From NCBI RefSeq assembly GCF_051622035.1, contig NC_135362.1, forward strand, positions 17,570,501 to 17,634,500: DNA of 64,000 nt, read 5' to 3'. Source of the stretch: Arctopsyche grandis. Its lineage: Eukaryota; Arthropoda; Insecta; Trichoptera; Hydropsychidae. The notes beneath the pieces were generated by a model. It worked only from the letters and a program-made list of their open reading frames with translations. It ran no database searches and was not told the DNA's origin. The translations under genes and the position numbers were made by a program. The number at the start of each line of letters is the position of its first letter. Position 1 is the stretch's first letter. Positions 1-64,000 of the stretch are shown here, piece after piece.

Positions 1-898
1 AAGACCCTGGGTTCTTGAAACGCGTCACAGGGATGCCAAATATTCCAGAAACACACCTAAAGTAATTTTCAAGTCCCCTAAAAACATTCGGACGTCATTC
101 ACAGGGCAAGTTGCTGGTCGTCACAAGGGATGGGGGTTGGTGTGAATTAGGGGCGATACAAACACATCCCAACTTGCCACCCATCTTGACAAAAATATTA
201 AATAGTAAATTTAACAACCAAAATACAATTCTAAATTTAAAACATGTATAAAATACGATGCATAGCATAATACGATCAGTAATTGAACGATGTAATACAA
301 GTAAATAATTAAATAAATGCAATTAAATACACAAATACATGCATATACATACATATGTACATTAGTTTTTAATAAGGTAAATACAATTATAGCATAAATA
401 AGTTTCAGTTTTACTACTGTGAATTAGTAAATTTTATTTAGTATCTAAATTTTTGATATTGTTTTTTTTTTGTTCCATCACACGTACCCTGTTTGCTACA
501 GGGCAGAGGTATGCAAGTATGGGCCGATCCACCGCGCCCTTACGAGTCCCTTGGGTGAGGACCCGAGGCCCTACTCGGAAGACCCTTGTAAAAGTTCAAG
601 TCATTCGCACATACTCTTATTGTGAGCACTTTCGAATTATTATAAAGAGTTACTTTTCTTCGGAGAATACGGGACCAAGTCCCACGTCCATTTATTTTAA
701 TGCGCCGAACTTAACACGCAACCCTCAAACCGTCCAGTATTTGAATTTCGTAATTATTAGGCAAAATTGTATAAATTTGACATTACAGACTTCGGTAAAA
801 TATTTAATTTAAATGTCTTTTTTTTTTCAATAATTTTGAGCAAGCAGTAATACTTTTATATTTATTTAATTTCATAAACATCCCTACGTAAATAGAAA
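1..898. other. Non-coding flank, no gene recognised
   Basis: Mixed-complexity DNA with a slightly more G+C-rich patch near 500-720. A 119-codon open frame at 453-812 covers the patch, but it has no recognisable domain and unremarkable composition, so I do not call it a gene. Confidence 0.5.
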
Positions 899-917
899 TA
901 TACGTAAGTAAATATAA

Positions 918-987
<70 letters not shown>

Positions 988-1018
988 GTATGTATATGTA
1001 TGTATTTATGTATATAAG
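899..1018. repeat. (TA)n microsatellite with TGTA variants
   Basis: Nearly pure TA dinucleotides from about 916 to 981, followed by TATGTATG-type repeats. This is a simple repeat with no coding content. Confidence 0.95.
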
Positions 1019-2550
1019 TACCGAATGATTTTATATCTATTAAATTTTACAAATTTGAGAATCGAGTGCAAATCGAGGGGTGATCTCCGAACTGAAACCT
1101 GATACCCTTGATTCTAGTGCCCCGGTGTATGAAAATCGATAAAATTAATATTTTAAATTCTTGGTACTGAAAGTCGACATGCATACATATGCACACTAAT
1201 ACTGCATAAGTTAGTTTATTCATTTACCTAATCAATCACAAACTACTACCCAAATATACATGTACTATGTTACTTATACTTATTTATTACAGTTAAGCTA
1301 TAGTGATATAACAGATATACTCCAGGGCGTCACTATATCTATACATGAAAAAACAAAAGATACAAAAATAAAAATGAAATATCATAAAATGTAAACAAAA
1401 TTTAAAGCATGAAAATAATGAAAAAAATAATAGAAAAATAAAAAAAAAGATTTTGTATTTACTATGTATTATATATGTACATATGTTTGTACATTCATAT
1501 GTACATATGTATAAGTAAGCAGTTGTGAAATGTAGATTGTTGCATTTATGAACGTAAATGCATTTCGATATTGCTTCTACAGTATCGTAAAAGCATTAGT
1601 CTCCTAGGAAATACCAATATGTTTAAAATTTCACGCAGAAAATTTACACATCGATAAAATGCCCATGGGCACCATAAATTCAACGCGGGGGTCAGTCAGG
1701 TTGTAATACATACGTTCATATACATTGTACATATGTATGCATATATACATACATACATTCATATTAAATCATTTATCAACAATATTATCATAATGTAAGT
1801 GTTAAAGAAAAAACCTGAATTTTCACAATGAAAATTTTACGTGAAGGAAAATCAGATTTTTCACAATATTTTTATATTATTTTGATCACTAAAACAAAAA
1901 TGTATATACACACATCCTTTTTACGTGTAGATAAAACATACCTAATTATTGGTAAAATTAATAAATAATAACGCATATACATACGTATGTGCAACCAGAT
2001 TTCCATTAACTTGGATTTTATTTATTCTAAAATATAATGATCTATTCGAGGGATTGTTTAATTTTAGATTGTAACGTGTTCTCTTATTGTATATGTTTTA
2101 TATTTATGATAATTTTGTTTTTTTAATATGTTTTATATTATTTTCTTATTGTATCATTTTTTTCTTTTTTGCTTAGCCACAGTGACGACATAGAACTACT
2201 CTCTAATGTCACTATGGCAAAACTATATTGGAAGGATTCAGTCATAATATTTAATCAAATTTATTCAAATTGTTAATCAAAACTAATGTTGCGTTTAAAC
2301 CATAAATGTCAAAATATCTGCATTTATACGATAAATGAACTATTATTCAACTATTTTTCAAAAATCGTATCGAGTCGTATCGATCCATAAATTACAACAA
2401 TTTCAACTTACATCGAGAGAATGCACAACATAAATTTGTACATACATATGTACATAGATATACGTACAGTATTACTATATTATAATAGTATCTGTGAAAG
2501 TTTGCTGAGATAAATGTATTCAAACACACATACGCGGAAGTCCCAAAATC
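1019..2550. other. A+T-rich spacer, no gene seen
   Basis: A+T-rich DNA with many ACATATGT/ATGTACAT palindromes. A short imperfect stem (GCCACAGTGAC at 2175-2185 against GTCACTATGGC at 2207-2217) is the only local structure noted. No open frame here looks coding. Confidence 0.5.
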
Positions 2551-2975
2551 AATACTTTTAATGGTAAAGGGTCCAAAGCCTCTTTATCCACAAAGGAAAT
2601 CGCCTCTCCCTCACTTATTTTAGCCAATCCAGCAAAATTGCAAATGTCCATTCAACCATAGAAATTTATACCCGCACCCGTCGGCGTGGCCATCCCTTAC
2701 ACGTGCGAGCCCACGTACTCGCATCCCACTCCCACGCATCGAGATCTCCGAATGCAGAAACGAGACGGGAGATATCCACTTTATGGGCTCTATTTTCTCT
2801 CTATAGTTTTTTTTTACCCTGACTTGATGAGGGTTCTACACATATGATGGGCGGCCGGCTTTGACCATTGGGGGACCGGTTTTCATTGGACCGGTCAAGC
2901 AAACTGACCAATGGGCACGCTCCCCCAACCGGTACGAAGTGTGCCCCATTGAATATACAAAAAACAAACAATATA
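2551..2975. promoter_or_regulatory. G+C-richer low-repeat island, candidate regulatory module
   Basis: The island stands out from A+T-rich surroundings and lacks transposon motifs or long open frames. It contains a tight group of ACCGGT sites (separate entry) and two ATTGG/CCAAT boxes. A regulatory role is inference from composition and motif clustering. Confidence 0.3.
2875..2933. promoter_or_regulatory. Triple ACCGGT cluster (Grainyhead-like sites)
   Basis: ACCGGT occurs at 2875-2880, 2890-2895 and 2928-2933, within 59 bp. ACCGGT is the core of the Grainyhead/CP2 site AACCGGTT; the third copy is preceded by A and the first is followed by TT. Binding is not shown by sequence alone. Confidence 0.3.
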
Positions 2976-3077
2976 AATCAGTGATTTTAAAATTTTATAC
3001 ATTCAAATGCTACTAGAAGTTGATAGAAATATTCGAATTTTTGTTAGCAAATATTCCAACCACTTCTTATATCATTT

Positions 3078-3352
3078 ACAGCCATTCACCATCCACTGTT
3101 AGATCTCCAACACAATTCTCTTCTCTCCAACACAATTCCACAAAGGCCTCTCAACACAATTCCATTCGTCTCTGTTTTGACCAATTCTCATCCATCTCAT
3201 CTCAGAATTTTTTCTAATTCATCCACCCATCTCTCATATGACTATTCTTGTCCCTTATACACTCTCGGGTACCATTCGAGTATTTATTTCGTCCATCTAT
3301 CGTCCATCGTTCTAGCTACGTGATCCGCCCATTGCAGTATCACTAAAGGTGA
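3078..3352 (-). mobile_element. RTE-family LINE, 3'-end fragment
   Basis: On the plus strand this carries the characteristic reversed RTE tail: CCATTCACCATCCACTG, then CATCCATCTCATCTCAGAAT, and later ACGTGATCCGCCCATTGC. The same order recurs at 13592, 43606 and 55025. On the minus strand these motifs encode the degenerate C-terminus (the W-x-GHVAR and RPR-like region). It is 5'-truncated and corrupted, with an ACACAATTC stretch repeated internally. Confidence 0.75.
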
Positions 3353-4691
3353 GCACTTACATACGTAGAGATTTGTAATGAAACAATATTTCTAAGCTAT
3401 GATATTTGTGTACCTATAGCTATAAACGATTCTTTGTTCTTTGATAGACTCTACGAAGAATTTTGATATCAAAAATAAGCATTTACTCGTGAGCATACTA
3501 CGTAATTTATAACATATTCATTCATATTATGAATATATTTAGAGGCGAATATCTTGACTTTGAGAATTTTGCGTTTGAGAATCTTTTGTCGAATAAATAA
3601 TTCTTTTCTCAATTACAATTTTGGTAAACTAAAAACTAAATTTCGTCATTACATATTACATATTTGTACATACATAGTATGTATGCATATAAAGCTTCAA
3701 TCCACTATTTCAAAATATTTTGAATCTTTGAAAGTATTGAAAAAAACTATTAAAACTACCCGATTATATTAGGTAGTATGCAAAAGCCTTAAAATTTCTG
3801 ATCTTTGAGAAACCTGCTACGACATAAAAACGATTGCAGACTTTTCTATGCAGAAAATTTTTTAACGCTTATTTTCCTAGATGACTCAAATATTACTTTT
3901 ACATATTTTTAGAAGTAGGGAGTATCGATGATCAAATAAATGGTTTAGATGTCTTGTAAACCACAAAATATTTACCAAGCAATTCAAGAATTCATCCAAT
4001 TTAATCCAGACAGATTTAAAACGTGAGACAACCCCAGATTTAATCAAATCAGAATTGAGAACCGCCGCTGAGGGATGTTGGTCGCATGGACCGCACGCGT
4101 CCGAGGTCAAAACCAGGGTCCAAAGTTACCGTGAAAAGTGTGCGGTTTGAACCTGATTATCCTGAATGAGATAGAAATGAATGTGTCGCCGTTGAATGGG
4201 GGATTTGAAAGGTCCCTCCACGTGTTTGGATGCTGCTAATGGACCTCAAAGGCTAAGCGGATTCGAAAGCGAATCATAAATATTGCACCGATTATGAGAG
4301 ACAGCGTCCATTGTGCAAACCGGTCCTCTCCTCTAATGGTTCAAGTGTCGTGAAAATTATATTTATCATATACCTTACTATGTATGCATTATATAAGTAC
4401 ATATATGTACATACACGTGCGTTTTCTTTCACCGAATGCACTGTAGTGCATTGTGCGTGCCAAAATAAACAATGCGTCGTTAATAAATGGGAATGTCCCT
4501 TGCAGACTTGCAGCTCAAGGGTGGGTTCTTATTTTCACAGCTAAGGGATGCAAAATAAGCGGAGGAGGATCGATTGATTTATTGACTAAAAATAGTTGGT
4601 TGTAAATTGAATCATATTAGTGTTTTAAACAATATAAGTATCACATTGAATTGTAGATTGATTAATACTATTCATAATTATTCATAAATAA
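3353..4691. other. A+T-rich spacer with a small island at 4030-4340
   Basis: Mostly A+T-rich. The patch at about 4030-4340 is more G+C-rich and repeat-poor and has no convincing open frame. No RNA gene or transposon end was recognised. Confidence 0.45.
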
Positions 4692-4960
4692 CGTGTACAA
4701 CATGTAGATTCAAATAAATAGTCCAATTTTCAGTTCCAACAATACTATTCTGTTTGACTTATTCACAAATTGTTATCACTTATTTTTATTAGATATGCCC
4801 AGAATCTCTGAAAAGCAGAATGAACGTTTAACAGGCCACCAGTATTTTTAAATATTGTAAGACGTTAGACATTACATATGTATATAATATTTAATGTTTG
4901 ACGAGATATTTCTCGAAATTAAGAAAAGTGGACTTAAGATAATTTGAATATAACGTCTCA
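4692..4960 (+). mobile_element. TA-flanked MITE, family A (degenerate left end)
   Basis: It shares with the copies at 18231, 50737 and 58059 the internal core AGAATCTCTGAAAAGCAGAA, the phrase ACAGGCCACCAGTATTTTTA, and the right end GAATATAACGTCTCA followed by TATA. The left inverted repeat is eroded (only AGTCCAATTTTCAG is clear), so the start is approximate. It has no coding capacity. Confidence 0.7.
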
Positions 4961-6915
4961 TATATTGGTTTGAACCAATATTTGAATAATATAAATATCT
5001 ATTTCATGATTTATGCTGTAATAAGTGCATCAATAGAAAGCTTGTAGGAAAAAAAGGTGAATCGAAAATACCAATCTTTGATTTTGGCATCAGACTTTGA
5101 TGTAGTCTATTGTGGGGTGGTTTTCTTACTTCTTAGTCACCATCCAACCCTCCCCCCCTATTATCTCCAATGACACCCCCTGTCTCCAACCCATTCCGCC
5201 AAAAAACGCCCACGGTATCCAAATCTTGAATTGAAGAAGGGGGACGAAGGTGGTGCGACTGGCACATTCATCCGTCCATTTGTCGAATGGCCACGTATTT
5301 TATGCTATTTACCCTGATGTCTAGTTACCCATAACTGCCTCTTATTTTCCGAGGGTTGTTTCGATTGAGATTTTAACTTTTTTCTTGTTTTCGTACTTAA
5401 TACATTCGGTTTCTTTGTTTTATAAATAAATAAATAATGCCGTATGTTAAAAGCTTCTTAAGGTGATCAAGTAAATCTTCCTTTCAAGAGCTTAGAGCAA
5501 AAGTCTTAAGGGAGGAAAGCTCGCTAAAACGCATCTCAAAAGCTCCACAAACCACACACACATCAATTGTCCCTGCCAGGGGGGTAAAATTCACCCTCAA
5601 AGACAGGTTTCCCAGAACACGCACAAAACTAACCGTTCATCTTATTCACTACTTACTGTGCTTAATTAAGCCAAAATTATTTCACATATATAAGGTTTTC
5701 CCGATATTTATATAAAACCTAAGCAGTTTAAATATACATTTTATTTTTAAGAATTAAATTTCAAAAATGTTCCTCCTGAATTAGTGCGCGACGGAAATGG
5801 GGCACTCTAGATCAAAGAAAGGTAATGTTCCGGAAAAATAATATCATACATGTCAAAATGGAATAAAACGGTAATGGGCCACATCGGCAATCTTATGAGA
5901 CGACCCTCATCTCTTCTCTGGTGTGTTTCCTGTCAAATTTTAACGATTTTCCATGGCATACTTTTTTTCTTTACCCCGGTGCGCCTCAAAGGTTTCGCTT
6001 CTATGTATGTACGACTTCCTCTTTTCCGGCAAATGATCCTCGAAAGCAACCAATCCGAGATGAGAGGGACATGTGCGTCTTCGGACTGAGTATGGAACGG
6101 TTCGAAAATTACGAACGTCTCGCTCTATTCAGCGACATTTTATTCAGGTTTTCCGCACAATGGATAACCGAACGGGTATAAAAGAAAATCATTTTGAAAT
6201 ACGATATTGCTGTGTTCAGTATATATATTTTTCGTCGAATTACATGAAATTTTTTAGCTAAGACCTACATAAGTATATTGAATTTGATATTCTAGTAATA
6301 TTATATAAATATTTTTATGAATGTATGTACATATATGTATATCGAATACTAGCCATTATTATGCTTACTGCCATTTTTTATCACTGCCTATGCTGCCATT
6401 TTATATTTTTCTATGTAAAATTTTTGACCATTGTGTTACATTAAGAATTCATGTAATGCCACAATAATCCAAACTTTAAAATAAATAAAAAAATATGTCA
6501 TTATGTTATTATTTGTTTAGTCTACTGTCGATAATTTGTGAACCCATACATCAGCAAATTTAATTTCAATCAAAATTATCGTATGTGTGTATCTAAATCC
6601 TATTTTTAGTATTAATTGTAAATATACAAGACAAATTTCATACCTACATACAAATTTCATAATTGTCTTATATGTAGGTACATTTGCTTTCTGAACAACA
6701 TTGGAAATAGCAATGTTTACGAGACTTTGAATATTTTTTGGATAAATTTGACACGATACACCGATCTGACTGTAAGTCGCCAGGGAAACTAATTATTGTT
6801 ATTTTAATAAGTCAAACTCACTTATTTTATAAACAGAAAACACGTTCCTATACAAGACACAATTTTAGATCTATAGAAATTAAATACTCGGTAAATTTTA
6901 CATAAATCGGTGGTT
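4961..6915. other. Spacer with two G+C-richer islands
   Basis: Islands at about 5090-5400 and 5500-6190 sit in A+T-rich DNA. Overlapping open frames of 60-86 codons in the second island run in different frames over the same bases and show no domain. I see no splice or coding pattern I trust. Possible regulatory DNA. Confidence 0.4.
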
Positions 6916-7264
6916 AGCAACCAGCAACATTGATCAGTGGTTAGCATGTAATGCTTTCGATTGTGTGGTCACGGGTTCTATCCCTGACTTTGTTGTTGGC
7001 TAGACCTTGAATATATAACTCCATGGTTCATCGTTTCCTTTTGGAGTTTGACAATTTATCTGATTTCATTTGAAATGGTTCCAAAAAATTGGCAATCCTG
7101 TCCTATTTCTGGCAAAATTTGAGTTTATTGATATTTAAAAACTTTGCAAAATTTGTCCATTAGTGTCTCTATGATGATTCTAATGTTTGATGATCAATTT
7201 TTCTAATTGACCTTGAAGGATACTTATGTACGATGTTGACAATAGATGCCGTGTTAATAAAAAT
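6916..7264 (+). mobile_element. tRNA-derived SINE copy
   Basis: The tRNA-like head has an A-box-like ATCAGTGGTTAGCATG near 6933 and a B-box-like GGGTTCTATCCC near 6974. It is followed by the family's conserved body (GTTTGACAATTTATCTGATT, GAAATGGTTCC) and a tail ending in TTAATAAAAA. The same head-body order recurs in eight other copies here. Confidence 0.8.
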
Positions 7265-7399
7265 GGGTGTATACCTGTATAAATAAATAGAACAGTCGGT
7301 GACTGATTATGTAACCTATGAACAATATTTACTGATCAAATAAATTCATACCGATTTATAGCCGAAATGTTTCCGCTAATATGTACATATGTACCCTCA

Positions 7400-8890
7400 C
7401 ACACAGACATACGTCATTGAATTATTGTAATGTAATATAATTCGCAGGACACACAGTGTAGGCTCGTTTCATGATGGCATCCTTCCAACTCAACCGAGTG
7501 ATATGTTAAGCGTACAAGTACAGTCGGGCACGTAACGGTCACCGCGCGCCCCACAGTTTGGGCGCCACTCGGTCGAGCCATCGTCGTCGTCGCGAATCTG
7601 TTCTGTACACACAGCGCCGCTAAATAAATAACGGCTAATGGGGGACATTCATCAGAAGCGGGGACGGGGAGGTAGCGAAGGTGGAAATGGGGAGGGATGT
7701 TTTGGGGTGGGTGCCCTCGTCGACCACCCCTGAATGTCCTTTGTGACGTCACGGCGACCGCACGAGTGCAATCTCTCAAATCCTGACGATACTCCTGAGG
7801 ACGCATTCGCATCACAATTGTAACTCAAAACTGTCGTTACTTTTTCAACGAGCTGCGTCGTTAGCCTTTCGCGATGTTCGGACTTAACGATTGACCTCGC
7901 CGTATGCTCGTTTGATTGTGCAATGGAAAAGTCAAAAAGTACGAAAATGGGGTAGAAGACGCCGAAATTATGACACATTGAAAATTGCAACTTCAGTTCA
8001 GACTGAAACTGATCTGAATCATTAGATTATCCTAAATTTCTAAAATAAATTTCAGCATAGTGAGGACCACTGTAATATATTATATGCACTTACAAACAAA
8101 TACAATATGCAAATTTTCAGGATTAGACTTTTAAAAAAACATGAAGGATCATATCATAAGAGGAGTATCCAACAGACATGCGAGTTGAATGATAGACAGT
8201 GAGGATAGATGGGTCACGTTCAGTTCTGCTCACGCACCCCGTACATCCTTTTAATCCATCAATCGTCCGCAAGAGGTGGAGTAGAAAAAAAAAAACAGAG
8301 GAAGAAGAAGAAAGTGGTGGGTAGAAGTTGTCGTCCATTTGTTTGAATCCTCTGGTTGTCATCGCCGCTGGGATTGCATCCTAAGTGGACCCCGAGTCAT
8401 CATTTGTCAGCGTCAACCGATTCACATACACATACACCAGGCGAAAAAACTTAATCTCCTCCACACTCGCTTTGTAAATGTGACACCACCGACCAGCACT
8501 CCTCAAACCGTTTGTATTTTCTCCGACTCAGTCACTGTTTAAGGGAAAGACTTGGAGGTCGGGATGGGGGAAAGAAAAAACTTAAAATGGATGACGAGGC
8601 GCAATTCTGATGGCATACGTGACGAACAGACAAATTCTCCCATTGACGCGTTTTTCCGGAAAATTCGGAAAAAGAACCACCATCCCCTCTCTACATTCTA
8701 TTTTTTTTTTGTCCACGTTCAGACAAAAGAGGCAATGCGATGGTCCGAGCGACACTCCTCGGAGCGCCATCAATCTAAGGCGCCCCGGAAATCGCTGACA
8801 GCTGACAGTTGACAGTCGGACCTGTCGCCGGCAACTGAACGGTTTCCGGATAAGGTTCAAGTTTTCGCTTATCGTTCCGTATGACGAACA
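7400..8890. promoter_or_regulatory. Long G+C-richer island, candidate regulatory DNA
   Basis: About 1.5 kb of low-repeat sequence clearly richer in G+C than its flanks. It holds several overlapping open frames (up to 133 codons at 7414-7815, minus) with no domain, low-complexity Arg/Pro composition and rival frames on both strands. The TGACAG triplet is listed separately. A regulatory role is inferred. Confidence 0.3.
8796..8815 (+). promoter_or_regulatory. Three TGACAG sites in tandem
   Basis: TGACAG begins at 8796, 8803 and 8810, an exact 7-bp spacing. TGACAG is the core recognised by Meis/Homothorax and TGIF-type TALE homeodomain proteins. Homotypic tandem spacing favours cooperative binding, but no binding is demonstrated. 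Confidence 0.3.
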
Positions 8891-9220
8891 CGTCTGAAAT
8901 CATATTTTTATTTATAAAAAAATAAAAATTTTACTTGTTAACATAATTAATTTCAATTAATTAAACTTTAAATATAACCCTAGTACCAAGCCGATGAGAC
9001 AAGTATAGAAACGGAATTCATTTAACTTTATTACTTACTACAGTGAAACGAAATTTAAAATAAATTCCAATTAATGTAAGATAAACAATCTGATATAATC
9101 AGCCTACTGCCAGCTGTGCATAAAAAAAACTACATCAAAATCAACTAGTGAATCTCTTAACTCATGAATATTGTTCTTTATGGTAGTAATTGTTCAAAAA
9201 TGTATTACTGCACATTTGTA
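8891..9220. other. A+T-rich spacer, nothing recognised
   Basis: A+T-rich, with no open frame, element end or structured RNA that I can support. Confidence 0.5.
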
Positions 9221-9546
9221 TCATTTATTATTTTATTTAATTAATTAATTATCGGTAATTTACCACTTACATATTGCAGTAAATTGACAAATTTCGAGAT
9301 GCTGAAAAACTCGATATTTGCGAGACATCTATAGACAAATTTGCAGCATTCTATAAATCAGCGAATTCAAGATGCTGTAAACTCGAATTTTGCGAGAAAT
9401 ATGACCGAGTCGCCAATTTGTTGGAACCGTTTCAATAAAATCAGATAAATTGGCACATATCCAAAGTCTGGCCAGAAGTACGTCCTGGGATTGAACCCAC
9501 ACAATTGAAAGCATTACACGCTAACCAATTATCTATGCTGCTGCTG
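9221..9546 (-). mobile_element. tRNA-derived SINE copy, reverse orientation
   Basis: Read on the minus strand it starts with CAGCAGCAGCATAGATAATT, then GGTTAGCGTGTAATGC (A box) and GGGTTCAATCCC (B box). The body follows (CCAATTTATCTGATTTTATT, GAAACGGTTCC), and it ends in TTAAATAAAATAATAAATGA. This is one of the best-preserved heads of the family. Confidence 0.85.
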
Positions 9547-10790
9547 TTATGTATAGATACTTATATTATGCCCAATTAAGAATGGAAGTTAAAAAAAATA
9601 TTTACTAAAACCATGAATTTACCAGTATCACCCGTACTTTTAGTATTTAACTAATTTTAATCATGGCGAAAAGGTTTCGCTCTCCTCACCTGGACACAGG
9701 TAAAGATATATTTTGAACGCATTGAAGCACGCGTGTGCAACGAGGTAAGATAAAGAAAACGCTCTCGTCCGTCCCTCTCGCACCACCCACAAACCCTCAC
9801 CCACCTCCACCCACTCCAATTTACCCACCGGGTGACCCTCCAACCCTCAAATCCCTCCCCCACACCGCACACGCCTGACCGCTGCCAACCGGACACTGAT
9901 CAATATTAAACTTTCAGTCCGCAAGCCATGTGCAAATGTATGTAGATATGTGTTTCATCTGCGGTAATTATGCGCTACACAGTTTGGGAACAACTCCAAT
10001 ACGCATCGCACTCGACTCGATTGCGCTTAATTGTTTAACTAGTCGTTAAATTTAACTGCTAAATATCGATTCCAACTGAAACTCATCAATTGGAAAAACA
10101 TTACGTTATAAATATGCAATAAACCTAGTATTCCAATGTACTAGTATTCCTATAAAATGTGAGAAATCAATGAAAATTAGGTCAAGTTCATTCAAAAGTG
10201 TGTTAAAATAAATTTCTGATTTATATACATGTGTACAAACAATTTTTTTTAAACATTTCCATAGCTTTCCTGATTTTAATTAGTCGGAGTCATAACATTT
10301 ATGAGTTGCATCAAAGAAAATAGATTTTTTTTTTTAAATAATTTGTCAATCCAAAATAAATTGTTCAGGTTTATAAGGATTGGAAATATTCTAAATGTGT
10401 AATACAAGATTCGACCGTTCATTTTTTAGCTTTTGAACAATACTAACATATTACATTAAGTACATCATCATCAAATTGAAATATATGAACATATACATAT
10501 TTATATTTACATGTCATCAATAAGCAATTCTATCAAAAGTTACATTTACAAGTTTTTTTAGTTGAAAAACAGAAGGAATCAATGTACGTAATTTTACATA
10601 AATATTTGCGTATGACTGAAACATTATAATTTAAAATAAATCTGAACCGATACGATTCTAAACTTTGATTCAAGTATTATATGTACATAAGTTTGACTAT
10701 GAATGTGAATGTTTCAAAATTAAAATTAAAATTAAACTATTGTACAATACAATGTTACAGAAACACGCAGATAAACATATTTGGATTCTG
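9547..10790. other. Island at 9655-9985, then A+T-rich spacer
   Basis: The first part has a C-rich plus strand (repeated CACCC-type motifs at 9780-9870). The rest is A+T-rich with microsatellite fragments. No gene is supported. Confidence 0.45.
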
Positions 10791-10794
10791 TTTA

Positions 10795-11430
10795 TATATT
10801 ACACACCCTCGCCATCCAACCCCAGTGTCCGAAGAAAAACACACAACCCCCCCATCTCAGATTTACCTAATATTCAAGCCTTGTTATCCCTCGACCATTG
10901 TCGGCCATTACGGCCTTAGGCCTAACACCCCCTCCTTCCCTCCCCCAGCCGGATCCTCTAGCCCCGGACAGATCTTACCCTGAACTCACCCCCCCCCCTT
11001 CAACATCCCTCTTCATCCCTCCCCTCGAGCATCCCCAAACAGGGAGCAAACTTTTATAAGGCTGTCCACCACCACCATCACCCCCGCGTCCGTACGACCG
11101 TCTATCTGCCTGTGTTTACAATATCCAAGTGGACCATTGTACGACCCTCCGTCCCGTCCCCCCACCCCGGACTCTGCTTAGGGCCGACGTCTCCCCCCTC
11201 ACCACCGCAGCCGGGAGGAGTTGGGGGAGCGGGGGAGGGCGATTCTACCCACATATTTATATAGTGTCAGGGGTTGGGAGAGCCGAGGCTAGTCGGAAAA
11301 CGGGCAAAGTAAGCAAAAGTTGCGATCCCCTCCCCGTCCTCTTATCCCGCCGGTCCACCCGCACATCCCACCCCGTTCGACCCACCTCAGATGGAGAGGC
11401 GTTCTGAAACGGTGACACATATACGTAATT
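10795..11430. promoter_or_regulatory. Pyrimidine-rich G+C island
   Basis: Strong strand asymmetry: the plus strand is full of CCCTCC and CCCCC runs from about 10800 to 11400. Open frames of 84-100 codons are proline/serine-rich by-products. The minus strand carries many G-runs and could form G-quadruplexes. Candidate regulatory DNA. Confidence 0.3.
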
Positions 11431-12285
11431 CAATATGAACGTGTGAGTAAATGTATGTAGTATGTATGTCGTTGAGTGCGATCCTGATTAAATTGAAATT
11501 TAATAGACTGTTTTATATTCATGTTCGCATGTCGTACTCATATTATGTTTCGCTTTACAGCAATTCAGTAACAAATTTAATACCAATCGATATTACCTCG
11601 GGATAAATTTAGAAATCTAAACAATTCTTCTTTAATAAACTGGCTTATGTACAGAGTGCACACACTTTAAAAACCCTACATTTTTAACGACGATAAGTAT
11701 TTATTATGAAGTCATTTAAAAATTAAAAGTTTTTATTACCTGTCTGCTTTTTTTGTTAAAACAAAGTTCAAACCGTAACGTGTAAACCATTCAGATGAGG
11801 TTCGAAATTGTTTTTCCAGTAACTTTAAAAATTTTCATTATTTCTAGAAATTATGTATTTTACAAAAAAATGCTTAAAAGAAATACCTACAAAACAGAAT
11901 TTTAAAATGAATATCTCCGAAATTTCTAAGATATAATTTCTAAAATATAATAAAACACTCACTGAGATACAACGACCATCTATGTTTCAGAGAAAATAGA
12001 AAATATGTCAAAAAAAAAGTCTAAGAAAATTTCATCATAATATAAATAAAAATATGCGTATTTTTAACAAAACATTACCCGTATAAAGTTGAATAAATAA
12101 TACACATTCATATGTAGATTTGTATATATGTATGTATCTCATCTCACAATATTTTCAAAAAGTAATAGATATTTATGTTTTTGCCAAATGTTTACAACAT
12201 ACCCACATATGTATATTTATATAGCATCACATACTCTAATAACTTGAATTTGTATATTTCAGATACATAATATGTATTTGGAAAA
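11431..12285. other. A+T-rich spacer, no gene seen
   Basis: A+T-rich sequence with scattered ATGTACAT-type palindromes. No coding frame or transposon terminus was recognised. Confidence 0.5.
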
Positions 12286-12560
12286 AGGCTGGTTTGCCTA
12301 ATACCGTCCGGGGGAGGAGTTCACCGTTCGGTCCGAGGGGGTTAATATTCGGAGGGGGGGTGTATAGGGAGGGTAAGGACAGTTTCCGGGTGTGAGTAAG
12401 GGCTGTCCGGGAGGGAGGGGGATGGGTTGGGTACCAGAGGGGGGGACATAGTGGGAGGAAGAGGGCGGGTGAAATTGGCCGACAGTTGCTGGAGGGTGGC
12501 TTTGGGAGCGGACAGAGGGATGTTTTGCGCGAGCGAACCGCTACTGGCCAGACCTGTACA
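12286..12560. promoter_or_regulatory. G-rich island with quadruplex motif
   Basis: The plus strand has repeated G-runs. The segment 12409-12431 reads GGG, A, GGG, A, GGGGG, AT, GGG, TT, GGG, a textbook intramolecular quadruplex pattern, and another looser set lies at about 12335-12377. The open frame on the minus strand is Pro/Ser-rich and not credible as protein. Confidence 0.4.
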
Positions 12561-12736
12561 GGGACTTTATTTACGTAAAAACCGCTATTTAAATCGATCA
12601 CATATTTCAACTAACACCACTGATCAATGACTGGACACACATGAAGCAAATAAAATTGTTACGAATTCAAAAAAAAATAATGACATATCAGTGGCCCATT
12701 CCAAATTTTCATCACAAACACGTGTAAATATGTGCG

Positions 12737-12738
<2 letters not shown>

Positions 12739-12828
<90 letters not shown>

Positions 12829-12834
12829 GTATGT
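12739..12834. repeat. (TA)n microsatellite
   Basis: Pure TA dinucleotides to about 12822, then ACATATGTATGTATGTAC. It directly abuts the hAT MITE on its right. Confidence 0.95.
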
Positions 12835-12842
12835 ATGTACAT

Positions 12843-13492
12843 TAGGGCATGCATTACCGGTTTTCGGTAAGCCGGTTCACTGGTAATTATGTCTAAATTC
12901 CATTACCGAATAACTGGTAAATATTTTTGGAATTCCCAGTAATTTCGGTAAATAAAAAAAATCTTGTTAATAATATAATATTTTTGAACAATTGTATTAT
13001 ATGATGATATTGAAGCAGAATAATGTACGAACTGTTGAATTAGAATACTTTACTGAGCAATGAATTCTAAATAGCATTCATTTCATTTTTAAAAGAGAAA
13101 ATAATTATATTGTCAGATGTCCTACGATATTTATTTAATCCAAGCAACGCCAAGCAATCTAGCGCCAATGCAATAAAGTATAGATCCCAGTCTAAATGAT
13201 GATACATTACATATATTACATAGGTTTTTAAGGACTTATTTTGATTCCTCTTCGAAGAGAGTACTATACAAATAATTTGCGCAAAATAAATGTTTTGTTG
13301 TTTGTATCAATTTTTTTATTTAATTATTCGTGTAAATAATAAATGATGTTATGTAATTTAAAATGAATGCTTTACTAGGATATTTTTATATCAAAATATA
13401 ATGCCATAATATTAACATTTTGATACTTAAAAAATTCTCGGTAAATCACCGGTAAACCGGTATAGCCATTTTCCGGTAATTTTCATGCCCTA
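12843..13492. mobile_element. hAT-type MITE, 650 bp
   Basis: Terminal inverted repeats start TAGGGCATG-C-ATTACCGG on the left and end CCGGTAATTTTCATGCCCTA on the right. An exact 8-bp duplication ATGTACAT flanks it at 12835-12842 and 13493-13500. TAGGGCATG-like ends with 8-bp duplications are typical of hAT transposons. The interior has no transposase frame, so it is non-autonomous. The duplicated octamer is also a common microsatellite word here, which weakens that evidence slightly. Confidence 0.85.
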
Positions 13493-13591
13493 ATGTACAT
13501 ACATACATATGCATGTATATACATATGTAGTTGTTGCAAGACTTACTGAAATATATCATTTTTATCGTGACAAAAGTTCAGAGTAGAGCAC

Positions 13592-13983
13592 ACAAACATC
13601 ATCATCATCATCATCATTCGCAGCCGTCCTCCATCCACTGCCAGATGACGGCCTATTCAACACGCTTTTATTCATCTGTCGCCTGAACAACACTCCTCTA
13701 CCTAACCCTATACATTTTCTGTACTTAATCTTACCATATTTTTCCTTGCACCACTTTACACTCTCTTGAGTACCTTTTGAAGCACTTCTATCCACTCATC
13801 CATGTTTCGACTTCTATTCTTCTAACCACATGACCCGCCCATCGCTATTTCAATCTCATCACTAATTACGCTATTTTGTACATATGTATATCAGCTTCAT
13901 TAGCCATACCTCTCATCCATGTGTTTCTGCCTCTCTTCTTATTCTTCCTTCTCGTTTTCCTCACTTTTCCTGGTTCTGATCTA
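13592..13983 (-). mobile_element. RTE-family LINE, 3'-end fragment
   Basis: It begins on the plus strand with (CAT)n at about 13598-13618, the complement of an (ATG)n tail. CCATCCACTGCC and CCACATGACCCGCCCATCGC follow. The minus-strand frame reads RPSSGSGWRTAAN and then poly-Asp through the tail, matching the copy at 43606. The fragment is 5'-truncated and frameshifted. Confidence 0.8.
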
Positions 13984-14250
13984 AGCTGAAAACAACGTTT
14001 ATGAACGATCCCGTCAGTTCTTTAATTAGATCTGACCATATTGTGGGAGACCGTCCTCTCGCTCGCTTTCCCTCTAGTTTTCCGGTAACTACCAACTTTT
14101 CTAGACTCTATACATCGTTTCTGGCAATATGGTCAAAGCAGGAAAGAATCTTTTTTCTACGTATTATAGAGAGCCTCTCTGAAACTGCTAGCTCTTTGAA
14201 AACGAAGACATCTGTGCAGCATCAACATCGTTATACTGAGCATACTTAAA
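13984..14250 (-). mobile_element. Second LINE family, C-terminal fragment
   Basis: The minus-strand translation, with one stop, contains FKELAVSERLSIIRRKKILS, then HIARN, then SLEKLVVTGKLEGKRARGRS and PTIWSDLIKEL. This is the conserved C-terminal stretch of insect non-LTR elements (a FGHIAR...GRSP...W order). Related pieces lie at 45495 and 50185. It abuts the RTE fragment on its left. Confidence 0.75.
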
Positions 14251-15480
14251 TATACTTAAACTTTATGCAATATTAATTCCGATGAGTACATATGAGGGCC
14301 TCTCTCGGTCAGAGTGAAACTTCCGAGTTAAAAGCAAAACGGGGTCAAAATTTTCAATAAATACAATAGTTGAAATAAATTTTAAGATACGTACGGCAAT
14401 AAAGTCCAATTTCTCGGTATCCACGGACACACAAGAAACTGTATAACGACCGGCGACCGGCGGCCGGCCCCACCGTGCCACCCCCGCCCCGTCCGGGACC
14501 CCTGCGGTGGATCTGGGGGAGGTAAGAGGGGGCCGAGGGAGAAATGAGGAGATGGGGGCGTTGGGGAGCCCCCGATGCGGAGCGTCCGCCCCCGCGCGAC
14601 CCTAACTATCTCATTTTTCTTTCATAATGGTTTGGTTAGTTTACGTTCGGTGTCGTATGGCTTTCTTCGTCTCGAGGCAGGATATGTTTTTCCGGCGCGC
14701 ACATGTACAATAATAACGGACAGAGTACCTCGTCCTATTTGCATGCGGGTCGGACGGACGCACAAAAAATATGTGTTGAAAACCTATCCATAAACGCTAG
14801 AAGAAAAGGGGTGTACCATTACGCTCATTTTCTCACCTAGATATTTATTCATTTATTACATATTTACATATACATATGTCCATACATACACACAAAAATA
14901 TGTATATAATATTAGTAGTCAACTGTAAGCTTTAATCAAATATATATAAATGTAAACTCGATTCAAGTGTTGTTTTTTTTTTCAAAAATATAATTAAATT
15001 TCATAACCATGCGTATGAAATATGTTTCGTAAAATGATAAAATAATATATATATATATACATTCTGTTTCAATACGATTTTTTCGGTATTGCAATTACTA
15101 ACCACCTTCCTATAAGTAAGCTCTTTTTATGAAACTAGCGGACTTATCCGTTTCAAATATTTGTACTATTTGCTATCTAGTGAAGTTGTTTTGAGAAAGG
15201 TTTTGATATCCGATGGTTTCTTGTTTGCTCTTAAAGAAAGATGAAAAGAAAAATTGGATTATGATTTTAGTTGGTGCGTTTGAAAGCAGCGACGCCCTAG
15301 ACTATGTGCAAAAAAACCGTCCTTTCTATAAATTGTAAATTTATTCTGGGACATAAATATCTTATAATAAATTAATATTTTAATAAAATTAATTATGATG
15401 TACACCCCTACATCATAATAAGTTAAGAATTGGCGAACCATTTTTAATGAAAAATTATTTATAATAAAATATAAACGAAA
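14251..15480. other. Island at 14270-14820, then A+T-rich spacer
   Basis: The first 550 bp are G+C-rich (GGCCGGCCCC near 14460), without a believable open frame. The remainder is A+T-rich. Candidate regulatory DNA followed by neutral spacer. Confidence 0.4.
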
Positions 15481-15489
15481 TAAAATAAT

Positions 15490-15580
15490 TTTTTTTCTTT
15501 GATTTGCCGCCCCTCCAAATTTTCCGCCCTTGAGCACCGACTTACCTGCCAGTTTGCAAAGGACGTCCCCGTTTGGAAGT
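15490..15580. repeat. Fragment resembling a dispersed insect repeat
   Basis: The phrase GCCGCCCCTCCAAATTTTCC followed by GCCCTTGAGCACCGACTTACC resembles a widespread insect dispersed repeat, recalled from experience rather than checked. No terminal repeats or duplications could be assigned. Confidence 0.3.
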
Positions 15581-18228
15581 GCCAATTTTGTACAAAATCA
15601 CCCATGTTAGATAAAAACAGTAGACTAAAAAATTATTGTAATATCGTTAAATTAAATCATTTTAAGTTTAAACCAATTATTATTGCATTAACCACTTCAA
15701 TAAAATGGATGCATGTAAATTTTATTTGTAGGTTTCTAAGCACTGTTAAAAATATTGAAAAATAAAATCTGAATGTATAACTACATACTGAGAAATATCT
15801 TCTATTATTATTTGAAATGATGAAATTAAAATCTGTACTAAAACATTGAGGTAACATCAACAGTCAATAATAAAAATAAATAATGCATAATGCGTTTAGA
15901 ATACTATATGTACTACTACATCCATATGTATACATATGTACATATATTGAAATTATTTTATCGTTGAAAAAAATTCAGTTGCGTCGTAACTTACGAGTAC
16001 GTATAGAAAAGCGTATGTTTTCGAATGTTATAACAGCAGCGTCGAATTACCATGTCTGCCGTGGGTCAGAGACGAATAAGTAGGGGGGGTACTTACGTGG
16101 GAGGTCGTAGACATAGATAGGCTATAAAAAATAATATATTTGAATATTTTGGTAATATTAGAATATCCCTTTTCTATCCGGAAACAGTTTGAGTTTTTCC
16201 CATTTTTTTTTGTTCCTTTTCCCTCCAATATTCAACGTGAACGCGCACGCGGCCCCCCCGTCAGTCCGTCCCTTATGTTTTTGTTTCCCGGCCTACTTTG
16301 CCGTGAATATGGACACAATTCGGGAAAATTTCCCCAGCCGCACAAATACCAAATCGTGATATATATTTCATACAATATTATAAATATGATACTAGAATTT
16401 TTTATTTTTCAAATTATTTAAAGTTAAGTTTTCTACGCCAAAATAACACAAAGACTTTGTTGATTTTGATTGTATATATGGCGATTTTAAAATAAATTAA
16501 TGATTAATATAAAACAATTATAAAACAAAAAAAATCAATTCCATGAATTTATAAAATAGTCATCGATTTTGAGTAGTCATATAGGGATAATAGTGTAATA
16601 ATATTAAAAATAGATGTGTGTATAAATGTATTTATTATACATGAACATCAGAATACATTCATATGTATGTACATACATAGATTCAAATATTTGCCTGAAT
16701 TAAATAAAAAAAGCCCTAAAATATTGAAAATATGATACGTCAAACATCAAATTTACTGCATACATATATGTATATGTAATACATATCTACGAACACGGTC
16801 ATATTTTAAATAAGATTTGATTATGAAAATTTTGAATATTATTTGACAGCGCATCATCAACACCCAGAAATTTTCTATTAGTAATTACTAAAAGTATGCT
16901 TTTGGTATCCACTGTGCATTTAAATCATGTAAAAATGAATCATTTTCGTAGCATACGGATGTTATTTATTTGATAATCACTCAGCGGTACCTCGATTGAT
17001 GTTTGCCTCGAGTTTTCGAGATTTTTCCGCTCACTTGAACAGAAATGAAAGTCGCCCGAACAAAAATATGAAAATTTAGTAGGAAATATACACACGCAAT
17101 AGTAGCATATTTTTTTACGAGCATGCCGAACGAATGGGAAAAACTCAACTATCTCGTTATTATGTGATTCTTAGACAAGGGGTGGTTTTGCCGAACCAAC
17201 CCCTGATACTTCTGATACCGCTCTTCCGCCACCCACGCCCAACCCATGAATACATCATGTATTGGGCTAATGTTGTTTTTTTATATATTTTTTTCAGCGT
17301 TTTTATTTTCGAATGGGAAATTTTGCGATGCGCGTATGCTATGTATGTATATGCTTAGATATTTTTTGCTTCGGCCGTAAAAGCGGCGGTACAGTCAGAT
17401 TACTGTATGAAAGCTGACAAGAGGAAAATAAGAAGTGGAGAGATAACAAATAAAGTAAATGGAAGCATCAACATGGAAACGGATATAATATAACCATCAG
17501 GGTGGAGCTTTTAAGCGCTCTCGCACTCCGCGCTGTACGACCTGGTCTGAGCTTTCTCTCGTGAATTTCAACAATGAACTAGATTCGCAGAAGACCACTC
17601 AGATTATGCTTTCTCATAAGGATATCTCACTTTTTTTTAAATTCACCGCGTATATATTATATTATGTAGTACGTGTAAGCTTATGACGTAAATAGGCAAC
17701 ACGACCTTGTTGAATATAATAACGAAAATATGACATTTATAACAATACGATATATGTACATATGTATGTACATATGTGATCAATAATATATTATATTTTA
17801 ACCAACGTTTCATAACTAAATACTTAAATTAACTACGTTTTCAAGGAAACCTTGAAATTATTGTAGCACTCTAACCAACTGCGAAAGCTTCCAGTTGCTT
17901 AAAGCTTCCATCTCTAAGACTAAATCGGCTAAAGAGATTTAATTAAAAAGCTAACACAAGTTTTCGGTTCATTAGAGTTTATGCATACATACATATGTAC
18001 ATATGTTTGTATGTATGTATATAATATTTGGAGTTATCTAAAAACATTATGACAGAACTTATTACAAAAACGATTTTTTTTTTAAATCCAATATTCTTAA
18101 TCAATATATCAACTAATGACATTTTTAACAACATAGACTAACTAAGTATTATAAATTTATTTGTGAAATATAATACACAAAAGTTGTGCGGGACTACCAA
18201 ACATGATAAGAGAATATGTTGATAATAA
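15581..18228. other. A+T-rich DNA with islands at 16030-16340 and 16970-17640
   Basis: Two low-repeat, more G+C-rich islands separated by A+T-rich DNA with ACATATGT runs. No coding frame, RNA gene or transposon end was identified. The longest open frame (93 codons at 16140) is Phe/Ile-rich and unsupported. Confidence 0.4.
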
Positions 18229-18230
18229 TA

Positions 18231-18441
18231 TGAGCCGTTATATTTGAAAGTGGTAGAAGTCTAATTTTCAGTCCCAAAAACACTATTTATGTTTGAATTA
18301 ATTCACAAAGTGTTATCACTTATTTTAATTCAATATGTCCAGAATCTCAGAAAAGCAGAATAAACGCATTACAGGCCACTAATGTTTTGCGAAATAAATG
18401 AAGAATAGTAGACTAATGCCACTTTAAAATATAACGGCTCA
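18231..18441 (+). mobile_element. TA-flanked MITE, family A (best copy)
   Basis: The left end TGAGCCGTTATATTTGAAAG is matched by the right end TTAAAATATAACGGCTCA, and TA flanks it on both sides (18229-18230, 18442-18443). The core CAGAATCTCAGAAAAGCAGA is shared with the other copies. TA duplication is the Tc1/mariner habit, but no transposase is present, so superfamily assignment is tentative. At 211 bp it is the shortest copy. Confidence 0.85.
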
Positions 18442-18539
18442 TATAGCGATGAGCTAAGTTACTGTTAATTTAATCACCAATCGATATTAATTATCAAATA
18501 ATCGAAATAACTCACGTTTAAATGCAAATCACAAAATGT

Positions 18540-19440
18540 TGTTTGTTTATTTATGGTAATTCACAATCGAATCGACTTCCTTATAAGCACATTTGGCACT
18601 TCACTACCACTTGGTGTCGCGATGACGACTTACGATAAATAATTGAACCGAGGACCAGGCGGGTCGTCTCGACCCCACCAGCTCCTATTGATGAGGTTCG
18701 AAAAAAATCTACACACAAAAGAAGGTCTTTTTTGTATTTGGAGGTAAGCAGCCGCGCCGCAGGTAAGCGCAGGTAAAAGTTCAGAAGTTTGTTTTAAATA
18801 TAGGGCTTTGCACCACTGTCGACTATTGTGAGAGACTGTTTTAAATTGAAACGCAAAAATAACAAACACCATATACCATTTCCATTTTGATGTATGAACT
18901 TTTAATTTTAAATAAAATAGCGCAATTTATATATTATGCAGTAAACAGTTCAGTGAATGGAGTTAGAATTACACTGAAGTGAGAAAAAAAAACATACTAT
19001 TCCAACAAACTCAAAGGCACTTTGTAATTCTTTTGAAGACTTGTTGCTTCAGTTAACACAGCCTAATTAGAACTCGATTCTTCTTGAGCGGCGGCCCAGC
19101 AACAGGTCTTTCAAATTAAATTGTGGAAACTTGACGACTTAATAAAATAAAAAAAAAACCATCGACGTTCTTCGAACTCCACAATTTGTGCAATCGATAT
19201 ATTATATTTTTGCACAAACTGATTTCTCTAGCTGTGTTCCCCGATTTAAAATTACGGCCGCCCTAGTGCGTTATTTAACCTTTTCGCTACCTGGAATGGC
19301 AAAAAGTGATTGTTGCCTTTTGCGACATTATAATAAATTATACATTTGGCGAAACCCTTCCGTCATTGTTCCGCGTGCGCGACCGAGAATCGCAAATTTG
19401 AACGAGACCGGTTCCTATCGATAAAATTTAACTTTGTACA
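18540..19440. promoter_or_regulatory. G+C-richer islands, candidate regulatory DNA
   Basis: Low-repeat sequence standing above the A+T-rich background, with short open frames only. Nothing in it matches a transposon. Function is inferred from composition. Confidence 0.25.
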
Positions 19441-19539
19441 AACCGTTCGACCAATGATATAATATCACTATCAACTTAAAATACAACACGTCGACAATTT
19501 AATTAAAGATTAAAATGAACCACAAACATTTCATAAATG

Positions 19540-20690
19540 AATATGGTCGTCACATCAAATAAAGGTTCCGACCGTGTTTTCGGCTTTGATTATGCGACAT
19601 AATGAAAAACATATAATTATGACACTCAATCTTTGCACGGAAACTTTTGAAAGGGTTTCCAAAGGCACAAAGGATAGGAACAGGGACGTTTTTCTTTGAC
19701 GGACAGACCCTCGGCCCCTGTCGCTCAAACATCCAGACTCCCTTTGACAAATTGTGACACGGAAAACGGTCCACATTTGTCGGGGAGACCGTTCTGCTTG
19801 TTCGTACCATTCTTCTCCACCGACAGGTTAACTCGCTTAACCCGAAAACGCATTGAGAATCTCACAATCAAAAATGAAAATAATAATAATAAAAAAAAAC
19901 ATATTATATGTCGTCCGACCAAACAACAATCAACTCTCATTACGTATACAGAAAGAGAATTAAATTACATGGAAAAATAAATTAATTTAATTTTGACGTG
20001 CGCCAAAAAGTTTCGTTTGATAATGGGGTGTGGAAAATGTCAGGATTTCATAAAAGATTATCAGCGGACCTGATCGTGTTAACAAGTGAGGTTCAAACGG
20101 TACTCAAAGATAAGAATCTGGTGTCCCACAAACCGTGAAATTGTCCCGAGTGGGTTATTGCCCACTTTGTGCAAAACTCTCCTCTTTTTATGTGCGCAAT
20201 ATTTGCATATCACTTTTCAACTACGCTTGAAATTTTTACACTACAAACCAATGTAGATAAATTTTCGACTTATGTACATTGAGCATTGAGCATATTCGTT
20301 TTTAACCAGTTTCGCTTGCATTCATTTCGCGATGCAAAAGAATTAATAAAAAAATAGATGCATTTTATAAATGCAACCGCTCTTCCATTTTTCTACCTGG
20401 GATCCTTTTTGCGGAGGACCTAACGCCGATAATGCACTTCACTCTATTGAATATTCAGACCGTAAGGGTTGAAATTTCATCCCCTGCGCGCCCGCAGAAG
20501 GGGAATCTATTTGCCTAATTCCGAATTTGAATTTGAATCGTGCGACAACAAAAAAAGGTCTATCGTTTGGGTATCGGACCTTCGTCAATTTTTAGCATCT
20601 GCTAATTTCGCGAATTCGCTTTACATACATATTATACAAAGGTGCAACTGTCGAATGCAACATTGCCGCACGTGCAACTAAACTCATAAT
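19540..20690. promoter_or_regulatory. G+C-richer island, candidate regulatory DNA
   Basis: About 1.1 kb of low-repeat DNA. Short frames on both strands overlap and show no domain. A gene on either strand cannot be excluded, but nothing supports one. Confidence 0.25.
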
Positions 20691-20919
20691 AAATTTTGAA
20701 CTCGACTATGACTCAGTTATACGAGCCAATGAATACTTGTAAATTCGATCATTCCAAAATGAATTTATATAGACAGATTTACTGAAGGTATAATATATTT
20801 GATAAAAATATAATATATTTTATGATAAACTTCAGTCTATTGAACAACTGCTAGGAACGCTTACGGGGCAAAATCTCTTTATTATATTTTCTAGCTACAA
20901 GATTCGTGTCACAACAATG

Positions 20920-21540
20920 ATGATAGATGTTTCAATTCGCCAACAGTGTACGTAAGATCAATCAAATCGAATCATGGATAAGTCTTCCGTGTTCCCTTTG
21001 TGTCTTGATTACTTTGCACGTTTGCGGCCACAAGGAAAAAATCGTAGAGTCATCCGTTTACGGATCCTCGTCTACGACTAATACATCTTCGTCTCCAAGA
21101 TACACTCAATCCCCTTACCCTCCTACACCATCCCGTCCATATTATACACAGAGGGATGTTCTATTTTGATGGACGCGTCATTGGTCTCTATATTATATTA
21201 TACCCATCGAGAAGCTCCCTCTCCTTCTAACCAATAAAGGCTGCGTAATAAATTCGCGTGAGATTTTGATAAATTTTCACATAGGAAAAACTCTCGCGAC
21301 CATTATCGTGTTCGCTTTTCATCGAAACTGAAAAAGGTTTGAAATTTGGTCGAATGAGCTTCGAATCCGACGTGAATAGTCGACAATCTCATACGTTGAA
21401 CCAAAGTCCTCACCGCTGGTTTATAAATGCATATTACCTCGCCGGATAACGTTTGCCGGATTCATATCTCGTAGAAATGGCCGGTTCTGCGTGACGTATC
21501 AGTATGTAACTTCAAAAGATATTGCAAATGAATTTATAAA
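20920..21540. promoter_or_regulatory. G+C-richer island
   Basis: Low-repeat sequence. The open frame at 20927-21169 (80 codons) is Ser/Thr/Pro-rich at its end and has no recognisable domain. Candidate regulatory DNA. Confidence 0.25.
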
Positions 21541-21869
21541 CATCATGTCCGATATACTCCAAATTACAAAATATATTTTAAGTTCTTATTAATATCAAGT
21601 CAACGAATGAATTGACATATTTTTTTATGATTTCATATGAAATTCACAATATATATTATATTTAAACTCACTGCATATTGCATTTGACAAATTTTAATAA
21701 GGATTTTTATATAAATTCAATAATTTGAATATACTATTTGTATATGTACATATTTGAAAGTGATCACACATCAAACGTCCACAAAAACATTTTCCAATTC
21801 GTTGCAGCGAATAAATAAAATAATAATTTTGAATAATATTATTTTTAAGATTTTTCCCTTCAAAATTAT

Positions 21870-22520
21870 CCCGGAGCATGGTAGCGAGCAGCGAAAAAGC
21901 AAAGAAACCGCACAAAGAGAATAATAAGAGTATAACGTACGACATTACGAAATTGTACTTCAAACGGCTTTTGCGAATTGAAATAAAATTGAAAAGCAAA
22001 GTTTCGCCGTTGCAAGATTATTACGTCGTCCTGTCCGAGCACACAACAAAGCAAATATTCACAAAGTTTTCGCGAACACACATAAAAAAGCTCACATTCC
22101 CACGGAACGCGAAAGGTCAAAAAATATAGCGCGCGAAACTCGCCGATGCGGAAAAATGTAACAAAACACCGTAACAAGTCATCCCATGGCAATTTCCAAA
22201 TTTATGGCATATCCCATTTTTTTATTACTTTTTTTTTAGATACCAACTGTTTGTATATCACATTATTAATGCGCGTAAATAGGTAACCCTATCGATTACA
22301 AAATTTGCGCAATTTTTCTCTCACCTCTCGACGACCTTTTTGACCCCTTCCACCAAAATATTACGAAATCCATTAGCTTTTTCGCAAACTTGTATAGTGA
22401 ATGCGTTTTTTTACCCCAAAACACATATTTTTTAACCCGAAAAATGGGATCAGTTCACCTTTTTCCAGGGGTGAAATCTATTGTTGCGCTCTTCAGAATT
22501 ATGTCCACATTACATGGGAA
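21870..22520. promoter_or_regulatory. G+C-richer island
   Basis: Low-repeat sequence between A+T-rich blocks (21541-21869 and 22521-22960 hold nothing recognised). A Lys-rich open frame at 21878-22129 and a rival minus-strand frame cover the same bases. Neither is supported. Confidence 0.25.
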
Positions 22521-23029
22521 TTATTGCGCGATTACAGAAATGCTATCAATTTAATTTAAATCAGTATGTTGCTTTATTTACAATGTAAACTGTTGCTTTG
22601 TTTTTACATAAAATATAAAACATTAAATTAATTAATTAAATAAAAATATGTACTACAAATAAAATATATCTACATACATATGTATGTATCTATGTATGTA
22701 TGATAATATTTTAGTTATAAAACAATTTTTAAAATATCTTATTGATTTAATACATAAACCTATGGTTTTATATGAAAATAAAACATAGATACATACATAC
22801 ATATACATATTTCATTCATATAACTTCGAGTCATTTGTTGCTATTTAGTGCAAATTCAAAGCAAAAAAAAAAAGAGACGGGTAAATCTTTTGTTGAACGT
22901 TGCTGTTTTTTGAAGTGGTGTATTGACTTTTCAACCCTAAAATGCGATTGATGATTTTTATTTTTTTTTATTGCCGTTTCACTACAAAAGAGATCCAAAC
23001 TTTCACACAATAGAAAGATGCACTTTTAT

Positions 23030-23650
23030 TTACAACTGTCGCGGCATTTGTACCGAAAATCGAAATAAATTCAACGTCAAAGTACAAATGATTTGTACTT
23101 TTCTACTTTTATTATATATTGTGTATATATTACAGTTAATCTGTATTTCCCAGTGAAAGTATATTTTCAACTCAGTCGGTGAAAGCGTATCACACAAATG
23201 AGGACATGCTGTCAACTTGGATGCTAGATCATAACAGCATAATTTGTAGAAAGGACTGCTCAATTTACGAAAAACGGCATTGCATTCAGCAATCAAACGG
23301 TCTCCATATGAATCTGTATTTGGAAAAATTGCAAAAGTCAGTTTAACATCATCAAATTTGCCTTCAGATGTAATTAAACATTTATACACCGAAAAACTTT
23401 TGTTGGGGGTAGAAGAAGAGGATACAACAATTGATCGAAGTATCAGAAGTATGTAAATATAAAGTATTCGAAATAAGAATTCCCTAAAACGCCAGTGAAA
23501 GTATACTTTCACAGCTATGTAGTATGAAATCACTGTAACATATGTATGTACGTACATACATATATTGTACTTAATTTGTACACATATGGTGAAACCGTAT
23601 AACAAATATAAATTATATTGCATTACACATATAGATACGAGTATCGGCAT
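23030..23650 (-). CDS. Unidentified open frame with a coding-like core
   Basis: This is a 206-codon frame whose first third and last quarter are Ile/Tyr-rich, microsatellite-like translation. The middle, about residues 75-170 (roughly 23140-23425), has normal protein-like composition, with the phrases KCLITSEGKFDDVKL, YGDRLIAECNAVFRKL and CCYDLASKLTACPHLCDTL and six cysteines. I do not recognise the protein. On the minus strand a pyrimidine-rich stretch ending in AG precedes the core, so it could be an exon rather than a complete gene. The core is bracketed by near-identical copies of TGAAAGTATACTTTCACTGG (23491-23510 and 23149-23168, the second with one T/C change in the palindrome). A short similarity to repeat family R3 lies at the upstream bracket (CACTGGCGTTTTAGG, then CGAATAC). 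It may therefore be transposon coding sequence rather than a host exon. Confidence 0.25.
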   Translation of the reverse strand: MPILVSICVMQYNLYLLYGFTICVQIKYNICMYVHTYVTVISYYIAVKVYFHWRFREFLFRILYIYILLILRSIVVSSSSTPNKSFSVYKCLITSEGKFDDVKLTFAIFPNTDSYGDRLIAECNAVFRKLSSPFYKLCCYDLASKLTACPHLCDTLSPTELKIYFHWEIQINCNIYTIYNKSRKVQIICTLTLNLFRFSVQMPRQL

Positions 23651-25050
23651 GTAATGTTTTGTTTGAAAAAAAAATAAAGTAATTCAAATGATATTCAAAT
23701 TGAGTATGTATGAAATATTTCGTGCGTTGTAGACTTGTCGTACATGTGAGTTATTTGAATATTTCGTAAATATTGTTTACCCTCTCACAACAGACAAGAG
23801 TCAGCCAATCGTAAACGTACGTACATTAGTTCAGATGCTGAAAACCATTTCCGACGTATAAATAATTCTGCACAATTTCGTCGAAATATCGGGGTACTCG
23901 TCTCACGTACGAGCCGTTGTCTTCTTCGGCCAGTTTGAGCGTACCGGGATCGAAGTTGAAGGATGCTGTGGGTGAGGGTTTGTTTTCGGGGTTGAATACC
24001 CCTGGCCGAGAGGGTGTCGAGATCGGGCACTCAATCACACACGCGAGAACGACTTCCGACGGCCGCTCACTGGGCCGGAATAAAAAGGAAACTGCCCTTA
24101 TCGGCCCAGTGCTCGGCGCCTGATAACGGACATAGCCAGACGCCATTATTATATGTACACTGTATCTATAAATATATATTTATATATACATACATCTTTC
24201 TCAAATAGGTAAAAAAAACATGATACAGAGCGTGTGGCAATATTGAATTTAGTCTAAAGTGTTGTGAAAATAATTGATCTACATCTACATAGACTCTATG
24301 TTATAGAGTCAAGTTTATTCATAGTTACCAACTTAATTTAAAAATTAAATTTCAGAATTGCTAGAAAGTAGATATTACTTTCAGTCATGTCATATATACA
24401 TATGAATTTATATATAACTAAATCTATCAGTGATATTATACATACATACATACATACGCTACAAATATATTTACATTTTGCTAGAAATCCGAAAATATTG
24501 ACGCTTAAAATATTAGCTAAACAATTTGTAGGCCCCACAATCAGTCGCAGCATTGCGTCAAAGCTAAAAAATGTATGAAGTCTCGTAAATGACCGTAATA
24601 AATGATACTATTATTATTCCCAATGATTTTCAAAAAATAAATGCATAATACAATAGTAAAAACGGTGATATAAATTAATCTTTGTAAAACATCAACTCTG
24701 ATATTTTCATTTCCGAGAGAAACCTAAGCTTAGTGTATGTAGATATACATATGTATGTACCTTAAAACGTAGTAAATCCACTAAAAGCCCAGCTATTTTT
24801 TCATTAGATATTACGAAAAAATTTTACCTTTTGATCTACATAAATCTATTGACAGATGGAAAATTTCCAAGAAATTTATTTAACATGATACACACACCTC
24901 CATATTTATAAAATATTGAAAAAATCCTATTTCCTTTTCAACATTTTTCATTCGATGAGAATGACTTTTGGTTACATGTATTACACGGGCATTATACCCA
25001 TATGCGTGTAACATACACATGTATGTATGTTTCTTCCATATACGGTTTTT
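23651..25050. other. Island at 23780-24150 in A+T-rich DNA
   Basis: The island has overlapping frames on both strands (60-106 codons) without domains. The rest is A+T-rich with ATGTATGTAC runs and a small palindrome, GACTCTA-TGTTA-TAGAGTC, near 24292. No gene is supported. Confidence 0.4.
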
Positions 25051-27620
25051 GATACGTCCTGCTACATGATCCGCACATTATGCGTCTGGGTGGGATTTGG
25101 CCGTCGTAACTAGATTTCATTGAATTTCCACAACACGTGTACATGACGAGGTCTTATGGTCTAGAAAATCTCGCTCTTAACTCAGAACCAAAAAAAGAGA
25201 AGAAAGAGAGAGAGAGAGCTTCCGCAAAACTCGAAGCCACCCCCGCCATTCGTGGAAACCTGCAAAATCATTCTCCGCCGAATTCTCGGCCTCGAGCCCT
25301 CCTCCCTATAAAAAAAATATCTCCGAGTATATTTTCCTCTGGATAAACATACGTACGGAGACAAGACAGCGCCATAATATGATCCCTAATATTAAAATGG
25401 GACAGTCGTTGCCAACCGGTGGTCACATGAGTCGATGCATGGATCATCGCTGTTTCGCTTTTCCTTGCGATAGTGATTTTTCAAGTCAATTTTTTTAAAA
25501 GATATGAAGACATTTTAACACTTAGTAACCAAATATATGGAGTACGAAAGTCGTAAATGAAATTTTTATTAAAAAGTTTTGTACTTTAAGCGATTTATTA
25601 TACCATCTGACTATCCGAGACATTTTTGCAAAGGGCGCTTTCAGAAGTATTAGTCTGCAGGAGGGGTTGGCGACTGACTGGACCAAATATGTAGGGGTTG
25701 TCGGGGGTCAGAAAATATTGCAACTATGAATTTGCATATCGAAACACACACGGCATCGTTCCCAACCAGTGCATTCAATATATTTGCGATCGGAAGAAAA
25801 AATATCCAAATATGAAAAAAAAATGTATCCGAGCAAAGAATATTGCACGACTTGCAAGATACGATGGTTTGAATAGACCCTTCCGCTTCGCAGGACACGT
25901 ACGATATTTTTACGGGTCGAAAACGTCAAGCGTGAGGTATAAATTTTGTATTGGGTTGAACAAAAAAAAAAAAGAGTTGAATATCAGATATCTGTTCTCA
26001 CGATTTTGATGGACAAAAAAACGCGGAAGTCCGTTAATCACTGAAGCAAAAACAAAACCAATAAATCGCGACGCGACAAAGAGGGGAAAGTTATTGTAGA
26101 GCGAAGACACAAAAGGAGAAACGAAGATCGGGGATGAGCTTTCAACCATTTAACCCTTCCCGAAAAATGTTTTATTAGACCAAATAATAGCTGCTTTTTT
26201 TAATTCATTTACCCCATTCAATCCCACAAAATCTACCGTACCTTTACATTTTCGCATACAATATGCCGAAAACGAATATGAAACATTATTTCCTTGCAAA
26301 TTATATTTGTTTAAAAATGCTTAACAAATCAAATTAACGACAGACAAAAAGCACAATTGATGAAAATTTAACCCGTGCTTCCTCTCAGTAATTTTCACCC
26401 CATTGTTCTTGCTTGAACTATCGTCGGCGGTTTCTCGGATACAAAAGAAACGGACAGCTCATCTTACACCTTGCCTGGTGCGCTTTCATTGTAAATTCTT
26501 TATGCACTTTTTGTTGCATCGACAAAAGGACTCAAACCTCGACACCAAAGGCGAAGGGGTCGTTTTGTTCTGGACCTCAATTCTCCACAACCTCCCTCTT
26601 ATCCCTATTTTTTACTTAACCTCTGGATCAATTCATGCCCGGACGCGTATCCCTCTCGACAACAGTTGTCTTATAATGAAATTTAACAGAACAATCGTTT
26701 CGTTTGGAATTCGTAAATATTTTCCTGAAATATTTTCAATGAATTCAATCATAGTTCATAAATATAATATGAAAGCATAAACTCTTTTCTGGTAGCAAAC
26801 AATTTAACGAATATCTGCAGATTAATGTTATTTTTTACTAAGCCGCTTTTGTCACCCCCCTAATATTATAGTTTAAACTCTCGATTGCTTATTTTGTGTT
26901 TCTGACATACATACATATGTACTATGTATGAAGTTTTCAATACGAAGAGTTTATTATATTTTTTAATACAACATAATTAACGCAAACCTTCTCGGAGCTA
27001 ATAAAACGAATCCTTCTGAAACTATAACAGATTGGACTTGGTTTTGGGTCCTCAATTTTCTTCGGAAGGCTACGCAACTATCGTACTAATTTCATCTTTC
27101 ACAAATGTTTATTTTAAAACTGAAAATATTTTTCGATTAAATCAGCGTACACTGATCGGCAAACGTTGCATGGATCAAAATCGCGTTAGGTCCGCTTCTC
27201 ACGGGGGTTCATCCGGCCCGACGACGACGACAAAAGATGCGTTCATTCCGGGGTCGAAGATGCGGGGCAACCCTTTCATGTTCAAGGTGCACCATTGTGT
27301 TTGGCAATTTCCTCCCAGGAGAAATTAGATATCCTACTTTGCCTTTGTTATCGAGCCGCTAACGGGAAGACCTAGCCGCTTTTTGCCCCGTGACCGTCTC
27401 CAGAGGAAAAAAATGTATTCGGACGGGGGTTGAAAAAAGGATGACGTGAAATGAAATAACGTTACGGTCGGGGATAAAAGGGTTGGCGCGTTAACGGGAC
27501 CGTTTTGTCTGGCCGCTCGGTTCGAATTACCGCGACTACTACGGTTACCGTTATCGCCGAAACGGTAAAATCTGGAGCGTATTGCTTCTTACGGTTATGT
27601 CTTTTTTGCCTTAATATTTA
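25051..27620. promoter_or_regulatory. String of G+C-richer islands
   Basis: Low-repeat islands at about 25060-25500, 25600-26160, 26350-26800 and 27000-27620 are separated by short A+T-rich gaps. A GAGAGAGAGAGAG run lies near 25205. The 125-codon frame at 26403 and the 98-codon frame at 27032 have no domain and are not called as genes. Confidence 0.25.
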
Positions 27621-28485
27621 ATTCGAATCCTATTCAAAGACAAAAAAATATTAACCCTTTTCACATTTTCCATCTGACATTTGAGAAAATCTTAGAAAAA
27701 AAATAAAATCAAATATAAATTCGATTACTAGACCAATTCATTAAAAAAATTTCACTATCAAAATCAACAGTTAAAAAATACATATAAAGTACATTCATAA
27801 AAATTCTGCAATTTTCTATAAACAAAAAAAAAACAAAACCTAAGCCAAAAAAATGGAATGCTTTTAAGATTTTTAAAATTAAACTACCCAAATCAATTCA
27901 AGATCAATTGGTAATAGTTCACCTCACATAATATAAACACGACGAAGGGCCAAAACGCGTATCCCCGAATCAATTTATTCTATCATCACAGCATTCAGTC
28001 GAACACACAATTTAAATTGGGTATATTAATTAGTACTTAATTTGCTTTGATTCAAACTATAAATACAAGATGAATTAGTCAATATGTGACTATTTATTAA
28101 GGATGGTATTCGGTTAAAAGCGAATTCAGGTTTAATTTTTAATTTAAAATTACACCACAGGTTTCCCCAATACATCACCATCTACATATGTATGTACATA
28201 TACTAGACGTATGCGAAAACATATTTTACTTTTATAAAAATGGAAATTAAATCATAATACACTTTGTATAAATTGCATAAATTTTTGTAAATTAGTACAT
28301 ATTCCTTCGATTTAAATTTTATGTGTAAATTTTGGACAAGCAAAAGTCGACAGACTTCATGTTATGTATTAAATCAAGAATGTAAAAAGGCTCACCGATA
28401 CAACACAATGTGAAAATATAATATTTCAAGTGTCGAGCAATCACTTCAATACGTTTAAATTTGACATTTGATATTGGAAAAATAT
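27621..28485. other. A+T-rich spacer, no gene seen
   Basis: A+T-rich, with short Ile/Phe-rich frames only. Confidence 0.5.
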
Positions 28486-29345
28486 CATTTGTCATCGCGA
28501 GCATCATTAATTTCTTATTTGCGACAATGGCGCGGTGGCAACGGTTCTCAGACCGATGAAATTACAAATGTCCCGAAACTTTTGCGACGCGGATCGATGT
28601 TTTTTATCGGATGTGAAGTTGCCACGATGACGATAATGACACGGCAAGCAGATGCTCCATACGAAAAATACCCCACTCGAAGTGAATAGTGCGAAGGTGA
28701 CTTGCGCAAACTCGGATCAAAAGTTTAACCCTTTACGCTGCCAGCGGATTACTTCCTAATTTTTTGTTGCACCTCCACTTTCCACTCACAATGCTCCTTC
28801 ACCCCTCATTTCCTTGCAAAAAAAATGTTTGCGCTATTTTTTTTTCCTTCGACTCCACCGTGCACTTTCTCACGATCGGCAACATTTTTTTCGCGAGTTC
28901 AGATGTTGTGACACGGAGATTTCATTGTTGAAGAATTTACCTGTTCGAGACGATAGGGTTATAATAGTTTAATGGAACACATGTTCGGTGAGTGCGAATC
29001 TCGCTATTTTCGTGTTTCGATTATTAAACCAAATAACTAAACTGCAAAACAAAAATATTAAATCGTATGTGCGGTTTTATCAATGACGGGCCACGAGTCG
29101 GACCCGTAATAACAACGCACTCGGTAAAACTTGGCTGTTGTCATATTTACACCTCGACAAGTCCTTCGTCCTTATCGGCTGCGCGCAGGCATTGTGTGTA
29201 TTTAAATCCCGGAGAGAAAAAATGCGGGGATAGTAGTTGTGCGACCCGTCGGGATTCCTCTGGGATGCGAAAAACAACGACGAAAATTTCACCTGACAGA
29301 GCTCGACCTAAAATTGCTTTCGAATTACAGTCTAAACAATGAAAA
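28486..29345. promoter_or_regulatory. G+C-richer island, candidate regulatory DNA
   Basis: Low-repeat, ending just before a hAT MITE. Overlapping frames on both strands (62-91 codons) show no domain. Regulatory role inferred only. Confidence 0.25.
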
Positions 29346-29410
29346 ATTTTGCAAAATTTATTTTGATCACACCAAAGTAATCCATTTTAGGACCTCGTTG
29401 ATATCTATCT

Positions 29411-30079
29411 CAGCGGTTCCCAACTTTTTTTGACTCGCGTACCACTTGGAAGTATAATACATTACGCTATATTGTACCACCATATAAAAATGATTGTATT
29501 TCATGAATTTTTTTATTGCAAGTGTAATTACATATAAAGTATTTGCATGGTAAGAAATGTGAAGACAGGGTAGACGCAATGGATCTGTCTTTTTTATTTG
29601 CGGAGTCACAATTACTATAATATGCTCAAAGTTCAATATATTTATGTACTATTTCGTCATACATCTATTACTGATAAATGGTTTTAATAAAAACACAAAA
29701 TTACAAAGTACATATAATATATTTTCTTTTAATGAAATCTCCTTACAAAATAAATTTAATGAGATTATTGTGCTCGTTTCGAAGAACGTTTTTTTAAATT
29801 CGGTTCAAATAATGCGGGATATACCATCAAGTCTGGAGTTGCATTCAATCTATGTATTTCTATATTCGTCTTTTATTAAACGGTATCGCTTGCCGGATTT
29901 TCGATCATCGACTCTACATATTGACGTCAGCTATGATTAATTAGGATAATGTTTATTAATTATATAAAAAATATTTCTATTTACGAATGTAAATCATTCA
30001 TTCTTGCATATCCGCTATTACTGATTTTTTTTCGCGTACCACCAACCATCAACCGCGTACCACTTGTTGGGAACCACTG
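29411..30079. mobile_element. hAT-type MITE, 669 bp
   Basis: It starts CAGCGGTTCCCAAC and ends GTTGGGAACCACTG, with inner repeats CGCGTACCAC near both ends (29436 and 30032). Flanking octamers ATCTATCT (29403-29410) and ATTTATCT (30080-30087) match at 7 of 8 positions. CAGxGGTTCCCAA ends and 8-bp duplications are classic hAT features. Two open frames inside (89 and 98 codons) do not look like transposase. Confidence 0.9.
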
Positions 30080-30424
30080 ATTTATCTGATATATTCAAAT
30101 GAAATAAACATAAAGTAAAACATTTCATTTAGTATGCCCTATTGATTGTGCTCTAAATAAATCCAGAACCAACAGAAAATGCAATATGTAAAATATTAAT
30201 TTTCTATATTTCGTAAAATTGAGAAAACGAATGTATGTAATATACATATGTACTCATTTCGAAACATTTTTTAGAAATCATCTGTTTTCTTTACACATCT
30301 GTCTCGGATTTCGTATCACTGATTCGAACTTCGAACTCGAAACGCATTTTCCTGAAACTGTTTCAAATGTTCAATGAATATATTTTTGTACACAAAAGAT
30401 TATCATCTTGTATATATATATATA
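30080..30424. other. A+T-rich spacer
   Basis: No feature recognised. It ends in a short TATATATATA run that abuts the next repeat. Confidence 0.5.
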
Positions 30425-30690
30425 CTAGCTGTATTACCCGGCTTCGCTCAGTATTTATAATATAAACCGCTTAAACATGACTAATCTAATAGTAAACATT
30501 TTATTATAAAAAAAAAATTTAAATTAAAAAAAAATCAAAAAAAAAAATTAAAAATAAATCAAAAATAAATAAAAAAAAGTAAAAAAAAAATCTTTTTTTG
30601 CCTTCTAGGGCTTCGCCCTCGGTGCCCCCCTGAGCCTTTGCCTTCTAGGGCTTCGCCCCTCTGTGCCCCGCGAAATTTTATCGAGCAAAG
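30425..30690. repeat. Dispersed repeat with A-rich then GC-hairpin modules
   Basis: It opens with TACTAGCTGTATTACCCGGC and passes through a long A-rich stretch (30507-30590). Two copies of GCCTTCTAGGGCTTCGCCC follow, each with a GGGC-TTC-GCCC hairpin. It shares the TACTAG...ACCCG opening and the CTTCGCCC hairpin vocabulary with the larger element at 52453, so both may belong to one poorly defined family. The right end is uncertain. Confidence 0.5.
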
Positions 30691-31755
30691 ATAACGAACA
30701 TATTTTGAAACAAACTAAAAGGTTTTAATAAAACTGTTATAATTGTATAAATTTTTGCATTTAAATCAAAATGTAATTGTATCAAATCAATAAATTTGAA
30801 TAGCTGTGATTCCTGCGGATTATCATGTGACTATTTTTTATTTATTTATGTTGTCTTTCTGTATATATACATATATATTTTTTGTACATATTATAATACT
30901 ATTAAAATGATGTATTTTTTCTTAATTTTATAATTTTTTTTTTATCTATTTTCTAAAATGGTGAATATCCCGATCTGTGATTTTGGAAATCTGGCAAACC
31001 CTGATTATAATAGACCTTAAGATATATTCAATCATATTTTATGTATTATTGTAAATATAATGTACATAAAAGATATGTTATTAATCTCTCGCCAATTCGA
31101 GTTTATAAGAATCTCGAATTTGCTAATATTATAAAATGCTACCCACTCTGTCTCTATGATACTGTAAAATTGTTTGTGATTGGCCAGGTAAGCTCATTGA
31201 AGTTTACCTATTAGGCTTTCCTGGCACATATGTATTTAAATAAAATATAATTCTAATATTTTATACTGTCTTAATAAGAATTGTCAATAAGTTTTTGAGC
31301 CTTTTTTTCCTATTGGTCTATACACTAACATGAAAATAAAATTTATACTATCATTTTATACTGTTCTATGTAGTAATAATTTTCTGTACATATATCTTAG
31401 GTCTGTTACATATATTAGTTACTGATTCATTAACCATTATATTAGACCTAAGAATCTGAGATGAACAATAAAAAGCATTTAAAAAGCAAAATCGACCAGA
31501 GTTTTAGACTACCTAACGTTTTCTTTGGCTTCCTATAAGTTTACATCACAAGTGAAAAATAAATTAAAAGCTGTCTGCATGTGGTTTTAATTCGCCGGAT
31601 GTTAATTACAAAAAATAGCTACATACGTATACTAACGTATGCAGACAATAACATGTGGAAAAAAACGTGAAATTAAAAACATTCAGAAAAAACACGTGAA
31701 TTTTACACCATCAAACGACTGTAAATCACGTGTTTGCTATGTGAGCGTTTTTATC
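30691..31755. other. A+T-rich spacer with one 9-bp perfect stem
   Basis: No gene. CTTAGGTCT at 31396-31404 is exactly complementary to AGACCTAAG at 31444-31452. The phrase CTACCCACTCTG near 31140 resembles CTACCCACTCCACTCTG near 53634, downstream of the related repeat. Confidence 0.45.
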
Positions 31756-33735
31756 CATAATTTCGTAATAACAAATTAAACTCCACCGAGGCAACCCACG
31801 CGCACACCTACATACATACAAGACGGGGCGCGATTACAAAAAAATTAATGATATTTACCCGAATGCATAATTTGAAAACATTCGAATGGATTCGCGGCGC
31901 GCATAGCCCACATGATGCATTTTTTTCGTATGCACACTGGGGCCCCCGTTAACCCCTGGGGTGCGCGTAATTCGGCCCAACCCTTTTGTGGCACGTACTC
32001 GCTTTTTTTCTCTAGTCTCGACCCCCCATTTAAATATTCAATGGCACACATCCCCGATGGCTGTTTTTTTAATAAGGTTTTTCTATTCACTACGAAATGA
32101 ACCGCGATTACCGAGTGAGAAAGCGGATTCATTTTTCGCAGAGCTCGACGATGTACCCAATCTCGATTTTGAATAGAGCGTACACTCTTAAATTTATTTA
32201 GCATAAATATTATATATATCCACATACGTCAAGTTATAAACTTTCAGCACGCTCGATGATATTGTGACGCATCTTAGATTAGAACAAAATTTGCATACAT
32301 ATGTGTATGTACATTACATTATCATTGTTCCAAAATTTTATTGATAAGTAGTGAACACTAACTACAATATATACTATGTATTTAAAATATTATATATCGA
32401 TTCATCGATTTGTACCCCCAACGTTGAAATATACAAAAAAAATAATGTCCCTTTTGTAAAGTTTAAAATGTACCCCAACGGCGCGTCACATACGCGCGTA
32501 GTTTCATTATTATTTTTTTCCATTGCATGCGTGAAGCCTTTTAACCCTTCCTCGCCGTGTCTGTCTCATCGGGATCGTGATCCTTTATATAGGGTATGAG
32601 CTTAAAAAACAGCGCATTGTAGGGTTGGTATTATTTATTTTCTAGTTTTTTTCTCTGGGTATTTTTTTTTTTTGCATGCGGTGGATTTAGTGTAAAAGTT
32701 AAGAGGCGCGCAGATTCAGTCGGTTAGATTCGATCGAGATGTGAACACACGCAAATATACTTAAATTTAAATTATATATTGTGATCGTGATCGATGTCGT
32801 TAACACATCACATCAACGAGGATTCTAAGAATTGTTTTGAACGAAAAAGTGCAATTTATTTTTTATTTGATCTTTATTGTGCATTATCGGTAAATTTTTA
32901 TTTTTTTATCTTAAATGAAACCGGTTTCATTTTTATGTGTGTGTATGTATAATACCTGCTTAATTCTTACATACACATATGTGCATTTATAGTTAGTCCA
33001 ACTTTCTATGTGGATGAAGAATTTCACAACTCTATCCGAATATCCAATACACACGGTTGAAGGCAAACATTTACGATAAATTCCCATTAATATGGAACGA
33101 GATTCATATTCGGTGTCGAGAATCGTAAATTTTACAATCGCAGAAACAACGTGCATATGTGTATATCTCGCGCATGTGTGCATATCAACCTTATTGTCCA
33201 AATCCCCGTAAAAATCACATCGGATATTCGCGACACGGTGCATCGCGCTGCAGACACCATAAAAACACCATAGACGACCGTAAAAATACGAAAATCCCAC
33301 CCATCTTTCATTTGCTACCGTCAGATCAATAATACACACATACACACTTGCACGTGCAAGTACAAACACATTCGTATATTCAAAAGTACATAGCATCTAG
33401 AAGCCAAATCAGATGTGATCTCCATGACAAAAAGAGTGTAGCCGGCGGGGTTAATGCCGTGGGGGTGTGCGGCCGAGCCACCCCAAGCTACAGTATCCTT
33501 ATTAAAGGGAGTGTAAGTGAAGTGAATGCATTGTGAAAGTAGAAAGTAGCCGGGGATTCGGGGCCGGGTAATAATAAGGACTTCGGGATTTACTGCTGAA
33601 CTCAACGCGGGGAAAATTCGCTTTCGGACTGGCAAAATAAATCATAACGTAAGGACACCCCCTCTCGTTGCAGCCCCATGATTTTTGCATGTGCATTAAA
33701 TCCTAAGAAGGGTATCGCAGTGGACAGTCGACCAG
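31756..33735. promoter_or_regulatory. G+C-richer islands, candidate regulatory DNA
   Basis: Low-repeat islands at about 31760-32190, 32440-32780 and 33000-33735. Frames of 62-161 codons occur; the longest (32911-33396, minus) is Val/Cys/Tyr-rich with no domain and runs across microsatellite sequence. No gene is supported. Confidence 0.25.
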
Positions 33736-33965
33736 ATACAATATATTGCATTCGGTATAAATTGTTTTTTTTTTCATCAAAACGAATGGATGCTCGCTTC
33801 TTGTGGTTTGATGTATTATTTACGTAACTTGTAAACTTTGTACAAATAAATATGTGGATTACATAAAATATAATTTAAGCTCAAATTATATATTGAATGT
33901 TTATACATACATATGTACATTGAAGACAACTCATTGGTATTAAACACTCAAAATAACCTCAAAAC

Positions 33966-34571
33966 CAAGGCTGTGGAGTCGCAGTCGGAGTCGTTGAGTT
34001 GGAGCATTTCAAGCGGAGTCGGCGCCGGAGTCGTAAAAAATCAACTGACTCCGACTCCTTTTTATTATTTTTTGAATTAATAGTATCACGGTATGCGTCA
34101 ACAAGAGTCTCCAATTTTATTCAAGTAAATCCACTAATAAATTTAAATTTAATAATTACTTTATCATGAATTTAAATTACATTATAAATAAAATCGATGA
34201 ATTTCACATATTTTGATGTGTTCTGGCCATCAAAAATGGCCATCTGGTTTCTTTCGTCTCATACTTTATTTACTCGTATTTTTTTTTTTTAATTGATTTG
34301 TTTATGATTGAAATTCATGCACATATATGTACTATGAATGTGCTTATTTTTTTTATTTATAACTGTTTCATTACCAATAATTTAATAAATGTGTCAATTT
34401 TTAGTGATTATTTTCAATCCTTTATTTTTTTATAAATCACTATTATTTTTACTACTAATAATTTTATACGTTGGCAAGAAAAATCCATCTTATTAAAATC
34501 TTTCAAGTTGGAGTCGGAGTTTGGAGTCGGAGTCGGAGTCGGTAAATTTTGATCGGACTCCATACTCCCTG
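33966..34571. mobile_element. hAT-type MITE with GGAGTCGG repeats, 606 bp
   Basis: The left end CAAGGCTGTGGAGTC and the inverted right end CAGGGAGTATGGAGTC are similar. Subterminal GGAGTCGG repeats crowd both ends, with the complement CCGACTCC inside the left. Flanking octamers CTCAAAAC (33958-33965) and CTCGTAAC (34572-34579) match at 6 of 8. The A+T-rich interior has no transposase. Confidence 0.75.
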
Positions 34572-36365
34572 CTCGTAACTATGTAGATATGTAAAATATA
34601 ATATATTCAAATACCTAATAATTTTGAACTTTAAATGAAATTTATGATTTTCTAAGCGACATGTAAAAATATAAATAATATTTAAATTTGTATCTTCTTT
34701 TAATTTATTTTTTCCAATGTATACGTTTATAAAACCATACAATTCATCATAAAAAATAATAAATTATAAAGCATGCATATGTATAGTGAATGTTTAAGTT
34801 ACATAACGATTATTTATAATATCACTGCAATTTATACTAAAAGTAGCAAAAAATCAATATACGATTTAATCAAATCTAGAAAAAAAATAATAACTATGGA
34901 AAATATTTAGTAGAAAATTCAGTGACGAAAAGACGAAATGTATGCGTAGATAAAATAGGTTTGATTTTCAAAAATTTAAAACAAATGAATATATATTATA
35001 TACTCATTTTATATCCCATATATAAAAATTCACTCACTTTTTTATATGATGTATTTGCAGTTGCAATGTGTGTTACCTTTCTGAAATACAAAATAACAAA
35101 AAGTATAACATAATGTACATTTTTATTTGCAGTATCCTTGTTGAAGGGATTTGGCTAATTTCTCTTACAAATCACACGAATCCTCCATAGCTGCCGATTG
35201 AATGCATCTTTTTGACTTCTTTACTCGTGAACTTCATTAAATGTAGCACTAAAACTGCACAGTTTTGTTTATGAAACTTATTTTTACATCACTTTTCACA
35301 ATTACACTAATTTATATGAGCGACCCGCAAACTGATCCGTTTATCACATTTTTTATCAATAAATATTACACAAATTGCACAAAAAACACTGATTTATTCA
35401 CACATCTCCCGACAAATGTGTTCACTCGTATTTCATTGTTTTCAAAATCAAATAACTCAAAAACATCGGGTACATAGTTCATCAATTAACCGCCGCCATA
35501 ATTGATAAAACAACTGAATCAATATAATATTGTTTTACAATATTCAAAAATGAACAAATGCCGAATGTTTGGTTGGCAACAACTTTTACGTTTATAATAA
35601 CTGGGAATGATGTCGACTTTCTGAAACTAATTGGGTGAGAAATAATATTTACAATAATTAAAATGGTGCAATTAATCTATAAACACTCAATATCTTATAT
35701 TTTGTGATGTAATTAGTAGATAGTACAAATTAAAATAGAATGTATCTACATACATACATATGTAATTGTATGCACATCTAATTTAAAAATATTTTTTTAT
35801 AGCCATTGTCACTAAATACAGTATATTCATAATATTAATTGTATTGTGTATTTCTACAATATATTGAGAAATATTATTTTGCGGCTAATTCAGTTTTATA
35901 TCAATTTTATGTAATACACATATATTATATGTTTGTTGATTGCAGATTTCATTTAGATTCTTCATCTTATTTTTAAAAAAATCGATGCAATTATGTATAT
36001 TTTCAAGCAAAATTACGATTTCGTATTATTCCAAATCCAATTAATTGAAGATTATCATGAAACACGGCATACAACTTTTCAATTTCATTTTTTTCATAAT
36101 TAAAACCATGTCTTGTAAGAATTGCATTTAATTTAATTTGCATGCCTTGTATTGAGTGGCCTATTAGAAGTTATATTATAAATTCTATTAAATTGAATTA
36201 ATTTTTAAAAATGTTTTTAATGTTTAGGTAATACGTTTAATATATTTATTATATTTTTACATGCATTTATTTTACGTGAGTGATAAATTTGATATTGTCA
36301 CACCTCTAGTATCACGTAATAAAAAAAATGTGTTTAAAAGCTTTAGCATAACATTTGAAACAATT
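34572..36365. other. A+T-rich spacer, no gene seen
   Basis: About 1.8 kb of A+T-rich DNA with short open frames only. Nothing recognised on either strand. Confidence 0.5.
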
Positions 36366-37235
36366 TTATTAGCAACGTTGGGGATGCGGTCATTTTTTGC
36401 GGCCATTACCTTCACCCTGGCCCCCACCCTCACCCCCATCAACCCCTACCGGTGGCGAAGAGCGGCCACTCCCTTTCCCCTTCCCTGCAACATCCGTCGA
36501 GAGGAAAAAAAATTGCCCCCACCCTCTCTGGACGAGTCTGACCGTCCCCCTACCACCGTAGTAGGGGGTTGTGGGGGTGTATCCAACATCGGTGGTATGA
36601 GACACCCAGGGTTCCCACACCTATAAACCGGATTATACAGCACATTACGCCTGATATTGCCTCGCAGGAAACTGTCCACCCCCCATAAATTTTTATGTTG
36701 CCCGGGTGGGGGTGGGGGTGATATTTAACGCCGAGTCCACGTTAAATTATATTATACATATATACATCTACGTATATATGTATTCACATATGGATCGCAA
36801 ACCGACGTATGCAGCGTGAGCTATCCACATAAACTAGATTCTTATAGTTCAACATCATACTTTGCTTATTGAAATCGTTTAGTTTCAACTCTGCCGGTGG
36901 CCGTTAGATAAGAATGCGGTATTTTCGGAAAAGCGTTTTTCACGCGCTTGAGTCTTAAGTTGTAGTTTTTCTTGTGCGTTTCGCGTTAACTTCGCATTTT
37001 ACGGTCGCCGACGAACAAATGGAGTGTGGAGAGGTAGTCAGATGATACCAAGGTGTTGTCCGCGGCCTAGAAGCATTTCTCCTTCTCTCCCTGTCTCTCC
37101 TCCTTTTCCTTCCCGTAACGCCAAATTGGTTACCCGCGCACCAGCTCGGATCTTTTATGGCGACCCATCAAATGAATTCGCGTAGAAAATCGAATTTGTA
37201 CGACGTATTTCACGTTAAACCCACATGACAGGTAC
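36366..37235. promoter_or_regulatory. G+C-richer island
   Basis: Strand-asymmetric, with CCCCCACCC-type runs near 36420-36550 and GGGTGGGGGTGGGGGTG near 36704. It contains TTTTATGG near 37153, which resembles a Caudal/Abd-B-type site. Overlapping Pro/Gly-rich frames on both strands are by-products. Candidate regulatory DNA. Confidence 0.3.
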
Positions 37236-37307
37236 TACATTTAATAAAATTTTAATTAAATTCGTCACATTTAACAAGACAGTTCCGAACTATTTTATTC
37301 ATAGAAA

Positions 37308-39799
<2,492 letters not shown>

Positions 39800-40520
39800 A
39801 GACTCTTCTCTGTGGTCAGCTTTGACAGATAGTCATCCTAGGTATCACTTGGATCACTTATGAGTTATTACATGCCATTTAACAGGGTTACTTTGTAAGT
39901 GAAAGTAGTTAGTTATGATAATAATAGATTAGCAATTGTTATACTACTTTTTTACAGATCTTTATCGTGAGACGCCTCTTTGGAGACAACGGATTTATAT
40001 ATGTGAGTGCGGTTTGCAATTTAATATTTTAATAATAACTTTAGTAAAGAATATAAAATTACACGAATTACTTTAATATAATTTAAATATGAAAAAGAAC
40101 TGATAGACAGTTGGGAAACACCGTTTCTGTTTGCTATTATTCTATTAAGTAAAGTTCGTTAAAGATTTTTGGCTGGAAGCAATTATGTGGAAGATTTATT
40201 GCTTCTGTGGGACCGACTTGACTGACGAAGGACCCTTTTTTTGTATTCAGGTAAGGAGATGTATCTCGTTCGTATATTCTTTTGCTCAGATTTGACACAA
40301 AAATTAGCACAAAATTTTTCGAAATAACTGATATAAAACCGCTTTTTACGACCGATTTGCTGTTTATTTTTACACTTAAATTATACTAGGATGCAATTAG
40401 TAAAATAAGTGATTAGATGGTTAAGTTTTTAGATTAAATTTCGTGCAATAGCCGGGTTTAAGCGAGTAATAGCGGGAAGAACGCAGAAGCATGTCTTCCC
40501 CGCATGACACGAAAGACCGA
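39800..40520 (-). other. 5' region of the RTE copy and flank
   Basis: Upstream, in minus-strand terms, of the RTE frame. The 5' untranslated region probably occupies part of it, but I cannot locate the 5' boundary or a target duplication. No other feature is supported. Confidence 0.4.
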
Positions 40521-40523
40521 ACT

Positions 40524-40525
<2 letters not shown>

Positions 40526-40560
<35 letters not shown>
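40526..40560. repeat. (TA)n at the left border of the LTR element
   Basis: TA dinucleotides run straight up to the TGTAGG start of the left LTR. Another (TA)n follows the right LTR, so the element sits inside a TA microsatellite, and any 4-bp TATA duplication is invisible within it. Confidence 0.95.
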
Positions 40561-40564
<4 letters not shown>

Positions 40565-40763
40565 GGAATGATTTTTAAACGAGCCGTAATTGTGGTTGGT
40601 CAAACTGCAAGGGATAAAGTATGAGTGTGGTATGCATGGGAAAGACCGGATGCGTGTTGTTATGGTCACTTGTTGGAGAGCAAGCCCGAAGATGTGTTAA
40701 TAAATACATAGTTCTGACTTAATCTGCGTTTCACTTGGAATCCTTCACATCCGGATCCTATAT
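40561..40763 (+). repeat. 5' LTR, 203 bp
   Basis: It begins TGTAGGAATG and ends GGATCCTATAT. By eye it is base-for-base identical to 43214-43416. It contains AATAAA at 40699-40704, a probable polyadenylation signal. The TGTAGG/CCTATA ends are an imperfect inverted pair. The last two or three bases are ambiguous because of the flanking TA. Confidence 0.93.
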
Positions 40764-40764
40764 T

Positions 40765-40783
40765 TGGGGGCTTTGTCCGGGAT
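40765..40783 (+). other. Primer binding site, tRNA-Pro type
   Basis: TGGGGGCTTTGTCCGGGAT starts one or two bases after the LTR. The complement of the 3' end of animal tRNA-Pro is TGGGGGCTCGTCCGGGAT; the site matches except for C replaced by TT near the middle. Minus-strand DNA synthesis would be primed here. Confidence 0.8.
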
Positions 40784-40866
40784 GCCTGAAGACATTTCGA
40801 GTGACAGCCGGAAGCGGTCAGACGACGACGAGGAGTTTTGACAGTTGAGGTTAGGACGCGCGCGCG

Positions 40867-42378
40867 ATGACGAGAACGCGGAAGCCCGTGACGTCGGTGA
40901 CGTCACGTCAGCGAACACGCCACACGACGATGATGATATCCACGACGAGAAAGACGACGCCAGTGGCAACGACGACGAGGGAGATACCACAGTTCAATTT
41001 CCGAGATCTGGAGGTTGATTTCGGTCTGCCGAAATATAACGGCAGAAATAGCCCTATTGCAGTGTGGATTGAGCGCCTCGAAGAAAACGCGCAAATCCTC
41101 GGCTGGACGGAGACACAACAGTTGGTGTATGGGCGGATGCTGTGTGAAGGAACTGCCAAGAACTTCTTGGACTCGGAAACGGGCATAATCACGTGGGCGA
41201 TATTAAAAGAACGATTGACCAGAGAGTTTGGCCATCAGTTGAATAGTGCGGACGTGCACAGAGAACTGAGGTTAGAGAAAAAGGGAAAAGCAGAAGACAG
41301 TTTAAGCTATATCTACCGGATGAAGGGGATTGCAGCCAGGTGTAGTTTTATTGAGGAAGAGGCGATTATCGCGTACATAATTGGTGGACTTGGGTTTGAT
41401 AAGTACGAAAAATTGATTCTGAGCTGGGCTGGATCTATTAAGGAGCTGAAGACGCGAATTACGCAGTGCGAGAAAATTAGAGAGGACGACGAACCCAGGG
41501 TGACGGGGCCCGTGAGAAACCGTGAAAACCGAGAAAGACTGAGTTCACGATGCTACAATTGTGGTGGACGTGGACACTTAGCAGCCGACTGTAGGTTTAA
41601 GACGAGAGGAACTCGTTGTTTCAATTGTAACGAGTTTGGGCACATATCAGCTCAATGTAACAGCATCAAAACAAAGACTGTCTTGACAATACAAGAAGAA
41701 ATAAGAAAAGAAGTCAGTATTCCAACACAAGAGGACGATGCGAACATGGCTGATGGAGATGTAAACATGGCCAATGTAAGTGTGAACAGTGATGGTTTGC
41801 ACAGAAAAAGACCTTTGCAGCAACGGGCTTCACGAGAGATGTCTGCTCAAAGAGAACTCATTGTTTCCAATGATGAAGAGGACGATGCGAACATGGCTGA
41901 TGGAGGTGTGAACCTGGCTGATGGAAGTATGGACGGTGATGGATTGCAAAGAAGAAGACTTTGGGACTACGGAGACATACCGTTTTCAAATACAGATGAA
42001 CCACCCGATGATCAATTTGGAAAAGGATCTAAGGATTATAGTCATTTGAAGAATTCTGAAGATGAGAATAAAGAAAAGGAAAAACATAAAGACAAAGAGA
42101 AAGATATGGCTAAATCACAAGAAGGATTAAGGGACCCAGTCAAAATTTCAACACCAAAAGACACTGTATTCACTTTCAAGCTCAGTCGTAGTCGGATTGA
42201 TGTTAATTCAATGGAAAAGAAAATAGAACCATGGATTGAGAAAAGACTTACTGGATGTATCAGTGAGCTAGAACCAATATGTGTTGACTTCATTTATGGT
42301 AAATTACTAGCAGAATATCTGTGGGGTGACGGCAGATTCCTCGGACAGTCACAGAGAATCGCCGAGGGCATTGGATAG
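40867..42378 (+). CDS. gag: Gag polyprotein with two zinc knuckles and a PWI-like C-terminus
   Basis: This 503-residue structural protein would package element RNA. A basic Arg/Thr-rich N-terminus (1-38) is followed by a capsid-like region (about 45-205: LPKYNGRNSPIAVWIERLEE, FLDSETGIITW, EFGHQLNSADVHRELR). Two CCHC knuckles follow: C229-C232-H237-C242 and C251-C254-H259-C264. The linker carries two versions of EDDANMADG-x-VN, an internal duplication. A Lys/Glu-rich stretch (399-420) leads to a C-terminal segment (about 428-485) containing MEKKIEPWIEKRL and EPICVDFIYGKLLAEYL. This matches the PWI-domain pattern of RBM25-type splicing factors (MEKxIxPWIxKK...ExEPxxVDFIxxK), with Pro-Trp-Ile at 455-457. 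The PWI match stops before its last helix, and an unrelated 18-residue tail ends the frame. Start: first Met, five codons after an in-frame TAG. There is no pol downstream and no frameshift inside. Confidence 0.9.
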   Translation: MTRTRKPVTSVTSRQRTRHTTMMISTTRKTTPVATTTREIPQFNFRDLEVDFGLPKYNGRNSPIAVWIERLEENAQILGWTETQQLVYGRMLCEGTAKNFLDSETGIITWAILKERLTREFGHQLNSADVHRELRLEKKGKAEDSLSYIYRMKGIAARCSFIEEEAIIAYIIGGLGFDKYEKLILSWAGSIKELKTRITQCEKIREDDEPRVTGPVRNRENRERLSSRCYNCGGRGHLAADCRFKTRGTRCFNCNEFGHISAQCNSIKTKTVLTIQEEIRKEVSIPTQEDDANMADGDVNMANVSVNSDGLHRKRPLQQRASREMSAQRELIVSNDEEDDANMADGGVNLADGSMDGDGLQRRRLWDYGDIPFSNTDEPPDDQFGKGSKDYSHLKNSEDENKEKEKHKDKEKDMAKSQEGLRDPVKISTPKDTVFTFKLSRSRIDVNSMEKKIEPWIEKRLTGCISELEPICVDFIYGKLLAEYLWGDGRFLGQSQRIAEGIG

Positions 42379-43213
42379 AATTTAAGTTGCACCGATGGAA
42401 GTGAAGTGTGCGTTTGTGAATTAGAGAATAAGTGAAATACCTGGAGGGTTTTTAGTTAAGCCTTACTTGTAATTTGATGATTGAAAAGTGTAATGTTTTA
42501 TTGCTTATTCTAGTATTTTTTGGGAAGTGCTTGGTACATTGAATCATGTTTTAATGTGGTTACATGCTTAGAAAAATATAAGATAACTGTATTGAAATGT
42601 AATTCTAGTAATGTTTTAAAATGTGATTGTTTCTGGTGTAAAGATTTAACCTGTCATTGTAAAGGTATTGATTTTAATGTTTTATTGCTAATTCTAGTAA
42701 TGTTTTAAAATGTGATTGTTTCCGGGGTAAAAATTTTACTTGTCATTGTAAAGGTTGTGATACCTTTCTGTTTTGTATTGCTTGTAATAATTTTACATAG
42801 TAATTGTGATACCTTTCTGTTTTGTATTGCTTGAAATAATTTTAAATTGTAATTGTGATGATTTATGTGTAACTTTAATTGTGATGATTTATGTGTAACT
42901 TTATTGAAGATTGAATTGTGTTGAAATGAAAAATTGATTTGTAGTGAAATGTGTAACGATTAATTTGTTATAATTGTAATTGTTATGTAAATTGTAAAAT
43001 GATTGATGTATAAGTGTATTGAAATGTAGTTGTGATGATGATTGTAATTGTGATGTAAATTGTAATTGTGACAATTGAAAGCATGTTTAGAAGAATATAA
43101 GATGATTGTATAGAGTAGAAGATGAAATGTAAAAGAATGTGAGATGAAATGCTGTAAAAATATAAAAGACAGAATGTCATCCGAGGGCGAATGACAGTCA
43201 GGAATGACCGAAA
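42379..43213 (+). other. Non-coding 3' interior of the LTR element
   Basis: A+T-rich and GATT/TTGTAATTG-rich, with tandem duplications. About 70 bp starting at AATTCTAGTAATG (42600) repeats from 42690 with few changes. ATTGTGATGATTTATGTGTA is repeated near 42851 and 42877. No pol-like frame is present. The bases just before the right LTR (GGAATGACCGAAA) are not a clean polypurine tract. Confidence 0.85.
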
Positions 43214-43537
<324 letters not shown>

Positions 43538-43605
43538 TATCCATTAATTAATCACCAGCAACCACTGTTATGTGAACTGCCCGCTTTGTTCAAGTTTTAT
43601 CCATT

Positions 43606-44150
43606 CAGTATCATCATCATCATCTACAGCCATTCGCCATCCACTGCTGGATAAAGGCCTCTCCAACGTGCTGCCACTCGTTTTTTTTTTCGTAACTCTC
43701 ATCCAACTCACCCCACAAATTTTCCTAATTTCGTCTACACATCTTCCCTGCGTTCTTCCTTTCACCCTTTTGCATTCTCCTGGGTTACCATTCTGGCAGT
43801 TCCTTTGTCCACCTTTCGTCCACTATTCTAGCCACGTGGCCCACCCATTGACATTTCAATCTCTTCGATATATCCACTACCCTATTCATACTTCTCACTC
43901 ACTTATTCCGTGTCCCTTTTTTCCTCGTTATGCCAAACATATAGCGCTTCACACTTCTTTGATAGCATTGGACTTCACATCCATACGTCATTACTGGTAA
44001 AACACATCGATCGAAGTTCTTTTTCTTCAGGCATTTTTGATTTAAAACCCGTATTCATTCGTCCAAATACACTCCATTCCGAATTCATACGTCCATGACT
44101 GATTCTATTTTTTATCATCCATTTAAATGCTATCAGGCACGTAATAACTA
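43606..44150 (-). mobile_element. RTE-family LINE, 3' fragment including C-terminal coding
   Basis: The minus strand encodes, over several frames, EWSVFGRMNTGFKSKMPE, FDRCVLPVMTYGCE, RLKCQWVGHVARIVDERWTK and GRTQGRCVDEIRKICGVSWM, then runs into poly-Asp from the (ATG)n tail. This is the thumb/C-terminal order of RTE proteins. Stops and frameshifts make it dead. Its upstream border (near 44131-44151, TATCAGGCACGTAATAACTA) resembles the bases at the truncation point of the RTE copy at 37468. Confidence 0.85.
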
Positions 44151-45204
44151 ATGTACATACATATTTCATATATTTTCCCCGTTCATCTTTCAGTGGTTTA
44201 TTTAGCCTTGCTTATGAAAAAGCAACTCACTCAGATCATAATCTGTGTGCAACTTAAGCTATTTGTTTTGTCCATATTTATATTACTCGCTTTATTCATG
44301 TCCAATCATTCGATCTTTTATTTATATATCTATATACATACGCACGTCAAATTACAGTTTCATGGCCCTGTTTTGTCTTAGGGACAGTGAAATTTTTTAG
44401 TATACCCACGTCCACTTTCGTAAAAATCACGATCAAAAGAAACTTGAACTACCAACTTGAGTCTTTCGCGTCACAGACGAACGAGTAAGACGCCCACTCA
44501 CGTTTATTACTGAAAAATGAAAATTTCGCGAATTCCCATACCCCCTCCGATCTCCGTCGACTACTCTCGTTCCTGGACGAGCGAAAAATGTCAAAACAAA
44601 AATCTCATATCAAAGGATTCCTAGGACATGTCCCGGGCCGCTTATAAAGCGTGTAACCTTAGAATATAACATTCCAACCCCCTTGCACACTCCCGCCATA
44701 TGAAAATCCACCTGGAAGAGTTCCGCTCTTTCTGAAGAGAACTGCCTGTTCCGACGAGAAGGGAGGAGGTATGGTGGAAAAGGATGGGGAGGACTTGTAC
44801 GAGTGGTGCTCGAAGTCGGCTCGATACCCTCCCTCCGTTGGGAAATGCTGGGAAATAAAACGCATCGCTAGACCAAGAGGAAAAAGGCCAACAGAGGCAC
44901 ACTTGAAGTTAATGTGAGTTGGACTCTACTCTTCAACTTTAACGACTTGAAATTAATCCACAGAATGCTCCTTTTGGTCCTAATACGAAGCATGAGCTAT
45001 CTACGTCGATCAGTTTCAGTTTAAAAGAACGTAATAATAATCAATTACTTACATGTATAAAGTAGACAAAGATAATTTCAATCTAATATTTTTAATTCAT
45101 TGGAAAACTCAATTTAATTTACTCTTAAGATTTTCATGATTTGATACATACAACATTCGATCATCAAAGACGTGAGAGTGCATATTCCTTTTAAAGTTTT
45201 AAAT
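44151..45204. other. A+T-rich DNA with an island at 44380-44900
   Basis: The island is low-repeat and G+C-richer. Minus-strand frames (68-86 codons) have no domain. The remainder is A+T-rich. No gene is supported. Confidence 0.4.
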
Positions 45205-45415
45205 CAGTAGTCGGGAACCCTTTTCCATTCAAATATCGAAAATTCTCGAAATTGACAGATTCTAAAAGCTACTTTTTATTATTTTAGAAATGGAATAATA
45301 AAAGGCGAATCAAAATAAGATTTGAGGATCAATTTATATTTTCAGTGCTACATAAAGAGTGTGTGATATTGAAAATCTCACTTTATCATACAAAGCTTCC
45401 GGTTTCCGACAGCTG
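45205..45415. mobile_element. Short hAT-type MITE, 211 bp
   Basis: The left end CAGTAGTCGGGAACC pairs imperfectly with the right end GGTTTCCGACAGCTG. Flanking octamers TTTTAAAT (45197-45204) and TTTCAAAT (45416-45423) match at 7 of 8. It is too short to code for anything. The ends have diverged, so it is an old copy. Confidence 0.7.
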
Positions 45416-45494
45416 TTTCAAATGATACCATGGTCAGATTAGTTACTAATCGAACACGGGAATATTTTTGAATATGTAACGATATCGGAAAAAC

Positions 45495-45910
45495 AAAGTG
45501 TAAGTCCAAATCCTCCCGGTTCTGTGCCTTTGGGGACGATCCTGTCAATTATTTAAATTCCCTCTAATATTCAAGTGACTTCCAACTTCCCTAAATTCTC
45601 CACATTCTGGCAATATGGGCAAAGTAGGAAATAATCATTTATCCACATGTTATAGAGAGTCTCTCTGAAACTGCCAGTTCTTTGAGGATGAAGATATTCG
45701 TGCGTCTTACGACTCCAGCTCATTTCTAAGAACATGTAACATGTCCTATTCTCTGTGTCAACTCCATGGATTTTCGTACCAGATGGATTTTCATTCTTCT
45801 CATTAGATGTAGAATGGTTTTTCTTTAACTTTGTTAGACTGATCATCGCCGTTTTCGCCATTCCATTATTCTGAGGAATTCTGATTGTCTTCCTCCTCTT
45901 GTCTCTTGAG
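45495..45910 (-). mobile_element. Second LINE family, C-terminal fragment
   Basis: The minus-strand translation contains TNIFILKELAVSERLSITC and IISYFAHIARM with stops, parallel to the copies at 13984 and 50185. The 114-codon open frame here (45571-45915) reads the same bases in another frame and is not a gene. Confidence 0.75.
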
Positions 45911-46178
45911 ATCAAATCACCTATATATGTACATAGGTGAACAAAATCTTTGACTTCCTCATAGTATTTTAAAGCACTGGACTTTATGAGATACTCAAAT
46001 ATTGTCGATAACAGTCTCTAATTTTTAGTACATATGTACATATATTGACGTACATGCAATACTTGATAGTTTTGAAACATATTTATCTTTGTGTCGTCCA
46101 CGTTTAAGAAGGCAAAATGTATAAAGGGTAGAGTCACCAAAAAAAGATTCTGCAACTTTATTTTCAATATGTACACAT

Positions 46179-46702
46179 GTTACAGTTGACGTGTATCTTC
46201 TAGTTGTAATATATATACATATGTATTTTGACTAATTGGAATATACTCCGTCTAAGCCACGTAAGTTCATTCATATAGTGAATTAGATTCTAACTTGTCA
46301 AAATATATTACAACTGAAAATACATTTCAACTATAAATTGGTACCAGATTAGATGGAGAGGTTAGGTTTTCGTGAAAATGTCATTCGACTAGTAAATTCA
46401 GTTGGAAAGTCACACTTTTGTTTTGATCACATTCTTAGAGTTTTCGTAATACGATACTCATTACCTTTATTTGTAATACCTAACAAATATCAACGCATTA
46501 TTGAATTCTAAAGCATTCGTAAGAACATCAGAGCTGTCAAAACTCAACTGTTATATTAAAACTGGCGGACATTCTTGAAAGTGTATTTGCGTTTCTAGAG
46601 ATATAATTTACTAGTTACTAGTACTATTGTATTCGAATACGAATGACCTAAAACCCCAGTTGGAATAAATTAAAACTGAAAATACACTTCGACCGTAACA
46701 TA
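46179..46702 (-). mobile_element. Repeat family R3, reverse copy
   Basis: Its reverse complement aligns along most of its length with 61667-62656 once the SINE inserted there is removed. Shared phrases include TTAGAATTCAATAATGCGTT, TTTACTAGTCGA and CACGAAAACCTAA. Internal inverted motifs (GTTGAAGTGTATTTTCAGTT and complements) occur at both ends and near 46309. No coding frame is present. Superfamily unknown. Confidence 0.7.
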
Positions 46703-47397
46703 CACATAACTTTGATTTGCAATTTTATTCAATACGTTTATAGTGGACGGCAGACTATGTGTGTAACATAAACTTAGACGAAAAAAAAGTCGAGTGGAAG
46801 CCATTTTATGTACGCACATTTTTACGAGTGTGGCGATGTTGTAAATGGGCGAGCAGAAAGAAATAATAACAAAGGGCGGCAGCTCACCTGCCCGGCGCAT
46901 AATAAACGGCGACAAGCGCCCCCAGACCGGCCCTGCCTACACACGCCCCTTCACTCTCGCCCACCCACTCCTTTTCTCCCCATTTCTCCCTTAGGTACGG
47001 CCCTGCACCTCTCTCACGTCACAAACATTTCGCCTATTATGATATTTTTCGAAGAGAACGCCCGCCCGCCCGCCCTTGCCATACACAGGGCAAATGTACG
47101 AGGAAAGAGCGTGCACCCGAGGAACCATGGCCGCAACCGGAACGGAAACGAGAACCGTAATTCACACTACGAGAATAATAAAATAAGAGCTGTCGTCCGA
47201 AATTAATTAATGGCTGCAAATTAATACGACCAGGTATAAAGTGAGGCGCTTTAAAATCGCTTAAAATTTCCATTTAGTACCTACTACAAATATTTATTCT
47301 CTATATTTCATAGTGACATAACAGGTTGCCCCAAATTGACACTAATGACCAAAATTATACGAATATACATATATACATACATAATACATATGTATTA
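46703..47397. promoter_or_regulatory. Island at 46790-47270
   Basis: Low-repeat and G+C-richer. The 132-codon frame at 46808-47206 is Pro/Arg/Asn-rich without a domain and has an opposing frame. Candidate regulatory DNA. Confidence 0.25.
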
Positions 47398-47640
47398 AGT
47401 AGATGGCCAGTTTGTGATAAACCGTTAAATTAAATAAACTGACAAACTCTAATAGTAAACGATCGACTTGGAGTCATAAATAGTCAATAGGTAATCTAAC
47501 TAGCAGTACCGCATAAATGCTTCAAATTATACAACGTAGCATTCTACTCGATCGAGGTCTCTCCAGGGCTTGAACTCGAGACCCATCACTTGATAGTAAC
47601 ACATACTAACCACTGACCTACATATGTACATATACTGTTG
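47398..47640 (-). mobile_element. tRNA-derived SINE copy, reverse orientation
   Basis: Read on the minus strand it has GTCAGTGGTTAGTATG (A box) and GAGTTCAAGCCC (B box). The body phrases CTCCAAGTCGATCGTTTACT and AGAGTTTGTCAGTTTAT follow. The 3' tail is lost or eroded. Confidence 0.75.
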
Positions 47641-49095
47641 GCTATTTCAACAATTAATAATAAGGTTGATTGCTTATTCAGAAAATGTTATTATATTATA
47701 AAAACATAGATAAAGTAAAAAACTGTGAGTAATATAACTGTTGTTCAATACTCCAGGTCAAAATATTAGATATAAAAAAAAATTCAAGTAACCTGTTCTC
47801 TATTGTGTCTCGATTTTTTCATTGATGGGAACTATAATGAACCCAATTCCAGATACGGTTAAAGACGAATCGTTAGATTATTACAATCATGGAACAAAAC
47901 AAAAATCAAATTTTCTCAATCACAATACTTTTGATACTTCGTATACATGTATGTATATACATATATAGATAAAGCAAAAATATTTGTAGTCCAAATAAAT
48001 CTATCTTGCAATTGAACAATAATGGTTTTTATTATACTAAATTTTTAATAAAAAAATTTCGATAGCAATCTCAGGTTCATATCATAAATCAAGTTAAATT
48101 GCTGATTTAAATTAGTCTATATGCAATTTAAATCGCACGAATGTCATAATTTAAAAAATCTAAGCGAGTTTATTCCTAAGTTGCATACAAATGTGTTTTA
48201 AATGAGCCCATGTGAACATACATATGTATTTTTCACAAATATATTGATTGTAAATAGTATCCATATATCTAAATATACATGTACATATAATCTAATATTA
48301 TTATATAAAATATTTTAGCATTTACTATACCAAAAACTGGATCGCGATATATGTAAATACGTACATTCAAATGTTGAAATTCTTATTTAAAATTCAAATA
48401 AATATTTATTTGACTTCATCATTCAAAGACCATGGCAAACACCATATAAATATTTAAATAATATTGTGCGAGAACCATTTTTAAAAATTTTCTCGGTAGT
48501 CGGCTCTTTCTTAACGTCCTTTCCGTCCCCTTTCCGAAATAAAATAATAAAAAAAACTCAGGGATAAAAGAGGAGACATTTGCAAGGTAAGATCACATTC
48601 GGTTTGCTTTAGCGACTCGGCTACTCGTATAATATGACGACGTCAACTCGATTCCCTTATGGTCTTATTTAAATAAGCCGGGACTTTCCCAGGACACCCC
48701 ATATGTATGTGTGTATGTGCAGATGTACGTGCGTGTTTTTCTTTCGCATTTTTTCCCTTCGGTGATTTAACTGGCCGCGAGAAAAATGAGAGCAAAAAGC
48801 GCCGAAATGTCCTGGCGCAGTTTTCCGCGCGAAAAATAAAACCCCTTCAAGGTCGACACCAAAACTTTTCACTACATCCGTAAACGAAATATAATAGGTG
48901 AAGATACCGAAAATTCTATAAAGACCTCCATATTCCTAAGGTACATAATATTTATATGATCCTTTATCAACCATCTTTCAAAAGCTATAATACCATCATA
49001 AGTTTCATACTATTTCATTATCATTGATATTGAAAAAGTATTGTATATATAACATAGTAGGAAAATATAAAGTAAATCATAAATTTGAATAATAA
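47641..49095. other. A+T-rich spacer with an island at 48480-48890
   Basis: Mostly A+T-rich. The island is low-repeat with a 67-codon frame lacking any domain. No gene is supported. Confidence 0.45.
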
Positions 49096-49620
49096 CACTG
49101 TTTGACAAATGACTTTTTTTTGGTTCAGAGACGAGATATGACTTTTCTATAGTCGGGTATTTTATCATCCATTTGTAGTACTTTTCAGCTTTCAAATCTC
49201 TCTTAGTAGTCGTCCAGTTAAAATCAAAAGTCAAAAGTACGTATTTTCCCTTGGGATTTTTTCCCACTGTTAATACTATTTTATATTGAGTATTTTCTAT
49301 TGAAACATGTTAACTGGGATAGTGTTCTGCCCACACTATTTTTAGTTTTCATTTAAAACGGTTAATTGGAAGTGTGCTGAATTTTAAATCGGTAAAATTG
49401 CGAGCTAAAAACTCGTACTATTATTTACTCGTATTTACACGAATCTGAATTGAATTAATAGGGATAATATATTAAATTGTCTTTATATGAGAATTAAATA
49501 AAATTCCACTTAGAAAAATCATATTTCGACTATTCTTGTGGATTAATAACAAAAATTCTAGCATAGATCTATAAGGAAAGTCATATCTCGTCTCTGAACC
49601 ATTTTTCGTGTCGAACAGTG
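49096..49620. mobile_element. DNA transposon remnant with CACTG terminal repeats
   Basis: The left end CACTGTTTGACA and subterminal GGTTCAGAGACGAGATATGA are mirrored on the right by TCATATCTCGTCTCTGAACC and TGTCGAACAGTG. CACTG ends recall Chapaev/CMC elements, but I see no clear target duplication. A minus-strand frame (49010-49267) enters through the left terminal repeat and reads KGKYVLLTFDFNWTTTKRDL; it is not identified. Confidence 0.7.
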
Positions 49621-50184
49621 AAACCTATTAATTAAAAAAAAATCTATTATTGAAATGATTGTTCACCAATCATATTTTAAATTTTATAATTTATGATCAG
49701 TCAAATTATATGAGTTAATAATAATAATAATGTCAATGAGTTATTTTTTTAGAAAAAATTCGAAAAAAATATAGCTCATATCAGCTAACTTGCCAGTAGA
49801 AAAAATGTAAGAATTGTATATTTTTGTAAATATTCACACACATATCTTATAAAAAACATCCATAAATAAGAAAAGCATATCGATTATCAAGGATCATAAT
49901 CTACATAGAGTCTATCAAGTGCCAAGTTAGCTGAAATGAGGCATTGATTTCAGTTCCAACTTTTGTTATGACTGGTTCCGACCCTGAATAAAGCTACAAA
50001 AAAATATATCCAAAATCTATATTCTAATCAATATTTAAAAATACGAAAATAGTTTTTTTTTCATATGTAAAATAGGTAATGGTCAGGATCAATAGCTGTT
50101 GAAACAGACTTAAGATATTTTTTATTTCTTCCTCGTTTGCTCAATATTGAGAGTCTTAGACATTGATGTCGTCTGAAATTTGAT
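49621..50184. other. A+T-rich spacer
   Basis: No gene, RNA or element end recognised. Confidence 0.5.
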
Positions 50185-50578
50185 TGATGATCCTTCCGGT
50201 TCTATGCCAAGTTTAAGGCAGTGTTAAGGGACGACCTCCTCAGTTTTTTAATTTGGTCATCACATGGGAGACCATTTTCTCGCTCACCTTCCCTCCAACA
50301 TTCCAGTGACTACCAGCCTCTCCAGACTCTCCACATTCTTCCTGGCAATATAACCAAAGTAGGAAAGAATCCTTTTCATTCATGCTGTGGAAAATCTCTC
50401 TGAAACTGCCAGCTCTTTGAGGATGGATATATTCGTGCGTCTTGAGATCCATGGGATGGACAGCATCCGTTTCCATCACCACATTTAGAATGCATCTGGC
50501 ATATCCCTTTCTTTCTTTTTCAGGATACATGTCTCTACTCCATACAATGCAATGGGGAGCACCAGAGACTGCATCAGA
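50185..50578 (-). mobile_element. Second LINE family, C-terminal fragment
   Basis: The minus strand encodes LYGVETCILKKK, then in another frame RTNISILKELAVSERFSTA, RILSYFGYIARKNVESLERL and VVTGMLEGR, with several stops. This is the best of the three copies of this family. A 96-codon open frame at 50240-50530 is an out-of-frame shadow. Confidence 0.8.
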
Positions 50579-50736
50579 CTTAAGATATACATATATGTAC
50601 GAGTATACTTATTGTGAAAATTATATTCATGAAAATAATGAACAATTTAAAGCTATAATAAAAAATCAAATTAAAAATTGGATACCACACAGAAAACTTT
50701 CTTGTCAAACATAATCCAAATATATATACATACATA

Positions 50737-50994
50737 TGAGCTGTTATATTTGAAAGTGGCATAAGTCCACTTTTCTTCATTTCGAGAAATATCTCGCAAA
50801 ACATTAAATATAATGATTTTCGTTGAATAATATTTAAAAATACTGGTGGCCTGTAATACGTTTATTCTGCTTTTCCGAGATTCTGGACATATCAAATTAA
50901 AAAAAGTGATATCGATTTGTGAATTAAGTCAAATAGAAATAGTGTTTTTGGAACTGAAAATTGGACTTACTCCACTTCCAAATATTATGTCTCA
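50737..50994 (-). mobile_element. TA-flanked MITE, family A
   Basis: Ends TGAGCTGTTATATTTGAAAG and AAATATTATGTCTCA, flanked by TA (50735-50736 and 50995-50996). The core is in reverse orientation relative to 18231 (ATTCTGCTTTTCCGAGATTC). 258 bp, no coding. Confidence 0.85.
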
Positions 50995-50996
50995 TA

Positions 50997-51795
50997 TACA
51001 TACATACATATGTATGTATGTACATATTATAAAGGTTATTTCGTTACACATGCGCATGCACTGACGTATTATTTAATTTTATTTTATTTGTTCTTTTGCA
51101 ATTTTCTTGAACGCCACCGTTTTGGACAGTTTGTTGTTCAAGTTTGCGTTCGCGAACACATACGTTTCTTCAGAGATGAAATAAAAATAGTTAGCGGTAA
51201 TAATCGAGTTCGATAATTAAATATGTATATAGCTTGTGGTGAGTGATCTATTTTCACTACATGGATTTCAAAAATTCACTTTTTATCAAGTACAAAATGT
51301 GCGCCAAAACCACTAGTAGCTAGTATTAAATGATTCATACGATATTTTAGATTCTTCAAAGACTTATAATCTGATTAAAAGAAACTGAACGAACACGATA
51401 CAAGTTTACAAAGAAAGTAGCGTGTTCCCCACATCAGATTTCGTCCTAAATGTCCACGGTGCCATCTCGACCTTTCGACGCCCCGTTAACCCCCTCCCCT
51501 ATTGTTTATTTGTCATCGTGAATGAATAAACAAAAGCGCGGTGCGGCAAATCCCGCGCCAAAATCCAATCAGCCCTGAAGCAGCCAGGGGTGGCAAACCG
51601 AAATATACGGTCGGCTCAAGTCCACGCGACATATATTACGCCCCCGCCTGCCAGGGGTTGAGGACGAAGGGCCGCGACGCTAACGTATGACGTCGGTGTC
51701 GCGGGCTAATCGCGACGCAACCGCAAAAACCGACCCAGAACCGAAACGACGTAAAAACCACGTGAAGCGTAATTAGGGATCGGATGCAAAAGCTA
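50997..51795. other. A+T-rich DNA then an island at 51415-51790
   Basis: The island contains TTGTTTATTTGTC and AATAAACAAA, both Forkhead-like, near 51503-51535. No open frame is convincing. Candidate regulatory DNA. Confidence 0.35.
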
Positions 51796-52050
51796 TCAAC
51801 CTTTAAATGATGATGCCATAGCATAGTTCACTGCGATTGTTTACCAGAAGAGACGTCGAGGGTTCAAATACCAGCTGGAATCGATTAATAATTCGATATA
51901 CATGCGCTTGCAAGATCAGGATGGTTATTAAATTAAGATCGACCGTCCTATTAGAGTTTGCCATTTTATCTAACTTGATTGCTGTGATCGATCTAATGAA
52001 ACCAGCATTCTCCCAAATTTTGTTGATTGTTAAATATATGTATCTATAAT
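51796..52050 (+). mobile_element. tRNA-derived SINE copy, diverged subfamily
   Basis: B-box-like GAGGGTTCAAATACC near 51858, and body phrases GGATGGTTATTAAATTAAGA, AGAGTTTGCCATTTTATCT and GTGATCGATCTAATGAAACC. It shares the GGTTATTAAA and GATCTAATRAA variants with the copy at 56462, suggesting a subfamily. Confidence 0.65.
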
Positions 52051-52202
52051 TACATTGTAGAATTTGATTAGTATTTATCTCTTATTGCACCTATGGTAAA
52101 AATTAGATAAAATATATTTTCTATCACAACAAAATTTGGTTCTTATTTTTTACCCCTTGTCCAAGATTTCGAGGTTCATTAATGTGTTCATATAAAAATA
52201 TT

Positions 52203-52452
52203 GTTAGCTCAGTGGTAAGATTAGATTAGGTTAGTTTATTTTTTCTATTGAGGGGTCGTGGGTTCAATCCCTAGGTTGGTGTTGCTGGCCAGATCTTGTA
52301 TTTATGTGACTCCAGGTCATTCATTTCGTATCAGAGTTGATTGCCAATTTATATGATTTCATTGTTGAAATAGTTCCACCAAGTTTGCAACCTATTCCTG
52401 TTTCTCAAAAATCTGAGCTTCTAGTATGTCAGAATTGTTGATTATTATAAAA
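52203..52452 (+). mobile_element. tRNA-derived SINE copy
   Basis: The head GTTAGCTCAGTGGTAAG is a near-canonical A box, and GTGGGTTCAATCCC is the B box. The body has TGCCAATTTATATGATTTCA and TTGAAATAGTTCC. Together with 51796 it forms a close SINE pair, and it ends where the TACTAG repeat starts. Confidence 0.85.
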
Positions 52453-52619
52453 TACTAGTGTTGGACCCGTTGATTTCAACGGGTGGTTTCGAAAAGGAAT
52501 TGAAACTCGAATAAAAATAAAGTTAAAGATATTGAATCGACTGGTTTCGGAAAGAAATTGATGCACGAATTACGAAGTGATTACGAATTACGAACTACGT
52601 TTTGTGCATCGCCGACCTC

Positions 52620-53175
52620 CTGACGCCTTTGCCCCCGATGCCTCCGTCGCTCCGGGGCCTTCGGCCCCAGCGCCGCCGGCGCCTCCGGCGCCCCCGACGC
52701 CTTCGGCACCCCGGGGGCTTCGCCCCCAGCGCCGCCGACGCCTCCGGCGCCCCCAGCACCCCCGATGCCTTCGGCACCCCGGGGGCTTCGCCCCCAGCGC
52801 CGCCGACGCCTCCGGCGCCCCCAGCCCCCCCGATGCCTTCGGCACCCCGGGGGCTTCGCCCCCAGCGTCCCCGATGCCTTCGGCACCCCGGGGGCTTCGC
52901 CCCCAGCGCCCCGATGCCTTCGGCACCCCGGGGGCTTCGCCCCCAGCGCCGCCGACGCCTCCGGCGCCCCCAGCGCCCCCGATGCCTTCGGCACCCCGGG
53001 GGCTTCGCCCCCAGCGCCGCCGACGCCTCCGGCGCCCCCAGCACCCCGGATGCCTTCGGCACCCTGGGGGCTTCGCCCCCAGCGCCCCCAATGCCTTCGG
53101 CACCCTGGGGGCTTCGCCCCCAGCGCCCCCGATGCCTTCGGCATCCCGAGGGCTTCGCCCCCAGCGCCCCGATGC
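52620..53175. repeat. GC-rich tandem array of UUC-loop hairpins
   Basis: It alternates GATGCCTTCGGCACC (TGCC-TTC-GGCA hairpin), GGGGGCTTCGCCCCC (GGGGGC-TTC-GCCCCC hairpin) and, in some units, CGACGCCTCCGGCGCC. About nine units occur, either short (about 40 bp) or long (about 66 bp). It is extremely G+C-rich in an A+T-rich genome. Confidence 0.9.
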
Positions 53176-53523
53176 AAAAATGAAAAAAATGAAAAAACTG
53201 AAAAAATGAAAAAAATGAAAAAACTGAAAAAATGAAAAAAATGAAAAAACTGAAAAAATGAAAAAAATGAAAAAACTGAAAAAATGAAAAAAATGAAAAA
53301 ACTGAAAAAATGAAAAAAATGAAAAAAATGAAAAAATGAAAAAAATGAAAAAACTGAAAAAATGAAAAAAATGAAAAAACTGAAAAAATGAAAAAAATGA
53401 AAAAAATGAAAAAACTGAAAAAATAAAAAAAATGAAAAAACTGAAAAAATGAAAAAAATGAAAAAACTGAAAAAATGAAAAAAATGAAAAATATGAAAAA
53501 AATGAAAAATATGAAAAAAAAAA
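53176..53523. repeat. A-rich tandem array (TGAAAAAA / CTGAAAAA units)
   Basis: Repeats of ATGAAAAAAATGAAAAAACTG-like units with small variations over about 350 bp. On the minus strand this translates as Phe/His/Ser-rich low-complexity sequence, not a gene. Confidence 0.95.
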
Positions 53524-53640
53524 ATTTTGTTCCCCATACTGGTTGATGGTTGATCGTCCGTCACATACAAATATACAAATATACAAATATACAAATATAT
53601 TTAGCGACAGTCCGTTTTTATATATATTATTATACTACCC

Positions 53641-54357
53641 ACTCCACTCTGTAAAAATTTATGTATTTCTCGCAAAAATTTTTTGTACATATATTGAGTT
53701 TGTCCCTTGATGTTTATATAGTATTGTATAAAAAATATGTACAACATATGTACATATATATAAATATAATTTTATTTCTAAAATGTTTGAAATTGTAGTA
53801 CTTGTGTACCAAAAAATTGGTTTATCAGTAATAAAATTAAAAAAATATATATTAACAGAAAATACATTAACGATATTATTTCAATCATCGCGCGTCTACA
53901 TAAATACATACATATGTATGTACATGTATGCATATATGAATGCATGAACAGTTCATTTATACCACTATATAGCTCCAGCCAACAGCAGTGCGAAAAATAT
54001 TCTTTATTATGTACATTCTATATGGATACAATCGTATGTGACGTATCCGATACAGCAGTAATCGACACGAACCATTCGTGTTATACAGCGGTACATATGT
54101 ATTACCGAAATGTATCAATCAGAACTGGTTTTCTTTGACAATTGTGAAAATATTCACGCATGACATGACATCATAGTGGCGAGTGCACCCGTACTAATGG
54201 AAGTGCTGTCATGTGCATATATTTTGGGAAAAGTCATATTTTTACAAAATTGACTCGACAATACTAGCAATATTGCGCTATATCATAGCGCTATGTAATG
54301 GATATATTTACATATGTATAAGCCGACTTTGCCTTGGACTAACGTCCAAAACAAGTA
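53641..54357. other. A+T-rich spacer
   Basis: ATGTATGTACATG microsatellite fragments and unremarkable sequence. A 74-codon frame at 53914 has no domain. Confidence 0.5.
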
Positions 54358-54360
54358 TAA

Positions 54361-54641
54361 GGGCGAAATCACACAGCGTGGGATGCGGTATGTGGTACGT
54401 CGACAAGTTCTCCTATATTTCTTAAAACCGCTATCGATCACAGTCAAGCAAGGATAAATAAAACCATACAATTTGACCGAAAAAGGTCTAGAGGGGGCGG
54501 GGTGTACCAGTCGTTTGGTCGGCCAGCCGGACGGTCAAGGTATACGTACCAGGTATGCAACGTTTTTTATAAATGTTTAAAACTATCTAAAAAAAAATCC
54601 CACGTACAATATCCCGCATCCCGCGCTGTGTGTTCGCGCCC
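54361..54641. mobile_element. PIF/Harbinger-like MITE, 281 bp
   Basis: The left end GGGCGAAATCACACAGCGTG and the inverted right end GGGCGCGAACACACAGCGCG match closely, continuing into GGATGCGG on both sides. TAA flanks it on both sides (54358-54360 and 54642-54644). TWA 3-bp duplications and GGG-type ends fit PIF/Harbinger. It has no transposase. Confidence 0.85.
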
Positions 54642-55024
54642 TAAACGTACCGAAAACGCACAGTACCGTATAGTATGAATATAAGTAGTCTGATCCGTGC
54701 AATGTTGTGCCGTGCAGTTCTGGATAATATATACGGGCCATTAATTATTTTTCAGTTTCTACTGGAACCAGCAACTACTGAAATTTTCCTTTAATCATTT
54801 AATCATTAAAATGATCAAATATTCAACACTTTTTCGTAAGCTTATTCTAGTTCCATAAATAAATAGCTAATGAAACTTTCACCAAGAAATGTATACATAT
54901 AATACTTACTATTCAGCATCCCATACTGTCTGGAATACATTGTTTTCACCAGACTTAGGATACTTAAACAATAGTGAACCATTTTTTGTGAGTTTAATTA
55001 TCCTGGCCGCCTAAGTCTGAGCAT
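54642..55024. other. A+T-rich spacer
   Basis: Nothing recognised. Confidence 0.5.
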
Positions 55025-55610
55025 CACCATTTAAAGCTATTCACCATCCACTGTTGGGTGATGGTCTCTCCACCACGCTTCCGCTCGTCTCTGTTTTGCG
55101 CAACTCTCATCCATCTCACCCCACACATTTTCCTAATTTCGTCTACCCATATTCCTTGTGGTTTTCTTTTTCCCTTTTACATTCTCTCGGATACCATTGT
55201 AGCACTTCTTTTGTCCACCTTTAGTCCACTTTTCTAGTTACGTGACCCGCCTATTGCCATTTCAATCTCTTCACTCTATCCACTATATCCACCACCCTTG
55301 TCATGCTCTTCACCCACGTATTCCGCTTCTTATCTTTTCCCATTATCCCATACTTATTTAAGTGCATTGGACTTAAATAAGTATGGGAGTATGCAATTGT
55401 GTCAATTTTCAAGTTTTACATCCATACGTCATCACTGGCAAAACACATTGATCGAAGATCTTTTCCTTCAGGCAAAGTGGCACTTTTGATTCAAAAACAG
55501 CATTCATTCGTACAAATGCTAATTTCACTCCATCCTAATTGCATACGTCTCTTTATTTCTTCTTCTTTACTATCGATCATGTCTATTATTTGTCCTAAAT
55601 ATAAATAATT
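55025..55610 (-). mobile_element. RTE-family LINE, 3' fragment with hairpin insertion
   Basis: The plus strand carries TTCACCATCCACTGTTGGGT, CATCCATCTCACCCCACACA and ACGTGACCCGCCTATTGCCA. The minus strand encodes VPLCLKEKIFDQCVLPVMTY followed by GCKT, matching the RTE C-terminus. A foldback at 55347-55387 interrupts it. Stops make it non-functional. Confidence 0.85.
55347..55387. repeat. Perfect 17-bp inverted repeat, 7-nt loop
   Basis: CCCATACTTATTTAAGT, spacer GCATTGG, then the exact complement ACTTAAATAAGTATGGG. The copy at 43606 has GCATTGGACT continuing normally, so the right arm here looks newly templated from the left arm. Confidence 0.9.
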
Positions 55611-56461
55611 ATTGACAACTTTTACTATTTATCATTCATTAATGTAAAATAAATACTATGGTTACTATGAAACCTATAGGAAGCAGTGGACACATTCTTA
55701 TAAAGCTTTGACGCAATTTTCTAGCTTTTACGCCACCTCATTGCACACATAAGAACTTTAAAATGCTCCGAAATGAATAACGAAAATATTGTCTTGAAGG
55801 GGTTGGAGCACGTCTGTGTATCGGGGGTGTCTCTGACTCTACAAATCCGCCCTCTTCCTGCGCCACCTCACTCCTCCGCCACCCGGGCACAGGACATTCG
55901 ATTTCGGGGGATTTGGTCCGGGGATATTCGGTTTTTTTTTTCGGTTCCCTTTTATATTTATGTGTTTAGCTTTATGACTCAACCGGAGTTACTTACGCCT
56001 CTCCGCCGCGCGACGGGGGGATACTTTAACGTAAATTATGTGACAAAAGTGGTCGTATTTTTTACGGTCTTCGGCGCGCACCGCTCATACGAATGGGCAC
56101 ACGCTACTACACACAATACCTGATGTCTGTCTGTCTGTACGTCTCTGTATTTCTCCTTGCGGATCGACATCCATTCGCACGGGGGAGGCTGGGGTGGTTC
56201 GTATCGCCTTTTATTGCCCATAAATATGTTTGCAAAAGGAGGAGGTGTGGTGGCGAAAGACGGACACGTGCCGCGAATCCGAATCGCTAATGACGCGCTC
56301 GTATTTGAAACAGTGCATCGGAAATGATCTTGTTAATTTTTAAAGTGATAGATGACTTATTTAAAAAAAATTATACTTTAATTTGGTCATATGATCGTAG
56401 TATGTTGATACATTGTATGTCAAAAGTTATGATGCTATTTGTCCAAATGAGGTATTACACC
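55611..56461. promoter_or_regulatory. Island at 55785-56330
   Basis: Low-repeat and G+C-richer, with a 116-codon frame (55773-56123) and an opposing 61-codon frame, neither with a domain. Candidate regulatory DNA flanked by A+T-rich sequence. Confidence 0.25.
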
Positions 56462-56882
56462 ACAGCATGGTGCACTGGTAGAGCTATTGCATACCAGTAG
56501 AAGAGATGGGTTCAAGTCGCGGTCAATTACTATGCTGGCGAAATCTTATGGTTATTAAAAGCACAAATGCTAGCTGAATTGTTGTGACAGATCTAATAAA
56601 TCGGTATCTTCCAGCTCAGTTTCTCGCAAATTCGAGTTATTAGCATCGAGTATTTACCTATGTACATAAATTAGTTTTCGCACATTTGCTGTCTGTCAAA
56701 AAATTTCATGTCTTTATTGTATTCCTATATTATATTCTATGTCCTGTTATGCTTGAAAAATTGTGAGTACTTATTTACAAAAATAATCTAACCATATTTC
56801 TCGCCTTGGGGTAATTCTTGTATTGGCACATATGATGTATGTATGTATGTATGTATGTAATAAAAATAAAAATAAATAAATA
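56462..56882 (+). mobile_element. tRNA-derived SINE copy
   Basis: Head GCATGGTGCACTGGTAGAG and B-box-like ATGGGTTCAAGTCGC. The body has GGTTATTAAAAG, GACAGATCTAATAAATCGG and TTTCTCGCAAATTCGAG. It ends in (TATG)n and AATAAAAATAAAAATAAATA. Same subfamily as 51796. Confidence 0.75.
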
Positions 56883-57180
56883 CCATATTTTATTTAGCTT
56901 GGGTCTAATTTGTGTCAGCAAAACTGAAATTCTATTATTATTGGTCAACATATTCTAGTGCAAGGTTTTCCAAACTATTTCTACTACGGAAAATTAAGCA
57001 AATCTTGAAAGTTTGATTTATTTTGCAATAAAAAAATCTAACCAAAAAAACATTTGTTTTCAAGCGTTAACCATATAAATCTTTTTGGGCGCAAAACATC
57101 TTTTGGGCATTCGAGGATGCAAAATATTTTTTTCTTAAGGGAGTTAATATCAATTTAAACGGGGACAACGATTTATTAAC

Positions 57181-57400
57181 CATCAATATAGTTTAGTGGT
57201 TAGCGTATGATGCACCAACTGATAGGTCATGGGTTCAGTCCCTGGCCAGACCTTAGATATACATATGTACATATGTACATATGAAACTCCAGATCGATCG
57301 TTTCCTAATAAAGTTTCCCAATTTATCTGATTTAATTGTTGAAATGGTTCCAATTTCCAATCCTCATTTGTCACCATTATTTGAGTATAATTTCAAATTT
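57181..57400 (+). mobile_element. tRNA-derived SINE copy
   Basis: TAGTTTAGTGGTTAGCG (A box) and CATGGGTTCAGTCCC (B box), then CTCCAGATCGATCGTTTCCT and CCAATTTATCTGATTTAATT with GAAATGGTTCC. An ACATATGT run is inserted between head and body. Confidence 0.85.
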
Positions 57401-57486
57401 ATAAAAATAATATTAAAAATTTATAAAAAAGTTCATTTTAAATATATTTATGTTTTATATGGAAGGTATATGTATGTATGTACATA

Positions 57487-57993
57487 CCAGCAGTAGCATG
57501 GACTAGTCGTTAGCATATCTTGCTATGGTCAGTGCGGTTACGAGTGCGAGTCACACTGGTTGCTGCTGGCCAGACCTTGGTTTTGTGACCAGGTCGGTCG
57601 TTTCCTATCATAGTTTGCCAATTTTCCTGATTTTCATTGAAACGATTCCTGCAAAATTGACTTTTCCTCCCCATTCCTCTCGCAAAATCTTGAGTTATTA
57701 TGTTATATCTCAAGGTTCGCCGGATTTCTCTCCATAGACATCTCTGTGGATAATTATTGTATAAAAATTCGTCTTGTTGTATAAATATTTGTTGATCGTA
57801 TTGTATACGATGTTTGCAATGGAATTTGCTATATTTGACCATATGTACATATGTAGGTGTATAATTTCGAATTATGTATTATATAATTTGTTGTGTTTAT
57901 TGTTCTTTATAGTAATGTGATGCGATCTGTAATGACGACTTTACATAGATTGATTTAATAAAATAATAAAAAAATAAAATAAAAATATGTACA
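57487..57993 (+). mobile_element. tRNA-derived SINE, near full-length
   Basis: CAGCAGTAGCATGGACTAGT, CGTTAGCATATC and a diverged B box (GAGTGCGAGTCACAC), then TGGCCAGACCTTGG, GTCGTTTCCTATCA and TTTGCCAATTTTCCTGATTT. The tail has ATCTGTAATGACGA and AATAAAATAATAAAAAAATA. With the copy at 61738 it defines the family's 3' end. Confidence 0.85.
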
Positions 57994-58058
57994 TATTATA
58001 TTTTAAAAAAATATCTATTAGTAATAATATCTATTAGAAATAGAATAACGTACGAATA

Positions 58059-58308
58059 TGAGCCGTTATATTTGAAAGTTGCGGAAGTCCAGTTTTCAGG
58101 TCCAAAAACACTATTTCATTTTGACTTTATAAATTATTATCACTACCATTAATTCGATTTTACCGGAAAGACAGAAATACAGAAAAAATAATTACAGGCC
58201 ACTACTATTTTTAAATACTAAACGCAAAACATTATATTTAATGTTTTGCGAGATATTTCTCGAAATGAAAAAAAATGGACTTACGTCAATTTCAAATATA
58301 ACAACTCA
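58059..58308 (+). mobile_element. TA-flanked MITE, family A
   Basis: Ends TGAGCCGTTATATTTGAAAG and TCAAATATAACAACTCA, with TA on both sides (58057-58058 and 58309-58310). Internal TGCGAGATATTTCTCGAAAT also occurs in the 4692 copy and, reversed, at 50737. 250 bp. Confidence 0.85.
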
Positions 58309-58939
58309 TATTTGAAGTTTAAATTATAGCATTTTGTTTAAAAAGCAATTTTAACTTTTGTATTTAATATTGTATCATTTTGATATCATATTTTTTGTGG
58401 CACACTTTACGTGGAACTCAGTTTGGAAAAGCCTTGCTGATCAGAACATCTTAGCTGAATTATAGAAATCTCATTTTTTATCTTATTGGCAAGTAAAAAT
58501 GATGTAAAACATTTAACCTGCATACATTCATATATTTTAGTACTATAAAAGCAGCTAGCTTAAATTAAAGTTGAAGAGCATTCGATATGGAATCCAGTCA
58601 CGTATACGAAGATTTGTATCACGATCTTAATAATATTGCAACATGCAACAATATACTGTATGCAATGTATACTGTATGTATACTGTATGCAATGTATGCA
58701 ATATACCTAAGAACTCTAAGAGCCTAAGAGCTATAAGGAGCAAACTTGAGTTTCCGTTATTGAGCTCCGTTATGTGAATCAGGTAACAAGCATGCACCTA
58801 CATATGTACATACATATGTACGTAATATTGTGAAATCAATAATTATGTATCATAGTCACTTCATTCTAAAGTGTATGACAATCAAAGTTCGTAGTAAATA
58901 TCGATGACTTGGTGCATGGATATTGTATGTCCATTTTTT
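58309..58939. other. A+T-rich spacer
   Basis: Short tandem ATACTGTATGCAATGTAT units near 58650-58700. No gene. Confidence 0.5.
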
Positions 58940-59148
58940 TAATTTTTATCGAATTTTAAGTTTGTAGATGCTGGAATAATTCAAGTTTTTCCTTTCAAGG
59001 TAATTTATGTATACCCATAGATATATAATACTATATCTATAATATACTATATCTACATATGTGTATACCACATAAATTACCTTGCAAAGGAAAGAAAAAA
59101 AACCTGAATTGTTCCAGCATCTACAAACTTAAAATTCGTTACAAATTA
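58940..59148. repeat. Long hairpin, about 70-bp arms
   Basis: GAATTTTAAGTTTGTAGATG from 58951 is mirrored by CATCTACAAACTTAAAATTC ending at 59137. The complementarity continues inward through CTGGAA, CCTTTC-AAGGTAATTTATG and GTATAC, with a few mismatches. The loop is about 50 nt of TATATCTA-type sequence. It could be a foldback MITE or, if transcribed, a small-RNA precursor. No target duplication was resolved. Confidence 0.8.
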
Positions 59149-61666
59149 AAAAATGAACATACAATATCTGTATTGCCATCGATATGTATGTATGTATGTA
59201 TAGCTATTTCGGGCGTGGTTCAAAACTTTTCGGTTGCATTTTAAATGGATCGTTTGTATACTTCACGTGTGCCGCTAATGGAACTGACCTTGATGAGTGC
59301 ACTTCGCATCCGTCTTTGGCACCAAAACGTGATCCACCACGGCGAGAAGGGGTGGAGGACATACATAGATGGGTTGAAAGGGAGAGTGTAAGGGCCGGTC
59401 GTGGGTGAGGCCCTATCCGAGGACGGGTAGTGCGGTGTAAGGGGAGAGGAATGGGTCGGATCCAGGGCGGCTGATGGTGGCTTCCTCTACCTACATCATA
59501 TATAATGGTAAATCTGCCGTGAGCCAGGTCCTAACCGAACCAATATTTCATCCCTTAACTAACTTCGTACGGTTGCTATGTATAAGCCTATTTGTTACAC
59601 TCTTCAAGGGGCCCCGATAGCCCATACCCTCACCAGCACCCTATCTCCTTCTCCTGCCCTTCGTCCCACTCCTCTCAGACCCAGTCAACGCAAATAAAAC
59701 CGGGAATACGCCCCCGCTCATCATCACGCTTTTCCCCCCTGTTCCACATTACAAAACTTATGTGTGAATGCTTTATGTGTGGGTATTGAAAATATGTAAT
59801 TTTCATTTTTATAAATGGTTATTTTATCTTGAATTAAATTATTATACTTAATGTTTATATGGAATTTGGCAAAGTCGACTGTAGTTTCACCACATCTGCT
59901 ACCCTTAGCATGTGCGGTGAAGCCAACACCATTTCAGTTAAAGAGGTCATTTATATATTTCAGAGCAGTGACCAAACACGAGCTACTATAGGGGGTAGCA
60001 CGGACACACTCTCCCTTAACCAGAATCTCACATACGTACATAAATATAAAGTAGTGTTGAAAGTAATATGTTAACATTTCCCATTTTCAAAATTAAAATT
60101 ATTGTAGGTGAACTTATTCAACTCGGCAAAAAATCATTGGGAAATAATCGGTTAACGAAATCTTGTCATTTATTTCTGAAACTTACCAAAACTTCAATAA
60201 ATTTATGTTCAACCACACTTTGATTTTTTTCAATTTTCACACTTATAAATCGTATTATTTGACAGTACATAATTAAGTTTCGACCCTGTATGTGTATTTA
60301 CATTTAATATACAAACTTGCAATTTGAACTCACACATCATTAAGGCTCTTAACGCCGACTTGCCCCTGCGTTTGGTCATAATTTTCAATTAGTCAATCAA
60401 CTCGCCCTACGTGTTAAGGGTTAAATCAATCATTCCGCATGGGGAGGAAGAGAGAGTCAACCGGATGCATTTCTTGAGTAATTAATCGTCCAAGCCGGTG
60501 ACGATTCATTTCACTTAACAAGCCAACGTTGGTTGGGGAAGGTCATCGAATAGCTCATATATTATAATATGATATACATATGTGCATATAGCATCAGAAT
60601 TTACAAGGACGAGTACTTCGAGTCGTCGTAGCCAGACCCAGATGTAGCATTGGCTGTTCATAATTGAGTGGCAATATAAGAACGTCGTCTTCGATGGCGA
60701 GGTAGCATCGAATCAGCATCCGGGCCGGTTCATTTCGCATTTGTCAAAAGGAATCGAATCCGGCCGGCATACCCTTCCGCGCGAATGAGCAAAATATATG
60801 AGACTGCTTCCGTGAGATCCGTCTTTCTATCTCGGCACCGGGGTAGGAAAAACTCGGAGGGGCACCCGGAATAAATATGTACGCGTGTGTGCGTACGAGA
60901 AATATGGCTTCCACGGGACGAATTTCCAAAAAAAATATATATATCCACCCCACTCTCATCCCTTCTTCGTATATGTATAAATGAAACATGGAGCAGGGTC
61001 AGGAGGGTTGTGGCGAATTAAAATTCAAATCACGAGTCGGCGATCAGTCGTGAGGCGGCCGCCAACTGGCCCCTGTCGGCCACCTGTAAAGGCAACTTCA
61101 AAGTTTTCCCTTTTTCTTATATAATATAACTTTTATTTATATTTTGCAACCGACAGTTTTATTAAAATAATATTAGCTTTGAAAAAAAAACAAGATTGTA
61201 TCTCTACAATACAAATATATATGTATATAAATCAAAATTCGCTCACACTTACATACATATGTGGGTATGCACTGGAAAATATTTACGAATAATCTTAATT
61301 TTTCTACATATTTATGTATGTATGTATGTATGTACGTATTTCGGTTTCAATTTTATTCTATTTTGAAAATTAATTGTGGTAATTTCCAAATAGGAATCAA
61401 AGCATGGAGGGTGGTTTTAATGTTTGCTAAAATGAGTTTTCCATTATTGATTCAAGCATTTACCCACATTGATACAAAGAGATACTTTATTGGTCGACTC
61501 TGTGGAAATTGGCAAAGAGCGGCAGCTTGGCCGATACCCTCGGTGGTTCAACGCTTGGACAATCCTACGAAATGTATTTTATATAGAAAGATTATTTTGT
61601 TTTTTTTTATAAATATAGAAAAATAGTTATGTACAGTATTTTTAAGTATACTATTGGAAATATATA
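59149..61666. promoter_or_regulatory. Islands at 59210-59770 and 60330-61100 in A+T-rich DNA
   Basis: Two low-repeat G+C-richer islands. Frames of 60-121 codons occur; the longest (61261-61626, plus) is Phe/Ile-rich with no domain. Candidate regulatory DNA, no gene called. Confidence 0.25.
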
Positions 61667-62656
61667 TGTTAGAGTCGAAGCGTATTTTCAGTTCTAATAC
61701 ATATATTCCAACTGGCGTTTTAGGTCATACATATTTTAGCCAGCAGTTTGGCTTAGTGGTAGCGTATATATTTAGTACCACTGAGGTCAAAGGTTCGAGT
61801 CCTCGCCACTGCCGGTTAGATTTGGGGGTTTTGTGACTCCAAATCGATCGTTTCTCTATCAGAGTTTGCCAATTTTATCTGATCATTGCTGAAACGGTTC
61901 CTGAAAATTAGTATTAGATCTAATCCTGTTGTCACAAAAATCTGCCTGTGTATAATTTGTAATAATTATACACAGTAATCTGAAATCTATAGATATCTCT
62001 ATAGACATCTCTATAATTTCATATTTATTTTATGTATAAAAATTGTATACAAAAAAAAATCTAAAAATAATCCATAGATGTCTCTATGATTATTATTTCT
62101 GATTAATTGTTATATGCTATATATTCTGATTGTATATGTATGTATTACTGTATTTCTGATTTCTGATTGTTTATGTATTCTGTATTTCGTTAACGTACAC
62201 CCGTCGCATTGGAGCAAATCTGTAATGGCGAGTGTATATTGATTTGTAACAATAAAATAAAATAAAACATTCGAACAATGTGCGCCAGTTGTAATATAAT
62301 ATCTTTAACAGTTTTGATGTTTTCCGAATGCTTTAGAATTCAATAATGCGTTAATATTTGCTAGGTATTACGAATTATGGTAATGAGTATCATATTACGA
62401 GAAATCTAAGAATTTGTTCAAAACATAAATATAACTTTCCAACTCAATTTACTAGTCGATTTTCACGAAAACCTAAGATCTCCATATATGTAATCTTATT
62501 TATGTGCATACATAGAGTTGAAGAGTATTTTCAGTTTTAATATATTTTGACATCGCCATATACATAAAACAACTTACGTGGGTAAGTGGGCTAGACTGAA
62601 TATATTCCAACTAGTCAAATTATATTACAAATGGAAGATACACTTCAACTGTAACA
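61667..62656 (+). mobile_element. Repeat family R3, split by a SINE
   Basis: 61667-61737 (GTTAGAGTCGAAGCGTATTT, then CCAACTGGCGTTTTAGGTCA) and 62269-62656 together match the reverse complement of 46179-46702. The match breaks exactly where the SINE lies. The right end ACACTTCAACTGTAAC is the inverse of the left-end motif, so the family has inverted termini. Confidence 0.7.
61738..62268 (+). mobile_element. tRNA-derived SINE, best-preserved promoter
   Basis: A box TGGCTTAGTGG (61749-61759) and canonical B box GGTTCGAGTCC (61792-61802). The body has CCAAATCGATCGTTTCTCTA and GTTTGCCAATTTTATCTGAT; the tail has TCTGTAATGGCGAGTGTATA and AATAAAATAAAATAAAA. It is nested inside repeat R3. About 530 bp, probably full-length. 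Confidence 0.9.
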
Positions 62657-62864
62657 TATATACAAATTATATGTATATATGCATACATAGTTATTATATT
62701 TTATACATATATATATTATATTATAAATTATATATTTATAATTTGAAATCAACACTGTTCATTTAAGGACGATTTATTCAAATACTTATTACCAAAGACC
62801 ATTCATCGACAGGAGTATTCATCAAAGACCATTCATCAAAAACTTCGATAAATTGTAAAATATT

Positions 62865-63274
62865 GTTACGTACACCGCCGAGTAAGTGCAATTGTATTAG
62901 GCCGAGTAGCATCCCAGAGACTGTGTGACCGTTATAATTGGTTTCAATGATTATCTCTAGACTAAGTGCAAGTAGACTAAACAATGGCCACCGAATTGGC
63001 GTAGTAAGCGGCACCCGGTCCCTTCTCAGAAGTGACCGATAGCGTGGAACTGAGTGTCGTAGGAATACATATCCGGGTACATGCCTAAACAATAGGGAAG
63101 TAACCGGACGTCGAAGATGCCCTGAGCGACCTGTCTGTTATAAGGCGGTACTTAGGCGATATCAAGACATTCTGGACGGAGCACTGGAAGTGTGTATATC
63201 TCCTTAATCACCAATAAATGCTGTAAAACGACTTTGGCCTTTTACTTGGATCCTCCACCCACCATTACGCAACA
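62865..63274. mobile_element. Solo LTR, 410 bp, with 4-bp duplication
   Basis: It starts TGTTACGTAC and ends ACGCAACA, so TGTT...AACA termini are present. ATAT flanks it on both sides (62861-62864 and 63275-63278), the 4-bp duplication expected of Ty3/gypsy-like integration. It contains AATAAA near 63213. It is unrelated in sequence to the 203-bp LTRs. No interior remains, consistent with LTR-LTR recombination. The 104-codon minus-strand frame inside is not a gene. Confidence 0.85.
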
Positions 63275-64000
63275 ATATGTTACATACATATATTTGACAT
63301 AGTTAACGTTATATCCATTTACATACATACATATGTATGTTAATGGCACACGGAATTTAAATTAAGATTTTTGAGAAAATCTAGTTTTAAAAAGATTTAA
63401 ACCCTCTTTAAACTTTTAAAAATATCTTAATAAGTATTTACTATACGTTGAATTTCTATATGATTGTAATCAACATATTTTAAACAATCAGTAAACATTT
63501 TTCAACAACGTAATATAATATCTATCTACGAATAAACGAACAAAGAACATAATTTCTCAACAACGCAGAAAAATATGTATGGTATATGAATTAAAATTAA
63601 ACGTACTCGTAAATAATCAAAACAATGTTGATATACATACATAAGTTACGTAATACCTTAAATTATTTTTAGCCGAAATGAGTCTTACAATATACATAAT
63701 TGGATTGAGTGAAACATTATAATTTTATTTGTGACTTTTTTTACTCAAAAACAATCTTACGTATTATAAAAAATGGTGGAGTTTACAAAACAAAACATTC
63801 CCATCATATTTTCACATTTCTTAATAAGAAAACCTACAGGAATATGGCGACTCAGTCATCAGTATCAAACCACATGTATGTAAATACATATTTTTATAGC
63901 TGTTGGGAAATATGAGATGATTTAATAGATATTTTAGCAAAATTTTGAGACCACACAAGCTTGAGTGAATAACCCCATGACCGTGGTCCGCAGCATATGC
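63275..64000. other. A+T-rich end of window
   Basis: ACATACATATGTATG runs and short frames only. Nothing recognised. Confidence 0.5.

Follow-up and report, generated by a model that had tools for sequence, protein, structure and literature searches.

What is the origin of the C-terminal part of a Gag protein that, past its zinc knuckles, runs on into a segment resembling a host splicing factor? This question is raised by an LTR element of 2.86 kb (40561-43416) in the window, a stretch of 64,000 nucleotides of the Arctopsyche grandis genome (G000:C8:17570501-17634500, in an assembly of 475.7 Mb). An earlier note had described the element as gag-only and as having captured a fragment of RBM25 with its PWI-like segment, an interpretation that the present analysis partly supports. 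The element carries one intact ORF (Table 1). Its LTR repeat copies (40560-40763 and 43213-43416) start with TG and are identical at 204/204 positions, and the longest stop-to-stop frame between 42379 and 43212 is 84 aa, with no Pfam pol family, so the gag-only description holds. Because pol is not detectable, the element is filed as non-autonomous. It is inserted in a (TA)n repeat, where the outer end of the LTR is uncertain and a TA target-site duplication is indistinguishable. The 19 nt downstream of the 5' LTR may resemble a tRNA-Pro primer-binding site, and no clear polypurine tract was seen by eye upstream of 43213. The capsid-like region matches Retrotrans_gag (PF03732) with E=0.0021, under the Pfam cut-off, and the Gag is similar to the gag-pol proteins P0013 and P0014 (tblastn E=8e-44 and 9e-36), which beyond Gag and the knuckles give just one match on the element (E=0.18). 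C-terminal to the CCHC knuckles lie 239 residues of the ORF; its RBM25-derived part is referred to here as the tail.

Table 1 Features of the A. grandis LTR element, in positions of the window.
Feature	Position	Strand	Remark or basis
5' LTR	40561..40763	+	starts TGTAGG; AATAAA at 40699
Possible primer-binding site TGGGGGCTTTGTCCGGGAT	40765..40783	+	19 nt after 5' LTR, from sequence
Intact ORF, 503 aa: Gag and RBM25-derived tail	40867..42378	+	
Gag capsid-like region, type A, residues 30-205	40954..41481	+	
Two CCHC zinc knuckles	41551-41592, 41617-41658	+	PF00098 E=5e-10
Two tandem 87-nt units matching RBM25 exon E9	41729-41815, 41876-41962	+	blastn to host gene
Exon-E5-like stretch between the tandem 87-nt units	41807-41867	+	blastn to host gene
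RBM25 exon E9-derived stretch (NDEEDD...RRRLWDYGDIPFSN)	41869..41992	+	blastn, alignment
RBM25 exon E10-derived: Lys/Glu-rich part, KSQEG, KISTPKD...FKL	41993..42194	+	blastn
RBM25 exon E11-derived: first PWI part, Pro-Trp-Ile at 42229-42237	42195..42311	+	blastn, 3v53
C-terminal extension YLWGDGRFLGQSQRIAEGIG, not recognisably RBM25	42316..42375	+	host alignment ends at ...KLLA
3' noncoding region, AT-rich, internal repeats	42379..43212	+	
3' LTR	43214..43416	+	direct-repeat copy of 5' LTR

Elsewhere in the window, positions 37295-39832 of the minus strand hold a non-LTR retrotransposon ORF (845 aa stop to stop, endonuclease and reverse transcriptase: Exo_endo_phos E=2.7e-12, RVT_1 E=6.2e-33) that meets a (TA)n tract. 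At 52581-53634 several frames are open on both strands; the translations are Pro/Ala/Arg-rich one way and Gly/Ala-rich with a long Phe/His/Ser stretch the other way, and the region is probably a GC-rich repeat adjoining an AT-rich one.

The likeness of the tail to RBM25 was assessed with structures, profiles and shuffled sequences. The Pro-Trp-Ile triplet (residues 455-457) and the stretch KIST...KLLAE (residues 426-483, 42142-42315) lie where the earlier note had placed them. Against PDB, phmmer aligned this PWI-like part with human RBM25 (3v53) over 58 residues ungapped (E=7.3e-7) and with another PWI protein, 1mp1, at E=0.23; P0012, a more RBM25-like version of the tail from the same species, reached E=1.9e-10 against 3v53. 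Within the PWI block of the window, 24 of 55 residues are those of the RBM25 family majority, while 2000 shuffles gave a mean of 4.0 and a maximum of 11. When 15 sequences were searched with an RBM25 profile (79 sequences), 11 fell above the inclusion line, with best stretches of 70.2 bits for P0012 and 36.8 bits for the window; P0011 (-1.8) and P0014 (-2.5) fell below it, and P0010 and P0013 did not appear. On the upstream part of P0012 the profile gave a weak, composition-biased 13.9 bits; shuffles, then host DNA, were therefore used. For each of four upstream RBM25-like stretches in three proteins (two of the stretches overlap), 0/200 shuffles scored as well, as against 22/200 and 100/200 for the controls P0014 and P0013. 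The tail is closer to RBM25 than to other PWI proteins and, with the host DNA matches given below, is derived from RBM25.

The Pfam PWI family (PF01480), by which the earlier note had proposed to judge the segment, did not reach its cut-off of 22: it scored 13.2 bits (E=0.12), and only on a cut-out piece of 92 aa. No PWI line was obtained for a 132-aa piece, for the whole window protein, for 13 family members scanned whole or for the 3' half of the ORF in a second element family (L075, see below). Taken literally, this is the outcome that the earlier note had named as refuting (no PWI hit above threshold); the homology to RBM25 stands because of the 3v53, shuffle and host DNA evidence. The suggestion that the segment is partial or vestigial fits the data: the tail has no counterpart of the last long PWI helix (helix 385-420 in the P0015 model) and its predicted model is poor, with a mean pLDDT of 51 compared with block means of ~84-95 over the PWI domain of a real RBM25 modelled with a similar alignment. 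On these models the PWI helical bundle of the window tail is predicted to be incomplete.

A captured host sequence can be compared with its donor in the same genome. A genome search with the insect RBM25 P0024 located A. grandis RBM25 on contig C3, where ten exons with AG/GT borders (E3-E12) span G000:C3:10886584-10889025; the exon numbering is our own, edges were placed by homology and splice signals, and E12 is cut just past the stop. With blastn, host E9 matches the window at 41869-41910 (E=1.2e-9) and 41909-41999 (E=2.2e-12) and a second time in the tandem copy at 41729-41817; E10 matches 41993-42182 (E=9.5e-30), with an additional 25-nt match at 41692-41716; E11 matches 42195-42311 (79.5% over 117 nt, E=7.3e-25); and E5 matches 41807-41867. 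These DNA matches persist with the low-complexity filter on, and the reversed host RBM25 sequence gave no blastn match to the element. Most of the sequence past the knuckles (about 41729-42311), and not the PWI part alone, thus matches A. grandis RBM25 exons; the extent given by the earlier note was understated, RBM25-like DNA starting near 41729 or perhaps at 41692. When joined E9, E10 and E11 are aligned to the window, the two agree at 341 of 418 aligned bases and the joins are ungapped; the host introns at E9/E10 (76 nt) and E10/E11 (87 nt) are absent from the element. With the introns missing at the exon joins, the captured RBM25 piece came from spliced RNA. Capture of a host splicing-factor fragment is strongly supported by the match of A. 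grandis RBM25 in both protein and DNA, with joins at the host intron sites, and the direction from host to element follows from the presence of RBM25 across animals.

A likeness due to chance or to biased composition was also considered: the tail is partly Lys/Glu-rich, and the Glu-rich control P0013 scores 79, like its own shuffles (mean 79.8). This explanation has virtually no probability and is refuted by the ungapped PWI match, the filtered exon-by-exon DNA matches, the lack of any match to the reversed host sequence and the position of the joins at intron sites.

Host and window have diverged with dS 0.33 and dN 0.20 over 139 codons. In the PWI block, the window is identical to A. grandis RBM25 at 30/55 residues and to the most similar of the other 99 RBM25s at 29/55 (34/55 and 32/55 for P0012). 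Since this block is hardly nearer to the A. grandis protein, assignment of the donor lineage rests on the DNA and on fast-evolving linkers, such as DGQFSKGSH and PPASPSR. The tail aligns ungapped with its source, RBM25 (3v53), along the beginning of the PWI domain and the adjoining flank; compared with RBM25, the window tail has nothing from before exon E5 and no last PWI helix, and the captured pieces come from roughly the C-terminal 40% of the A. grandis protein. For the last 20 residues of the ORF, derivation from RBM25 in a shifted frame was considered by eye and set aside.

Among the 57 matches of the genome search with P0024, 17 contain an open frame of 550-610 aa, and in a further three the frame length is 584. 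The 17 frames match residues 453, 454 or 456 to 759 of P0024 (800 residues) in a single run, and seven of these loci (L075 and L077-L082) were retrieved as a second element family. L075 has its own pair of identical 290-nt LTRs and a Gag of another type than types A and B described below; Retrotrans_gag is above the Pfam cut-off, a protease-like remnant (ALIDTGSED) was recognised by eye (Pfam only E=0.1), and Pfam found no zinc knuckle. Its RBM25 sequence, which begins in E3 and reaches E11 with gaps, agrees with the host at 171 of 306 aligned residues and crosses the E5/E6, E6/E7, E9/E10 and E10/E11 joins without introns. The DNA of L075 matches the window mainly at 41891-42950, with short matches from 41691 to 43114 (E at most 1e-4), which covers the RBM25-derived sequence together with the greater portion of the 3' noncoding region, whose larger first part, to about 42950, is common to both families. 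At this E limit, no DNA match to L075 was found in the window 5' LTR and Gag (40561-41690) or in the 3' LTR. The window and P0012/L075 have in common the loss of five host residues (SLIDK), the junction RDPV-KIST and the ending LWGDGR, and window and P0012 agree against the host at 9 of 55 PWI-block residues. The longer RBM25 piece of the L075 family therefore looks like, and probably is, the same capture as that of the window. Several independent captures were considered and judged unlikely, and a single capture is favored because the losses and endings are common to both families.

In L075, host exon E3 is cut short after RADSDLKDGEQEK and the start of E4 (IKVERDK) stands directly next to it, which points either to a deletion within the piece or to an alternative 5' splice site of the RNA that was captured. 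Two other loci, L073 (G000:C12:30256592) and L076 (G000:C1:15262251), hold RBM25-like PWI pieces with 52% and 48% identity to P0024, both in short frames and that of L073 with a stop; L076 also contains a reverse transcriptase frame similar, by eye, to that at 37295-39832 of the window.

Relatives of the window Gag were found in 14 proteins, 12 from A. grandis plus P0013 and P0014 from other sources. The segment is not universal in the Gags of this lineage: it is present in 10 of the 12 A. grandis proteins and absent from P0013 and P0014, which have reverse transcriptase or protease Pfam domains in place of the tail. Of the remaining two, both annotated gene models known as proteins, P0010 is truncated before the tail and P0011 ends past its knuckles (Pfam E=7e-11). 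On the domain content of P0011, P0013 and P0014, an element lineage without the captured part appears to exist. Type B Gags carry RBM25 sequence upstream of the knuckles as well, AEPIDSDSSGAGETP against host AEPIDSDSSGAGRTP, which crosses the E5/E6 join and scores 60 against a shuffle maximum of 54. Past their knuckles, P0003, P0006 and P0009 retain a further piece resembling RBM25, KKPCVLMEVNLERSLPRRKKEQ, which corresponds to host exon E4 and is missing from the window copy.

The genome contains at least 150 copies of the tail. The best-scoring 150 of 238 candidates, a sample that the tool biases toward intact copies, are 88-100% identical and have 0 stop codons in the matched stretch. We retrieved 70 loci, the 30 best and 40 picked from the lower end, among which 32 have a type A Gag, 34 type B and four are unassigned at the score threshold. 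The PWI part is free of stops and gaps in 70/70 loci, and across residues 360-422 the 70 loci show a single stop and a single gap; elsewhere, stops were seen in 2/32 type A capsids, 1/33 type B capsids and 3/51 knuckle regions (11 gapped). For 43 loci an LTR pair could be measured over 121-208 nt, and 22 pairs are without mismatch; many insertions are therefore young. A scan of viral contigs, which may leave out the window's own genome, found no relative. That the tail-bearing ORFs are domesticated host genes rather than element proteins would fit the intact ORF in the window and the annotation, in public data, of ten proteins with the tail as host loci; against this, the copies are dispersed and many lie between near-identical LTRs, and we consider domestication very improbable.

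Same-strand clusters of tail copies were noted at G000:C41:1786078-2221760 (eleven copies) and G000:C9:3176222-3286333 (five copies, all 90% identical to the window tail and with a 168-aa frame), and may have arisen by tandem or segmental duplication of DNA that includes the element. L015 and L016 are short copies with LTRs at 962-1165 and 2834-3037, 1872 bases apart, whose open frame of 214 aa is the tail without a recognised Gag.

Taken together, we think it quite probable that this is a non-autonomous LTR element whose Gag is fused in frame to an RBM25 piece from spliced RNA, captured once, and that the module has passed between element backbones. Spliced RBM25 RNA would have been copied into an element a single time. 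Most likely, reverse transcriptase switched template to an RBM25 transcript that shared its particle; no route is simpler, given that the captured piece begins and ends within the gene. The same outcome might be reached by read-through (3' transduction), where an element upstream of or inside RBM25 gives a chimeric transcript that is spliced and reverse-transcribed. This would likewise yield intronless joins, and the captured parts of the L075 family are colinear, on the same strand and in frame; however, the piece ends within E11 and continues into non-RBM25 sequence, with the RBM25 3' end missing, and within 5.5 kb of the host gene both elements match exons only, with no LTR seen. We regard read-through as unlikely. 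After capture, the module would have consisted of the RBM25 piece and the 3' noncoding region downstream of it, and would have lost internal parts and gained tandem repeats; recombination between elements may then have placed it on at least three Gag types and with two unlike LTRs. Because pol is missing, dependence on a helper is likely, and the copies are presumably mobilised by the enzymes of an autonomous relative.

The extent of constraint on the tail was assessed with pN/pS, for which intervals were obtained by a bootstrap over codons that ignores shared descent. On this basis constraint is clear for the capsid of type A (0.18, interval 0.12-0.27, 31 copies) and the knuckles (0.34, 0.17-0.75) and weaker for the type B capsid (0.55, 0.28-1.17); the other regions gave 0.70 for the last 20 residues (0.41-1.41) and 0.55 for the tail (0.29-1.06, 69 copies), or 0.61 (0.29-1.43) for the tails of the 22 copies with mismatch-free LTR pairs. 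In the RBM25-derived part of seven type C copies, pS is 0.019 and pN 0.008; a type C pN/pS of 1.22 and the 'gag CA' line were discarded, as a small indel had shifted the compared codons. Among close copies, amino-acid change in the PWI part averages 0.028, the lowest of six regions. Window and P0012 differ at 20 of 55 sites, and these are not depleted at positions conserved in RBM25 (p=0.78). Where either sequence departs from the RBM25 majority, it tends to do so at variable sites (p=0.007 for the window, p=0.006 for P0012), but the same test against the real host is not significant (p=0.35 and 0.21), and this bias is mostly ascribed to natural RBM25 variation that predates the capture.

The earlier note suggested that the tail might give Gag extra RNA binding or nuclear targeting. 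The tail might be a working, selected module that binds nucleic acid or splicing factors and helps the element RNA to remain unspliced, to exit the nucleus or to be packaged, which would explain its passage between Gag and LTR types. The occurrence of one module on three Gag types and with two LTRs is in line with this, as are the intact PWI parts of all 70 loci, and the low amino-acid change, the tail pN/pS and the variable-site bias leave room for a selected function. However, both bootstrap intervals for the tail reach 1, the differences between the two tail lineages do not spare conserved sites, and the domain has neither its last helix nor a confident predicted model. We consider such a working module doubtful. 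A more specific version is a little more doubtful again: the module, captured once, would serve trans-mobilised elements as a portable addition to Gag that handles unspliced genomic RNA or recruits the machinery of splicing or export, and this benefit would have led at least three Gag lineages under two different LTRs to adopt it. The tail is judged to be tolerated or weakly constrained; because the PWI fold is cut short, it would now most likely be a tolerated or weakly useful charged extension of Gag, rather than a PWI domain of the splicing type.

TR-GAG elements are gag-only, non-autonomous LTR elements in which a pair of LTRs encloses a gag ORF and pol is absent, and the A. grandis element differs from them in that its Gag bears a host-derived tail. 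In acutely transforming retroviruses, a piece of host mRNA is fused in frame to Gag, and the resulting viruses are defective and helper-dependent; in contrast to these Gag-oncogene fusions, the A. grandis case is an insect retrotransposon that has multiplied in its genome. To our knowledge, few cases exist in animals of a multiplying chimera in which Gag is joined to host sequence.

In plants, the capture of genes by LTR retrotransposons is well documented (PMC13317346). The maize element Bs1 is described as having transduced host-gene segments that yield a chimeric coding region (PMC13317346, PMC7264820). Like Bs1 as portrayed there, the A. grandis element is an LTR element with host-gene sequence in a chimeric coding region, here with the host exons joined without introns; unlike it, it is an insect element that draws on one host gene, a splicing factor, has at least 150 tail copies, and shows an apparent single capture on three Gag types and two LTRs. 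For rice and sorghum, captured genes in LTR retrotransposons are reported to lie usually in sense orientation (PMC7264820), and additional ORFs are reported in plant LTR elements (PMC3726574); compared with plant captures as outlined in these sources, the A. grandis case joins the host sequence to Gag, and no pol is detectable in the element. Among animal LTR elements, gene capture has been reported in crocodilian endogenous retroviruses (PMC4299795), a vertebrate case which, compared by description only, contrasts with an LTR element of an insect. LTR elements of bdelloid rotifers are described as carrying a captured ORF3 module on unrelated retroelement backbones (PMC5408684); the ORF3 products in that account are separate proteins, whereas the A. 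grandis module is a Gag fusion of host splicing-factor origin. MERVL-Rbm25 fusion transcripts, reported in mouse two-cell embryos (PMC10794949), appear from that report to be a different phenomenon. Literature on PWI or RBM25 together with retrotransposons, and on caddisfly LTR retrotransposons, contained no report of this element, mostly at the level of titles and abstracts.

Capture of host genes by LTR elements is thus already known, and a Gag fusion with a piece of a splicing factor is an unusual variant of it. Since a single genome contains the donor, recipient backbones of several kinds and numerous young copies, the path from capture to spread can be reconstructed. The finding also opens a direct question: does a piece of a splicing factor benefit an element that has to keep its own genome from being spliced?
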